From positions 1 to 41,172 of the forward strand of contig DATKDW010000072.1 in NCBI GenBank assembly GCA_035512495.1: a stretch of 41,172 nt of DNA. The letters are read 5' to 3'. Source of the stretch: Acidimicrobiales bacterium (GTDB taxonomy: Bacteria > Actinomycetota > Acidimicrobiia > Acidimicrobiales > CADCSY01). A program made the translations under genes and the position numbers. Below, one piece after another: positions 1-41,172 of this stretch; the first letter of the stretch is position 1; every line of letters begins with the position of its first letter. The notes beneath the pieces were generated by a model. It made no database searches. It was not told where the DNA came from and saw only the letters and a program-made list of their open reading frames with translations.

Positions 1-2
1 CC

Positions 3-146
3 GAGATCGTGTCCCGCACCCGGCGCTTCGCCCGTCGCCAGGTGCGGTGGTTCCGGCGCGACCCTCGCATCCGGTGGATCGACGTCGGGCAAAACGGGCT
101 CGTGCCCGACGACCCGGTGCTGGGAGACTGGTCGAGATGCACCTGA
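3..146 (+). CDS. miaA: tRNA dimethylallyltransferase, C-terminal end (partial)
   Basis: Only the last 47 codons are present; the gene enters from the left edge in frame at base 3 and stops at TGA 144-146. The peptide carries TRRFARRQVRWFRRDPRIRW, the basic C-terminal tail typical of MiaA, which transfers a dimethylallyl group to A37 of tRNAs reading codons that begin with U. The 3' end overlaps the first codons of dapF by 10 bases, so the two are probably cotranscribed. A miaA-dapF-hflX order is common in actinobacteria. The catalytic N-terminal part is outside the window, so the call rests on the tail and on context. Confidence 0.8.
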   Translation, partial: EIVSRTRRFARRQVRWFRRDPRIRWIDVGQNGLVPDDPVLGDWSRCT

Positions 147-943
147 CGAAGCACCACGGCCTCGGGAACGACTTCCTGGTGCTCCTCGACCTCGAGGGCA
201 CCCGGCCCATCGACGCCGAGATGGCCCGCGCCCTGTGCGACCGCCGACGCGGGGTGGGCGCCGACGGGCTCATCCGGGTGACCTCCGGTGCTGACGGCGC
301 CGACGTCGTCATGGAGCTGCGCAACAGCGACGGCAGCGAGGCCGAGATGAGCGGCAACGGCATCCGCTGCCTCGGCCAGGCGGTTGCCCGGGCGCGCGGG
401 GTCACCGAGCTCGACCTGCTGGTCGCCACCGACGGCGGGTCCCGCCGCCTTGCGGTCATCCCCGGCGCCGACGACCGCACCGTGTCGGTCGAGGTCGACA
501 TGGGCGAGGTCCGGGAGGGCCCCGCCCGCGACCCGGACGCCCCGGCCCCGTCGCCTGCCCCGCTCGAGGCCGTCACCCTCGACCTGGGCAACCCGCACCT
601 GGTGCTCCTCGTCGACGACCCCTGGGCGGTGGCCATCGAGACCGAGGGCCCGGCGCTCGAGGCGCACCACCCGCAGGGCATCAACGTCGAGTGGGTCGCC
701 CCCGTGGCAGGACGCCCCGACACCATCGGGCTGCGGGTGTGGGAGCGGGGGGCCGGCGTGACCGAGGCCTGCGGCACGGGGGCGTGCGCTGCCGCCCACG
801 CCGCCAACCGGTGGGGGCTGGTGGGCAAGCGCGTCACCGTGGAGATGCCGGGCGGCGCCGTCGAGGTGGTCCTGGCCGGCGACGGTGCCACCCTGGTCGG
901 CCCGGCCACCTACGTCGCCACCATCGAGGTCCCGTGGCCCTGA
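137..943 (+). CDS. dapF: Diaminopimelate epimerase
   Basis: DapF interconverts LL- and meso-2,6-diaminopimelate in the cytosol for lysine and peptidoglycan synthesis. The 268-residue protein starts at ATG 137 (HLTKHHGLGNDF, the usual DapF N-terminus); an upstream in-frame start at 47 would lie inside miaA and give a non-homologous extension. The second catalytic motif EACGTGAC with Cys212 is intact. At the first motif, where most DapF proteins have Cys in AEMCGNG, this one reads AEMSGNG with Ser72. Both halves of the duplicated fold are complete and the length is normal, so it is not a pseudogene. It overlaps miaA upstream and hflX downstream by 10 bases each. It belongs functionally with dapC/dapD/dapE 1.3 kb away. 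Confidence 0.93.
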   Translation: MHLTKHHGLGNDFLVLLDLEGTRPIDAEMARALCDRRRGVGADGLIRVTSGADGADVVMELRNSDGSEAEMSGNGIRCLGQAVARARGVTELDLLVATDGGSRRLAVIPGADDRTVSVEVDMGEVREGPARDPDAPAPSPAPLEAVTLDLGNPHLVLLVDDPWAVAIETEGPALEAHHPQGINVEWVAPVAGRPDTIGLRVWERGAGVTEACGTGACAAAHAANRWGLVGKRVTVEMPGGAVEVVLAGDGATLVGPATYVATIEVPWP

Positions 944-2220
944 TCGAACGCTCCTTCCGGGAGCGCATCATCCTCGTGGGGGTCACGATCCCGCCGGAGA
1001 CGGTGGAGGGGACCGAAGCCCACCTCGACGAGCTCGCCCTGCTCGTCGACACCGCCGGTGCCGACGTGGTGGGCCGGGTCTTCCAGCGCCGGACCACCCC
1101 CGACTCGGCCACCTTCGTGGGCAAGGGCAAGGCCCAGGAGCTGCACGAGCTGAGCCTCGAGGTCGACTCCGACACCGTGGTCTTCGACAACGACCTCACA
1201 CCGGCCCAGCAGCGCAACCTCGAGAAGATCCTCGGGCGCACGGCCATCAGCCGCACCGAGGTGATCCTCGACATCTTCGCCCAGAACGCCCGGACCCAGG
1301 AGGGCAAGGCCCAGGTCGAGCTGGCCCAGCTGCGCCACCGCCTACCGCGCCTGCGCGGCCGAGGGACCCAGCTGTCGCGTCAGGCGGGCGCCATGGGCGC
1401 CGGCGGAGCCAGGGCGCCCATCGGGTCACGCGGGCCCGGTGAGACCCAGCTCGAGGTCGACCGTCGCCGGCTCTTGAGGCGCATGACCAAGCTCGAGGCC
1501 GACCTGGCGCGGGTGAGCCAGGTGCGCACGACCCAGGCCAAGGGCCGGGGCCGGGCCGGCAACCGGGGGGTGGCCATCGTGGGCTACACCAACGCCGGCA
1601 AGTCGACGCTGCTGAACCGCCTCACCGATGCCGGGGTGCTCGTCGAGGACCGCCTCTTCGCCACCCTCGACCCCCGGGTCCGCCGCCTCGACCTGCCCGG
1701 GGGTGAGGCGGTGCTCCTCTCCGACACCGTCGGCTTCGTCCGCAAGCTGCCGCACCAGCTGGTGGAGGCCTTCCGCTCCACCCTCGAGGTCGTGGTCGAG
1801 GCCGACCTGCTGGTCCACCTGGTCGACGCCTCGGCCCCCGACCCCGAGGCCCAGATCGATGCTGTGCGCACGGTGCTCGCCGAGATCGACGCTGACCACG
1901 TCCCCGAGCTGTTGGTGTTCAACAAGGCCGACCGGACCGACGACGCCGCGGCGCTGGTCGCCCGCCACGAGGGGTCGGTCTCCATGTCGGCGCTCTCCGG
2001 CGAGGGCGTCGACGAGCTGGTGGCCACCATCGCCGACCGCCTTCGCTCCCTCGAGGTCATCGTGGAGCTCGTCGTGCCCTACGACCGAGGCGACGTCGTC
2101 GCCGCCCTCCACCGCGACGGCGAGGTCCTGAGCGAGGTCCACGAGGAGGGCGCCACGCGCATCCGTGCCCGACTCGACGAGGCCGGCGCCCGGCGCTTCG
2201 CGGCGTTCGCCGCAGGCTGA
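934..2220 (+). CDS. hflX: GTPase HflX (ribosome-associated)
   Basis: HflX is a GTPase that binds the 50S subunit and splits or rescues stalled ribosomes under stress. The 428-residue length is normal. The N-terminal HflX domain carries the family motif GPGETQLEVDRR, followed by a short coiled coil. The G domain has G1 GYTNAGKS (residues 217-224), G3 DTVGF, G4 NKAD and a G5-like SALSGEG. The GTG at 934 is chosen because the protein then begins VALIERSFRERIILVGV, matching the family; the longer reading from 691 runs antiparallel to good dapF codons. It overlaps the dapF stop, suggesting coupled translation, and ends 23 bases before the convergent aminotransferase gene. Confidence 0.93.
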   Translation: MALIERSFRERIILVGVTIPPETVEGTEAHLDELALLVDTAGADVVGRVFQRRTTPDSATFVGKGKAQELHELSLEVDSDTVVFDNDLTPAQQRNLEKILGRTAISRTEVILDIFAQNARTQEGKAQVELAQLRHRLPRLRGRGTQLSRQAGAMGAGGARAPIGSRGPGETQLEVDRRRLLRRMTKLEADLARVSQVRTTQAKGRGRAGNRGVAIVGYTNAGKSTLLNRLTDAGVLVEDRLFATLDPRVRRLDLPGGEAVLLSDTVGFVRKLPHQLVEAFRSTLEVVVEADLLVHLVDASAPDPEAQIDAVRTVLAEIDADHVPELLVFNKADRTDDAAALVARHEGSVSMSALSGEGVDELVATIADRLRSLEVIVELVVPYDRGDVVAALHRDGEVLSEVHEEGATRIRARLDEAGARRFAAFAAG

Positions 2221-2243
2221 GCCGCCGCGCGCCCGGCGCCTGT

Positions 2244-3359
2244 TCAGGCCACGCCGAGGCGGTCGGCCACGAGCTGGAGGCGGTCGTCGGGCTGCACCAT
2301 GGCGATCCGCACGTGGGCGGCGGCGGCTGCGCCGTAGAACTCGCCGGGCGAGACGAGGCACCCCGCCTCGGTGGCCAGGCGCTCGGCGAAGGCCCACGCG
2401 TCGCCGCCGGGTGCGGGCACCCACAGGTAGAGGCCCCCACCGGGAAGGGCAACCTCGAGGTCGAAGGCGTCGATCAGCACCTGGGCCATGCGCTCCAGGC
2501 GCGCCCGGTAGCGGGCGGCCTGGGCCCGGGCATGGTGGTCGTCGTCGAGGGCCACAACGCCGGCGTGCTGCGCGGGCCCCGGGACCATGAAGCCGGCGTG
2601 CTTGCGCACCTCGCTCAGGTAGTGCACCAGGTCGGGGTCGCCGGCGTAGAAGCCGACCCGCAGGCCGGCCAGGCTCGAGCGCTTCGAGAGCGAGTGCACG
2701 GCTACCACCCCGTCGCCGCCCGACTGCAGCACGCTGCGGGCGGGCCCGTCCCAGGTGAGCTCGGCATAGCACTCGTCGGACAGCACGGCCACGCCATGGT
2801 CGCGACCCCAGGCGACCACTGCCGCCAGGTCGTCCAGGCCGCCGGCGGGGTTGCCGGGCGTGTTCGACCACAGGCAGAGGGCCCGGTCGGCGTCGGCCGG
2901 GTCGATGGCGCTGAGGTCGAGGCGCCACCGCTCGTCGACAGGCACGGCCACCGCCCGGCAGCCGGCGAGGATGGCCCCCATCTCGTAGGTCGGGTAGCTC
3001 ACCGCCGGGTAGAGGACGGTGTCGAGGTCGGGGGTGCGCAGGCGCAGCCAGTGGGGCAGGCCGGCCACCAGCTCCTTCGTGCCGATGCAGGCAGCCACGT
3101 GGGCCGGGTCGACCTCCACCTCGAAGCGGCGCCCCAACCAGCCGGCGGCGGCGCTGCGGTAGGCGAGGGTGCCGATCGAGGGCGGATAGCCCCGCTCCAT
3201 CCCCGACGAGGCGAGCGCCTCGATCACCGCCGGCGACGGGGGGTCGTGGGGCGTGCCCACCGACAGGTCGACGCTGCCGCCGTCGTGCGCCGCCGCCACC
3301 GCCGCCAGTGGGGCGAGGCGGTCGTAGGGGTAGGCGGGCGGGACGAAGCCGGCGGTCAT
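2244..3359 (-). CDS. dapC: Succinyldiaminopimelate aminotransferase-like PLP enzyme
   Basis: A fold-type I (class I/II) PLP aminotransferase of 371 residues. Visible landmarks are the substrate-loop SVGTPHDPPSP near the N-terminus, WSNTPGNPAG (Asn166), SDECYAE (Asp195) and the Schiff-base lysine in SLSKRSSLAG (Lys226). Its placement, divergent from dapD-dapE across 63 bases, supports conversion of N-succinyl-2-amino-6-ketopimelate to succinyl-diaminopimelate, the one DAP step not otherwise covered here. Sequence alone cannot exclude another amino-acid substrate, since DapC-type enzymes resemble general aspartate aminotransferases. The gene converges on hflX with a 23-base gap. Confidence 0.82.
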   Translation of the reverse strand: MTAGFVPPAYPYDRLAPLAAVAAAHDGGSVDLSVGTPHDPPSPAVIEALASSGMERGYPPSIGTLAYRSAAAGWLGRRFEVEVDPAHVAACIGTKELVAGLPHWLRLRTPDLDTVLYPAVSYPTYEMGAILAGCRAVAVPVDERWRLDLSAIDPADADRALCLWSNTPGNPAGGLDDLAAVVAWGRDHGVAVLSDECYAELTWDGPARSVLQSGGDGVVAVHSLSKRSSLAGLRVGFYAGDPDLVHYLSEVRKHAGFMVPGPAQHAGVVALDDDHHARAQAARYRARLERMAQVLIDAFDLEVALPGGGLYLWVPAPGGDAWAFAERLATEAGCLVSPGEFYGAAAAAHVRIAMVQPDDRLQLVADRLGVA

Positions 3360-3422
3360 GGCTCCATGGTGCCCGACGCGTCAGGGGCGAGGTCCCCAGC
3401 ACCCGCCGCTAGCCTCCGGGCC

Positions 3423-4250
3423 ATGGCTGACCTCCACGCCCAGATCGACGACCTGTGGGAGCGCCGCGACGAGCTCGAACCTGGTGACCCCGACGTGGGC
3501 GCCATCGTGCTCGAAGCCGTCGGGATGCTCGACCGGGGCGAAGCCCGGGTCGCCGAGGTCGACCCCGCGACCGACCAGGTGGTGGTGCACGACTGGCTGA
3601 AGCGAGCCATCCTCCTGCTGTTCCGCCAGGCGCGCATGGACACCACCGAGGTCGGGCCCTTCGAGTTCGCCGACAAGCTGCCGCTCAAGGGCGGCTACGA
3701 GGCGGCCGGCGTACGGGTGGTGCCCGGCGCCTCGGCCCGGTGGGGGTCGTTCCTCGACCGGGGCGTGATCCTCATGCCGAGCTACGTCAACATCGGGGCG
3801 CGGGTCGGCGCCGGCACCATGGTCGACACCTGGGCCACGGTGGGCTCGTGCGCCCAGATCGGCGCCAACGTGCACCTCTCCGGCGGCGTTGGCATCGGCG
3901 GCGTGCTCGAGCCGCCGCAGGCCGCTCCCGTCATCGTGGAGGACGAGGCGTTCATCGGCAGCCGCTGCATGGTCACCGAGGGCGCCAGGGTCGGGCGAGG
4001 GGCGATGCTCGGCGCCGGGGTGATCCTCAACCCGTCGATCCCCGTGATCGACGCCGAGACGGGCGAGGAGGTCAGCCGGGGCCACGTGCCGCCGTGGTGC
4101 CTGGCCATCTCGGCCACCCGCCCGAAGGCGTTCCCCGGCGGGGAGTTCGGCCTCGCCTGCGTCCTGATCATCAAGCGCTTCGCCGTGGGAGAGCGCCACG
4201 ACAAGGCCGCGCTCAATGCCGTGCTCCGCCAGCACGGGGTCGCCACCTGA
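3423..4250 (+). CDS. dapD: Tetrahydrodipicolinate N-succinyltransferase
   Basis: DapD uses succinyl-CoA to acylate 2,3,4,5-tetrahydrodipicolinate, committing the pathway to the succinylase branch. The 275-residue protein starts at ATG 3423. It has a helical N-terminal domain and then a left-handed beta-helix of hexapeptide repeats from roughly residue 105 to 215 (for example IGARVGAGTMVDTWATVGSC and VGRGAMLGAGVILNP). Its length and layout are those of the E. coli type, not the longer DapD of Mycobacterium and Corynebacterium. Its stop overlaps the dapE start (ATGA at 4248-4252 region), so the two form a tight operon. Confidence 0.93.
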   Translation: MADLHAQIDDLWERRDELEPGDPDVGAIVLEAVGMLDRGEARVAEVDPATDQVVVHDWLKRAILLLFRQARMDTTEVGPFEFADKLPLKGGYEAAGVRVVPGASARWGSFLDRGVILMPSYVNIGARVGAGTMVDTWATVGSCAQIGANVHLSGGVGIGGVLEPPQAAPVIVEDEAFIGSRCMVTEGARVGRGAMLGAGVILNPSIPVIDAETGEEVSRGHVPPWCLAISATRPKAFPGGEFGLACVLIIKRFAVGERHDKAALNAVLRQHGVAT

Positions 4251-5332
4251 TGTCTGGAGCCGTCGTGACCGACCTGCTCGCCCTCACCGCCGAGCTGGTC
4301 GACATCGCCTCGGTCAGCCACCACGAAGGCCCCCTGGCCGATCACCTCGAGGACGAGCTGCGGACGGTGCCATGGCTGGCGGTCGAGCGGGTGGACGACA
4401 ACGTCGTCGCCCGCACCGAGCTGGGCCGCCCGCTCCGGCTGGTGCTGGCCGGCCACACCGACACCGTGCCGGCCAACGGCAACGAGGTCGCCCGCATCGA
4501 GGGGGACACGCTCTGGGGCCTGGGGGCCACCGACATGAAGGCGGGCCTCGCCGTGGCGCTCGAGCTGGCCCGAACCGTGGCCGAGCCCGCCGTCGACGTG
4601 ACCTACGTCTTCTACGCCACCGAGGAGGTCGAGGCCCGCCACAACGGCCTGGGCCACCTCTTCCGCGACCGGCCCGACCTCCTCGCCGGCGACGCCGCCA
4701 TCCTGGGCGAGCCCACCGCCGGCTCCATCGAGGCGGGCTGCCAGGGGAGCCTGCGCGCCGTCGCCACGCTGACCGGGCAGCGGGCCCACACCGCCCGGGC
4801 CTGGATGGGCGTCAACGCCATCCACCGGCTGGGCCGCCTCCTCGCCGTCCTCGACGACTACGAGGGCCGGCGGCCCGTGCTCGACGGTTGCGAGTACCGC
4901 GAGGCGATGCTGGCGGTGGGCGTCGAGGGTGGGGTGGCCGGCAACGTCGTGCCCGACCGGGCCAGCGTCAAGGTCAACCTCCGCTTTGCCCCGGACCGCT
5001 CGGCGGAGGAGGCGGAAGCCCACCTGCGCGAGGTCCTCGCGCCGGTCCTCGGCCCTGACGACGTCGTCGAGGTGCTCGACCTCGCGCCCGCTGCCGCCCC
5101 CGGCCTCGACCACCCGCTGCTGCGCAGCCTCATCGACCGCAACGCCCTCGAGGTGCGCTCCAAGCTCGGGTGGACCGACGTTGCGCGCTTCGCGGCGCAC
5201 GGCATCCCCGCCTGCAACTTCGGCCCTGGGGAGCCCACCTTGGCCCACACCGCGCAGGAGCGGGTGGAGCGAGCGTCGATCGAGTCGACCCACGCCGCCC
5301 TGCTCGATCTGCTCGAGCTCGGCCCGTCCTGA
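4250..5332 (+). CDS. dapE: Succinyl-diaminopimelate desuccinylase
   Basis: DapE is a dinuclear zinc M20 peptidase-family enzyme that releases succinate to give LL-diaminopimelate, the substrate of DapF. In this 360-residue protein the metal and catalytic residues are all present: His69 and Asp71 (GHTDTVPANG), the bridging Asp95 (GLGATDMKAG), the Glu pair at 125-126 (ATEEVE), Glu154 (LGEPTAG) and a C-terminal His in LAHTAQE. The lid/dimerisation domain lies roughly between residues 175 and 290. ATG 4250 overlaps the dapD stop; GTG 4265 is a possible later start. The gene stops 16 bases from the convergent protease gene, leaving no room for a separate terminator. Confidence 0.92.
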   Translation: MSGAVVTDLLALTAELVDIASVSHHEGPLADHLEDELRTVPWLAVERVDDNVVARTELGRPLRLVLAGHTDTVPANGNEVARIEGDTLWGLGATDMKAGLAVALELARTVAEPAVDVTYVFYATEEVEARHNGLGHLFRDRPDLLAGDAAILGEPTAGSIEAGCQGSLRAVATLTGQRAHTARAWMGVNAIHRLGRLLAVLDDYEGRRPVLDGCEYREAMLAVGVEGGVAGNVVPDRASVKVNLRFAPDRSAEEAEAHLREVLAPVLGPDDVVEVLDLAPAAAPGLDHPLLRSLIDRNALEVRSKLGWTDVARFAAHGIPACNFGPGEPTLAHTAQERVERASIESTHAALLDLLELGPS

Positions 5333-5348
5333 GCGACCTCCTGGCGAG

Positions 5349-6719
5349 CTACCTGGTGTGCGCGCGGGGGAGGTGGTGGCGCTGGCGCCAGGCACCCGCG
5401 GCTGCCATGGCGGCAGCGAGGGCGGCGACGGTGCCGGCCGCGGCTTGACCGCCCGAGCCACCCTCGTCGTCGAGGGTGGTGAGGATCGCTTCGTCGCTCT
5501 CCGTCTCGTCGATGCCCCGCTCGTCGGGCACCGTCACCTCGGGAGCCTCGCCGGGGTCGCCCGCCGCCGTCTCGGGCTCAGTCGGGGTGTCATCGGCTGA
5601 GTTGGAAGCGGCCGGCTCGGTGGTCGGCTCGGCGGCGGTGGTCGGCTCGGCGGGCGGAGAGGTCTCGGGCGACGCGGTCGGCGGTGTGGACGCTGGCGCC
5701 ACTGGCTCCTCCGGCGGTGGGGCCGGGGCCGGTTCCGGTTCTCCCAGGCCTGCCACGGCGGCGGCGAGGTCGAGCCGACCGGCGCCGTAGGTGCTGCGCG
5801 AGCCGAGGTCCTCAGCGGTCGCGAGCAGACGGTCGACCGTCTCCTGGGGCGAGAGGCCGAGCCCCCGCAGCACGGCTGCTGCCCCGGCGACGTGGGGCGC
5901 CGCCATCGAGGTCCCCTGGAGGTAGCCGTAGACGTCGCGCCGGCTGGGGTCGTCCCGGTCGAGGTAGGTGCTCAGGATCTGGCTCGAGGCGGGCTCGTTC
6001 AGGGAGCGGGCACCGCCAGGGGCAGCCATGGCCCACTTGGCCTGACCGGTGCCGTTGGAGAAGTACGACGCCTGGTCTTCCTTGCTGGTGGAGGTGACCA
6101 CGATGGCGGGCTCGTCGGCGAACCCCGAGCCCAGCACGAACTGGTTGCCGGCGGCGACCACGAGGATGGCACCCTTGCTCCAGGCGTAGCGGACCGCCTC
6201 GGTGAACTTCGGCCCGAGGATGGCGTCGGTGTCGCCACCGAGGGAGAGGTTGATGACGTCGGCGCCGCTGTCGGCAGCGTGGCGGATGCCACGGTTGACG
6301 GCGTCGAGGCTGCCGCCGCAGGAGTCCTCCAGCGGGTAGTAGCGCAGCACCTTGACCGGCATGATCTTGGCGTCGGGCGCCACCCCGGCGATGCCGAGGC
6401 CGTTGCCGGTGCTGGCGGCGGCGATGCCCGCCACGTGGGTGCCGTGGCCGCAGTCGTCGCTCGCCGGGGCCGCGGGGTCGATGGCGTTGAAGCCCGGGAC
6501 CAGCTTGTCGACGAGGTCCTCGTGGTCGAGCTGCACGCCGGAGTCCACGATGGCGATGACGGTGCCTGCCCCTCGCCCCACGCTCCAGGCCGCCTGGGCA
6601 TTGATGCGCTCCAGGCCCCACTGGCGATCGAGGCCCGGGTCGCCGGCGGCCGGCGCGGGCACGGCCGCGGCCACCGTCGCCACCACGGCGAGGACGAGGA
6701 CGGCGATCGGACGGCGCAT
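5349..6719 (-). CDS. Secreted, membrane-anchored subtilisin-like serine protease (S8)
   Basis: A 456-residue subtilase with a full catalytic set: Asp59 (IAIVDSGVQLDH), His92 (CGHGTHVAG), oxyanion Asn192 (VVAAGNQF) and Ser271 (GTSMAAPHVAG). A signal peptide (MRRPIAVLVLAVVATVAAAV) opens the protein. After the catalytic domain comes a Pro/Glu/Thr/Ser-rich stalk of about 90 residues, then a hydrophobic segment and a basic tail (WRQRHHLPRAHTR), so the enzyme should sit outside the membrane on a C-terminal anchor. ATG 6719 is chosen because GGGAGA lies just upstream; the ATGs at 6737 and 6776 overlap or precede that ribosome site. The gene lies 62 bases downstream of lexA on the same strand and may share its transcript. 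The architecture resembles mycosins, but no ESX genes are near. The substrate is unknown. Confidence 0.88.
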   Translation of the reverse strand: MRRPIAVLVLAVVATVAAAVPAPAAGDPGLDRQWGLERINAQAAWSVGRGAGTVIAIVDSGVQLDHEDLVDKLVPGFNAIDPAAPASDDCGHGTHVAGIAAASTGNGLGIAGVAPDAKIMPVKVLRYYPLEDSCGGSLDAVNRGIRHAADSGADVINLSLGGDTDAILGPKFTEAVRYAWSKGAILVVAAGNQFVLGSGFADEPAIVVTSTSKEDQASYFSNGTGQAKWAMAAPGGARSLNEPASSQILSTYLDRDDPSRRDVYGYLQGTSMAAPHVAGAAAVLRGLGLSPQETVDRLLATAEDLGSRSTYGAGRLDLAAAVAGLGEPEPAPAPPPEEPVAPASTPPTASPETSPPAEPTTAAEPTTEPAASNSADDTPTEPETAAGDPGEAPEVTVPDERGIDETESDEAILTTLDDEGGSGGQAAAGTVAALAAAMAAAGAWRQRHHLPRAHTR

Positions 6720-6781
6720 GTCGGAAGTCTCCCTCATGTCCGACCCGACCGGTAGTCGGGGCGGCGCCGGGAGCACGGTGC

Positions 6782-7411
6782 TCAGAGGCGGCGCATCACC
6801 GTGACGACCTTGCCGAAGACCTGGACCGTCTCGGCGTCGAACGCCATGGGCGACAGCCGCTCGTTGGCGGGTACCAGCACCACCTGGCTGCCCTGGCGGG
6901 TGAAGGTCTTGATGGTGGCCTCCTCGCCCGGGATGCCGGCGCAGACGATGTCGCCGTCGCGGGCCTCGACCTCCTGGCGGACGACGACGAAGTCACCGTC
7001 GAGGATGCCGGCGTCGACCATCGAGTCGCCCCGGACCCGCAGCATGAACAGCGAGCCCTCGCCGGTGAGGTCGGCGGGCACGGGGACGAGCTCCTCGACG
7101 TTCTCGTTGGCCAGCACGTCGGTGCCAGCGGCGACGTCGCCGACGAGGGGCACGTGGTTGACGGGCCGGCGCTCGGCCGAGGCCCCCGAGGCCGGGTCGT
7201 AGCGGACCTCGATGGCCCGGGGCTTGGTGGGGTCGCGCCGGAGGTAGCCGCGCTTCTGGAGCGTCGCCAGGTGGCTGTGGACCGTGGAGGGGGAGGTGAG
7301 GCCCACCGCCTCGCCGATCTCGCGGACCGACGGGGGGAAGCCGCGGTCCTGCTGCTGGGTGACGATGAAGTGCAGGATCTCCCGCTGGCGGTCGGTCAGC
7401 TCGTCGGCCAT
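6782..7411 (-). CDS. lexA: LexA repressor of the SOS response
   Basis: LexA represses DNA-damage genes and cuts itself when RecA filaments form. The 209-residue protein has an N-terminal winged helix (LTDRQREILHFI, then SVREIGEAVGLTSPSTVHSH) and a C-terminal S24 peptidase fold. The cleavage pair is Ala95-Gly96 in VGDVAAG, the nucleophile is Ser130 (GDSMVDAG) and the general base is Lys168 (ATIKTF). GAGGAG precedes the ATG. A LexA box at 7461-7474 lies 50 bases upstream of the start, indicating autoregulation. The divergent LysM gene carries two more boxes. Confidence 0.96.
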   Translation of the reverse strand: MADELTDRQREILHFIVTQQQDRGFPPSVREIGEAVGLTSPSTVHSHLATLQKRGYLRRDPTKPRAIEVRYDPASGASAERRPVNHVPLVGDVAAGTDVLANENVEELVPVPADLTGEGSLFMLRVRGDSMVDAGILDGDFVVVRQEVEARDGDIVCAGIPGEEATIKTFTRQGSQVVLVPANERLSPMAFDAETVQVFGKVVTVMRRL

Positions 7412-7460
7412 GGCTGCTCCTCGGGTCCTCGGGATGTGGCCGGCGCCGGTCGCCGACCAT

Positions 7461-7474
7461 CGAACGCATGTTCA
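7461..7474 (-). promoter_or_regulatory. LexA box in front of lexA
   Basis: CGAACGCATGTTCA matches the Gram-positive/actinobacterial SOS operator CGAAC-N4-GTTCG with one change in the last base. It lies 50 bases upstream of the lexA ATG, where it would give autorepression. Confidence 0.75.
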
Positions 7475-7536
7475 CGGGCGAGGGTACCGGAGGCCCCACG
7501 GCCTGGCAAACACCCGTTCGACTTGCCCCTTGACGT

Positions 7537-7550
7537 CGAACGCTCGTTCG
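7537..7550 (+). promoter_or_regulatory. Perfect LexA box 1 of the LysM gene
   Basis: CGAACGCTCGTTCG is an exact CGAAC-N4-GTTCG operator, 51 bases upstream of the LysM gene start. It is the left arm of a longer inverted repeat whose right arm holds the next box. The 19-base arms at 7535-7553 and 7566-7584 are exact reverse complements. Confidence 0.88.
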
Positions 7551-7568
7551 TGGTTTGGTGGGGGTCCA

Positions 7569-7582
7569 CGAACGAGCGTTCG
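7569..7582 (+). promoter_or_regulatory. Perfect LexA box 2 of the LysM gene
   Basis: CGAACGAGCGTTCG is an exact SOS operator and the reverse complement of box 1, with centres 32 bases apart (about three helical turns). It lies 19 bases before the start codon, so LexA bound here should also block the transcription start region. Confidence 0.88.
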
Positions 7583-7600
7583 ACCCGCTGGAGGATCCCC

Positions 7601-7990
7601 ATGGCAGCCATCGCCTACCCCGAGCTCGAGGCCCCGCCGGCGCCGGGCCGCCCCGCCGCCCCGCACCTGCGCCTGGTGGCCCCGGTGCCGCCTCGGCGGC
7701 GGGTGTCGGCGGTCCACCGCCGCCGTCGGGTGGCGGTGCTGGTGGCCGTGCTCCTCGTCGCCGGCGTCTCGTGGGCCGCGGTCGGGGCGCTGCGCCCCGC
7801 CGCCCCGATCGGGCCTGCCTCCTCCGCACCGCCCGCCTCGGTCGTGGTGGCCGGGCCCGGCGACACCTTCTGGTCGATCGCGGTGGCCACCGGTGGCGAG
7901 GGCGACCTCCGCGCCCGGGTCGACGCCCTCATGGCGGCCAACGGCGGCGCCTCGCTTCGCCCTGGCGACCGGGTCGTGATCCCGGGCTGA
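7601..7990 (+). CDS. Small membrane LysM protein, probable SOS cell-division inhibitor
   Basis: A 129-residue protein with a Pro/Arg-rich cytoplasmic N-terminus, one transmembrane helix at about 43-62 (VAVLVAVLLVAGVSWAA), a short linker and a LysM domain at about 81-129 (GDTFWSIAVA, then LRPGDRVVIPG), so the peptidoglycan-binding part faces out. ATG 7601 has a CTGGAGGA ribosome site. Divergence from lexA, two perfect LexA boxes and nrdR next door match the M. tuberculosis lexA / Rv2719c (ChiZ) / nrdR locus. The gene also resembles B. subtilis yneA next to lexA; those proteins delay septation during DNA damage. The role is inferred from architecture, regulation and synteny. No hydrolase residues are evident. 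Confidence 0.85.
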   Translation: MAAIAYPELEAPPAPGRPAAPHLRLVAPVPPRRRVSAVHRRRRVAVLVAVLLVAGVSWAAVGALRPAAPIGPASSAPPASVVVAGPGDTFWSIAVATGGEGDLRARVDALMAANGGASLRPGDRVVIPG

Positions 7991-8051
7991 GCGGGGCCGT
8001 CGCTGCCGTGCTCGCTCCGGGGAGGCCCGGGCCAGGCGGTACCGTTCGGGC

Positions 8052-8525
8052 GTGCGGTGCCCCCAGTGCTCGAGCCTCGACGACAAGGTGGTCGACTCCC
8101 GCGTGGCCGACGACGGGGCGGCCATCCGGCGGCGCCGGGAGTGCCTGGCGTGCAGCCGGCGCTTCACCACCTTCGAGCGCCTCGAGGAGGCGCCGCTGCT
8201 CGTGGTGAAGCGGTCTGGCGAGAAGGTCCCCTTCGACCGGGCCAAGATCGTCGCCGGAGTGGCGGCCGCGGCCAAGAACCGGCCGGTGGCCGCCCCCGCC
8301 ATGGCGGGCCTGGCCGCCGAGGTGGAGGAGGAGGCCCGCCTCGCCGGTACCGAGGTCACCACCCAGGCGCTCGGCATTGCCGTGCTCGAACGCCTCGCCA
8401 CCCTCGACGACGTCGCCTACCTGCGCTTCGCCAGCGTCTACAAGGGCTTCGAGGATCTCACCGACTTCGAGCGCGAGGTCGGCCTCCTCATCAAGGACAG
8501 CGAGCCCAAGCACCGCGGGGGCTGA
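8052..8525 (+). CDS. nrdR: Transcriptional repressor NrdR
   Basis: NrdR senses ATP/dATP and represses ribonucleotide reductase genes. The 157-residue protein starts at GTG 8052. It has the zinc-ribbon cysteines Cys3, Cys6, Cys31 and Cys34 (MRCPQC and CLACSRRF), the signature RRRRECLACSRRFTTFER, and then an ATP-cone of about 90 residues beginning VVKRSGEKVPFDRAKI. The length is normal. The B12-dependent reductase nrdJ lies about 4.7 kb downstream and has NrdR-box-like palindromes, making it the probable target. Confidence 0.95.
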   Translation: MRCPQCSSLDDKVVDSRVADDGAAIRRRRECLACSRRFTTFERLEEAPLLVVKRSGEKVPFDRAKIVAGVAAAAKNRPVAAPAMAGLAAEVEEEARLAGTEVTTQALGIAVLERLATLDDVAYLRFASVYKGFEDLTDFEREVGLLIKDSEPKHRGG

Positions 8526-8614
8526 CGCTGGCGAGATCATCTTCCCCAACCCCATGGGCCTGCCGCGCGCCGGTAGGCGCCGGTAACGTTGGACCCCGAC
8601 CCGAGGAGCGCGCC

Positions 8615-8719
8615 ATGCCAGAGAAGTCACCCCAGAAGCCGGCCGGGAAGAAGGCGGGCAAGTCGTTGAAGGAGAAGCGCGACGCCAAGCGGGAGAAGAA
8701 GGAGAGCAAGGGTCGCTGA
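8615..8719 (+). CDS. Very small lysine-rich protein
   Basis: A 34-residue ORF (starts MPEKSPQKPAGKKAGK, ends KKESKGR) with about 40% Lys/Arg and a good GAGGA ribosome site 7-8 bases before ATG 8615. Tiny proteins of this composition are frequent in actinobacterial genomes, often with unassigned nucleic-acid or ribosome-related roles; the function here is unknown. It lies 89 bases after nrdR and ends 15 bases from the convergent reductase gene. The good ribosome site and absence of a competing gene argue that it is real. Confidence 0.65.
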   Translation: MPEKSPQKPAGKKAGKSLKEKRDAKREKKESKGR

Positions 8720-8734
8720 CCGGCCTCTGCGACC

Positions 8735-9427
8735 TCAGGACAGGTAGCGGGCGAAGAGGGTGCCGTCGTCCTCGAGGAGGGTGGCGAGGCGCAGGGCGGC
8801 CGGGGGCGTGAGCGCGGGGCCGTCGAGGAGGCGGGGGCCGTCGCCGGCGGTGAGGATCGGCGAGATCGTGAGGCACAGCTCGTCGAGCACACCGGCCGAC
8901 GCCACCTGGCCGAGCAGCGTGGGCCCACCCTCGCACAGCACGAGGCGGTGGCCCCGCTCGCCGAGGGCTGCCAGCGCCGCGGCGACGTCGACCCGCTCGT
9001 CGCCGGCGACGACCACGTCGGCCACCTCGCGCACCGCGGCCAGGCGCCCGGGGTCGGCGGCGGCGCAGGTGACGACGATGGTGCGGGCCGTCGCCTCGGT
9101 GAACAGCGCCGAGGTGAGGTCGAGGTCGAGGGAGCGGGTCACCACGGCGATTGGCGCCGGCCCCCGCGCCGGCCGGTAGTGCTCGGCTCGGACGGTGCCC
9201 GCGGCGACCAGGATCACGTCGGCCAGCGAGCGCAGCAGGTGGAACACGGCGCGGTCGGCGGGGCCACCGAGGGGCCCGGAGCGCCCGTCGACCGCTGCAC
9301 TGCCATCGGCGGAGGTGACCATGTTGGCCATCACCCAGGGCCGCCCGACGGGAGCGGGACGGTCGTCGTCGGCGTAGACCACTTCGGGGTCGACGTCGTC
9401 GACCGGGTCGGGGAGCAGCTGGCGCAT
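8735..9427 (-). CDS. RibD_C-type pyrimidine reductase-like protein
   Basis: A 230-residue single-domain member of the RibD C-terminal/dihydrofolate-reductase-like family. Visible motifs are MANMVTSADGSAAVDGRSGP, the nucleotide-contact region VILVAAGTVRAEHYRPA, PIAVVTRSLDLD, and the late motif LVLCEGGPTLLGQ followed by LDELCLTISPIL. In riboflavin synthesis this fold reduces 5-amino-6-ribosylamino-uracil phosphate with NADPH. Without the deaminase half and with no rib genes nearby, it may instead be one of the stand-alone paralogues of unknown substrate. It diverges from the molybdopterin enzyme across 84 bases. Confidence 0.82.
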   Translation of the reverse strand: MRQLLPDPVDDVDPEVVYADDDRPAPVGRPWVMANMVTSADGSAAVDGRSGPLGGPADRAVFHLLRSLADVILVAAGTVRAEHYRPARGPAPIAVVTRSLDLDLTSALFTEATARTIVVTCAAADPGRLAAVREVADVVVAGDERVDVAAALAALGERGHRLVLCEGGPTLLGQVASAGVLDELCLTISPILTAGDGPRLLDGPALTPPAALRLATLLEDDGTLFARYLS

Positions 9428-9511
9428 CGTCCGGCGAACCTACTCCTCGGGCCTCGTCGCAGCGCCGGTCGTGGGAGGATGGCCGCTGCCGGCGAGACCT
9501 CTGGGGGGACG

Positions 9512-11800
9512 ATGACCGCGATCGACGAGGAGCCGACCCGACGGGTCGAGCACCGGACCTGCCCGCTCTGCGAAGCCACGTGCGGCCTGGCGGTGACCTT
9601 CGAGGGCGACCGCGCCGTGCACATCCGCGGCGACCGCGACGACGTGTTCTCCAAGGGGTTCATCTGCCCCAAGGGATCCACGCTCCGCCAGCTCGACGAG
9701 GACCCCGACCGGCTGCGCACGCCCATGATCAAGGGCGACGACGGGGTCCACCGGCCGGCCACCTGGGACGAGGCCTTCGCCGAGGTGGCCCGTCGCCTCC
9801 CTGCGGTGGTCGACGCCAACGGCCGCGATGCCGTGGCCATCTACGTCGGCAACCCGAACGCCCACAACCTCTCACCCATGCTCTACAACGCCGCGCTCAT
9901 CCGTGCCCTCGGCACGTCGAACCGCTACTCGGCCAGCACCGTCGACCAGATGCCGAAGCAGGTCGCAGGGGGCCTGATGTTCGGCACCGGCATCTCGGTG
10001 CCGGTGCCCGACGTCGACCGCACCGACCACCTCCTCGTCCTGGGCGCCAACCCGTTCGCGTCCAACGGCTCGCTCATGACCGCGCCCGACATCCCCGGGC
10101 GACTGCGGGCCCTGCGCGCCCGTGGCGGCCGGCTGGTGGTGGTCGACCCCCGCCGCTCCAAGACCGCCGAGGAGGCCGACGAGCACGTCGCCATCCGGCC
10201 CGGGACCGACGCCTTCCTCCTCTTCGCCCTCGTCCACGTGCTGGTCGACGACGGCCTCGTCGACTTGGGGTCGGTGGGCGATCACGTGGCCGGCCTCGAC
10301 GAGGTCGCACGCCTGGCTGCCGACTTCACCCCCGAGGTGGTGGCCCCGGTGTGCGGGATCGACGCCCCCACCATCCGTCGCATGGCCGCCGAGCTGGCTG
10401 CCGCGCCCACCGCCGCGGTCTACGGGCGCATCGGCACCTGCACCCAGGAGTTCGGGACGATCGCCAGCTGGCTGGTCGACGTGGTCAACACCCTCACGGG
10501 CAACCTCGACCGCCCCGGCGGGGCGATGTTCACCAGGCCCGCCACCGGCTCACCCACCACCTCGGGGGCGCCGGGGCGGGGCCGGGGCATCCGCCTCGGC
10601 TCGCGCCACACGCGGGTGCGGGGATTGGCCGGCGCCCTCGGGGAGCTGCCGGTGGTGGCGCTGGCCGAGGAGATCACCACGCCGGGCGAGGGCCAGGTGC
10701 GGGCCCTGTTCACGGTGGCCGGCAACCCGGTGCTCTCCACCCCCGACAGCGCGGCGCTCGACGCCGCCCTCGGCCAGCTCGAGCTGATGGTCAGCGTCGA
10801 CATCTACCTCAACGAGACGACCCGCCACGCCCATGTGATCCTCCCCGGCGCCGGTCCGTTCACCAAGGGCCACTACGACCTGCTGCTCTACCGCCTGGCC
10901 ATCCGCAACGTGGCCAACTGGTCGCCACCGTCGGTGCCGCTGGCCGAGGGCGAGCTCGACGAGTGGGAGATCCTCGCCCGCCTGGCGCTCATCGCCGCAG
11001 GCGAGGGGCCCGACGCCGACCCCGCCACCCTCGACGACGCCATGGCCGCCGACATGGTGGCCCGGGCGGTGGCGGACCCGCACGGTCCGGTTCACGGTCG
11101 CGACGCCGAGGAGCTGGTCGCGGCCCTCGGGAGCCGCCGGGGCCCGGCGCGCCTCCTCGACCTCATGTTGCGGACGGGCCCCTACGGCGAGGCGTTCGGC
11201 GCCAACCCCGGTGGTCTGTCGCTCGACGTCCTCGAGGCCAACCCCCACGGCGTCGACCTCGGCCCGCTCGAGCCGAGGGTCCCCGAGGCGCTGCGCACGC
11301 CGAGCGGGATGATCGAGCTGGCGCCGCCCGAGCTGGTGGCCGACACCGACCGCCTCCGCGCCGCCCTCGACCGCCGGGCCGACGACGGCACGTTCGTGCT
11401 CATCGGCCGGCGCGACCTGCGCTCCAACAACTCCTGGATGCACAACCTGGAGGTGCTGGTGAAGGGCCGACCCCGATGCACGATGCACGTCCACCCCGAC
11501 GACGCCGAGCGCCTCGGCCTGGTCGACGGCGCGACGGCCTGCGTGACCTCCAGGGTGAACGCGGTTGAGGTCCCGGTGGAGGTCACCGACTCGATCATGC
11601 CGGGCGTGGTGAGCATCCCCCATGGGTGGGGCCACGGCGTGGCCGGCACGGACATGGCGGTCGCCGGTCGTCACGCCGGGGTCAACGCCAATCTGCTGGT
11701 CGATGCCGGAGTGGTCGACCCGCTGTCGGGCAACGCCGTGCTCAACGGTGTGCCGGTGACGGTGGCGCCGGTCACGGCGCCCGCCCCGGTCCCGGCCTGA
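9512..11800 (+). CDS. Molybdopterin oxidoreductase (DMSO reductase superfamily, [4Fe-4S])
   Basis: A 762-residue catalytic subunit that should carry bis-MGD and one [4Fe-4S] cluster. The N-terminal ligands are Cys17, Cys20, Cys24 and Cys52 (TCPLCEATC, then GFICPKG). Core motifs include LLVLGANPFASNGS and LVVVDPRRSKTAEEADEH; the C-terminal cofactor-binding domain contains IGRRDLRSNNSWMHN and a late SIPHGWGHGV. ATG 9512 has a GGGGGG run just upstream. Where FdhF or NarB have Sec/Cys as molybdenum ligand, this reads NRYSASTVDQMPKQ with no cysteine. No electron-transfer or membrane subunit is adjacent and there is no Tat signal, so it is cytosolic and works with an unknown partner. The substrate cannot be assigned. 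Confidence 0.88.
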   Translation: MTAIDEEPTRRVEHRTCPLCEATCGLAVTFEGDRAVHIRGDRDDVFSKGFICPKGSTLRQLDEDPDRLRTPMIKGDDGVHRPATWDEAFAEVARRLPAVVDANGRDAVAIYVGNPNAHNLSPMLYNAALIRALGTSNRYSASTVDQMPKQVAGGLMFGTGISVPVPDVDRTDHLLVLGANPFASNGSLMTAPDIPGRLRALRARGGRLVVVDPRRSKTAEEADEHVAIRPGTDAFLLFALVHVLVDDGLVDLGSVGDHVAGLDEVARLAADFTPEVVAPVCGIDAPTIRRMAAELAAAPTAAVYGRIGTCTQEFGTIASWLVDVVNTLTGNLDRPGGAMFTRPATGSPTTSGAPGRGRGIRLGSRHTRVRGLAGALGELPVVALAEEITTPGEGQVRALFTVAGNPVLSTPDSAALDAALGQLELMVSVDIYLNETTRHAHVILPGAGPFTKGHYDLLLYRLAIRNVANWSPPSVPLAEGELDEWEILARLALIAAGEGPDADPATLDDAMAADMVARAVADPHGPVHGRDAEELVAALGSRRGPARLLDLMLRTGPYGEAFGANPGGLSLDVLEANPHGVDLGPLEPRVPEALRTPSGMIELAPPELVADTDRLRAALDRRADDGTFVLIGRRDLRSNNSWMHNLEVLVKGRPRCTMHVHPDDAERLGLVDGATACVTSRVNAVEVPVEVTDSIMPGVVSIPHGWGHGVAGTDMAVAGRHAGVNANLLVDAGVVDPLSGNAVLNGVPVTVAPVTAPAPVPA

Positions 11801-11878
11801 CGGCGCCGGCGGTCGGCCGCGGGGGCGCCCACCGGCCCCCGTAGGATCCCGGCGTCCGACGACGAGGGGGAGCACGAC

Positions 11879-12649
11879 ATGGCCGAGGGCCTGCAGGGAC
11901 GGGTGGCGCTGGTGACCGGCGGGGGCCGGGGGATCGGCCGGGCGATCTCGCTCGGCCTCGCCGCCGACGGCGCCGACGTGGCCGTCAACTACCGACGCGA
12001 CCGCGAGGCGGCCGAGGCCGTCGTCGCCGAGATCGAGGCCATGGGCCGCCGGGCGGGCGCCTACCAGGCATCGGTCGACCGCATCGACGAGGACCGAGCC
12101 ATGGTCGAGGCGGTCCAGGCCGACTTTGGGCCCGTCGGCATCCTGGTCAACAACGGCGGCATCGCCAGCCGTGGCAACAGCGTCGTCGACACCGACCCCG
12201 ACGAGCTCGACCGGGTCGTGCGCACCCACGCCTACGGCCCCCACCACCTCTGCGCCCTCGTGGTGCCGGCCATGCGCGACCTGCCGCGCGGCGACGTGGT
12301 GATGATCTCGAGCGTGGCCACCGACGGCCTCGCCGCCCGCGGCGGGCCCTACAACATGGGAAAGACGGCCATGGAGGCGCTGGCCCACACCCTCGCCAAG
12401 GAGGAGCGCGGCCTCCACGTCAACATCGTGGCGCCGGGCCTGGTGGCCACCGACATGGGCGACCGGCTGGCCCGGGCCACCAGCGGGGGCGTGCTGAGCG
12501 AGGCTGCCGACCTCGACGACCGCAGCCCCTACGGCCGGGTGTGCCGGCCCGACGACGTTGCCGCGGTGGTGCGCTTCCTCGTCTCCGACGCCGCCGGCTA
12601 CCTCACCGGCCAGCGCATCCGCGTCGACGGCGGCGGGCCGCTGGCCTGA
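11879..12649 (+). CDS. Short-chain dehydrogenase/reductase (SDR)
   Basis: A 256-residue classical SDR, with cofactor motif TGGGRGIG (residues 13-20), NNGG at 91-94, catalytic Ser144/145, Tyr158 and Lys162 (YNMGK), and a C-terminal GYLTGQRIRVDGG of the FabG kind. The basic residues after the second beta strand (NYRRDRE) favour NADPH. It resembles 3-oxoacyl-ACP or other ketoreductases; the substrate is not predictable. GAGGGGGAG precedes ATG 11879. It starts 78 bases after the molybdopterin enzyme and may be cotranscribed with it, though no functional link is visible. Confidence 0.88.
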   Translation: MAEGLQGRVALVTGGGRGIGRAISLGLAADGADVAVNYRRDREAAEAVVAEIEAMGRRAGAYQASVDRIDEDRAMVEAVQADFGPVGILVNNGGIASRGNSVVDTDPDELDRVVRTHAYGPHHLCALVVPAMRDLPRGDVVMISSVATDGLAARGGPYNMGKTAMEALAHTLAKEERGLHVNIVAPGLVATDMGDRLARATSGGVLSEAADLDDRSPYGRVCRPDDVAAVVRFLVSDAAGYLTGQRIRVDGGGPLA

Positions 12650-12798
12650 GCCGCCCGCTGGTCTGACGGCGGGTTGTGTGCGCTGGACGTCCGCTCCGGA
12701 CCGCTGACGCGCACAGCTCGGGGTCCGGCGGCGTCGTCCCCAAGGGGGGAGGGGCGTCGTCCCTGGGTACGCTGGGTGGCCGCCGGTGGCCGCCACCG

Positions 12799-12843
12799 CC
12801 CTGTGGAGCGTGCCCCGGGTTTTCCCCATGGGTTTCCACAGGG
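12799..12843. repeat. Inverted repeat in the nrdJ upstream region
   Basis: CCCTGTGGA (12799-12807) is repeated inverted as TCCACAGGG (12835-12843), with G/C-rich DNA between; a further TCCACAG follows at about 12889. The motif is reminiscent of DnaA-box cores but no site matches a DnaA box well. The 539-base gap 12650-13188 otherwise holds the palindrome, promoter and NrdR sites listed separately. I see no gene in it. Confidence 0.4.
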
Positions 12844-12928
12844 TGGGGAGGAAAGTCACAGGAAACACCCCCTGACGATCCACAGCGGCCCCGTCCTACG
12901 GTCGACCCGGTCGGCCGGGGCGGTCAGG

Positions 12929-12954
12929 CCGCTCGTGCACGCGTGCACGAGCGG
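12929..12954. repeat. 26-bp perfect palindrome upstream of nrdJ
   Basis: The half-site CCGCTCGTGCACG (12929-12941) is followed immediately by its exact reverse complement (12942-12954), with no spacer. It lies about 50-75 bases upstream of the predicted nrdJ -35 element. A dyad operator for an unknown regulator is the simplest reading; no terminator-like T run follows. Confidence 0.7.
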
Positions 12955-13003
12955 GAGATTTCGCGAACGCCCTCTGACCAGCGGTTTCCCGGAGGTGCCA
13001 CCG

Positions 13004-13033
13004 TTGACACCTTCGTAATTACACTGCTGTAAT
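13004..13033 (+). promoter_or_regulatory. Probable sigma-70-type promoter of nrdJ
   Basis: TTGACA at 13004-13009 and TGTAAT at 13028-13033 are separated by 18 bases in a locally AT-richer stretch. Transcription would begin near 13040, leaving a leader of about 150 bases before the nrdJ ATG. Confidence 0.65.
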
Positions 13034-13034
13034 G

Positions 13035-13082
13035 ACCCGACATCTTGTGGCCCGGCTCCGTGGGGCCCACCAGATGTTGTGG
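13035..13082 (+). promoter_or_regulatory. Tandem NrdR-box-like palindromes
   Basis: Two 16-base imperfect palindromes lie at 13035-13050 (right half TCTTGTGG) and 13067-13082 (CCACCAGATGTTGTGG). Their ends are exactly 32 bases apart, about three helical turns. NrdR sites are known to occur as such phased pairs with TTGTGG/CCACAA-like ends. They overlap the predicted transcription start, fitting repression of nrdJ by the NrdR encoded at 8052. Confidence 0.6.
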
Positions 13083-13188
13083 CCAGAGCAGGTCGGGGCA
13101 GTGGTGACACAGCGCCGGTGACGCACAGCGACAAGACATCAGGCCCTCCGTCCGGGGGACCGGCGAGCGGCAGAGGAGAGCACGAACC

Positions 13189-16008
13189 ATGGCGATGGCA
13201 CCTGAGCGAACGGGGATCGGCATCACCCGGCACTTCGTCCCGGAGGGTTCGCATCCCTACGACCAGGTGACGTGGGAGCGCCGCGACAGCCGGATCACCA
13301 ACTGGAAGGACGGCAGCGTCGCCTTCGAGCAGCTCGGCGTCGAGGTGCCCTCCACGTGGTCGCTCAACGCCACCAACATCCTTGCCCAGAAGTACTTCCG
13401 CGGCACGCTCGGCACGCCCGAGCGCGAGACCTCGCTCAAGCAGGTCGCCGACCGCGTGGTCGACACCATCGCCGCCTGGGGCCGCAAGGACGGCTACTTC
13501 GTCGACGAGGCCGAGGCCGAGGCCTTCACCGTCGAGCTGAAGCACCTCATCATCACCCAGCGGGCCGCCTTCAACTCCCCGGTGTGGTTCAACATCGGCG
13601 TCAAGGACGTCCCCCAGCAGGCATCGGCCTGCTTCATCCTCTCCGTCGACGACCGCATGAGGTCGATCCTCAACTGGTACGTCGAGGAGGGCACGATCTT
13701 CAAGGGCGGCTCGGGCTCGGGCATCAACCTGTCGCGCATCCGCTCCTCCGTCGAGCCGCTCGAGGGCGGCGGCACCGCCTCGGGCCCGGTCAGCTTCATG
13801 CGGGGCGCCGACGCCTCGGCCGGCACCATCAAGTCGGGCGGAAAGACCCGCCGCGCCGCCAAGATGGTCATCCTCAACGCCGACCACCCCGACATCGAGG
13901 ACTTCATCTGGTGCAAGGCCCTCGAGGAGCGCAAGGCCCGCGTGCTGCGCGACGCCGGCTTCGACATGGACCTCGATGGCAAGGACTCCGCCTCGATCCA
14001 GTACCAGAACGCCAACAACTCGGTGCGCGTCACCGACGAGTTCATGCAGGCCGTGGTCGACGGCGCCGACTGGGACCTCAAGGCCGTCACCACCGGCGAG
14101 GTCGTCCGCACCGTCAAGGCCCGCGACCTCATGCGCCAGATCTCCGAGGCCACCTGGCAGTGCGCGGATCCGGGCATGCAGTTCGACACCACCATCAACC
14201 GCTGGAACACCGCCGCGGCCACCGGGCGCATCAACGGCTCCAACCCGTGCAGCGAGTACATGCACCTCGACGACTCCGCCTGCAACCTGGCCAGCATCAA
14301 CCTGCTGAAGTTCCTCGACGACACCGACGACCGCTTCGACGTCGAGGGCTACAAGCGTGCCGTCGAGGTCGTCTTCACCGCCCAGGAGATCCTGGTCGGC
14401 AACGCCGACTACCCGACCGAGGGCATCGCCGAGACCTCCCGCCGCTTCCGCCAGCTCGGCATCGGCTACGCAAACCTGGGCGCCCTGCTGATGGCCCTCG
14501 GCCTGCCCTACGACTCCGACGCCGGGCGGGCCTGGGCCGGTGCCCTCACCGCTCTCATGACCGGCCACGCCTACGCCACCTCGGCCCGCACCGCGGCGCG
14601 CATGGGCCCCTTCGCCGGCTACGCCGAGAACGCCGAGCACATGGTGCGCGTGCTGCGCATGCACCGCTCGGAGGCGGCCAACATCGACGAGGACCTCGTC
14701 CCCCACGACGTGCTCGGCGCCGCCCAGCAGGCCTGGGACGAAGCCGTCGAGATCGGCGAGCTCTACGGGGTGCGCAACTCCCAGGCCAGCGTGCTCGCGC
14801 CGACGGGCACCATCGGCCTGCTCATGGACTGTGACACAACCGGCATCGAGCCCGACCTCGGGCTGTGCAAGATGAAGAAGCTGGTGGGCGGGGGCAACAT
14901 GACGATCGTCAACCAGACGATCCCGCGGGCGCTCCGCCGTCTCGGCTACGACGACACCCAGATCACCGAGATCGTCGCCTACATCGACGAGAACAAGTCG
15001 ATCCTCGGCGCCCCGCACCTCAGCCCCGACCACGTGCCGGTGTTCGCCTGCTCCATGGGCGACAACGCCATCCACTACAGCGGCCACGTCAAGATGATGG
15101 GCGCCGCCCAGCCGTTCCTCTCGGGTGCCATCTCCAAGACGGTGAACATGCCCGAGGAGGTCACCGTCGAGGACGTCGAGCAGCTGCACATCGACGCCTG
15201 GCGCCTCGGCATCAAGGCCGTGGCCATCTACCGCGACAACTGCAAGGTGGCCCAGCCCCTGTCGATGGCCAAGAAGGGCGAGAAGCAGGGCACCGCCGAG
15301 GCGCCCAACGGCGTCGAGCTGGCGCCCGCCCAGGTGATCGAGCGGGTCATCGAGAAGATCGTCGTCCAGCCCACCCGCGACCGGCTGCCCCGCAACCGGC
15401 GCAGCCGCACCTTCGAGTTCCGGGTGGCCGACTGCAAGGGCTTCGTCACCGTCGGCGAGTATGACGACGGCCGCCCCGGCGAGGTCTTCATGAAGGTCTC
15501 CAAGCAGGGCTCCACCTTGGCGGGGATCATGGACGCCTTCGCCATCTCGGTGAGCCATGGCCTCCAGTACGGCGTTCCCCTCAAGGCCTTCGTCGAGGCG
15601 TTCACCAACATGCGCTTCGAGCCGGCCGGCATGACTGACGACCCCGACATCCGCTTCGCCTCGTCGCTGGTCGACTACATCTTCCGCCGCATGGCGGTCG
15701 ACTACCTGGCCCTCGACGAGCGCATGGAGCTCGGCATCCTGTCGGTGGGGGAGCGCACCAACCCCACGTTGCCCGGCATCGAGGAGGCCACCACCGTGTC
15801 CAACGCCGGCCTCGACGTGGTCCCCTCACCGCCCGGCGACAACACCCCCTCGGTCGACCTCACCACCCAGGTGGCGCCGCCGATCGAGACCATCGCCTAC
15901 GTTGCCAGCGCCGACGCACCGATCTGCATGCTCTGTGGCGTGCAGATGCAGCGGGCCGGCTCCTGCCACGCCTGCCCCAGCTGCGGCAGCACCAGCGGCT
16001 GCTCGTGA
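13189..16008 (+). CDS. nrdJ: Adenosylcobalamin-dependent (class II) ribonucleotide reductase
   Basis: NrdJ reduces ribonucleotides to deoxyribonucleotides using adenosylcobalamin to generate the thiyl radical, so it needs neither oxygen nor an R2 subunit. The 939-residue protein contains the N-terminal NSPVWFN motif, GGSGSGINLSRIRSS, the active-site segment NPCSEYMHLDDSACNLAS, the LAPTGTIG loop, and a C-terminal tail CMLCGVQM...CPSCG with paired cysteines for re-reduction or zinc binding. The length fits the long actinobacterial class II enzymes. AGGAGA precedes ATG 13189; ATG 13195 is also possible. No NrdAB or NrdDG is in the window and no cobalamin riboswitch was seen upstream. A strong hairpin follows the gene. 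Confidence 0.96.
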   Translation: MAMAPERTGIGITRHFVPEGSHPYDQVTWERRDSRITNWKDGSVAFEQLGVEVPSTWSLNATNILAQKYFRGTLGTPERETSLKQVADRVVDTIAAWGRKDGYFVDEAEAEAFTVELKHLIITQRAAFNSPVWFNIGVKDVPQQASACFILSVDDRMRSILNWYVEEGTIFKGGSGSGINLSRIRSSVEPLEGGGTASGPVSFMRGADASAGTIKSGGKTRRAAKMVILNADHPDIEDFIWCKALEERKARVLRDAGFDMDLDGKDSASIQYQNANNSVRVTDEFMQAVVDGADWDLKAVTTGEVVRTVKARDLMRQISEATWQCADPGMQFDTTINRWNTAAATGRINGSNPCSEYMHLDDSACNLASINLLKFLDDTDDRFDVEGYKRAVEVVFTAQEILVGNADYPTEGIAETSRRFRQLGIGYANLGALLMALGLPYDSDAGRAWAGALTALMTGHAYATSARTAARMGPFAGYAENAEHMVRVLRMHRSEAANIDEDLVPHDVLGAAQQAWDEAVEIGELYGVRNSQASVLAPTGTIGLLMDCDTTGIEPDLGLCKMKKLVGGGNMTIVNQTIPRALRRLGYDDTQITEIVAYIDENKSILGAPHLSPDHVPVFACSMGDNAIHYSGHVKMMGAAQPFLSGAISKTVNMPEEVTVEDVEQLHIDAWRLGIKAVAIYRDNCKVAQPLSMAKKGEKQGTAEAPNGVELAPAQVIERVIEKIVVQPTRDRLPRNRRSRTFEFRVADCKGFVTVGEYDDGRPGEVFMKVSKQGSTLAGIMDAFAISVSHGLQYGVPLKAFVEAFTNMRFEPAGMTDDPDIRFASSLVDYIFRRMAVDYLALDERMELGILSVGERTNPTLPGIEEATTVSNAGLDVVPSPPGDNTPSVDLTTQVAPPIETIAYVASADAPICMLCGVQMQRAGSCHACPSCGSTSGCS

Positions 16009-16060
16009 TGGAAGATGTCATCCAGGGCAAGGCCGATTTCGCGTCCTTACGCTAACTATC

Positions 16061-16106
16061 GCGAGCACCGGACCCCGGGGGACCACCCCCGGGCCTGGCT
16101 CGCTTT
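16061..16106 (+). terminator. Strong hairpin terminator after nrdJ
   Basis: An inner stem CCCGGGGG (16074-16081) / CCCCCGGG (16086-16093) with an ACCA loop is extended by an outer stem GCGAGC (16061-16066) / GCTCGC (16098-16103), then TTT. It lies 52 bases past the nrdJ stop. The remaining gap to 16405 shows no gene and no riboswitch that I can recognise. Confidence 0.75.
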
Positions 16107-16405
16107 GAGGCACGGTTGAGGTCGCTCCGTGGCGATCAGTTTCGGACGGAGCGTCACGGGTAGAGGTTGACGCGACGCTGAGAGCGTTGTCTGTCCCGGG
16201 TGAGTAATCTGTTCCCCGACCTGACGGCGTAGAGTCCGAAGGACGGTGCCTTCGTGTATCCCCGAACCACTGGTCTCCGACCATCAACAGACCGGCGCAT
16301 GAGGCCTGGCGCCACCGCCGTGTTGCCGATGGGGTTCCATCACCAGTACTTCGCTGAGAGAGCCGCTTCCGTCTCCGACATCGCCGAGGCACATGGAGTG
16401 GCGTC

Positions 16406-18670
16406 ATGATCAGTGGTGCCGGCGGACGTCCCCAGGGCGACGCGCCCGCGCTTGGGAGCGAACTGCTCCCTTCGGACCATGAGCTACCGAACGCCGATGA
16501 GGTCATCCAGCGGTTGCTCCGCGCCGTTCGTGAGCACCTCGGGATGGACATCGCGTTCATCGGTGAGGTCACCGATGCGGCTCGGGTGTTCCGCTACGTC
16601 GATGCCGCCCCCAGCGTCGACGTCGTCGAGGTTGGGCACGCCGATCCCCTCGACGAGGCGTACTGCTCCTACGTGCTCAACGGCGAACTGCCCGAGCTGC
16701 TCGTCGATCCCATGGAGCACCCGCTCGCCGCCAGCATGCCGGTGACCCAGGAGCTGCCTGTCGGATCGCACCTCAGCGTGCCGATCCGCTTCTCCGACGG
16801 TCGCGTCTACGGGACGTTCTGTTGCTTCTCCTTCGACGTTCATGGATCGCTGGACCAGCGCGACGTCAGCACGCTCCGGATGATGGCCGAGCTCGCCGGG
16901 GAGTACATCGAGGCAGCGGACGTGGCCGAGCGGCACGGACGTGAGCGCCGCGCGCTGGAGGAGGAGATGCGCAGCTACCGGCGCAACGAGATCCGGCTGG
17001 TAGCGGCAGAAGCGGATTCCCTGGAGGCATCGCGCCTCAAGAGCGAGTTCCTGGCCAACATGAGCCACGAGATCCGGACGCCGTTGAACGGGGTGATCGG
17101 GATGGCGGAGCTCCTCGCCGGCACCGCACTCACCCCGGTCCAGACCGAGTACGTGCACGCGCTCGACCAGTCTGCAGAGGTGCTGCTCGGCATCATCAAC
17201 GACATCTTGGACCTGTCCAAGATCGAAGCGGGGCGCCTCGATCTCGAGGATGAACCCTTCTCACCTGCAGAGGTCCTCGAAGAGGTCGCAGTGCTGCTCG
17301 CCCCACGCACCGACGAGACCACCGTCGAGATCGTCGTCGACATCGCTCCGGACGTGCCCGCCCTGGTGCACGGCGACGCTGGCCGTTTCCGCCAGGTCGT
17401 CTCCAACTTCGCCAGCAACGCGGTGAAGTTCACCGCGGCTGGGGAGATCCTCCTGCGGATGCGGGCGACCGTGGCGGATGGGATGGCCGACCTGCATGTG
17501 AGCGTCGAGGACACCGGCATCGGCATCGCCCCGAGCGTCATCGACTCGATCTTCCAGAGCTTCACCCAGGCAGAGTCGTCGACCACCAGGCACTACGGGG
17601 GAACCGGCCTCGGCCTCACCATCGCCAGGCAGCTGGCGGAGGCGATGGGCGGGCAGGTCGGTGTCAGCAGCGAGCCCGATGTCGGCAGCACCTTCTGGTT
17701 CTCCCTTCGAGCGAGGTGCGCCGAGGCGCCACCGGCGCTCGTCGCCCCCGCATCGTTGCGGGACGTCCGGGTGATCGTGGTCGATGACAACGCCACCAAC
17801 CTCGTGCAGGCCATGGGGGTGCCGGTTGGGCCTGCGCCCGAGGGCGGCGAGGCGGACGACCCGCACCTCACCGACCGACGCCAGGACACCGCTGCCGGCC
17901 CGCAGGTGCTCGTGGTCGAGGACAACGAGATCAACCGGCTCGTCGCCGTGGGCATGCTGGAGCGCCTGGGCTGCGACGTCGAGCTCGCCTGCGACGGCGC
18001 CGAAGCCGTGGACCGGGCGCGCGCCGGCTCGTACGATGTCATCTTCATGGATTGCCAGATGCAGGGCATGGACGGCTTCGAGGCAACCATGGCGATCCGG
18101 GCACAGGAGGTGGCGCGACGCACTCCGATCCTCGCGCTCACCGCCAGCGCGCTGCCCAGTGACGAGGAGAAGTGCATGGAGGCGGGGATGGACGGCTACC
18201 TCACCAAGCCGGTCACCTCGGTCAAGCTGCAGGCGGCGCTCGAGCGGTGGACCTCCTCCCGTTTCGGCGGCGCCGGAGCGACGGCGGAGCACGCTCCCGG
18301 AGGTGACGGAGGCGGTGTGCTCGACGTTGCCATGGTCGAAGGGCTCCGGGCCCTCGGAGTGACGGAAGACGGCGTTCCCGTCGTGGGAACCATGGTGGAG
18401 ATCTTCCTCGTCTCCTCCGCAGCGCGGATCGACGCCCTCGGTGAGGCGCTGCGGGCCCGAGACCTCGAGCAGGCCCTCCTGCATGCCCACAGCCTCAGCG
18501 GGAGCTCACTCACGTTCGGTGCCCGGCAGCTGGGTGAGCTCGCCGGTGAGATCGAGCAGCTCGTCGCGGGGGGAAGGATCGAGGAGGCGGAGGTGCGGTA
18601 CGAGGAGGTGGCCCCGGCGATGGAGGTCGCTTCCAAGGCGTTGACGGCAGCCCTCCGGACCCAGGTGTGA
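16406..18670 (+). CDS. Hybrid sensor histidine kinase (GAF-HisKA-HATPase-[REC deleted]-REC-Hpt)
   Basis: A 754-residue soluble hybrid kinase with no transmembrane helix. Residues 25-170 form a GAF sensor; a coiled coil (175-215) leads to HisKA with His221 (MSHEIRTPLNG). The ATPase domain has the N box NFASNAVKF, G1 VEDTGIGI and G2 GGTGLGL. A receiver begins at 452 (VRVIVVDDNATN) but breaks off after about 14 residues and runs into a linker; a complete receiver follows (VLVVEDNEIN, Asp549 in IFMDCQM, lysine in LTKPV). The C-terminal Hpt domain has His695 in HSLSGSS. The phosphorelay His221-Asp549-His695 is thus complete despite the lost receiver. It opens a three-gene signalling cluster and may pass phosphate to the receiver on the GGDEF-EAL protein. 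Confidence 0.9.
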   Translation: MISGAGGRPQGDAPALGSELLPSDHELPNADEVIQRLLRAVREHLGMDIAFIGEVTDAARVFRYVDAAPSVDVVEVGHADPLDEAYCSYVLNGELPELLVDPMEHPLAASMPVTQELPVGSHLSVPIRFSDGRVYGTFCCFSFDVHGSLDQRDVSTLRMMAELAGEYIEAADVAERHGRERRALEEEMRSYRRNEIRLVAAEADSLEASRLKSEFLANMSHEIRTPLNGVIGMAELLAGTALTPVQTEYVHALDQSAEVLLGIINDILDLSKIEAGRLDLEDEPFSPAEVLEEVAVLLAPRTDETTVEIVVDIAPDVPALVHGDAGRFRQVVSNFASNAVKFTAAGEILLRMRATVADGMADLHVSVEDTGIGIAPSVIDSIFQSFTQAESSTTRHYGGTGLGLTIARQLAEAMGGQVGVSSEPDVGSTFWFSLRARCAEAPPALVAPASLRDVRVIVVDDNATNLVQAMGVPVGPAPEGGEADDPHLTDRRQDTAAGPQVLVVEDNEINRLVAVGMLERLGCDVELACDGAEAVDRARAGSYDVIFMDCQMQGMDGFEATMAIRAQEVARRTPILALTASALPSDEEKCMEAGMDGYLTKPVTSVKLQAALERWTSSRFGGAGATAEHAPGGDGGGVLDVAMVEGLRALGVTEDGVPVVGTMVEIFLVSSAARIDALGEALRARDLEQALLHAHSLSGSSLTFGARQLGELAGEIEQLVAGGRIEEAEVRYEEVAPAMEVASKALTAALRTQV

Positions 18671-18764
18671 CCACCCCCACGCCGGAGCCGTCGGGTGGGT
18701 CAGGCCAGCGGCTCGCCCGGAAGGGGGACGAGCGTGCCGCGTTCCCGACCAGGTCCGTCGCCCC

Positions 18765-19391
18765 ATGAGCGATCCGACCATGGACCCTACGACCACGGCA
18801 GTGGTGCTCATCGGCTTCCAGAACGACTTCTTCGCTGACGACGGCGCCCTGCGGTCCGTGTTCGAGGATCCAGCCGGGGCCACCAACGCCCTGGCCACGA
18901 CGGTCGAGCTGGTCGAGCGCATGACCGCCAGCGCCGCCACGGTGGTGAACGCTCCCATCGCCTTCAGCGAGGGCTACGCGGAGCTGGTCGACCCCGTTGG
19001 GGTGCTGGCGGCGATCAGAGACGCCGGGGCGTTCCGCACCGGCACGGCGGGCGCGAGCACCGTCGACGAGCTGGAGTCGTTCGGGGACCGCATCCAGGAG
19101 GTGCCGGGACGCCGCGGCATGGATGCCTTCTCGAACACCCGCCTCGATGAGGTCCTCACCGAGGCCGGGGTCACCGACGTCGTCCTCACCGGTGCGCTCA
19201 CCTCCGTGTGCGTGGACTCCACGGCACGTTCTGCCGTCGAGCGCGGCTACCGGGTGACGGTGGTGCGGGACTGCGTCGTCGGGCGCACCGCCTTCGAGCA
19301 CGCGTTCTTCTGCGACAACATCTTCCCGATGTACGCCGAGGTGCTCGACGCTGCCGACGTGCTCGGTCGGATCGGATCGCAGCCGTCGTGA
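18765..19391 (+). CDS. Isochorismatase-fold protein with altered catalytic triad
   Basis: The 208-residue protein has the cysteine-hydrolase (isochorismatase) fold. The nucleophile Cys149 (GALTSVCVDSTARSA, including the usual loop before it) is kept, but the Asp of the LVIDMQNDF motif is Gly17 (VLIGFQNDF) and the Lys before the AF-x-T motif is Arg (GRRGMDAFSNT, about residue 116). The canonical Asp-Lys-Cys triad is therefore broken. It lies 94 bases after the hybrid kinase, and its TGA overlaps the GTG of the c-di-GMP gene, so production is coupled to it. A ligand-binding or regulatory role is as likely as enzymatic activity. I infer a signalling link from position only. Confidence 0.82.
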   Translation: MSDPTMDPTTTAVVLIGFQNDFFADDGALRSVFEDPAGATNALATTVELVERMTASAATVVNAPIAFSEGYAELVDPVGVLAAIRDAGAFRTGTAGASTVDELESFGDRIQEVPGRRGMDAFSNTRLDEVLTEAGVTDVVLTGALTSVCVDSTARSAVERGYRVTVVRDCVVGRTAFEHAFFCDNIFPMYAEVLDAADVLGRIGSQPS

Positions 19392-21970
19392 CGGAGCGAC
19401 CTTCCGCCGCCGAGCTGCAGGTCCAGGTCCAGTACCGCCTCATCGAGGCCCTCCAGGAGCGAGAGCACCAGCTGGCTGCCGCCCAGCGGGTCGCCAACAT
19501 GGGGAGCTGGAGCTGGGACGTGGAGGCGGACGAGATCGACTGCTCCGACCAGTTCTACCGGATCTTCGGCCTGCCCCCGGGTCAGGCCGCCGTGAGCTTC
19601 TCCGCGCTGTTCTCGATGATCCCGGGAGAGGACCGAGAGCGTTGCCAGAGCATCGTCGCCGACGCGCTGCGCGACGGCAGCCGTTGCACCTTCGACTGCC
19701 CGATCGTGCGACCCAACGGTGAGCAACGTTGGATTCGCGTCATCGCCGACGTGGAAGTCGATGAGGCCGGCGTCGGAGTCCGGATGCACGGCATCACCCA
19801 CGACATCACCGAGGCGCACGCGGCGGATGTCGCCTTCCGGGAGCTCGATGGCCTCTTCCGGGCGCTGGTCGAGAACACCTCCGACGTGTTCACGATCATC
19901 GACGACGACGGCGTGGTGCAGTACACCAGCCCTTCGCTGGAGCGGATCCTCGGTCGGCCTCGGATGAGCGGAGCGATCGTCGAGATGGTCCACCCCGACG
20001 ATGCTGAACAGGTGCTCTCCGGCCTCGCTGCGCTGCTCGACGAACCGGCATCGGTGGTCACCATGCAGCTCCGGGCTCGCCACGCGGACGGCTCGTGGCG
20101 CAGGTTCGAGACCACGGGGAAGAACCTGCTGGAGGACGAGTCGATCCGGGGCCTGCTCTTCACGAGTCGCGACGTCACCGACCGCGTGGAGGTGGAGGCG
20201 CGCCTGGAGCACGAGCTGCTGCACGATTCGCTGACCGGCCTCCCCAACCGCACGCTCCTCACCGAGATCGCGAAGGCGGCGCTGGGCAGGGCAGCGCGAC
20301 AGCAGACGACCACTGCGCTGATGGTCGTCGACATCGACAGCTTCCGGTCGATCAACGAGCGGTTCGGCTTCGCCGTGGGCGACGTCGTCCTTGCCGACAT
20401 CGCCCACCGGCTGGAGGGGGCCTTCCGAGTCTCCGACGGCGTCGCCCGTGACGCAAACCTCGGGCGGTTCGGAGGCGACGAGTTCCTGGTCCTCTGCGAG
20501 AACGTCGGTGTCGCCGGTGCGGTCGAGGCGCTGTGCCAGAGGGTGAGCTCGGTGCTCGCGTACGAGATGACGGCGGGGGACACGTCCGTGGCAGTCACCG
20601 TGAGCGCCGGCATCGCCGTCGCTCCGCCCGGCACCACTGATTTCGACACGATGCTCCGCCAGGCCGGAGCCGCCACCGCCACCGCCAAGTCGGGCGGTCC
20701 AGGAAGGTGCGAGCTGTTCGACGCCGATCTGCGTCGCGCCGAGGACCAGCGCACCGGCGCCGTCGACGCCTTGGCTCGTGCTCTGAGCGAGGGCCAGCTG
20801 CGCCTGCACTACCAGCCGAAGATCTCTTTGGCCACCGACCTGATCATGGGGGCCGAGGGCCTGCTCCGCTGGGAGCACCCCGAGCGCGGCCTCGTTCCGC
20901 CGCTCGACTTCATCCCGCTCGCCGAGGAGACCGGGCTCATCGTTCCCATCGGGGCATGGGTGATCGAAGAGGCGTGCAGGCAGGCAGCGCGCTGGCGCGA
21001 CGCGTTCCTCGATCGTCCACCGCTGGTCCTGTTCGTGAACGTCTCGACCCGCCAGTTCGCCCCGCAGCTCGTCGACACGGTGGCCGCGGCCCTCCAGGCG
21101 GCGGGTGTCCCGGGATCGATGATCGGCATCGAGGTCACCGAGAGCGCGCTGATGGGCGACGTCACGACGGCCATCGGCGTGCTCGAAGGGCTGCGGGCGC
21201 TCGGCGTGACCCTCGCCATCGACGACTTCGGCACCGGTTACTCGTCCCTGGCCTACCTGAAGCAGTTCCACCTCGACGAGCTGAAGATCGACAAGTCGTT
21301 CATCGACGACCTCGGTCAAGAAGGGAGGGGCTCGGCCATCGTTGCCGCCACCATCGGGCTCGCCCACGCCCTCGACCTCCATGTCGTCGCCGAGGGCGTG
21401 GAGACCGGCGACCAGGTGGAGCGCCTCCGAGCGCTCGGGTGTGACATCGGCCAGGGGTACCACCTGGCTCGCCCGGCTCCTCCCGAGGCCATGGAGCAGC
21501 TCCTCCGCGCCGAGGCCACCGCGAGCTGGCGAGGCCGTGAGTCGGCAGGAGTGACGCCCGGTGCCCCCGATTCCTACCGGGCGGTCCGGGTCCTCGTCGT
21601 CGACGACGCCGCTGAGGTGCGCCAGCTCGCAGCCCTGAGCCTCGGCGCCGTCGGGTTCGAGGTGGCCGAGGCTCCCGACGGTCGAGCGGGGATCGAGTCA
21701 GCATTCGCGTTCGAGCCCGACTGCATCCTGCTCGACGTGATGATGCCGGAGATGGGCGGGATGGAGGCCTGTCGGCTGCTGCGGGCCGACCCGAGGACCG
21801 CCAGCTGCACGATCATCATGCTCACGGCCAACGCCGACGCCGCCGACAAGGTGGCGGCGTTCTCCCACGGCGCCGACGACTACATCATCAAGCCGTTCTC
21901 CCCCCGCGACCTCTCCTCCCGTGTCAACGCCGCCCTGCGCCGCCGCGCCGAGTCGGCACCGCCCTCGTAG
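19388..21970 (+). CDS. PAS-PAS-GGDEF-EAL-REC cyclic-di-GMP signalling protein
   Basis: An 860-residue soluble protein. After a short coiled coil come two PAS domains (about 35-150 and 155-270), then a GGDEF domain with an intact GGDEF signature at 362-366 (RFGGDEFLV). The EAL domain follows, with signature EGL at 490-492 instead of EAL but otherwise with NVSTRQF, IEVTES, IDDFGTGYSS, KIDKSFI and AEGVET. A receiver with Asp783 (LLDVMMPEM) and KPFSPRD ends the protein. It could make and degrade c-di-GMP under control of PAS ligands and of phosphorylation. GTG 19388 overlaps the preceding stop (GTGA) and gives a natural N-terminus; earlier in-frame starts lie inside the upstream gene. Confidence 0.92.
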   Translation: MTERPSAAELQVQVQYRLIEALQEREHQLAAAQRVANMGSWSWDVEADEIDCSDQFYRIFGLPPGQAAVSFSALFSMIPGEDRERCQSIVADALRDGSRCTFDCPIVRPNGEQRWIRVIADVEVDEAGVGVRMHGITHDITEAHAADVAFRELDGLFRALVENTSDVFTIIDDDGVVQYTSPSLERILGRPRMSGAIVEMVHPDDAEQVLSGLAALLDEPASVVTMQLRARHADGSWRRFETTGKNLLEDESIRGLLFTSRDVTDRVEVEARLEHELLHDSLTGLPNRTLLTEIAKAALGRAARQQTTTALMVVDIDSFRSINERFGFAVGDVVLADIAHRLEGAFRVSDGVARDANLGRFGGDEFLVLCENVGVAGAVEALCQRVSSVLAYEMTAGDTSVAVTVSAGIAVAPPGTTDFDTMLRQAGAATATAKSGGPGRCELFDADLRRAEDQRTGAVDALARALSEGQLRLHYQPKISLATDLIMGAEGLLRWEHPERGLVPPLDFIPLAEETGLIVPIGAWVIEEACRQAARWRDAFLDRPPLVLFVNVSTRQFAPQLVDTVAAALQAAGVPGSMIGIEVTESALMGDVTTAIGVLEGLRALGVTLAIDDFGTGYSSLAYLKQFHLDELKIDKSFIDDLGQEGRGSAIVAATIGLAHALDLHVVAEGVETGDQVERLRALGCDIGQGYHLARPAPPEAMEQLLRAEATASWRGRESAGVTPGAPDSYRAVRVLVVDDAAEVRQLAALSLGAVGFEVAEAPDGRAGIESAFAFEPDCILLDVMMPEMGGMEACRLLRADPRTASCTIIMLTANADAADKVAAFSHGADDYIIKPFSPRDLSSRVNAALRRRAESAPPS

Positions 21971-22037
21971 CGTCGTCGGCGAGCGTGCCCAGTGGTACCG
22001 GGGTGGGCATCGAGCGGTCATCGGGTAGGACTGCCCA

Positions 22038-23657
22038 ATGCGGCGGATCGGGCGCTCTGGGGTGGTGGCGGTGGTGCTCGCGCTCCTCGCCCCGGTGTCC
22101 ATGGCGCTCGGCGACCCTGGGGGCGACCGCCACCACCAGGTCGCGCCGGGGGTGTCGTACACCGAGCTGCGCCGGTCGCCTGGTCTGGTGGCTCACGTGG
22201 CGCGGATCGCCCCGAACTCGGGCTTCGAGCTGCGACCCGTCCTGGCCCACGACCTCGTCGACGGCGGTGGGCGGCAGGCCACGAGCGAGCTGTGCCGGCG
22301 TGCCGGCGGCGTCGTGTGCGTCAACGCCGACTTCGCCGCCTGCCCGACGTGCCGCCAGCCCTACGGGGGCGTGGTGGCCGACGGGCGGGTGCTGCGGACC
22401 CCACACCACGCCCACGAGCAGGTGACGATCACCGGTGACGGCCCCACCTCGGCGCAGCTTGCCTGGGGTGGGCAGCTGGTGGTGGAGCAGGTGTGGCGGG
22501 CGCCGTTGAGCGGTCCGCTGCTGAACGAGCCGGAGGGGGAGGGCTTGGAGCTCCGCCGGGAGCGCCGGGTGCTGCCCCTCGGGGGCCTCAACGTCGGCCC
22601 GATGGCCAACGGGGCCGTGCTGTTCACCCCCGACTGGGGCCCGGTCACGCCCTCACCGGTGGGCCACCTCGAGGTGGTGCTCGCGACGGCGGGGCCGGTG
22701 ATGCCCGGTGTGGTGGGCGCCGATCTCGGCGGCCAGCGCGACGGCGGCGGGCCCGTGCCCCCCGGTGGCGCGGTGGTGTCGGCCAACGGTGAGGCCGCCG
22801 CCGACCTGCAGGCCCTCGCGGACGAGTGGCGCCAGAGCGACGCCACCGAGAAGACCCTCGTCGTCGAGACCGCCCTGTCGCTGGGTGCCGTGCACAGCGT
22901 CGGGGGGCACCCAGTGCTGCTTCGTGACGGTCAGCGCCAGTCGTGGTGGACCGGGGACGCCAAGGCTCAGGGCCGCCACCCGAGGACGCTGCTCGGCTGG
23001 ACGCCGTCGGGCGAGACGCTGCTCGTGGTGGCCGACGGTCGGGCGCCCGGCCACAGCGCCGGTCTCACGCTGGAGGAAGCCGCCGACCTCCTCGCCGAGC
23101 TGGGGGCAAGCGACGGCATCAACCTCGACGGCGGAGGGTCGAGCACCTTCGTCGGCACGTGCGACGTCGGGCCGTGCGTGCTGAACCGCCCGAGCGACGG
23201 CCGGGAGCGGTTGGTGCCGATCGCCCTCGCCCTGGTGGGCGACGCGCCGGTGCAACCGATGTCGCCGGCCCCGGCGCCGCCGCTCGCTCCGCCGGGGCCG
23301 CCCCCGGCCGACGACCCGGCGTCGACCGCACACGTCCCGGAACCGGAGCCGGAGCCCGAACCGCCGCCGGAGGCGCCCGCCGCGTCGCAGGAGCCCGAGG
23401 CCTCGCCGTCGGCGGATGACGGTTCGGAGGAGGCTGACCTGGCGGTGGCGGCGCCGGCACCGGTGGTCGTCCCGCGCCCCTCGCCTCTGTTCGACCGCTG
23501 GGCCGACATCCAGGCGGTCGGCCGCGGGACGGAGGGGCCGGCACCGGGCGACCGACCTGCGGGCGATACGCCGTGGCTGCCGGCCGTGGCAGCCACGGCG
23601 CTCGTCGCCGGTGTCGCCGGCGGAGGAGCCCGGCTGCGCCAGCGGAACGTCGTCTGA
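22038..23657 (+). CDS. Secreted phosphodiester glycosidase-family protein (NAGPA/DUF2233)
   Basis: A 539-residue exported protein. The N-terminus MRRIGRSGVVAVVLALLAPV is a signal peptide. The domain ends in the family hallmarks HPRTLLGWTPSGETLLVVADGR and GASDGINLDGGGSST, typical of phosphodiester-alpha-GlcNAcase-like (NAGPA) enzymes; bacterial members act on envelope glycans, often with undefined substrates. About 100 residues of Pro/Glu/Ala follow, then a hydrophobic helix (LPAVAATALVAGVAGGG) and a short basic end, so the enzyme is probably tethered to the outside of the membrane. The layout matches that of the S8 protease at 5349-6719. Cys pairs (CPTC and CDVGPC) may form disulfides. Confidence 0.85.
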   Translation: MRRIGRSGVVAVVLALLAPVSMALGDPGGDRHHQVAPGVSYTELRRSPGLVAHVARIAPNSGFELRPVLAHDLVDGGGRQATSELCRRAGGVVCVNADFAACPTCRQPYGGVVADGRVLRTPHHAHEQVTITGDGPTSAQLAWGGQLVVEQVWRAPLSGPLLNEPEGEGLELRRERRVLPLGGLNVGPMANGAVLFTPDWGPVTPSPVGHLEVVLATAGPVMPGVVGADLGGQRDGGGPVPPGGAVVSANGEAAADLQALADEWRQSDATEKTLVVETALSLGAVHSVGGHPVLLRDGQRQSWWTGDAKAQGRHPRTLLGWTPSGETLLVVADGRAPGHSAGLTLEEAADLLAELGASDGINLDGGGSSTFVGTCDVGPCVLNRPSDGRERLVPIALALVGDAPVQPMSPAPAPPLAPPGPPPADDPASTAHVPEPEPEPEPPPEAPAASQEPEASPSADDGSEEADLAVAAPAPVVVPRPSPLFDRWADIQAVGRGTEGPAPGDRPAGDTPWLPAVAATALVAGVAGGGARLRQRNVV

Positions 23658-23711
23658 ACGACGGGTGCAGCGCGTCGGGGAGGGTAACGAGCCCCGGCCG
23701 CGTGCCAGCGG

Positions 23712-24938
23712 ATGGCATCGTTGACGGCCATGGCTCGCTTCCTTCGCCGCGCCGCGCTTCGGGGGGTCGTCTCGGCGGTCGTGGCGCTCGGTGTCGCCCT
23801 CGTCGCCCGGAAGGGGGGCCGTGACGGGTCGGCGACCGCGGCGGCGGCCGGCGCCCTCGTCGCCGGGTCTGCCCAGGAGCTTCCCGTGGCCGCGCTCCCC
23901 GCCGCGGCCGTCGGCGCCCTGACGATCTGCCGTGCACGCCCGAGACCGAGGGCGGCGGCCGTCGGTCTGGCCCTCGGCGCCGGGGTGGCCCTCGGGTTGC
24001 GACGCGTCTGGCCGGTGCCACCTCGGACGTCGGCCGAGGTGCGCCGCACGCACACCCAGGTGTCCTCACGACCAGCCCCCGATGGGACCGGCCTCACCGT
24101 CGTGGTCAACGCCGCCGCGGGGATGCCCGGGAAGGTGGACATCGCCGACGACCTGCGTCGTCGGCTGCCGGGAGCCACCGTCGTCGAGGTCGGGGAGGGC
24201 GACGACCTCGATGCCGCCCTGGCACGCACCGCCCCCGCCGACGTGGTGGGCATCGCCGGTGGTGACGGCTCGGTCAACGCCGCTGCCGCGGTGGCCCGGG
24301 AGGCGGGCAAGCCGCTGTTCGTGGTCCCCGCCGGCACCCTCAACCACTTCGTCCGCGACCTCGGGGTCGAGGGTGTCGATGACGCGGTCGAGGCGCTGCG
24401 CCATGGGCACGCGGTGGCGGTCGACACCGGGACGATCGACGGCCGGCCCTTCCTGAACACCGCCAGCTTCGGCACCTACAGCGACCTTGTCGACGCCCGC
24501 GAGCGCCTGGAGGGGACCATCGGCAAGTGGCCGGCGCTCGTCGTCGCGCTGGCGCGGCTGTTGCGGACCGCCGAGCCGATGGAGGCTGAGCTCGACGGGC
24601 GGGACCGCAGGCTCTGGATGGTCTTCGTCGGGAACTGCACGTACAGCCCGCCGGGCTTCGCCCCGGCCTGGCGCGAGCGGCTCGACGACGGGTGGCTCGA
24701 CGTCCGCCTGGTCGACGCCAGCAGCCCCTTCTCACGGTCCCGCCTCCTCTCCGCCGTGCTCACGGGCCGCCTGGCCAGCTCGACGGTCTATGAGGCCTTC
24801 CTGACCAAGGAGCTGCAGGTGCGGACGAGGGGCGCGCCACTCCGGCTGGCCCACGACGGGGAGACCTTCGACGGTCGGCGGGACTTCACGATCGCCAAGG
24901 GGGCACCCCTGGCGGTCTACGCGCCGCCCTCGTCCTGA
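23712..24938 (+). CDS. Diacylglycerol-kinase-family lipid kinase with hydrophobic N-terminus
   Basis: The C-terminal roughly 300 of 408 residues form a DAGK/sphingosine-kinase-like catalytic domain: VVVNAAAGM at the start, the ATP-site GIAGGDGSVNAAA, then VVPAGTLNHFVRDLG and a late LAHDGETFDGRRDF. It probably phosphorylates a membrane lipid with ATP. The first 100 residues are Ala/Val/Gly-rich with two or three membrane-spanning stretches, like the membrane portions of actinobacterial lipid kinase/phosphatase fusions but with no phosphatase motif visible. The start is uncertain: ATG 23712 or ATG 23730. It is separated by 54 bases from the glycosidase upstream. Confidence 0.87.
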   Translation: MASLTAMARFLRRAALRGVVSAVVALGVALVARKGGRDGSATAAAAGALVAGSAQELPVAALPAAAVGALTICRARPRPRAAAVGLALGAGVALGLRRVWPVPPRTSAEVRRTHTQVSSRPAPDGTGLTVVVNAAAGMPGKVDIADDLRRRLPGATVVEVGEGDDLDAALARTAPADVVGIAGGDGSVNAAAAVAREAGKPLFVVPAGTLNHFVRDLGVEGVDDAVEALRHGHAVAVDTGTIDGRPFLNTASFGTYSDLVDARERLEGTIGKWPALVVALARLLRTAEPMEAELDGRDRRLWMVFVGNCTYSPPGFAPAWRERLDDGWLDVRLVDASSPFSRSRLLSAVLTGRLASSTVYEAFLTKELQVRTRGAPLRLAHDGETFDGRRDFTIAKGAPLAVYAPPSS

Positions 24939-25006
24939 GCGGGCCCGTCGTGTCCGATTCCCACTGCTGCCAGCCTCCCCGGCGCCGAGCGCGGTAGAAC
25001 AGGTCC

Positions 25007-26401
25007 ATGCCCGACATCGCCGAGCTGGTCGCGGAGGTGCTGCCCGCAGGTGCGGCGATGACCGGCGCCGAGGCCGGGGACGACTACACCCACGACGAGG
25101 CGCTCACCGGAGAGCCCCAGGTGCCGGCCGCCGTGGCCTTCCCCACGACCACCGCTGAGGTGAGTGACATCCTGCGACTGGCCGCCGAGCACGGCGTGCC
25201 CGTCACGGCGCGAGGGAGCGGGACCGGGCTGTCGGGCGCAGCCATCCCCGTGGCCGGCGGGATCGTGGTGTCGTTCGAGCGCATGAACCGGGTGGTCGAG
25301 GTCGACGCCGCCAATCACGTCGTCGTGGTCGAGCCGGGCGTCACCCTCGCCGCCCTCGACGAGGTGCTGGCCGGCCACGGCCTCGTCTACCCGGTGTTCC
25401 CCGGTGAGTACAACGCCAGCCTGGGCGGCAACGTCGCCACCAACGCCGGGGGCATGCGGGCGGTGAAGTACGGCGTCACCCGCCACCAGGTCCTCGGCCT
25501 CGAGGCGGTGCTGCCCGGTGGCGAGGTGATCCGCACCGGTGGGCGGTACGTGAAGTCGTCCAGCGGCTACGACCTCACCCAGCTCATCGTCGGGTCCGAG
25601 GGGACCCTCGTCCTCGTCACCGAGGCCACGCTCCGGGTCTATCCGCGGGCGCCGCACACGGCCACGGTCCTGGCCCCGTTCCGAAGCCTCGACGAGGTGA
25701 TGGAGGCGGTGCCCAAGGTCGTGACCAGCGGGGTCGACCCGCTCATCCTCGAGTACATCGACATGCTGACGATGGCCGCCATGACCGCTCACTCGGGGCT
25801 CGACCTGGGCGTCCCTGACGACGTCCGGGAATCCGCTCTCGCCTACCTGGTGGTGATGCTCGAGGGCCACCACGCCGACCGCGTCGATGACGACCTCCAG
25901 CGCGTCGCCGAGCTGATGACCGACCTCGGCGCCATTGACGTGTACGTGCTGCCGCCGGCGTCGGGGACCCGGCTGATCGAGGCGCGCGAGCAGGCGTTCT
26001 GGATCGCCAAGGCCAACGGGGCCGACGACATCGTCGACATCGTGGTGCCGCGCGCCGCGATCGCCACGTTCATGCGCGAGGTCTCTGCCCTCGGCGAGCG
26101 CAGCGGCAGCTGGATCGCAGGGTGCGGCCACGCCGGCGACGGCAACGTCCACCTCTCGGTCTTCCAGGGGGACCCGGCGCTGCGTTCCGAGACCGTCCGC
26201 GAGCTGTTCCGGATCGGGCTTTCCCTGGGCGGGGCGATCTCCGGAGAGCACGGCATCGGCACGGTCAAGCGCAGCTACCTGCTCGAGCTCGAGGACCCCG
26301 CCAAGATCGCCCTGATGCGTCGGATCAAGGCGGCCTTCGACCCGACTGGCATCATGAACCCATCGACCCTCCTCGGAGGGGGAGCGGAGGACGAACCGTG
26401 A
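25007..26401 (+). CDS. FAD-linked 2-hydroxyacid oxidase/dehydrogenase (GlcD-like)
   Basis: A 464-residue flavoprotein of the GlcD/D-lactate dehydrogenase type. The FAD-binding PCMH domain shows PVTARGSGTGLSGAA, FPGEYNASLGGNVATNAGG, KSSSGYDLTQLIVGSEG and the C-terminal FAD-oxidase domain ends in GCGHAGDGNVHLS, ISGEHGIGTVKR and FDPTGIMNPS. Such enzymes oxidise glycolate, lactate or longer 2-hydroxyacids to 2-oxoacids, passing electrons to quinone or an Fe-S partner; no GlcE/GlcF partner is adjacent. Its TGA overlaps the GTG of the ThDP enzyme, suggesting that the 2-oxoacid made here is the next enzyme's substrate. Confidence 0.9.
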   Translation: MPDIAELVAEVLPAGAAMTGAEAGDDYTHDEALTGEPQVPAAVAFPTTTAEVSDILRLAAEHGVPVTARGSGTGLSGAAIPVAGGIVVSFERMNRVVEVDAANHVVVVEPGVTLAALDEVLAGHGLVYPVFPGEYNASLGGNVATNAGGMRAVKYGVTRHQVLGLEAVLPGGEVIRTGGRYVKSSSGYDLTQLIVGSEGTLVLVTEATLRVYPRAPHTATVLAPFRSLDEVMEAVPKVVTSGVDPLILEYIDMLTMAAMTAHSGLDLGVPDDVRESALAYLVVMLEGHHADRVDDDLQRVAELMTDLGAIDVYVLPPASGTRLIEAREQAFWIAKANGADDIVDIVVPRAAIATFMREVSALGERSGSWIAGCGHAGDGNVHLSVFQGDPALRSETVRELFRIGLSLGGAISGEHGIGTVKRSYLLELEDPAKIALMRRIKAAFDPTGIMNPSTLLGGGAEDEP

Positions 26402-27945
26402 ACGGCGCCCGAGCCCTGATCCGCACCCTGGCCGATGCCGGCGTCGATCTGTGCATCACCAACCCCGGCACGTCGGAGATGCACTTCGTGGCCGCCCTCG
26501 ACGACGTGCCGGAGATGCGCGCCGTCCTCGGGCTGTTCGAAGGTGCCGTCACCGGCGCTGCCGACGGGTACGGGCGCATGGCCGACCGGCCCGCGGCCAC
26601 GCTCCTCCACCTTGGCCCCGGTCTCGGCAACGGTCTTGCCAACCTGCACAACGCCCGCCGCGCCCGCACCCCGGTGGTCAACATCGTCGGTGACCACGCC
26701 ACCCACCACGAGCGCTACGACGCGCCCCTGCAGTCCGACATCGAGGGGGTGGCCCGCAACGTGTCCCGTTGGTACCGGCGGACCACCCGCACCGAGGACC
26801 TCGCCGGCGACGCCGCCGACGCGGTGGCCGCCGCGCTCGGGCCGCCAGGGCAGGTCGCCACCCTGGTGCTGCCGGCCGACGTGTCGTGGAACGAGGGGGC
26901 GGAGCCCGCCACGGCCGTGCCACCCACCGCCCGGACCGTCGTGGCCGACGACACCGTCGAGGCGGTGGCCAAGGTCCTCCTCGGAGGCGAGCCGGCGGTG
27001 CTCCTGCTCGGCGGCAGCGCGCTGCGCGAACCCGCCTTGGTCGCGGCGGGGCAGGTTGCCTCGGCCACCGGTGCGCGGCTGATGGGGGAGACCTTCCCGG
27101 CCCGGCTCCAGCGGGGGGCGGGCATCCCTGCCGTCGAGCGCATCCCCTACCTCGGTGAGATGGCCCTCGCCCTGCTGGCGGGAACCCGCCACCTCGTCTT
27201 GGTGGACGCCCCGCCGCCGGTGTCGTTCTTCGCCTACCCCGACAAGCCGAGCGACCTGGTGCCCGACGGGTGCGAGGTGCACGTGCTCGCCGGGGGGAGC
27301 GAGGACGCCGCCGGCGCGCTGGCGCACCTCGCCGAGCGGGTCGGCACCGGCCACGAGGTGGAGCGACCGCCCGCCGTCCGTCCCGGCCGGCCCACCGGGG
27401 CCCTGACCGCGCAGTCGGTGGCCGAGGCCCTTGGTGCCCTCCTGCCCGACGGGGCGATCGTGGCCGACGAGGCGAACACCTCGGGGCTGTTCGCGCCCGG
27501 CGCCACCGCCGGCTGCCCGCCGCATGACTGGCTCACCAACTGCGGCGGCTCCATCGGGATCGGGATCCCGCTCGCCACTGGTGCTGCCCTGGCGTGCCCC
27601 GACCGCCCGGTCGTCTGCCTCCAGGCCGACGGCAGTGGGATGTACACCCTCCAGGCGCTGTGGACCCAGGCGCGCGAGAACCTCGACGTCACCACCATCG
27701 TGTTCACCAACCGCTCCTACGCCATCCTCAACATGGAGCTCGACCGCGTGGGCGCCGGGGCCGGCGGCCCCAAGGCGCTCGACATGCTCGACATCAGCCG
27801 CCCCGACCTCGATTTCGCCGCCCTGGCCCGGGGGATGGGGGTCGACGCCGTCACCGCCACCACGGCCGACGAGCTCACTGGCGGCCTCGCCAGGGCGCTG
27901 GCCGAGCGGGGTCCGCACCTGATCGACGCCGTGCTGGGAGGCTGA
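26398..27945 (+). CDS. Thiamine-diphosphate enzyme, acetolactate synthase/benzoylformate decarboxylase family
   Basis: The 515-residue protein has the three-domain ThDP fold: an N-terminal Pyr domain with the catalytic glutamate (GLFEGAVTGAADGYGRMA, about residue 47), a central domain, and a C-terminal PP domain whose cofactor motif reads QADGSGMYT ... FTNRSYAIL (ADG replaces the usual GDG). Family members decarboxylate 2-oxoacids or join them. The stand-alone type often annotated as acetolactate synthase large subunit matches well, but there is no IlvN small subunit, so branched-chain synthesis is unlikely. GTG 26398 overlaps the oxidase stop by four bases, implying a hydroxyacid to oxoacid to aldehyde or acyloin route. 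Confidence 0.87.
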   Translation: MNGARALIRTLADAGVDLCITNPGTSEMHFVAALDDVPEMRAVLGLFEGAVTGAADGYGRMADRPAATLLHLGPGLGNGLANLHNARRARTPVVNIVGDHATHHERYDAPLQSDIEGVARNVSRWYRRTTRTEDLAGDAADAVAAALGPPGQVATLVLPADVSWNEGAEPATAVPPTARTVVADDTVEAVAKVLLGGEPAVLLLGGSALREPALVAAGQVASATGARLMGETFPARLQRGAGIPAVERIPYLGEMALALLAGTRHLVLVDAPPPVSFFAYPDKPSDLVPDGCEVHVLAGGSEDAAGALAHLAERVGTGHEVERPPAVRPGRPTGALTAQSVAEALGALLPDGAIVADEANTSGLFAPGATAGCPPHDWLTNCGGSIGIGIPLATGAALACPDRPVVCLQADGSGMYTLQALWTQARENLDVTTIVFTNRSYAILNMELDRVGAGAGGPKALDMLDISRPDLDFAALARGMGVDAVTATTADELTGGLARALAERGPHLIDAVLGG

Positions 27946-27968
27946 CGGCCCCGGCGCTGGATCCAGGC

Positions 27969-28577
27969 TCAGTCGCCGACCACCGCGATCGACATGCGGG
28001 CCGTGAACAGATCGATGGTGCGGATCGCCACGCCGACCCTCGTGGCCACCATCGCGCGGAGGCCCGGCGGCACACCCGGAGCCTTCAGCTCCACGGTGAT
28101 GGCACCCCGCTGGCGCCGCACGGTCACGGCAACGCCCTCGGTGGGCAGCTCGTGACCTGTCAGCACCGCCTCGAGCGCCCGCAGCGCCACCTCCTCGTGG
28201 CGACGGAGGGGTGCAGCGGCGGCCTGCTCGCAGACGCTCACCACGTCGTCGGTGCCGTCGATCGTGACCGCCGCCCAGTCACGGTAGGGGTGGACCTCGC
28301 TCTCTCCGGCGACCACCAGGGGGATGTGGTGCCGCAGGGTGCACACCACGCCGTCCTCCAGCGCCGTGGGGCTCACCGACGGCCGCTCCCGGACCACCAC
28401 CGCGACGTCGATCCCGTCGTCGTCGAAGGGGCACGTGGGCTCGTCGTCGAGAGCAGTGCAGGCAAAGGACGTCTCCCCCGGCGTGTGGCAACGGAACACG
28501 CGGTGGCCGGCGTCCTCCAGCTGACGCTGGGCGGCCATGCCCGATCGTCCGTGGGTGTCGAGCATGAGCACGTCCAT
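27969..28577 (-). CDS. Conserved-looking hypothetical protein, two-part fold
   Basis: I do not recognise this 202-residue protein. It starts MDVLMLDTHGRSGMAAQRQL, which reads like a Rossmann/receiver-type beta-alpha unit, and has three cysteines within residues 30-50 (RCHT, FACT, PTCPFDDDG). The C-terminal third (VAVTVRRQRGAITVELKAPG, then AIRTIDLFTARMSIAVVGD) is beta-rich. No signal peptide or membrane helix is seen. GAGGAGG lies just before ATG 28577 and codon use is normal, so it is a real gene. It converges on the ThDP enzyme gene with a 23-base gap; the 165 bases to the crotonase start form a divergent intergenic region with no feature I can name. Confidence 0.75.
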   Translation of the reverse strand: MDVLMLDTHGRSGMAAQRQLEDAGHRVFRCHTPGETSFACTALDDEPTCPFDDDGIDVAVVVRERPSVSPTALEDGVVCTLRHHIPLVVAGESEVHPYRDWAAVTIDGTDDVVSVCEQAAAAPLRRHEEVALRALEAVLTGHELPTEGVAVTVRRQRGAITVELKAPGVPPGLRAMVATRVGVAIRTIDLFTARMSIAVVGD

Positions 28578-28742
28578 GGAACCCTCCTCGTCGCGCGACC
28601 CGATGTCGCATCCGTGGTCATCCTGTCGACGGAGGTAGCGGCGGGGGAGGGCCGGTCGTCACGGGTGACCGGGACCTTGGTCACATGCGCGGCATGTCGC
28701 CGCATCATCGGTGCGCCCGAGATGGGCTGCCAGACTCGGGCC

Positions 28743-29543
28743 ATGAATGTCGATGACGGCCTCCAGATGGTGGTCGACGGGTCCGTGGCCCGGGTGACGC
28801 TTGCCCGCCCCGACAAGCTCAACGCCCTCGATGACGCCCTCCGCCGGGCACTCGCCGAGGCCCTGCGAGAGCTGGAGGACCGGCCCGAGGTGGCGGTGCT
28901 CATCCTCGCCGGCGAGGGGCGGGCGTTCTCCGCAGGTGCCGACCTGCGCCGCACCGCGTACCCGGAGGTGACGGGAGACTGGGTCACCCGCCGCCACCGG
29001 ACCGCGACCTGGCAGCGGGTGCTCGAGCAGCTCGACCGCATCCCCCAGGCGACGGTGGCCCGCCTCCACGGCCACGTGGTGGGCGGCGCGGCGCTGCTGG
29101 CCGCCGCGTGCGACATCCGCGTGGCCGCCGACGACGTGGTCCTGCGCATCCCCGAGCTGGCCATCGGGATCCCCCTGACCTGGGCGGGCATCCCGCTGCT
29201 GGTGCGCGAGGTGGGCCTCCCGCTGGCGCGCGACTGGGTGATGACCTGTCGCCCGGTGGAGGCCGAAGAGCTGCACCGCAGCGGCTTCGCCCAGCGCCTG
29301 GTGCCCCGCGCCGAGCTCGACGAGGCCGTCGAGGCGTGCGTGGCCGAGCTGCTGGCGGTGCCTCCGGGCCCGCTGGCGATGACCCGGGCCATGACCTCGG
29401 CGATCGGGCGGAGTCACCCGGCGATGGTCGCCGGGTGGGGCGACGCCGACCACCAGCAGTGGGCCTTCACCGAGGATGAGCACCGCCAGGCCGTCCGGCG
29501 CTACGTGCAGGGCATGTCGGGCCCGTCTCTGGCGGATGGCTGA
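28743..29543 (+). CDS. Enoyl-CoA hydratase/isomerase (crotonase) family protein
   Basis: A 266-residue crotonase. The oxyanion-hole segments are present: LILAGEGRAFSAGADL and LHGHVVGGAALLAAACD. Of the two acid residues of classical hydratases, the second is kept (IPELAIGI), while the first, normally the Glu of GGGxELAxxCD, is Leu (GGAALLAAACD). A plain enoyl-CoA hydratase reaction is therefore doubtful and an isomerase-, hydrolase- or decarboxylase-type reaction is possible. ATG 28743 gives the usual N-terminus (MVVDGSVARVTLARPDKLNAL). The gene ends three bases before the convergent GlsB-type gene. No fatty-acid oxidation partner is adjacent. Confidence 0.87.
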   Translation: MNVDDGLQMVVDGSVARVTLARPDKLNALDDALRRALAEALRELEDRPEVAVLILAGEGRAFSAGADLRRTAYPEVTGDWVTRRHRTATWQRVLEQLDRIPQATVARLHGHVVGGAALLAAACDIRVAADDVVLRIPELAIGIPLTWAGIPLLVREVGLPLARDWVMTCRPVEAEELHRSGFAQRLVPRAELDEAVEACVAELLAVPPGPLAMTRAMTSAIGRSHPAMVAGWGDADHQQWAFTEDEHRQAVRRYVQGMSGPSLADG

Positions 29544-29546
29544 GCG

Positions 29547-29801
29547 CTAGCGCCGTCGTCCCTTGCTGGCGCCGAGGACGAGCAGCAGCACCGAGGCACC
29601 GGCGAAGGCGATGAGGATGGACCACAGGTCGAGGCGGTCGATGCCGTCGTGGCCCGCCGCCTGGGCGATGGCACCCCCGAGGAGCGCGCCGATGACACCG
29701 ACGGCGACCTTGGTGAGGCAGCCGCCGGCGCGTCGGCCGGTGGCCATCTCGGCGAGCAAGCCGGCGAGGAAGCCGAGGACGATCCAGGAGATGATTCCCA
29801 C
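29547..29801 (-). CDS. GlsB/YeaQ/YmgE-family small membrane protein
   Basis: An 84-residue protein with three hydrophobic helices: SWIVLGFLAGLLAEMATG, LTKVAVGVIGALLGGAIAQ and WSILIAFAGASVLLLVLGA. The Gly-rich pattern GIISWIVLGFLAG and GGCLTKVAVGVIGALLGG identifies the transglycosylase-associated/GlsB family, general-stress-linked inner-membrane proteins without a defined activity. GTG 29801 is the start. It diverges from the P450 gene across 85 bases. Confidence 0.88.
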   Translation of the reverse strand: MGIISWIVLGFLAGLLAEMATGRRAGGCLTKVAVGVIGALLGGAIAQAAGHDGIDRLDLWSILIAFAGASVLLLVLGASKGRRR

Positions 29802-29886
29802 GAGTCGTCAGCGTAGGCGGCGAACCGCTCCCGTCCGAGCATCGGCCCGTGGCTAGCCTGGGAGCGACCGCGACTGAGGAGACGAG

Positions 29887-31101
29887 ATGGCGACGCCGGT
29901 CCACGAGATGGAGCTTCCCGAGCTCGACACCTTCGGGCTCGACAAAGAGGAGTCGAGGGTCGCCATGGAGGCGGCGCGCGAGCAGCACTGGCTGGCGCGC
30001 ATGCCGCTCGGTTACACGGTCACCCGCTACGAGGACGTCGTGGCGATCCTGCGCGACCGTCGGTTCCACTCGGCGCTGGGGATGATCGCCCAGATGCAGG
30101 GCGTCGACGACGAGGCGTTCACCCGGCGACGCCAGGAGTCGATCCTGTCGATGGAGGGCGACGAGCACGCCCGCCTCCGGCGCCTGGTGGCGCCTGCCTT
30201 CAGCCCGAGGGCGGCCGACCGCCTCCGGCCGTTCATGCGCGAGGTGGTGGGCGGCCTGGTCGACGCCGTGGCCGACCAGGGGCGCTGCGAGCTGGTGGCC
30301 GACGTCTGCGAGCCGTACCCCATCCCGATCATCTGCGAGCTCCTGGGGGCGCCCAAGCAGGACTGGAAGCTCTTCTCGGCGTGGGCGACCGACATCTTCC
30401 GCATCTTCAACGGCGACATCGCCAACGACCTGCCGCTCATCCAGGCGGCCTCCGACGAGCTCGACGAGTACGTCCGCGCCATGGTCGACGAGCGCCGCTC
30501 GTCACCGTCCGACGACCTGTTGAGCGACCTCATCGCGATCGAGCAGGAAGGTGACCGCCTCGCCACCGACGAGCTGGTGATGCTGGCCGAGGCCGTCCTC
30601 ATGGCCGGGACCGACACCACCCGCAACCAGCTCGCCTGTGCCGTTGCGCTCTTCGCCGAGGATCCCGAGAGCTGGGCACGCCTGGCCGAAGACCCGTCCG
30701 TCGCCGGCGGCGCGGTGGAGGAGTCGATGCGCCACCTCGGCGCGGTTCGGGGGACGGCCCGCATCGCGTCGGTCGACATCGAGTACCGCGACGCCGTCTT
30801 CCCGGCCGGGACCCTGGTCGCCACCAGCCTGGCCACCGCCAACATGGACCCGGCGACGTTCGACGACCCGCATCACTTCGACACGGGGCGCCCTGCCTCG
30901 CCTCAGCAGCTCACCTTCGGCTCCGGCATCCACTTCTGCCTGGGGGCGGCCCTCGCCCGGGCCGAGTTGCAGGAGGCACTCCCGCTCCTGGCCCGCCGGA
31001 TGCCGAACCTGGCGCTCGACGGGCCGGTCGAGTGGAAGCCGCAGACGGTCGGCATCTGGGGCCCGGCCAGCCTGCCGCTGCGCTTCGACCCCGGTCACTG
31101 A
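29887..31101 (+). CDS. Cytochrome P450
   Basis: A 404-residue soluble bacterial P450. The I-helix oxygen motif AGTDTT is at 240-245, the ExxR pair is Glu279-Arg282 (EESMR), and the haem-binding loop FGSGIHFCLGAALARAEL places the axial cysteine at Cys351. It needs a ferredoxin and reductase for electrons; neither is next to it. The substrate (steroid, fatty acid or terpenoid) cannot be told from sequence. GAGGAGA precedes ATG 29887. The 3' end lies 56 bases before vapB. Confidence 0.93.
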   Translation: MATPVHEMELPELDTFGLDKEESRVAMEAAREQHWLARMPLGYTVTRYEDVVAILRDRRFHSALGMIAQMQGVDDEAFTRRRQESILSMEGDEHARLRRLVAPAFSPRAADRLRPFMREVVGGLVDAVADQGRCELVADVCEPYPIPIICELLGAPKQDWKLFSAWATDIFRIFNGDIANDLPLIQAASDELDEYVRAMVDERRSSPSDDLLSDLIAIEQEGDRLATDELVMLAEAVLMAGTDTTRNQLACAVALFAEDPESWARLAEDPSVAGGAVEESMRHLGAVRGTARIASVDIEYRDAVFPAGTLVATSLATANMDPATFDDPHHFDTGRPASPQQLTFGSGIHFCLGAALARAELQEALPLLARRMPNLALDGPVEWKPQTVGIWGPASLPLRFDPGH

Positions 31102-31137
31102 CCCAGCCGGGCTGTCGTCGGCCAAGCGGCGGGGTCA

Positions 31138-31159
31138 ATGCTGTATAATGATGCTGTAT
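31138..31159 (+). promoter_or_regulatory. vapBC promoter with overlapping direct repeats
   Basis: A perfect -10 hexamer TATAAT (31144-31149) lies only eight bases before the vapB ATG (31158), predicting a leaderless or nearly leaderless mRNA; no clear -35 is seen. Two direct copies of ATGCTGTAT (31138-31146 and 31151-31159, period 13) overlap the -10 and the start codon and are candidate VapB operators. Confidence 0.6.
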
Positions 31160-31376
31160 GTCGTCGACCCGAACGCAGGTGTATCTCACCGAGGAGCAGC
31201 GTCGTCGCATCGACGCCGTCGCCGATGCCGACGGCGTGACGATGGCCGAGGTGATCCGGCGCGCCCTCGACGCCTACCTGGAACGCGACGGTGACCCTTC
31301 TGCCGCCCTGAAAGCCTCCTTTGGGGCTGACCCGGACGCGACCATGCCCGATCGTTCTGAGTGGGACCGTGGCTGA
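31158..31376 (+). CDS. vapB: Ribbon-helix-helix antitoxin (VapB/CopG-like)
   Basis: A 72-residue protein with an N-terminal ribbon-helix-helix: the strand TRTQVYLTEEQ, helix RRRIDAVADADG and helix VTMAEVIRRALDAYLERD. The acidic, flexible C-terminus (ADPDATMPDRSEWDRG) is typical of a toxin-neutralising tail. It overlaps the PIN-domain gene by eight bases, the usual antitoxin-first order. It should bind VapC and, as a complex, repress the promoter at the overlapping repeats. Confidence 0.87.
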   Translation: MSSTRTQVYLTEEQRRRIDAVADADGVTMAEVIRRALDAYLERDGDPSAALKASFGADPDATMPDRSEWDRG

Positions 31377-31716
31377 CGTCCTCGTCGACACCGACATCTT
31401 CATCGATCACTTGCGGGGTGCCGCTGTCCTCTCCCCCGGCAAGCACCGACTGCACTACTCGGTGGTCACCCGCGCCGAGCTTTTCGCCGGCAGCTCGGCC
31501 ACCGATCTCGTCCACCGGCTGCTGTCGCCCTTTCGGGAGATCCTTGTTGACCGTGCCATCGCCGAACGCGCCGGCCGGGTCAAGAACGAGACCAGGATCC
31601 CGATGCCAGATGCCCTCATCGCCGCCACCGCCCTCGAGCGGGGTCTGAGCGTGGCCAGTCGCAACACGCGCCACTTCCAGTCGGTGCGTGGTCTGCGCCT
31701 GCGCTCGCTCGCCTGA
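31369..31716 (+). CDS. vapC: PIN-domain ribonuclease toxin
   Basis: The 115-residue PIN-domain protein should cleave a structured RNA, often tRNA or rRNA, with Mg2+. Acidic active-site residues are visible in DVLVDTDIFIDHL (Asp7), VTRAELFAGS (Glu) and MPDALIAATAL (Asp); the fourth position lies in VASRNTRHFQSV. GTG 31369 is chosen because it begins just before the first catalytic strand and overlaps vapB; an earlier in-frame start at 31321 would add 16 residues antiparallel to good vapB codons. The toxin is intact, so the pair is probably functional. Confidence 0.87.
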   Translation: MADVLVDTDIFIDHLRGAAVLSPGKHRLHYSVVTRAELFAGSSATDLVHRLLSPFREILVDRAIAERAGRVKNETRIPMPDALIAATALERGLSVASRNTRHFQSVRGLRLRSLA

Positions 31717-31793
31717 ACACCCGTGAGCGACCGAGAACACAACCTCGTCATCCGGGCCCGGCCAGCGGGGTTCCTGTGAGCCCGGCGAGCATC

Positions 31794-31819
31794 CCCGGGG
31801 GTGTTGAGGCAACCCCGGG
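31794..31819. terminator. Hairpin between vapC and the XRE remnant
   Basis: CCCGGGG (31794-31800) pairs with CCCCGGG (31813-31819) across a 12-base loop, 78 bases past vapC. There is no T run, so it is only a possible terminator for vapBC. Confidence 0.35.
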
Positions 31820-31849
31820 ACCTCTGTCGGCTCTTTACTTCTGGGCTTG

Positions 31850-32097
31850 GCCTCATAGCGCTGGATCTGCTGTTCGGCGACACCGAGGGCATCAGCGAGC
31901 TGGCGTTGGGTCCAGTCCCGTGCGACCCGAGCCTTGATCAACAGGGTCGCGAGCTCGGCCAGCGACGACGCTTCGATCGAGGAGACCTCCCCGGACCGCA
32001 GCCGTTCGAACTCTTGCCACTCGGCCCGCAGATCTGCGGCCTGGGCGCGGGCTGCGTCGATCTCGAGCTGGGCCTCGGTGTGGAATGCGAGGCGCTG
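31850..32097 (-). pseudogene. Decayed XRE-family helix-turn-helix regulator
   Basis: Reading the minus strand from about 32097, a stop (TAG, 32098-32100) is followed by QRLAFHTEAQLEIDAARAQA, a coiled stretch with LRSGEVSSIEASSLAELATL, and a clear HTH_3 motif ARVARDWTQRQLADALGVAE with QQIQRYEA. Beyond QRYEA the homology ends in unrelated proline-rich sequence. The pattern matches a common family of about 150-residue XRE proteins in which a coiled region precedes the HTH; here both the N-terminal part and the end of the HTH domain are missing. It has no start codon and no full domain, so it is a remnant. It may once have been linked to the toxin-antitoxin locus. Confidence 0.6.
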
Positions 32098-32158
32098 CTA
32101 TCGCACCAGGAGGTCACCGCGAACTGCGTGCGCTCGCCACCACGGAGATCGGCGCATC
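32091..32158 (+). repeat. Cassette-boundary repeat, copy 0 (degenerate)
   Basis: 5' box GGCGCTGCTATC (32091-32102) and 3' box GATCGGCGCATC (32147-32158). The spacing from TATC to CGGCGC is 51. Both boxes differ from the consensus by one or two bases, making this the weakest copy. It precedes the aspartyl-protease unit. Confidence 0.45.
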
Positions 32159-32266
32159 GCCAGCGGCCCGAGGGCGCTGCGTTCTAGTCGTGGCCCCTCG
32201 ACGCCCTGAACGCCGAATGTGTGGGTGATCGAGCACGCTCGCGTGTCCACCCGCGACACTCGCCCG

Positions 32267-33151
32267 ATGGAACACCGGGGACGCAGGCACCGGACGACGA
32301 CCTCGATTCCACTCACCTTCGATGTCCCTGGCCGGTCGCTGCACTGTCCGATGGTCACGGCGACCATCGCGGGCTGCACGACACAGCTCATCGTCGACAC
32401 CGGCGCGACGGCCCACCTGCTGACCACGGACCTCGCGCAACGCGCGGGTTTGCATCTCACGGCGGCAACCCCGGGACGCGACGTCGCAGGCGATCTCGTG
32501 CCGAGTTGGAGGGTCGGTGACGTGCCCGTCGACCTCGAGAGCTCCAGCATCATGCTTCAAGAAGTCGTCGCGATAGACGGCCCAGAGCCATTCCGCGACT
32601 GGGGCGTCGGCGGTTTCTTGAGTCCGCAGGCACTCGCAGTCGATGCGACCGTGCTCCTTGACCTGGCGACCGATCGAATCGACATCGTCGGCGACGAATC
32701 CGCGACCGCCGTAGCTGACCTCGTCCGCCGGTTCGACAACTCTGTACTGCTGGAGGGTACGCGGCACGCCGCGGGCACGCTCGGGATCCACGTTCGGGTC
32801 CCGCCCGCTCGTCCCGTGGTCGCGATCTTCGACACAGGAGCGGCCGAGACCGAATTCGCGGCCGACGCCCTCGAGACAACCGTCGACGGGGTGGTGCGAC
32901 TCAGCGGCAAAGGCGTCGGCGGCTCAGAAATCAGAGTGACGATCCTCAAGGACCAGGATCTCGACATCGGAACCGTTCAACTCCGAGTGCCCAACCTTGG
33001 GGTTCGCGACGAGATCCCCGCACCGCATGATGCTGCGGAGAGCGAAATCCCGCGCGCGCTCATCGGGATGGACGTCCTGCGCGGCACCGCCATCGCGATC
33101 ACGACTCCCGATCAAGGATCGGTCTGGTGGTGCGTGCCGAACCAGGGATGA
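32267..33151 (+). CDS. Two-lobed retropepsin-like aspartyl protease
   Basis: A 294-residue protein with two aspartyl-protease motifs: QLIVDTGATAHLL (Asp44) and VAIFDTGAAETEF (Asp189), each preceded by a hydrophobic strand. Each is followed about 75-80 residues later by the hydrophobic-Gly element that supports the active site (WGVGGFLSPQAL and RALIGMDVLRG). Bacterial retropepsin-like proteins usually carry one DTG and must dimerise; here both lobes are on one chain. No signal peptide or membrane helix is seen, so it is cytosolic. ATG 32267 is preferred; GTG 32219 would add 16 poorly conserved-looking residues. Its stop lies 27 bases before repeat copy A. The substrate is unknown. Confidence 0.78.
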   Translation: MEHRGRRHRTTTSIPLTFDVPGRSLHCPMVTATIAGCTTQLIVDTGATAHLLTTDLAQRAGLHLTAATPGRDVAGDLVPSWRVGDVPVDLESSSIMLQEVVAIDGPEPFRDWGVGGFLSPQALAVDATVLLDLATDRIDIVGDESATAVADLVRRFDNSVLLEGTRHAAGTLGIHVRVPPARPVVAIFDTGAAETEFAADALETTVDGVVRLSGKGVGGSEIRVTILKDQDLDIGTVQLRVPNLGVRDEIPAPHDAAESEIPRALIGMDVLRGTAIAITTPDQGSVWWCVPNQG

Positions 33152-33178
33152 CCCAACAAGCGGATGCTGCACCGAACA

Positions 33179-33233
33179 GGCGCCCCATAACCCAGGTCTG
33201 ACAGGACATGCGCCGCGACCGATCGGCGCTTAC
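33179..33233 (+). repeat. Cassette-boundary repeat, copy A
   Basis: 5' box GGCGCCCCATAACCC (33179-33193) and 3' box GATCGGCGCTTAC (33221-33233), TAAC-to-CGGCGC spacing 36. It begins 27 bases after the aspartyl-protease stop. The rest of the gap to the APH-like gene (33234-33513) holds only a doubtful minus-strand frame, listed separately. Confidence 0.72.
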
Positions 33234-33461
33234 GCGGCGGTGATCCGCGGCGACTTGGCCACGTGTCGGCCGCCCTCGGGTCGGCTTGCCGCTCAGGCAG
33301 GCGAGGAGCTCTTCTGGCGTGTCGAGGACATCCAGCCACTGGTCCGTGACCCGCTCGATCTGGGCTGCCCACGACTGCTCGTGGACATGACTGATGGCTA
33401 CGTCCCGACGTTGCCGGTACTGGCTCGCCGGGTCCTGGAACTCACCGATGGGGTGGCGCAC
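33225..33461 (-). CDS. Doubtful hypothetical frame in the protease/kinase gap
   Basis: From GTG 33461 the minus strand is open with fairly G/C-rich third positions (MRHPIGEFQDPASQYRQRRD, then IERVTDQWLDVLDTPEELLA) and stays open through repeat copy A and beyond. I do not recognise the product, the frame overlaps the repeat, and no ribosome site stands out. It may be a degraded gene of this unit. The interval given is the part outside the repeat's 5' box; no in-frame stop lies at its lower limit. Confidence 0.25.
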
Positions 33462-33513
33462 GCCTGAAAGCCGACAGGCGAGTGCGTCTCACAAGCCGCA
33501 TGATGTTCCGGTG

Positions 33514-34269
33514 ATGACAGGCGAGGTCGAAGCAGCTCTTCGCGGTCTCGGGGTGCGCGCGACGGCGGTGGCCGTGCTGAAGGACGAGCCGTTCGCCAAC
33601 TCGAGCTGGCTCGTCGAGTCAGCTGAGCGGGGACGGATCGTGCTGCGCCGCTACCACGACCGGGCAACCACAGCGGACATCACCTACGAGCACGCCGTTC
33701 TGCGGCACGTCGCCTCGAAGGGCTGGGTCGTGCCAGCACCGATCGGCGACCCCCTCGAACTGCAGGGGCGGATCTACAGCTTGAACCGCTTCGTGCCCGG
33801 CGGACCAGCCCACGCAACCGACCGCGAGGCCCAGGATCGCCGGGGCCGGGACCTCGCCCGGCTCCACATCGACCTGCGCGGACTAGCCGAACGCCTCGGA
33901 CAGCGACCCGGATGGCGAGCACAACACCACAACACAACCGTGCACATCGACATCGACTGGAACCGCTGCCTGGCAGCCTTCACCGATATCGATGACCGGT
34001 TGGCGGAATGGGCGGCGCTCGCCGCAGCAGACGCGCAGGCCACCCTCGCGGACCTCAACGCCCATGAGCTTCCCGAGCTGGTCGTGCAAGAGCTCCACAC
34101 CCTCAGATGGCCCCTCGATGAGCTCGAGGAAGCATGCATGCAACCCATCTACAGCGCGTTCCGTGTCGACATGGTCGCCTGGCTACTCGACCACGGCCAC
34201 CGCACCGGCGACTACGACCTCGAAGCAATCGGACGTCACCTCGCCCGAACCGCAACCCCCGCCCCCTAG
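33514..34269 (+). CDS. APH/homoserine-kinase-like phosphotransferase lacking its catalytic core
   Basis: A 251-residue relative of aminoglycoside phosphotransferases. The N-lobe (SSWLVESAERGRIVLRRYHD, with the ATP-site strand) and helical C-terminal segments (LARLHIDLRGLAERLG; ACMQPIYSAFRVDMVAWLLD; GHRTGDYDLEAIGRHLART) match the family. The catalytic HGD(F) loop and the metal-binding (I)DF(D) motif, expected right after HELPELVV, are absent: that strand runs directly into QELHTLRWPLDELEEA. An in-frame internal deletion of about 50 residues explains this. The protein should be unable to transfer phosphate, although it could still bind a nucleotide or ligand. It is either a pseudokinase or a dead gene. 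Its stop lies five bases before repeat copy B. Confidence 0.75.
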   Translation: MTGEVEAALRGLGVRATAVAVLKDEPFANSSWLVESAERGRIVLRRYHDRATTADITYEHAVLRHVASKGWVVPAPIGDPLELQGRIYSLNRFVPGGPAHATDREAQDRRGRDLARLHIDLRGLAERLGQRPGWRAQHHNTTVHIDIDWNRCLAAFTDIDDRLAEWAALAAADAQATLADLNAHELPELVVQELHTLRWPLDELEEACMQPIYSAFRVDMVAWLLDHGHRTGDYDLEAIGRHLARTATPAP

Positions 34270-34274
34270 CCCCA

Positions 34275-34341
34275 CCGCACCTAACACCCACCCCAATCTG
34301 CATCACTTCCCATCGCGCTGGCCGTCCCGATCGGCGCGTAC
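34275..34341 (+). repeat. Cassette-boundary repeat, copy B
   Basis: 5' box CCGCACCTAACACCC (34275-34289) and 3' box GATCGGCGCGTAC (34329-34341), spacing 50. It begins five bases after the APH-like stop and ends 15 bases before the soxR stop codon. The 5' box contains CCTAAC, which fits the RYYYAAC half of an integron site. Confidence 0.72.
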
Positions 34342-34356
34342 TCGCGCGGTCTTACG

Positions 34357-34866
34357 TCAACCGCGAGAGGACGACTTGCGGGCGTCGCGGCGCCTCTTTC
34401 CGGCACTTCCCGGCTTCGGCTGGGCTGCTGGGAGGTCGCCGAGGAGGTAGCGCGGCCCTTCGCCCTGGGCGGCTGCTTCGTCGTCTGGGTTCTGCAGTGC
34501 GCAGGTCGTGAGGCTGAGGCATCCGCAGCCGATGCAGGAGTTGAGCCGGTCCCTGAGCTCCTCGAGTGAGCGGATTCGGGCTTCGAGCATTGGTCGCCAT
34601 CCCTTGGCGAGGCGCTCCCAGTCCTTCTGGGTGGGGGTGCGGCCGCCGGGGAGGGTGGCGAGGGCGGTGCTGATCTCGCTGAGTCCGAGTCCGACCCGTT
34701 GGGCGGCGAGGATGAACGCGACTCGGCGGAGCTCGTCGCGCCGGTATCGGCGCTGGTTGCCCTCGCTGCGCGTGGAGGAGAGGAGCCCCTTCGACTCGTA
34801 GAAGCGGAGGGCGCTGGTGGGGACACCGCTGCGTTCGGAGAGCTCGCCGATGGTGAGCGTCGACAT
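34357..34866 (-). CDS. soxR: Redox-sensing regulator SoxR ([2Fe-2S] MerR family)
   Basis: SoxR is a MerR-type activator switched on by oxidation or nitrosylation of its [2Fe-2S] cluster by redox-cycling compounds. The 169-residue protein has the MerR winged helix (LTIGELSERSGVPTSALRFY, then ESKGLLSS), a dimerisation helix, and the cluster motif CIGCGCLSLTTC with Cys111, Cys114, Cys116 and Cys122 in the required spacing. A basic C-terminal tail (GKRRRDARKSSSRG) extends beyond the cluster. It is divergent from the Rieske-domain gene with a SoxR operator between them. In non-enteric bacteria SoxR usually controls a few enzymes directly, not SoxS, which fits this arrangement. Confidence 0.93.
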   Translation of the reverse strand: MSTLTIGELSERSGVPTSALRFYESKGLLSSTRSEGNQRRYRRDELRRVAFILAAQRVGLGLSEISTALATLPGGRTPTQKDWERLAKGWRPMLEARIRSLEELRDRLNSCIGCGCLSLTTCALQNPDDEAAAQGEGPRYLLGDLPAAQPKPGSAGKRRRDARKSSSRG

Positions 34867-34881
34867 CGTTCCTCGATCCTC

Positions 34882-34912
34882 TTGACCTCAAGTGCACTTG
34901 AACTTTTACCCT
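34882..34912 (+). promoter_or_regulatory. SoxR box within a 19-bp-spaced promoter
   Basis: -35 TTGACC (34882-34887) and -10 TACCCT (34907-34912) are 19 bases apart, the overlong spacing that MerR-family activators correct. Between them is the palindrome CCTCAAGTGCACTTGAAC (34886-34903), matching the classic SoxR box CCTCAAGTTAACTTGAGG at most positions. Transcription would start at or beside the ATG at 34919. Confidence 0.85.
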
Positions 34913-34918
34913 ACGGCC

Positions 34919-36667
34919 ATGACGATCACCAAGGAGAGCTCCGGCGGCGTCGATGCGGGTTCGGTCGACGACCTCCGACGGGACGGGAAGCTGGTCACCA
35001 AGGTCGGAGAGCATCCCGTTGTCGTGTTCTGGCATGACGACCGGCCCTACGCCATCGAGGACCGATGCCCGCACCTAGGTTTCCCCTTGCACCGGGGGAC
35101 CGTCGAGGCGGGACTGGTCACCTGCCACTGGCACCACGCCCGCTTCGATCTCCAGTCGGGCTGCACCCTCGATCTGTTCGCGGACGACGCCCGCGCCTTC
35201 GACAGCGCCATCGAGGATGGGCGGGTGCGGGTGTGGGCGCGGGCGGTGCCCGACCCGCGTGAGGGGCTCGAGAACCGTCTCTCCGACGGCCTCGAGGACG
35301 GCCTCGACCTCGTCATCGCGAAGGCGGTGCTCGGCCTCCTCGAGGCAGGGGCGGCGCCGGAGCAGATCGTTCGCACGGGCCTTGAGTTCGGGGCGAAGAA
35401 CCGCCATGACGGGTGGGGCGCGGGCATGACGGTGCTCGTGGCCATGGCCAACCTCCTCCCGCACCTCCATCCGGACGACCGGGCCGCCGCCCTCGTCCAC
35501 GGCCTCACGTTCGTCTCGTCGGACACCCGCGGCCGGGCGCCACGGTTCCCCCTGGCTCCGCTCGGCTCGGGCGAGGTGGATCTGGTCCGTCTGGCCCGCT
35601 GGTACCGGCGGTTCATCGACACCCGCTCCCCCGATGCGGCCGAACGGACGCTGGCCACCGTCTTAGCGACGCATTCACCGACCGACGCTGAGGCGGTGAT
35701 GGTGGCCGCGGTGACCGACCACGTCTTCATCGACGAGGGTCACACCCTCGACTTCACCAACAAGGCAATGGAGGCGCTCACCCACGTTGGCGAGGAAGCG
35801 GCCCCACTCCTGCTGCCCACGCTCGTCCTCCAGACGGCGCGGGCGTCGAGGGAGGAGGAGACGTCGCCGTGGCGCCACCCCGACGACCTGGCGGCGATGC
35901 TCCGCCGAACGAACGAGCGGCTCCCCGGCCTCGTCGCCGAGGGGGAGGCCAACGGCGTCGACCCGCACTACGACGCCGAGGCGCTGGCGTGGCGGGTGCT
36001 CGATGACGATCCGACGCAGGTGGTGGCAGCGCTCGAGGACGCAGTCGCAGCCGGAGCCACCGGCGAAGCCCTCGCACGGGCCGTCGCCTACGCAGCGGCG
36101 CTGCGGATCACCCGGTTCCACACGCAGAACGACTTCGGTGACTGGAACACCGTCCATCACGCCTTCACCGCCGCCAACGCCCTGCACCAGGCCCTACGCC
36201 GGGGAAGCTCCGTCGAGCTGCTCCGAGGGGTGTTCCAGTGCGGGCTGCGGGTCTACCTCGACCGGTTCCTGAACGTCCCCGCGGCCCGACTACCCGCCAC
36301 AACCACCGGCGACCTCGCCCACCTCGAAGAAGGCTGGCGGACCCAGGGCCACGTCGACGCAGCCGGTGCCACCGTCGCCGGTTACCTGCGAGGCGGCGGG
36401 AACCGAGCCGACGTCGTCGCCGCTCTCGGCCACGCCTTGTTGGAGGAGGACGCCGGGTTCCATTGGTACCAGGTGGTCGAAGCCGGCGTCCGCCAGGCCC
36501 ACGCCTGGCCCGAGCACTCCGAGCCATCCACCCTGATCCTCACCGGCATCGCCCGGTTCCTCGCCGCCCACACGCCGACGCGCCGCCAGCTGTCGACGAC
36601 GATCTCCATCGCCCGCCGTCTACGCCGCGGCGAGCACCTCTACGAGGAGGAGGGCGCCGCCACCTGA
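34919..36667 (+). CDS. Rieske [2Fe-2S] domain fused to a large helical domain
   Basis: The first 105 or so of 582 residues form a Rieske ferredoxin-like domain with Cys50/His52 (RCPHLGFPLHRG) and Cys69/His72 (TCHWHHARFDLQSG). The remaining 470 residues are almost entirely helical, with Ala/Leu-rich repeats resembling an alpha-solenoid; HIS-containing motifs (FTNKAMEALTHVGEEA, FHTQNDFGDWNTVHHAF) are visible but I see no recognised enzyme domain. It is not a normal ring-hydroxylating oxygenase: the mononuclear-iron catalytic domain is not evident. ATG 34919 is preferred because it coincides with the predicted transcription start of the SoxR-controlled promoter (leaderless mRNA); GTG 34892 lies inside the operator. 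It is probably an oxidant- or antibiotic-inducible protein under SoxR. Confidence 0.8.
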   Translation: MTITKESSGGVDAGSVDDLRRDGKLVTKVGEHPVVVFWHDDRPYAIEDRCPHLGFPLHRGTVEAGLVTCHWHHARFDLQSGCTLDLFADDARAFDSAIEDGRVRVWARAVPDPREGLENRLSDGLEDGLDLVIAKAVLGLLEAGAAPEQIVRTGLEFGAKNRHDGWGAGMTVLVAMANLLPHLHPDDRAAALVHGLTFVSSDTRGRAPRFPLAPLGSGEVDLVRLARWYRRFIDTRSPDAAERTLATVLATHSPTDAEAVMVAAVTDHVFIDEGHTLDFTNKAMEALTHVGEEAAPLLLPTLVLQTARASREEETSPWRHPDDLAAMLRRTNERLPGLVAEGEANGVDPHYDAEALAWRVLDDDPTQVVAALEDAVAAGATGEALARAVAYAAALRITRFHTQNDFGDWNTVHHAFTAANALHQALRRGSSVELLRGVFQCGLRVYLDRFLNVPAARLPATTTGDLAHLEEGWRTQGHVDAAGATVAGYLRGGGNRADVVAALGHALLEEDAGFHWYQVVEAGVRQAHAWPEHSEPSTLILTGIARFLAAHTPTRRQLSTTISIARRLRRGEHLYEEEGAAT

Positions 36668-36761
36668 GATTCGCTACCGCCTTGCTGGTGCGAGATGGTG
36701 TCGCCGGCGTCCGTTGACCGTGCGCGCCTGACCTCAAGGAGCCGAGCAACCGGACACAGAA

Positions 36762-36818
36762 CGCGCACACCGAACGCCGATCTCGGTGAGTCGATCGGGC
36801 GAACAGAACGGCGCGTAG
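36762..36818 (+). repeat. Cassette-boundary repeat, copy C
   Basis: 5' box CGCGCACACCGAACGCC (36762-36778) and 3' box GAACGGCGCGTAG (36806-36818), spacing 37. Flanks are shared with copy G: both have ACAGAACGCGC before the 5' box and GGGCGAAC before the 3' box. It lies 94 bases after the Rieske gene and 21 bases before the serine-hydrolase stop. Confidence 0.75.
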
Positions 36819-36839
36819 CCGGCGGGGAGTCGGTGATGA

Positions 36840-38390
36840 TCAGCGGGTTGTTGGCCGCACGACGCCTGCCCACTGGCGCAGCCGCTGAGTCGAACGAGCC
36901 TGGTTTGAGGTTGCTGGCGGGGCGAGAGTCGTGAGGGCGCCCAAGGCCGCGAGGAGGGCTGCCAGCAACGCTACCTGGTTGTCGTAGTTGCCGGAGATGA
37001 GGCGGGCCGGGGGGAGACCTCCGATGCTGGAGGTGAACGCTCCAGTGTTGAGGGCGATGAGCAGCAGGCTTGCTACGGCGGCCGCTGGCAGGGTCCGAAG
37101 GGTGAGCCGGCGGAGTCGCGGTCGTCCCAGCCAGCGTCTCTTGCCGCTGCTGAGTTGGAAGACCTGTCGCCCGAGCACGACCACGGCGAGCAGGATGAGC
37201 ATGATCGTTCCGAGCCCGACGAAGCGGCGAACGGTGCTGAAGGTGGTCGCGATCGACGGTCGCTCCCCGATGACGTCATCGAACCATCTCAGGGCGAGTT
37301 CAAGTTCGAGGCCGATGCCTGTCTCGGCATTTGTGAGCACGACCAGGTAGCTGCGCTGGTCGGGCACGGCGACGTACAGGGCGTTGTAGCCCTCGTGTGA
37401 TCCGTTGTTGGCAAGGAATCGACGTCCGCTGGGAAGCGTGGCGGCGGCGAGGCCGAGCCCATAGCCGCCTGCGTCACCGAGGCCGAAGGCACCACGTGCC
37501 GCGTCGGGAACGGTGTGCATCTCTGCAAGCGAGTCGGCGCTGAGCAGCCCGCCCTCGCTCGACGGCGTCACCAGCGCGCGAACCATCTTGGCGATGTCGG
37601 GCCCGGTTGACAGCAGCCCGCCTGCGGATCGGGGCAGCTGCCGGTACCGGTCAGCGCGCCGGCCGGCGGAACGATGCCCGGGTGCCACCCGGCTCAACAG
37701 CGCCGGCTCCTCTTGAAACCCGGAGTTTGACATGCCCAGGGGATCAAAGACGAGCGCCCGCATGGCGTCCGGGTAGGGCTGCCCGGTCACGTCTTCGATC
37801 ACAAGCTCGAGGATCCCGTAGCCCGGGTTCGAGTACACAAACGCGCCACCGGGTTCGGTCACGATCCGCGCCGCGACGTGGCCGTGGATCCCGTCGAGCA
37901 CCTCGGGCAGGGGTGGTGGCGGGACGTCCGGCGCCGCGGGCCTGTCCAGCTCAGCAGCAGGCACCCCCACAGGCAGTCCTGCGGTATGGCTCAGCAGCCG
38001 CCGAATCGTGACTCCCTCAGGGCCGAGACCGCCGGACGCTGGCTCCCAGCTCACCAGGTGCGAGGTGACCGGGTCGTCCAGACGCAATCGTCCTTGCTCG
38101 CCGAGCATGAGGACCGCCAGCGCCGTGGCCGTCTTCGACAACGAAGCGACCTGGAACACAGCCTCCTCTCCGTTCTCAGGGAGCGGGATCACCGCAGTCC
38201 CTTCAGGCCACCCAGCCACGACAACCGCTTGCGGCACCTCGAACCGGCGCAGAAGAGCCCGACCGTCGTCTCTCACGCTCTCTTCGAACTCCACGGCGCT
38301 CCTACCCCCATCCCCCGACGGCTGAGCACCGCTCGCCAGCACGCCAACCGCGGCGACGACCGTCCCCAACACCGCGTTTCGCCCCAGCAC
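36840..38390 (-). CDS. Exported serine hydrolase (class C beta-lactamase/PBP4-like) with membrane domain
   Basis: A 516-residue serine hydrolase of the beta-lactamase/D-aminopeptidase family. The catalytic motifs are SLSK (Ser83-Lys86), YSN at 186-188 (FVYSNPGYG) and a third motif of the HxG type (NNGSHEGYN, about residue 340). An N-terminal hydrophobic stretch (GTVVAAVGVLASGA) exports the catalytic domain, and three hydrophobic helices follow it (LGTIMLILLAVVVLG; AAAVASLLLIALNTG; VALLAALLAALGALT). Such membrane-attached members act on D-amino-acid peptides, esters or cell-wall fragments and are rarely true beta-lactamases. The start is GTG 38390. It is the only gene between repeats C and D and reads against their direction. 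Confidence 0.85.
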   Translation of the reverse strand: MLGRNAVLGTVVAAVGVLASGAQPSGDGGRSAVEFEESVRDDGRALLRRFEVPQAVVVAGWPEGTAVIPLPENGEEAVFQVASLSKTATALAVLMLGEQGRLRLDDPVTSHLVSWEPASGGLGPEGVTIRRLLSHTAGLPVGVPAAELDRPAAPDVPPPPLPEVLDGIHGHVAARIVTEPGGAFVYSNPGYGILELVIEDVTGQPYPDAMRALVFDPLGMSNSGFQEEPALLSRVAPGHRSAGRRADRYRQLPRSAGGLLSTGPDIAKMVRALVTPSSEGGLLSADSLAEMHTVPDAARGAFGLGDAGGYGLGLAAATLPSGRRFLANNGSHEGYNALYVAVPDQRSYLVVLTNAETGIGLELELALRWFDDVIGERPSIATTFSTVRRFVGLGTIMLILLAVVVLGRQVFQLSSGKRRWLGRPRLRRLTLRTLPAAAVASLLLIALNTGAFTSSIGGLPPARLISGNYDNQVALLAALLAALGALTTLAPPATSNQARSTQRLRQWAGVVRPTTR

Positions 38391-38505
38391 GGCGACATCT
38401 TGCCGCGTGGCTTGAGGATCATGCCCGACCGTGACCTCTGTCTCACCCCGCTCGTAGGCAAACCGTGTCTTCGCGGTGATCAGATTGGGACGGTCACTAC
38501 TGTCC

Positions 38506-38575
38506 TCGGCGCACGTAACGAGCGCGCAGAACTCCCGTGCACTGCATCGTCCACGCGCGAGTTATCGGCGCGTAT
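38506..38575 (+). repeat. Cassette-boundary repeat, copy D
   Basis: 5' box TCGGCGCACGTAACGAG (38506-38522) and 3' box TTATCGGCGCGTAT (38563-38576), spacing 50. Here the two halves are clearly self-complementary: TAACGAGCGCGC pairs imperfectly with GCGCGAGTTA. The 345-base gap 38391-38735 contains no gene besides this element. Confidence 0.75.
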
Positions 38576-38735
38576 CGGGGGCGCTTGACGACGATCGTCG
38601 GGAAAGCCCTGGCTTTCACGAGACCGTTTCGTAGCCGGCCCGTGGGGTGTCCAGCTTCGAAGCGGCTCGATCGTGCATCGGCTAGATTCGCCGCCCGCGT
38701 CGTAGGTCGCGACACTCAGCTGCAAGGAGCACTCG

Positions 38736-39005
38736 ATGCCCAAGATGGTGATCACCCACGGAGTCGCTGATGTCGACAAGTGGCTGGGATTCAAGGCGGA
38801 GCGGGCCGAGGCGATCGCCGGGCTCGGTGGTTCGGACGTCGTCGACCACGTGGCACACGGTGGCAGCAAGCTGGTTGCCGTGTCGGCCAACGTCAGCGAT
38901 GTCGACGGGGTGATGGCGGCGCTCGGGTCGCCACCCCCGGAGCTCGCCGCGGCCATGGAGAAGCACGGGGTGCTGCCTCCCTTGGTTGCCTACGTCGAGG
39001 GGTAG
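38736..39005 (+). CDS. Small ABM-like (ferredoxin-fold) protein
   Basis: An 89-residue protein (MPKMVITHGVADVDKWLGFK ... PPLVAYVEG) with the beta-alpha-beta pattern of small dimeric alpha/beta-barrel proteins related to antibiotic-biosynthesis-monooxygenase-like folds. No catalytic residue pattern can be pointed to. AGGAG lies six bases before ATG 38736. It is the only gene between repeats D and E. The function is unknown; stress- or ligand-related roles are typical for the fold. Confidence 0.72.
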   Translation: MPKMVITHGVADVDKWLGFKAERAEAIAGLGGSDVVDHVAHGGSKLVAVSANVSDVDGVMAALGSPPPELAAAMEKHGVLPPLVAYVEG

Positions 39006-39089
39006 CCGCTCGCGACTGCTGGCTTGCCGGGGCGGAGTTGGCCAGGAACGACGCGTCCACAATGTGCCGGTAGAGGACACCAGCTATCG

Positions 39090-39143
39090 ACCGCACCGAA
39101 CGACGTTGGGTGGCTCTGCGGGAGCGTCCCTATCGGCGCTTAT
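39090..39143 (+). repeat. Cassette-boundary repeat, copy E
   Basis: 5' box ACCGCACCGAACGACG (39090-39105) and 3' box TATCGGCGCTTAT (39131-39143), spacing 36. It lies 84 bases after the preceding small gene. The gap 39006-39324 holds this element and no gene that I can see. Confidence 0.72.
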
Positions 39144-39324
39144 TCGCTGAACGGAGGCCCACAAACCCCGACCGCATCGGCGTACACATGCAACCGAACG
39201 GCGCATCTCCAGTGGCAATCTGGGCGGCTCACTGCTCGATCCCCTGGTCGACCGATCGGCACCTCGGGGCGGCAGCCGCCACGAGAGAGACCCGTTGTAC
39301 GTCTGGGGCTGCCGCGCGCCGTGG

Positions 39325-39594
39325 TCAGGCGTGTGCCACGACCTCGTATACCTCGATTGACGTGATCTCCACGGGAGCATCGTCTGGAATGCTCGCCCGC
39401 GCGTTCGCGGCCGCAGTCTCCGCTGCCTCCTCAGTCTCGAAGAGGACCATGCTGCGGCCGTTCTTCCCGTCTGGAGACCGGGTGAAGGTGCCGCTGACGA
39501 AGCCTGGCGCCGAACGGAGGTTGGCCAGAATTCCCTGCGCCATCTCCGGTTTGGCCTCAGGACCCAACTTGCTGACCCCAACGATCGCGTACAT
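39325..39594 (-). CDS. Antibiotic-biosynthesis-monooxygenase-like small protein
   Basis: An 89-residue protein beginning MYAIVGVSKLGPEAKPEMAQ with GFVSGTFTRSPDGKNGRSMV, LFETEEAAETAAANARASIP and a closing strand VEITSIEVYEVVAHA: the ABM/Dabb-type ferredoxin fold. It probably works as a dimer. The ATG at 39594 has GAGGAG at seven bases; the upstream ATG at 39609 overlaps that ribosome site. It reads against the repeats and is the only gene between copies E and F. It has the same length and probably the same fold class as the protein in the preceding unit, but low apparent sequence identity. Confidence 0.82.
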   Translation of the reverse strand: MYAIVGVSKLGPEAKPEMAQGILANLRSAPGFVSGTFTRSPDGKNGRSMVLFETEEAAETAAANARASIPDDAPVEITSIEVYEVVAHA

Positions 39595-39695
39595 GTCTGC
39601 GCTCCTCACACTCGGATGTCGCCGAGCCCGGCGACCGAGACCTCAGATACTGCCGGCTCGCGCTTGCGTTGTCCACCGGGAAGCTGCTCCGATCA

Positions 39696-39751
39696 GGCGC
39701 GCATAGCCCGCCGCCACGACCGCTGCCGACGCCCGCGCGATCGGCGCGTAG
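39696..39751 (+). repeat. Cassette-boundary repeat, copy F
   Basis: 5' box GGCGCGCATAGCCC (39696-39709) and 3' box GATCGGCGCGTAG (39739-39751), spacing 38. TAGC replaces TAAC in the 5' box. Confidence 0.68.
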
Positions 39752-39893
39752 CGCGCGCCTGAACGGGCCACAGGTGACAGGGCCGAGAGAGAACCTGCGG
39801 GCGTGGTCGAGGCCTTGTGGCGGCGTGCCGTGTCTCAAGACTTCGACGGCACGTCGCGCCTAGCGTGTGGCCAAATCGACGGAGGGAATTGTC

Positions 39894-40148
39894 ATGGCAG
39901 AGAGCGTGTACACCGTGGTCGAGCTCATCGGGACGAGTACGAAGTCATGGGAGAAGGCGGCCGCAGCGGCGGTGACGAAGGCATCGCAGTCGCTACGTGA
40001 TCTTCGGGTGGCCGAGGTCGTCGAGCTCGACATGCAGCTCGAGAACGGGAAGGTCTCGGCATACCGCGCCAAGGTCAAGGTCTCGTTCAAGTACGAGGCG
40101 AGTTCAAAGTCTCCGGCAAAGAAGAAGGCTGCCTCCCGCCGGAGCTGA
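39894..40148 (+). CDS. Dodecin with a basic C-terminal tail
   Basis: Dodecins are small dodecameric flavin-binding proteins that store or buffer riboflavin, FMN or FAD (and CoA). The 84-residue sequence has the family pattern VYTVVELIGTSTKSWEKAAA, AVTKASQSLRDLRVAEVVEL and the last strands GKVSAYRAKVKVSFKYE. About 14 extra residues, mostly Lys/Arg/Ser/Ala (ASSKSPAKKKAASRRS), follow the usual dodecin end. GGAGGGAA precedes ATG 39894. It is the only gene between repeats F and G. Confidence 0.9.
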   Translation: MAESVYTVVELIGTSTKSWEKAAAAAVTKASQSLRDLRVAEVVELDMQLENGKVSAYRAKVKVSFKYEASSKSPAKKKAASRRS

Positions 40149-40218
40149 GGAGAGGGCGACTCGGAACCGCACCACCGCAAGGGCTCGGGCCCGCGGCGGT
40201 GGCACGCTGCGACAGAAC

Positions 40219-40275
40219 GCGCGCCCGATAACGCGTCGGCTGGGGTCGCGAATGGGCGAACCGAACGGCGCTTAC
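40219..40275 (+). repeat. Cassette-boundary repeat, copy G
   Basis: 5' box GCGCGCCCGATAACGC (40219-40234) and 3' box GAACGGCGCTTAC (40263-40275), spacing 37. It aligns with copy C over almost its full length, including outer flanks. It lies 70 bases after the dodecin stop and is the last copy in the window. Confidence 0.75.
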
Positions 40276-40599
40276 GCAAGCGCTCCGGTAGGCGGCGGTC
40301 CGGGAACGATGCCGCGCGGGATTCGGGGACAAGCCGTGGGAAGCACCGGCGTCGACCACCCGGCATTCGGGGATGGTGCCGTCGCGGAGATCGACGCCGG
40401 CGTCATGTGGCCTGTCATCGCTCGAGGTGCGGGGCGTGTCCTCGTGCTGACGGGTTCGTAAACACGCTTGAGAAAGATTGACGGGCGAACGACACAAGCG
40501 GACACACACCAGAGATCCTTTCGAGCTCCCGCCGGGTCAGGTGCTCGGCGGCATCTCCGACCACCCGGGACCGATGGTGGTCCGGATCTGGACGACAGT
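40276..40599. other. Gene-poor stretch after repeat G
   Basis: No convincing gene. A plus-strand frame that opens inside repeat G and ends at 40461 has unnatural composition and no ribosome site. If repeat G closes the array, this is the junction between array and chromosome, or the start of a further unit carrying the DUF6351-type gene. Confidence 0.4.
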
Positions 40600-40639
40600 T
40601 ACCGTCGCGGTCATGTCTTGTACCGTCGCGGTCATGTCT
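40600..40639 (+). repeat. 19-bp tandem direct repeat before the DUF6351-type gene
   Basis: TACCGTCGCGGTCATGTCT occurs at 40600-40618 and again, identical, at 40621-40639 (period 21, two helical turns). It ends 14 bases before the next start codon. It could be a regulator-binding pair or a leader element. Confidence 0.7.
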
Positions 40640-40653
40640 GGGATCGGTTCGCA

Positions 40654-41172
40654 ATGAGAACCCACCGACTCCTGGCAGCGGTGGTGATGCTGTTGTTTGG
40701 GCTCTGCATTGCCTCTGCGCCCATGGCGTCCGCCCGGACCGGCGCGGACCAGATGGCTGTGCCTGCGTATTCCTCCTTCGACCCGATCGACAACGGCGAT
40801 GCCGTGCAGGTCCGCACGTTGTCGAGTCGCGCTGACCTCGTCAGCGGTGGTGATGCGTTCGTCGAGATCGTCGTGCCGGCCGGGTCCGACCTCACCGCCG
40901 TGGTGGTCGATGTCGACGGTGTCGACGTTTCGTCCTCCTTCGTCGCCGCCGGTCCGGGTCTGCGAGGCCTGGTCAGGGTGCTCCCGGTCGGTTCCAGCGT
41001 GATCACGGCCACGCTGTCCGACGGCAGCGGTGCGCGGCTCGACGTGGTGAACGCGGCTCAGGGTGGTCCGGTGTTCTCCGGGCCGTTGATCGAGCCTTGG
41101 ACGTGCACCAATGGTTCGGAGGAGCCGGACTGCAGCCAGGACCCGACGGTCAACTTCTACTACCGGTCGACG
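40654..41172 (+). CDS. Secreted DUF6351-type protein, N-terminal part (partial)
   Basis: Open from ATG 40654 to the window end (173 codons, no stop). MRTHRLLAAVVMLLFGLCIA with SAPMASA is a signal peptide with a probable AxA-type cleavage site. The mature part reads QVRTLSSRADLVSGGDAFVE, VVVDVDGVDVSSSF, GLVRVLPVGSSVITATLSDG and GGPVFSGPLIEPWTCTNGSE, which is the usual N-terminal beta-domain of large exported DUF6351 proteins, thought to be alpha/beta-hydrolase-like. The catalytic part is beyond the window, so activity cannot be judged. Confidence 0.72.
   Translation, partial: MRTHRLLAAVVMLLFGLCIASAPMASARTGADQMAVPAYSSFDPIDNGDAVQVRTLSSRADLVSGGDAFVEIVVPAGSDLTAVVVDVDGVDVSSSFVAAGPGLRGLVRVLPVGSSVITATLSDGSGARLDVVNAAQGGPVFSGPLIEPWTCTNGSEEPDCSQDPTVNFYYRST

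Follow-up and report, generated by a model that had tools for sequence, protein, structure and literature searches.

The locus and its neighbors

A protein with two retropepsin-like lobes, P0001, is encoded on the forward strand at positions 32267 to 33148 (294 amino acids; span 32267 to 33151) of the window, i.e., the whole 41,172-nt stretch of the Acidimicrobiales contig analyzed here. Its reading frame is unbroken (294 codons, no internal stops) and gives the best codon score, even along its whole length and coding-like. A GTG at 32219, 16 codons upstream, could serve as an alternative start, with a TGA in the same frame at 32207. Neither a promoter nor a terminator pattern was detected. 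The initial annotation described a single chain with two DTG motifs about 145 residues apart, and the translation confirms it: the motifs occupy residues 44 to 46 (VDTGATAHLL) and 189 to 191 (FDTGAAETEF), so that both catalytic aspartates, D44 and D189, are present on one chain at a spacing of 145. In both lobes the DTG is followed by Ala.

Two features lie upstream, outside the protease gene. A vapB-like (RHH) and vapC-like (PIN) pair, recognized by domain matches, occupies positions 31158 to 31716 of the forward strand, and several host family genomes contain similar DNA. The divergent neighbor is a fragment of an XRE-type helix-turn-helix gene on the reverse strand (31801 to 32097; HTH_3, E = 3.1e-8), which looks broken at both ends and part of which matches another genome of the host family at 71% DNA identity. 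The P450 gene at 29887 shows 81% DNA identity to one in the host family, and a Rieske protein encoded in the flank is 60% identical to another host family protein; these two matches rule out a foreign contig in the bin. The protease gene itself is absent from the 11 other host family genomes searched, and no DNA match to its stretch was seen in that family. Its absence there, combined with the host family character of the flanks, makes horizontal acquisition likely. The earlier description of the unit as mobile-looking is thus partly borne out, by this distribution, the host-like flanks, and the position beside vapBC and the helix-turn-helix fragment, and partly not: no repeats marking the ends of an element stand out between 31 and 35 kb.

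Two retropepsin-like lobes

P0001 matches the Pfam family PF13650 (Asp_protease_2, clan AA) with E = 1e-12 and 49 bits, exceeding the cut-off of 24.3. Most of this score comes from lobe 1 (approximately residues 15 to 145; positions 32309 to 32701, forward strand), where the match covers residues 30 to 104. Lobe 2 (approximately residues 165 to 294; positions 32759 to 33148, same strand) is weak on its own: two PF13650 stretches are seen at E ≤ 1, only one of them at E ≤ 0.01. In a PF13650 search across the host genome P0001 is the sole match, and lobe 1 alone is marked. The score against NCBIfam model TIGR02281 is 24, below its cut-off of 58. No pepsin (MEROPS A1) family is found among the Pfam matches up to E = 1, and a eukaryote-type pepsin was rejected on this ground. 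A role in defense was also rejected, as the matches to the PADLOC candidate PDC-M08B are weak (4e-4) and limited to the stretches around the DTGs.

Profile comparisons support lobe 2 as a second lobe. The family profile of lobe 1 aligns with that of lobe 2 over 64 columns, in register at the DTG (E = 5.6e-7), and a profile of lobe 2 alone matches 9iy9, Ddi1, HIV-2, and other retropepsin entries of the PDB; on these two results the two-lobe reading of P0001 stands. In the profile search of the PDB, retropepsins come out on top, with tethered HIV-1 protease dimers matched in two stretches (E = 1.3e-9). The chain 9iy9_A, annotated as "Exported protein," also gives two matching stretches (E = 2.6e-6), and a DTG is aligned in both of them. 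Such two-stretch matches indicate that a single chain with two lobes of this kind is feasible. The initial view of P0001 as a single-chain, two-lobed, retropepsin-like protein is therefore upheld at the level of sequence and profile similarity. AlphaFold2 models of P0001, alone and with its relative L036, are of low confidence (pLDDT of 33.2 and 32.8, respectively).

The lobes differ in the motif that follows the DTG. In lobe 1, the DTG (positions 32396 to 32404, forward strand) precedes the family-conserved His50, and the place of the psi-psi-Gly motif is taken by FLSPQ (residues 117 to 121; positions 32615 to 32629, forward strand), with Ser for Gly. In lobe 2, the DTG (positions 32831 to 32839, forward strand) is followed by LIGMD (positions 33059 to 33073, forward strand), a canonical psi-psi-Gly motif. 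A supporting Gly motif, previously assigned to each DTG, is thus found in lobe 2 (ALIGMDVL) and missing from lobe 1 (GGFLSPQAL). The substitution is no local defect: [FIV][LIV]SPQ is seen in nearly the whole family, and lobe 1 lacks the Gly family-wide. It weakens the claim of a canonical psi-loop in lobe 1 and leaves the PF13650 domain match unharmed.

A family centered in Myxococcota

Searches with P0001 alone were insufficient to recover its family. Such scans of collections of genome contigs, viral contigs, plasmids, and phages gave no match, and the single-protein matches to L003, L034, and L035 are weak; L003 was discarded as a relative, there being no DTG protein at the matching site. 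The family was reached by profiles built through L033 and L036. The former, from a genome of another class of the same phylum as P0001, matches it at 34% and is truncated by the contig end; aligning L033 with P0001 then gave access to L036, from a Nannocystaceae metagenome-assembled genome, with 37% identity over residues 9 to 291 of P0001. In all, 34 relatives were recovered, nearly all from one class of Myxococcota, giving a family alignment of 35 rows with P0001. A three-row profile gave hits in 41 of the 289 genomes from that class and in a single genome of the 396 sampled from the window's own phylum. Further scans of viral collections with the family alignments gave no match, so that a phage or viral origin of the gene finds no support in either set of scans. 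No paper on the two-lobed family was found in the open-license literature.

P0001 aligns with the family across both lobes and carries its GxGGFLSPQ-type and DTGAxxH motifs in lobe 1. The lobe 1 Asp is conserved in all 33 rows that cover the site, with a His six residues further on in nearly all of them. The second DTG of P0001 aligns with the lobe 2 DTG or NTG of the 34 relatives, and its DTG-to-DTG spacing falls within the family range of 135 to 161. Conservation of the second Asp among homologues, on which the earlier reading was to be judged, is seen in 32 of the 35 rows and fails in the three nearest relatives, L033, L036, and L040, which have NTG.

The proposal that the architecture is uncommon does not survive this survey. 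Two-DTG chains (L004 and L005) occur in the window's own bacterial class, the family extends over the Myxococcota genomes counted above, and 9iy9_A has two DTGs as well. P0001 represents a widespread bacterial kind, of which it is a stray member, and not a rare architecture. Its acquisition by the actinobacterium from a Myxococcota-like donor is likely, the direction being inferred from the distribution of the family.

Export signal and location

A lipobox-like signal is detected by a simple pattern in 24 of 32 relatives, and several more are evident by eye; a lipoprotein signal is thus frequent in the family without being present in every member. P0001 has neither a signal peptide nor a lipobox in frame. 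None of the ORFs upstream of it shows an export signal either, which speaks against a frame error hiding one. The suggestion that the protein is cytosolic is therefore plausible for P0001 itself and does not extend to most of its relatives; P0001 would either act in the cell or have lost its export signal. In addition, lobe 2 of many relatives contains conserved cysteines that are missing from P0001, in keeping with either a cytosolic copy or decay.

Decay of the acquired gene, with loss of its 5' end and export signal and an unexpressed or nonfunctional remnant as the outcome, would explain the missing signal in a family whose members mostly carry a lipobox. The TGA just upstream of the first start and the fragmentary state of the adjoining helix-turn-helix gene point the same way. 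However, the 294 codons contain neither a stop nor a frameshift, the codon score is coding-like throughout, and the main motifs are retained; we consider decay unlikely. What the window gene chiefly adds is the absence of an export signal from the DTG/DTG form that lies closest to the NTG group. That absence is worth keeping, together with the DTG-to-NTG change in the nearest relatives and the family-wide SPQ of lobe 1.

Phylogeny and the DTG/NTG subclade

In the family tree, P0001 groups with L036 (Nannocystaceae), L040, and L033 (support 95/86), and the latter three form a cluster to the exclusion of P0001 (support 97/84). The branch leading to P0001 is long, with 1.31 changes per column. 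The simplest reading is a single D-to-N change in lobe 2 after P0001 branched off; alternatively, an N-to-D reversion in the P0001 lineage is possible. In known aspartic peptidases, Asn in place of a catalytic Asp would abolish catalysis. The Asn in lobe 2 of the three nearest relatives suggests that activity may be lost in the P0001 subclade, and the missing psi-psi-Gly glycine of lobe 1, the long P0001 branch, and the lack of promoter and terminator patterns also count against the peptidase reading.

P0001 might accordingly be a noncatalytic peptide-binding protein, from a subclade that is losing or has lost proteolysis, with a two-lobed cleft that holds a polypeptide and leaves it uncut. 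All three of its nearest relatives share the NTG, P0001 stands on its long branch beside them, and the pepsin family is known to include bilobed relatives that are inactive (PMC2761423; PMC11313796). P0001 itself, however, retains DTG in both lobes, each followed by Ala as in active retropepsins, and the family as a whole nearly always keeps the lobe 2 Asp, which renders a purely binding role rather improbable. The presence of both DTG/DTG and DTG/NTG members would allow one to test whether one aspartate is dispensable.

The lobes form two distinct conserved types, DTGAxxH in lobe 1 and DTGAxx[ST][DE] in lobe 2. In a tree of single lobes, all lobe 1 sequences lie beyond one branch (support 98), and the lobe 2 sequences fall together with a support of 33, i.e., unsupported. 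Their separation suggests that the duplication predates the spread of the family and is not P0001's own. A tentative and possible wider reading is that the family arose by bacterial duplication and fusion of a retropepsin-like half, giving a pepsin-like single-chain peptidase with lobes that are still alike and with a subclade between DTG/DTG and one-Asp DTG/NTG forms.

Proposed activity and comparison with known peptidases

P0001 is probably a divergent single-chain, two-lobed, retropepsin-like aspartic peptidase with a clan AA fold of the PF13650 type, which belongs to a family centered in one Myxococcota class and was probably acquired horizontally. Its lobes would pack as an internal pseudo-dimer, and D44 and D189, by analogy with clan AA enzymes, would come together where the lobes touch, activating a water molecule for the cleavage of a peptide held between the lobes. 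For the family, the most likely substrate is an envelope or periplasmic polypeptide.

Prokaryotes have been reported to contain both bilobed monomeric pepsins and dimeric retropepsins (PMC12239564; PMC2761423). A two-DTG chain might also work intermolecularly, as a dimer in which every lobe pairs with one from the partner chain, given that single-lobe bacterial retropepsins, RloA among them, form dimers (PMC12239564). This is very unlikely for P0001, since the asymmetry of its lobe motifs better fits a fixed internal heterodimer. RloA of Pseudomonas, a bacterial, exported, retropepsin-like protein, shares the DTG with the P0001 family and differs from P0001 in having one DTG per chain and being dimeric (PMC12239564). 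The MEROPS A2 retropepsins are homodimers with one lobe per chain, whereas P0001 carries two lobes on one chain. The bacterial clan AA proteases of PF13650 and TIGR02281 have the DTGA motif and the domain in common with P0001 but not its two lobes per chain.

Single chains with two lobes offer closer parallels. Like P0001, 9iy9_A (420 amino acids) has two DTG stretches on one chain, and both align with the lobe 2 profile; it is distant (E ~ 1e-5), has a longer N-terminal part, and its first DTG domain ends in LGMD, where the P0001 family has SPQ. The engineered tethered HIV-1 protease dimers share the single-chain, two-lobe layout, but theirs is man-made and their lobes are identical or nearly so. 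Bacterial homologues of family A1 pepsins (Rawlings and Bateman 2009, PMC2761423), among them the shewasins, resemble P0001 as bilobed single chains in bacteria that are predicted to be intracellular. In contrast to these A1 homologues, P0001 matches retropepsin-type Pfam families, and profiles still detect sequence similarity between the two lobes of its family. Pepsin is thought to have arisen when a one-lobed, retropepsin-like ancestor was duplicated and fused, but hardly any sequence similarity is left between its lobes (PMC2761423). A family in bacteria with recognizably similar lobes thus offers a convenient model for this duplication-fusion step.

Other observations

Several further arrangements were seen among the proteins examined. 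In Myxococcota, the two-lobed gene directly follows a gene for a Clp-type AAA+ ATPase on the same strand in six relatives (L069, L070, L075, L083, L085, and L086); this is not true of the window copy, and the ATPase was rejected as a conserved neighbor. In L047, L056, and L057, two-lobed paralogues form a tandem pair, the second of which lacks a lipobox by the pattern used. In the window's own class, L006 and L011 represent a two-domain group with DTGG in the first domain, VDSGLE in the second, and a helical-looking N-terminal part. Two bins of the same class (L014 and L029) contain ORFs that resemble polyproteins of LTR retroelements (protease plus reverse transcriptase) and are probably eukaryotic contamination. 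Within the window, the stretch at approximately 39813 to 40160 is repeated on contigs C15 and C86 of the host genome with 92 to 96% identity and is possibly a mobile element.
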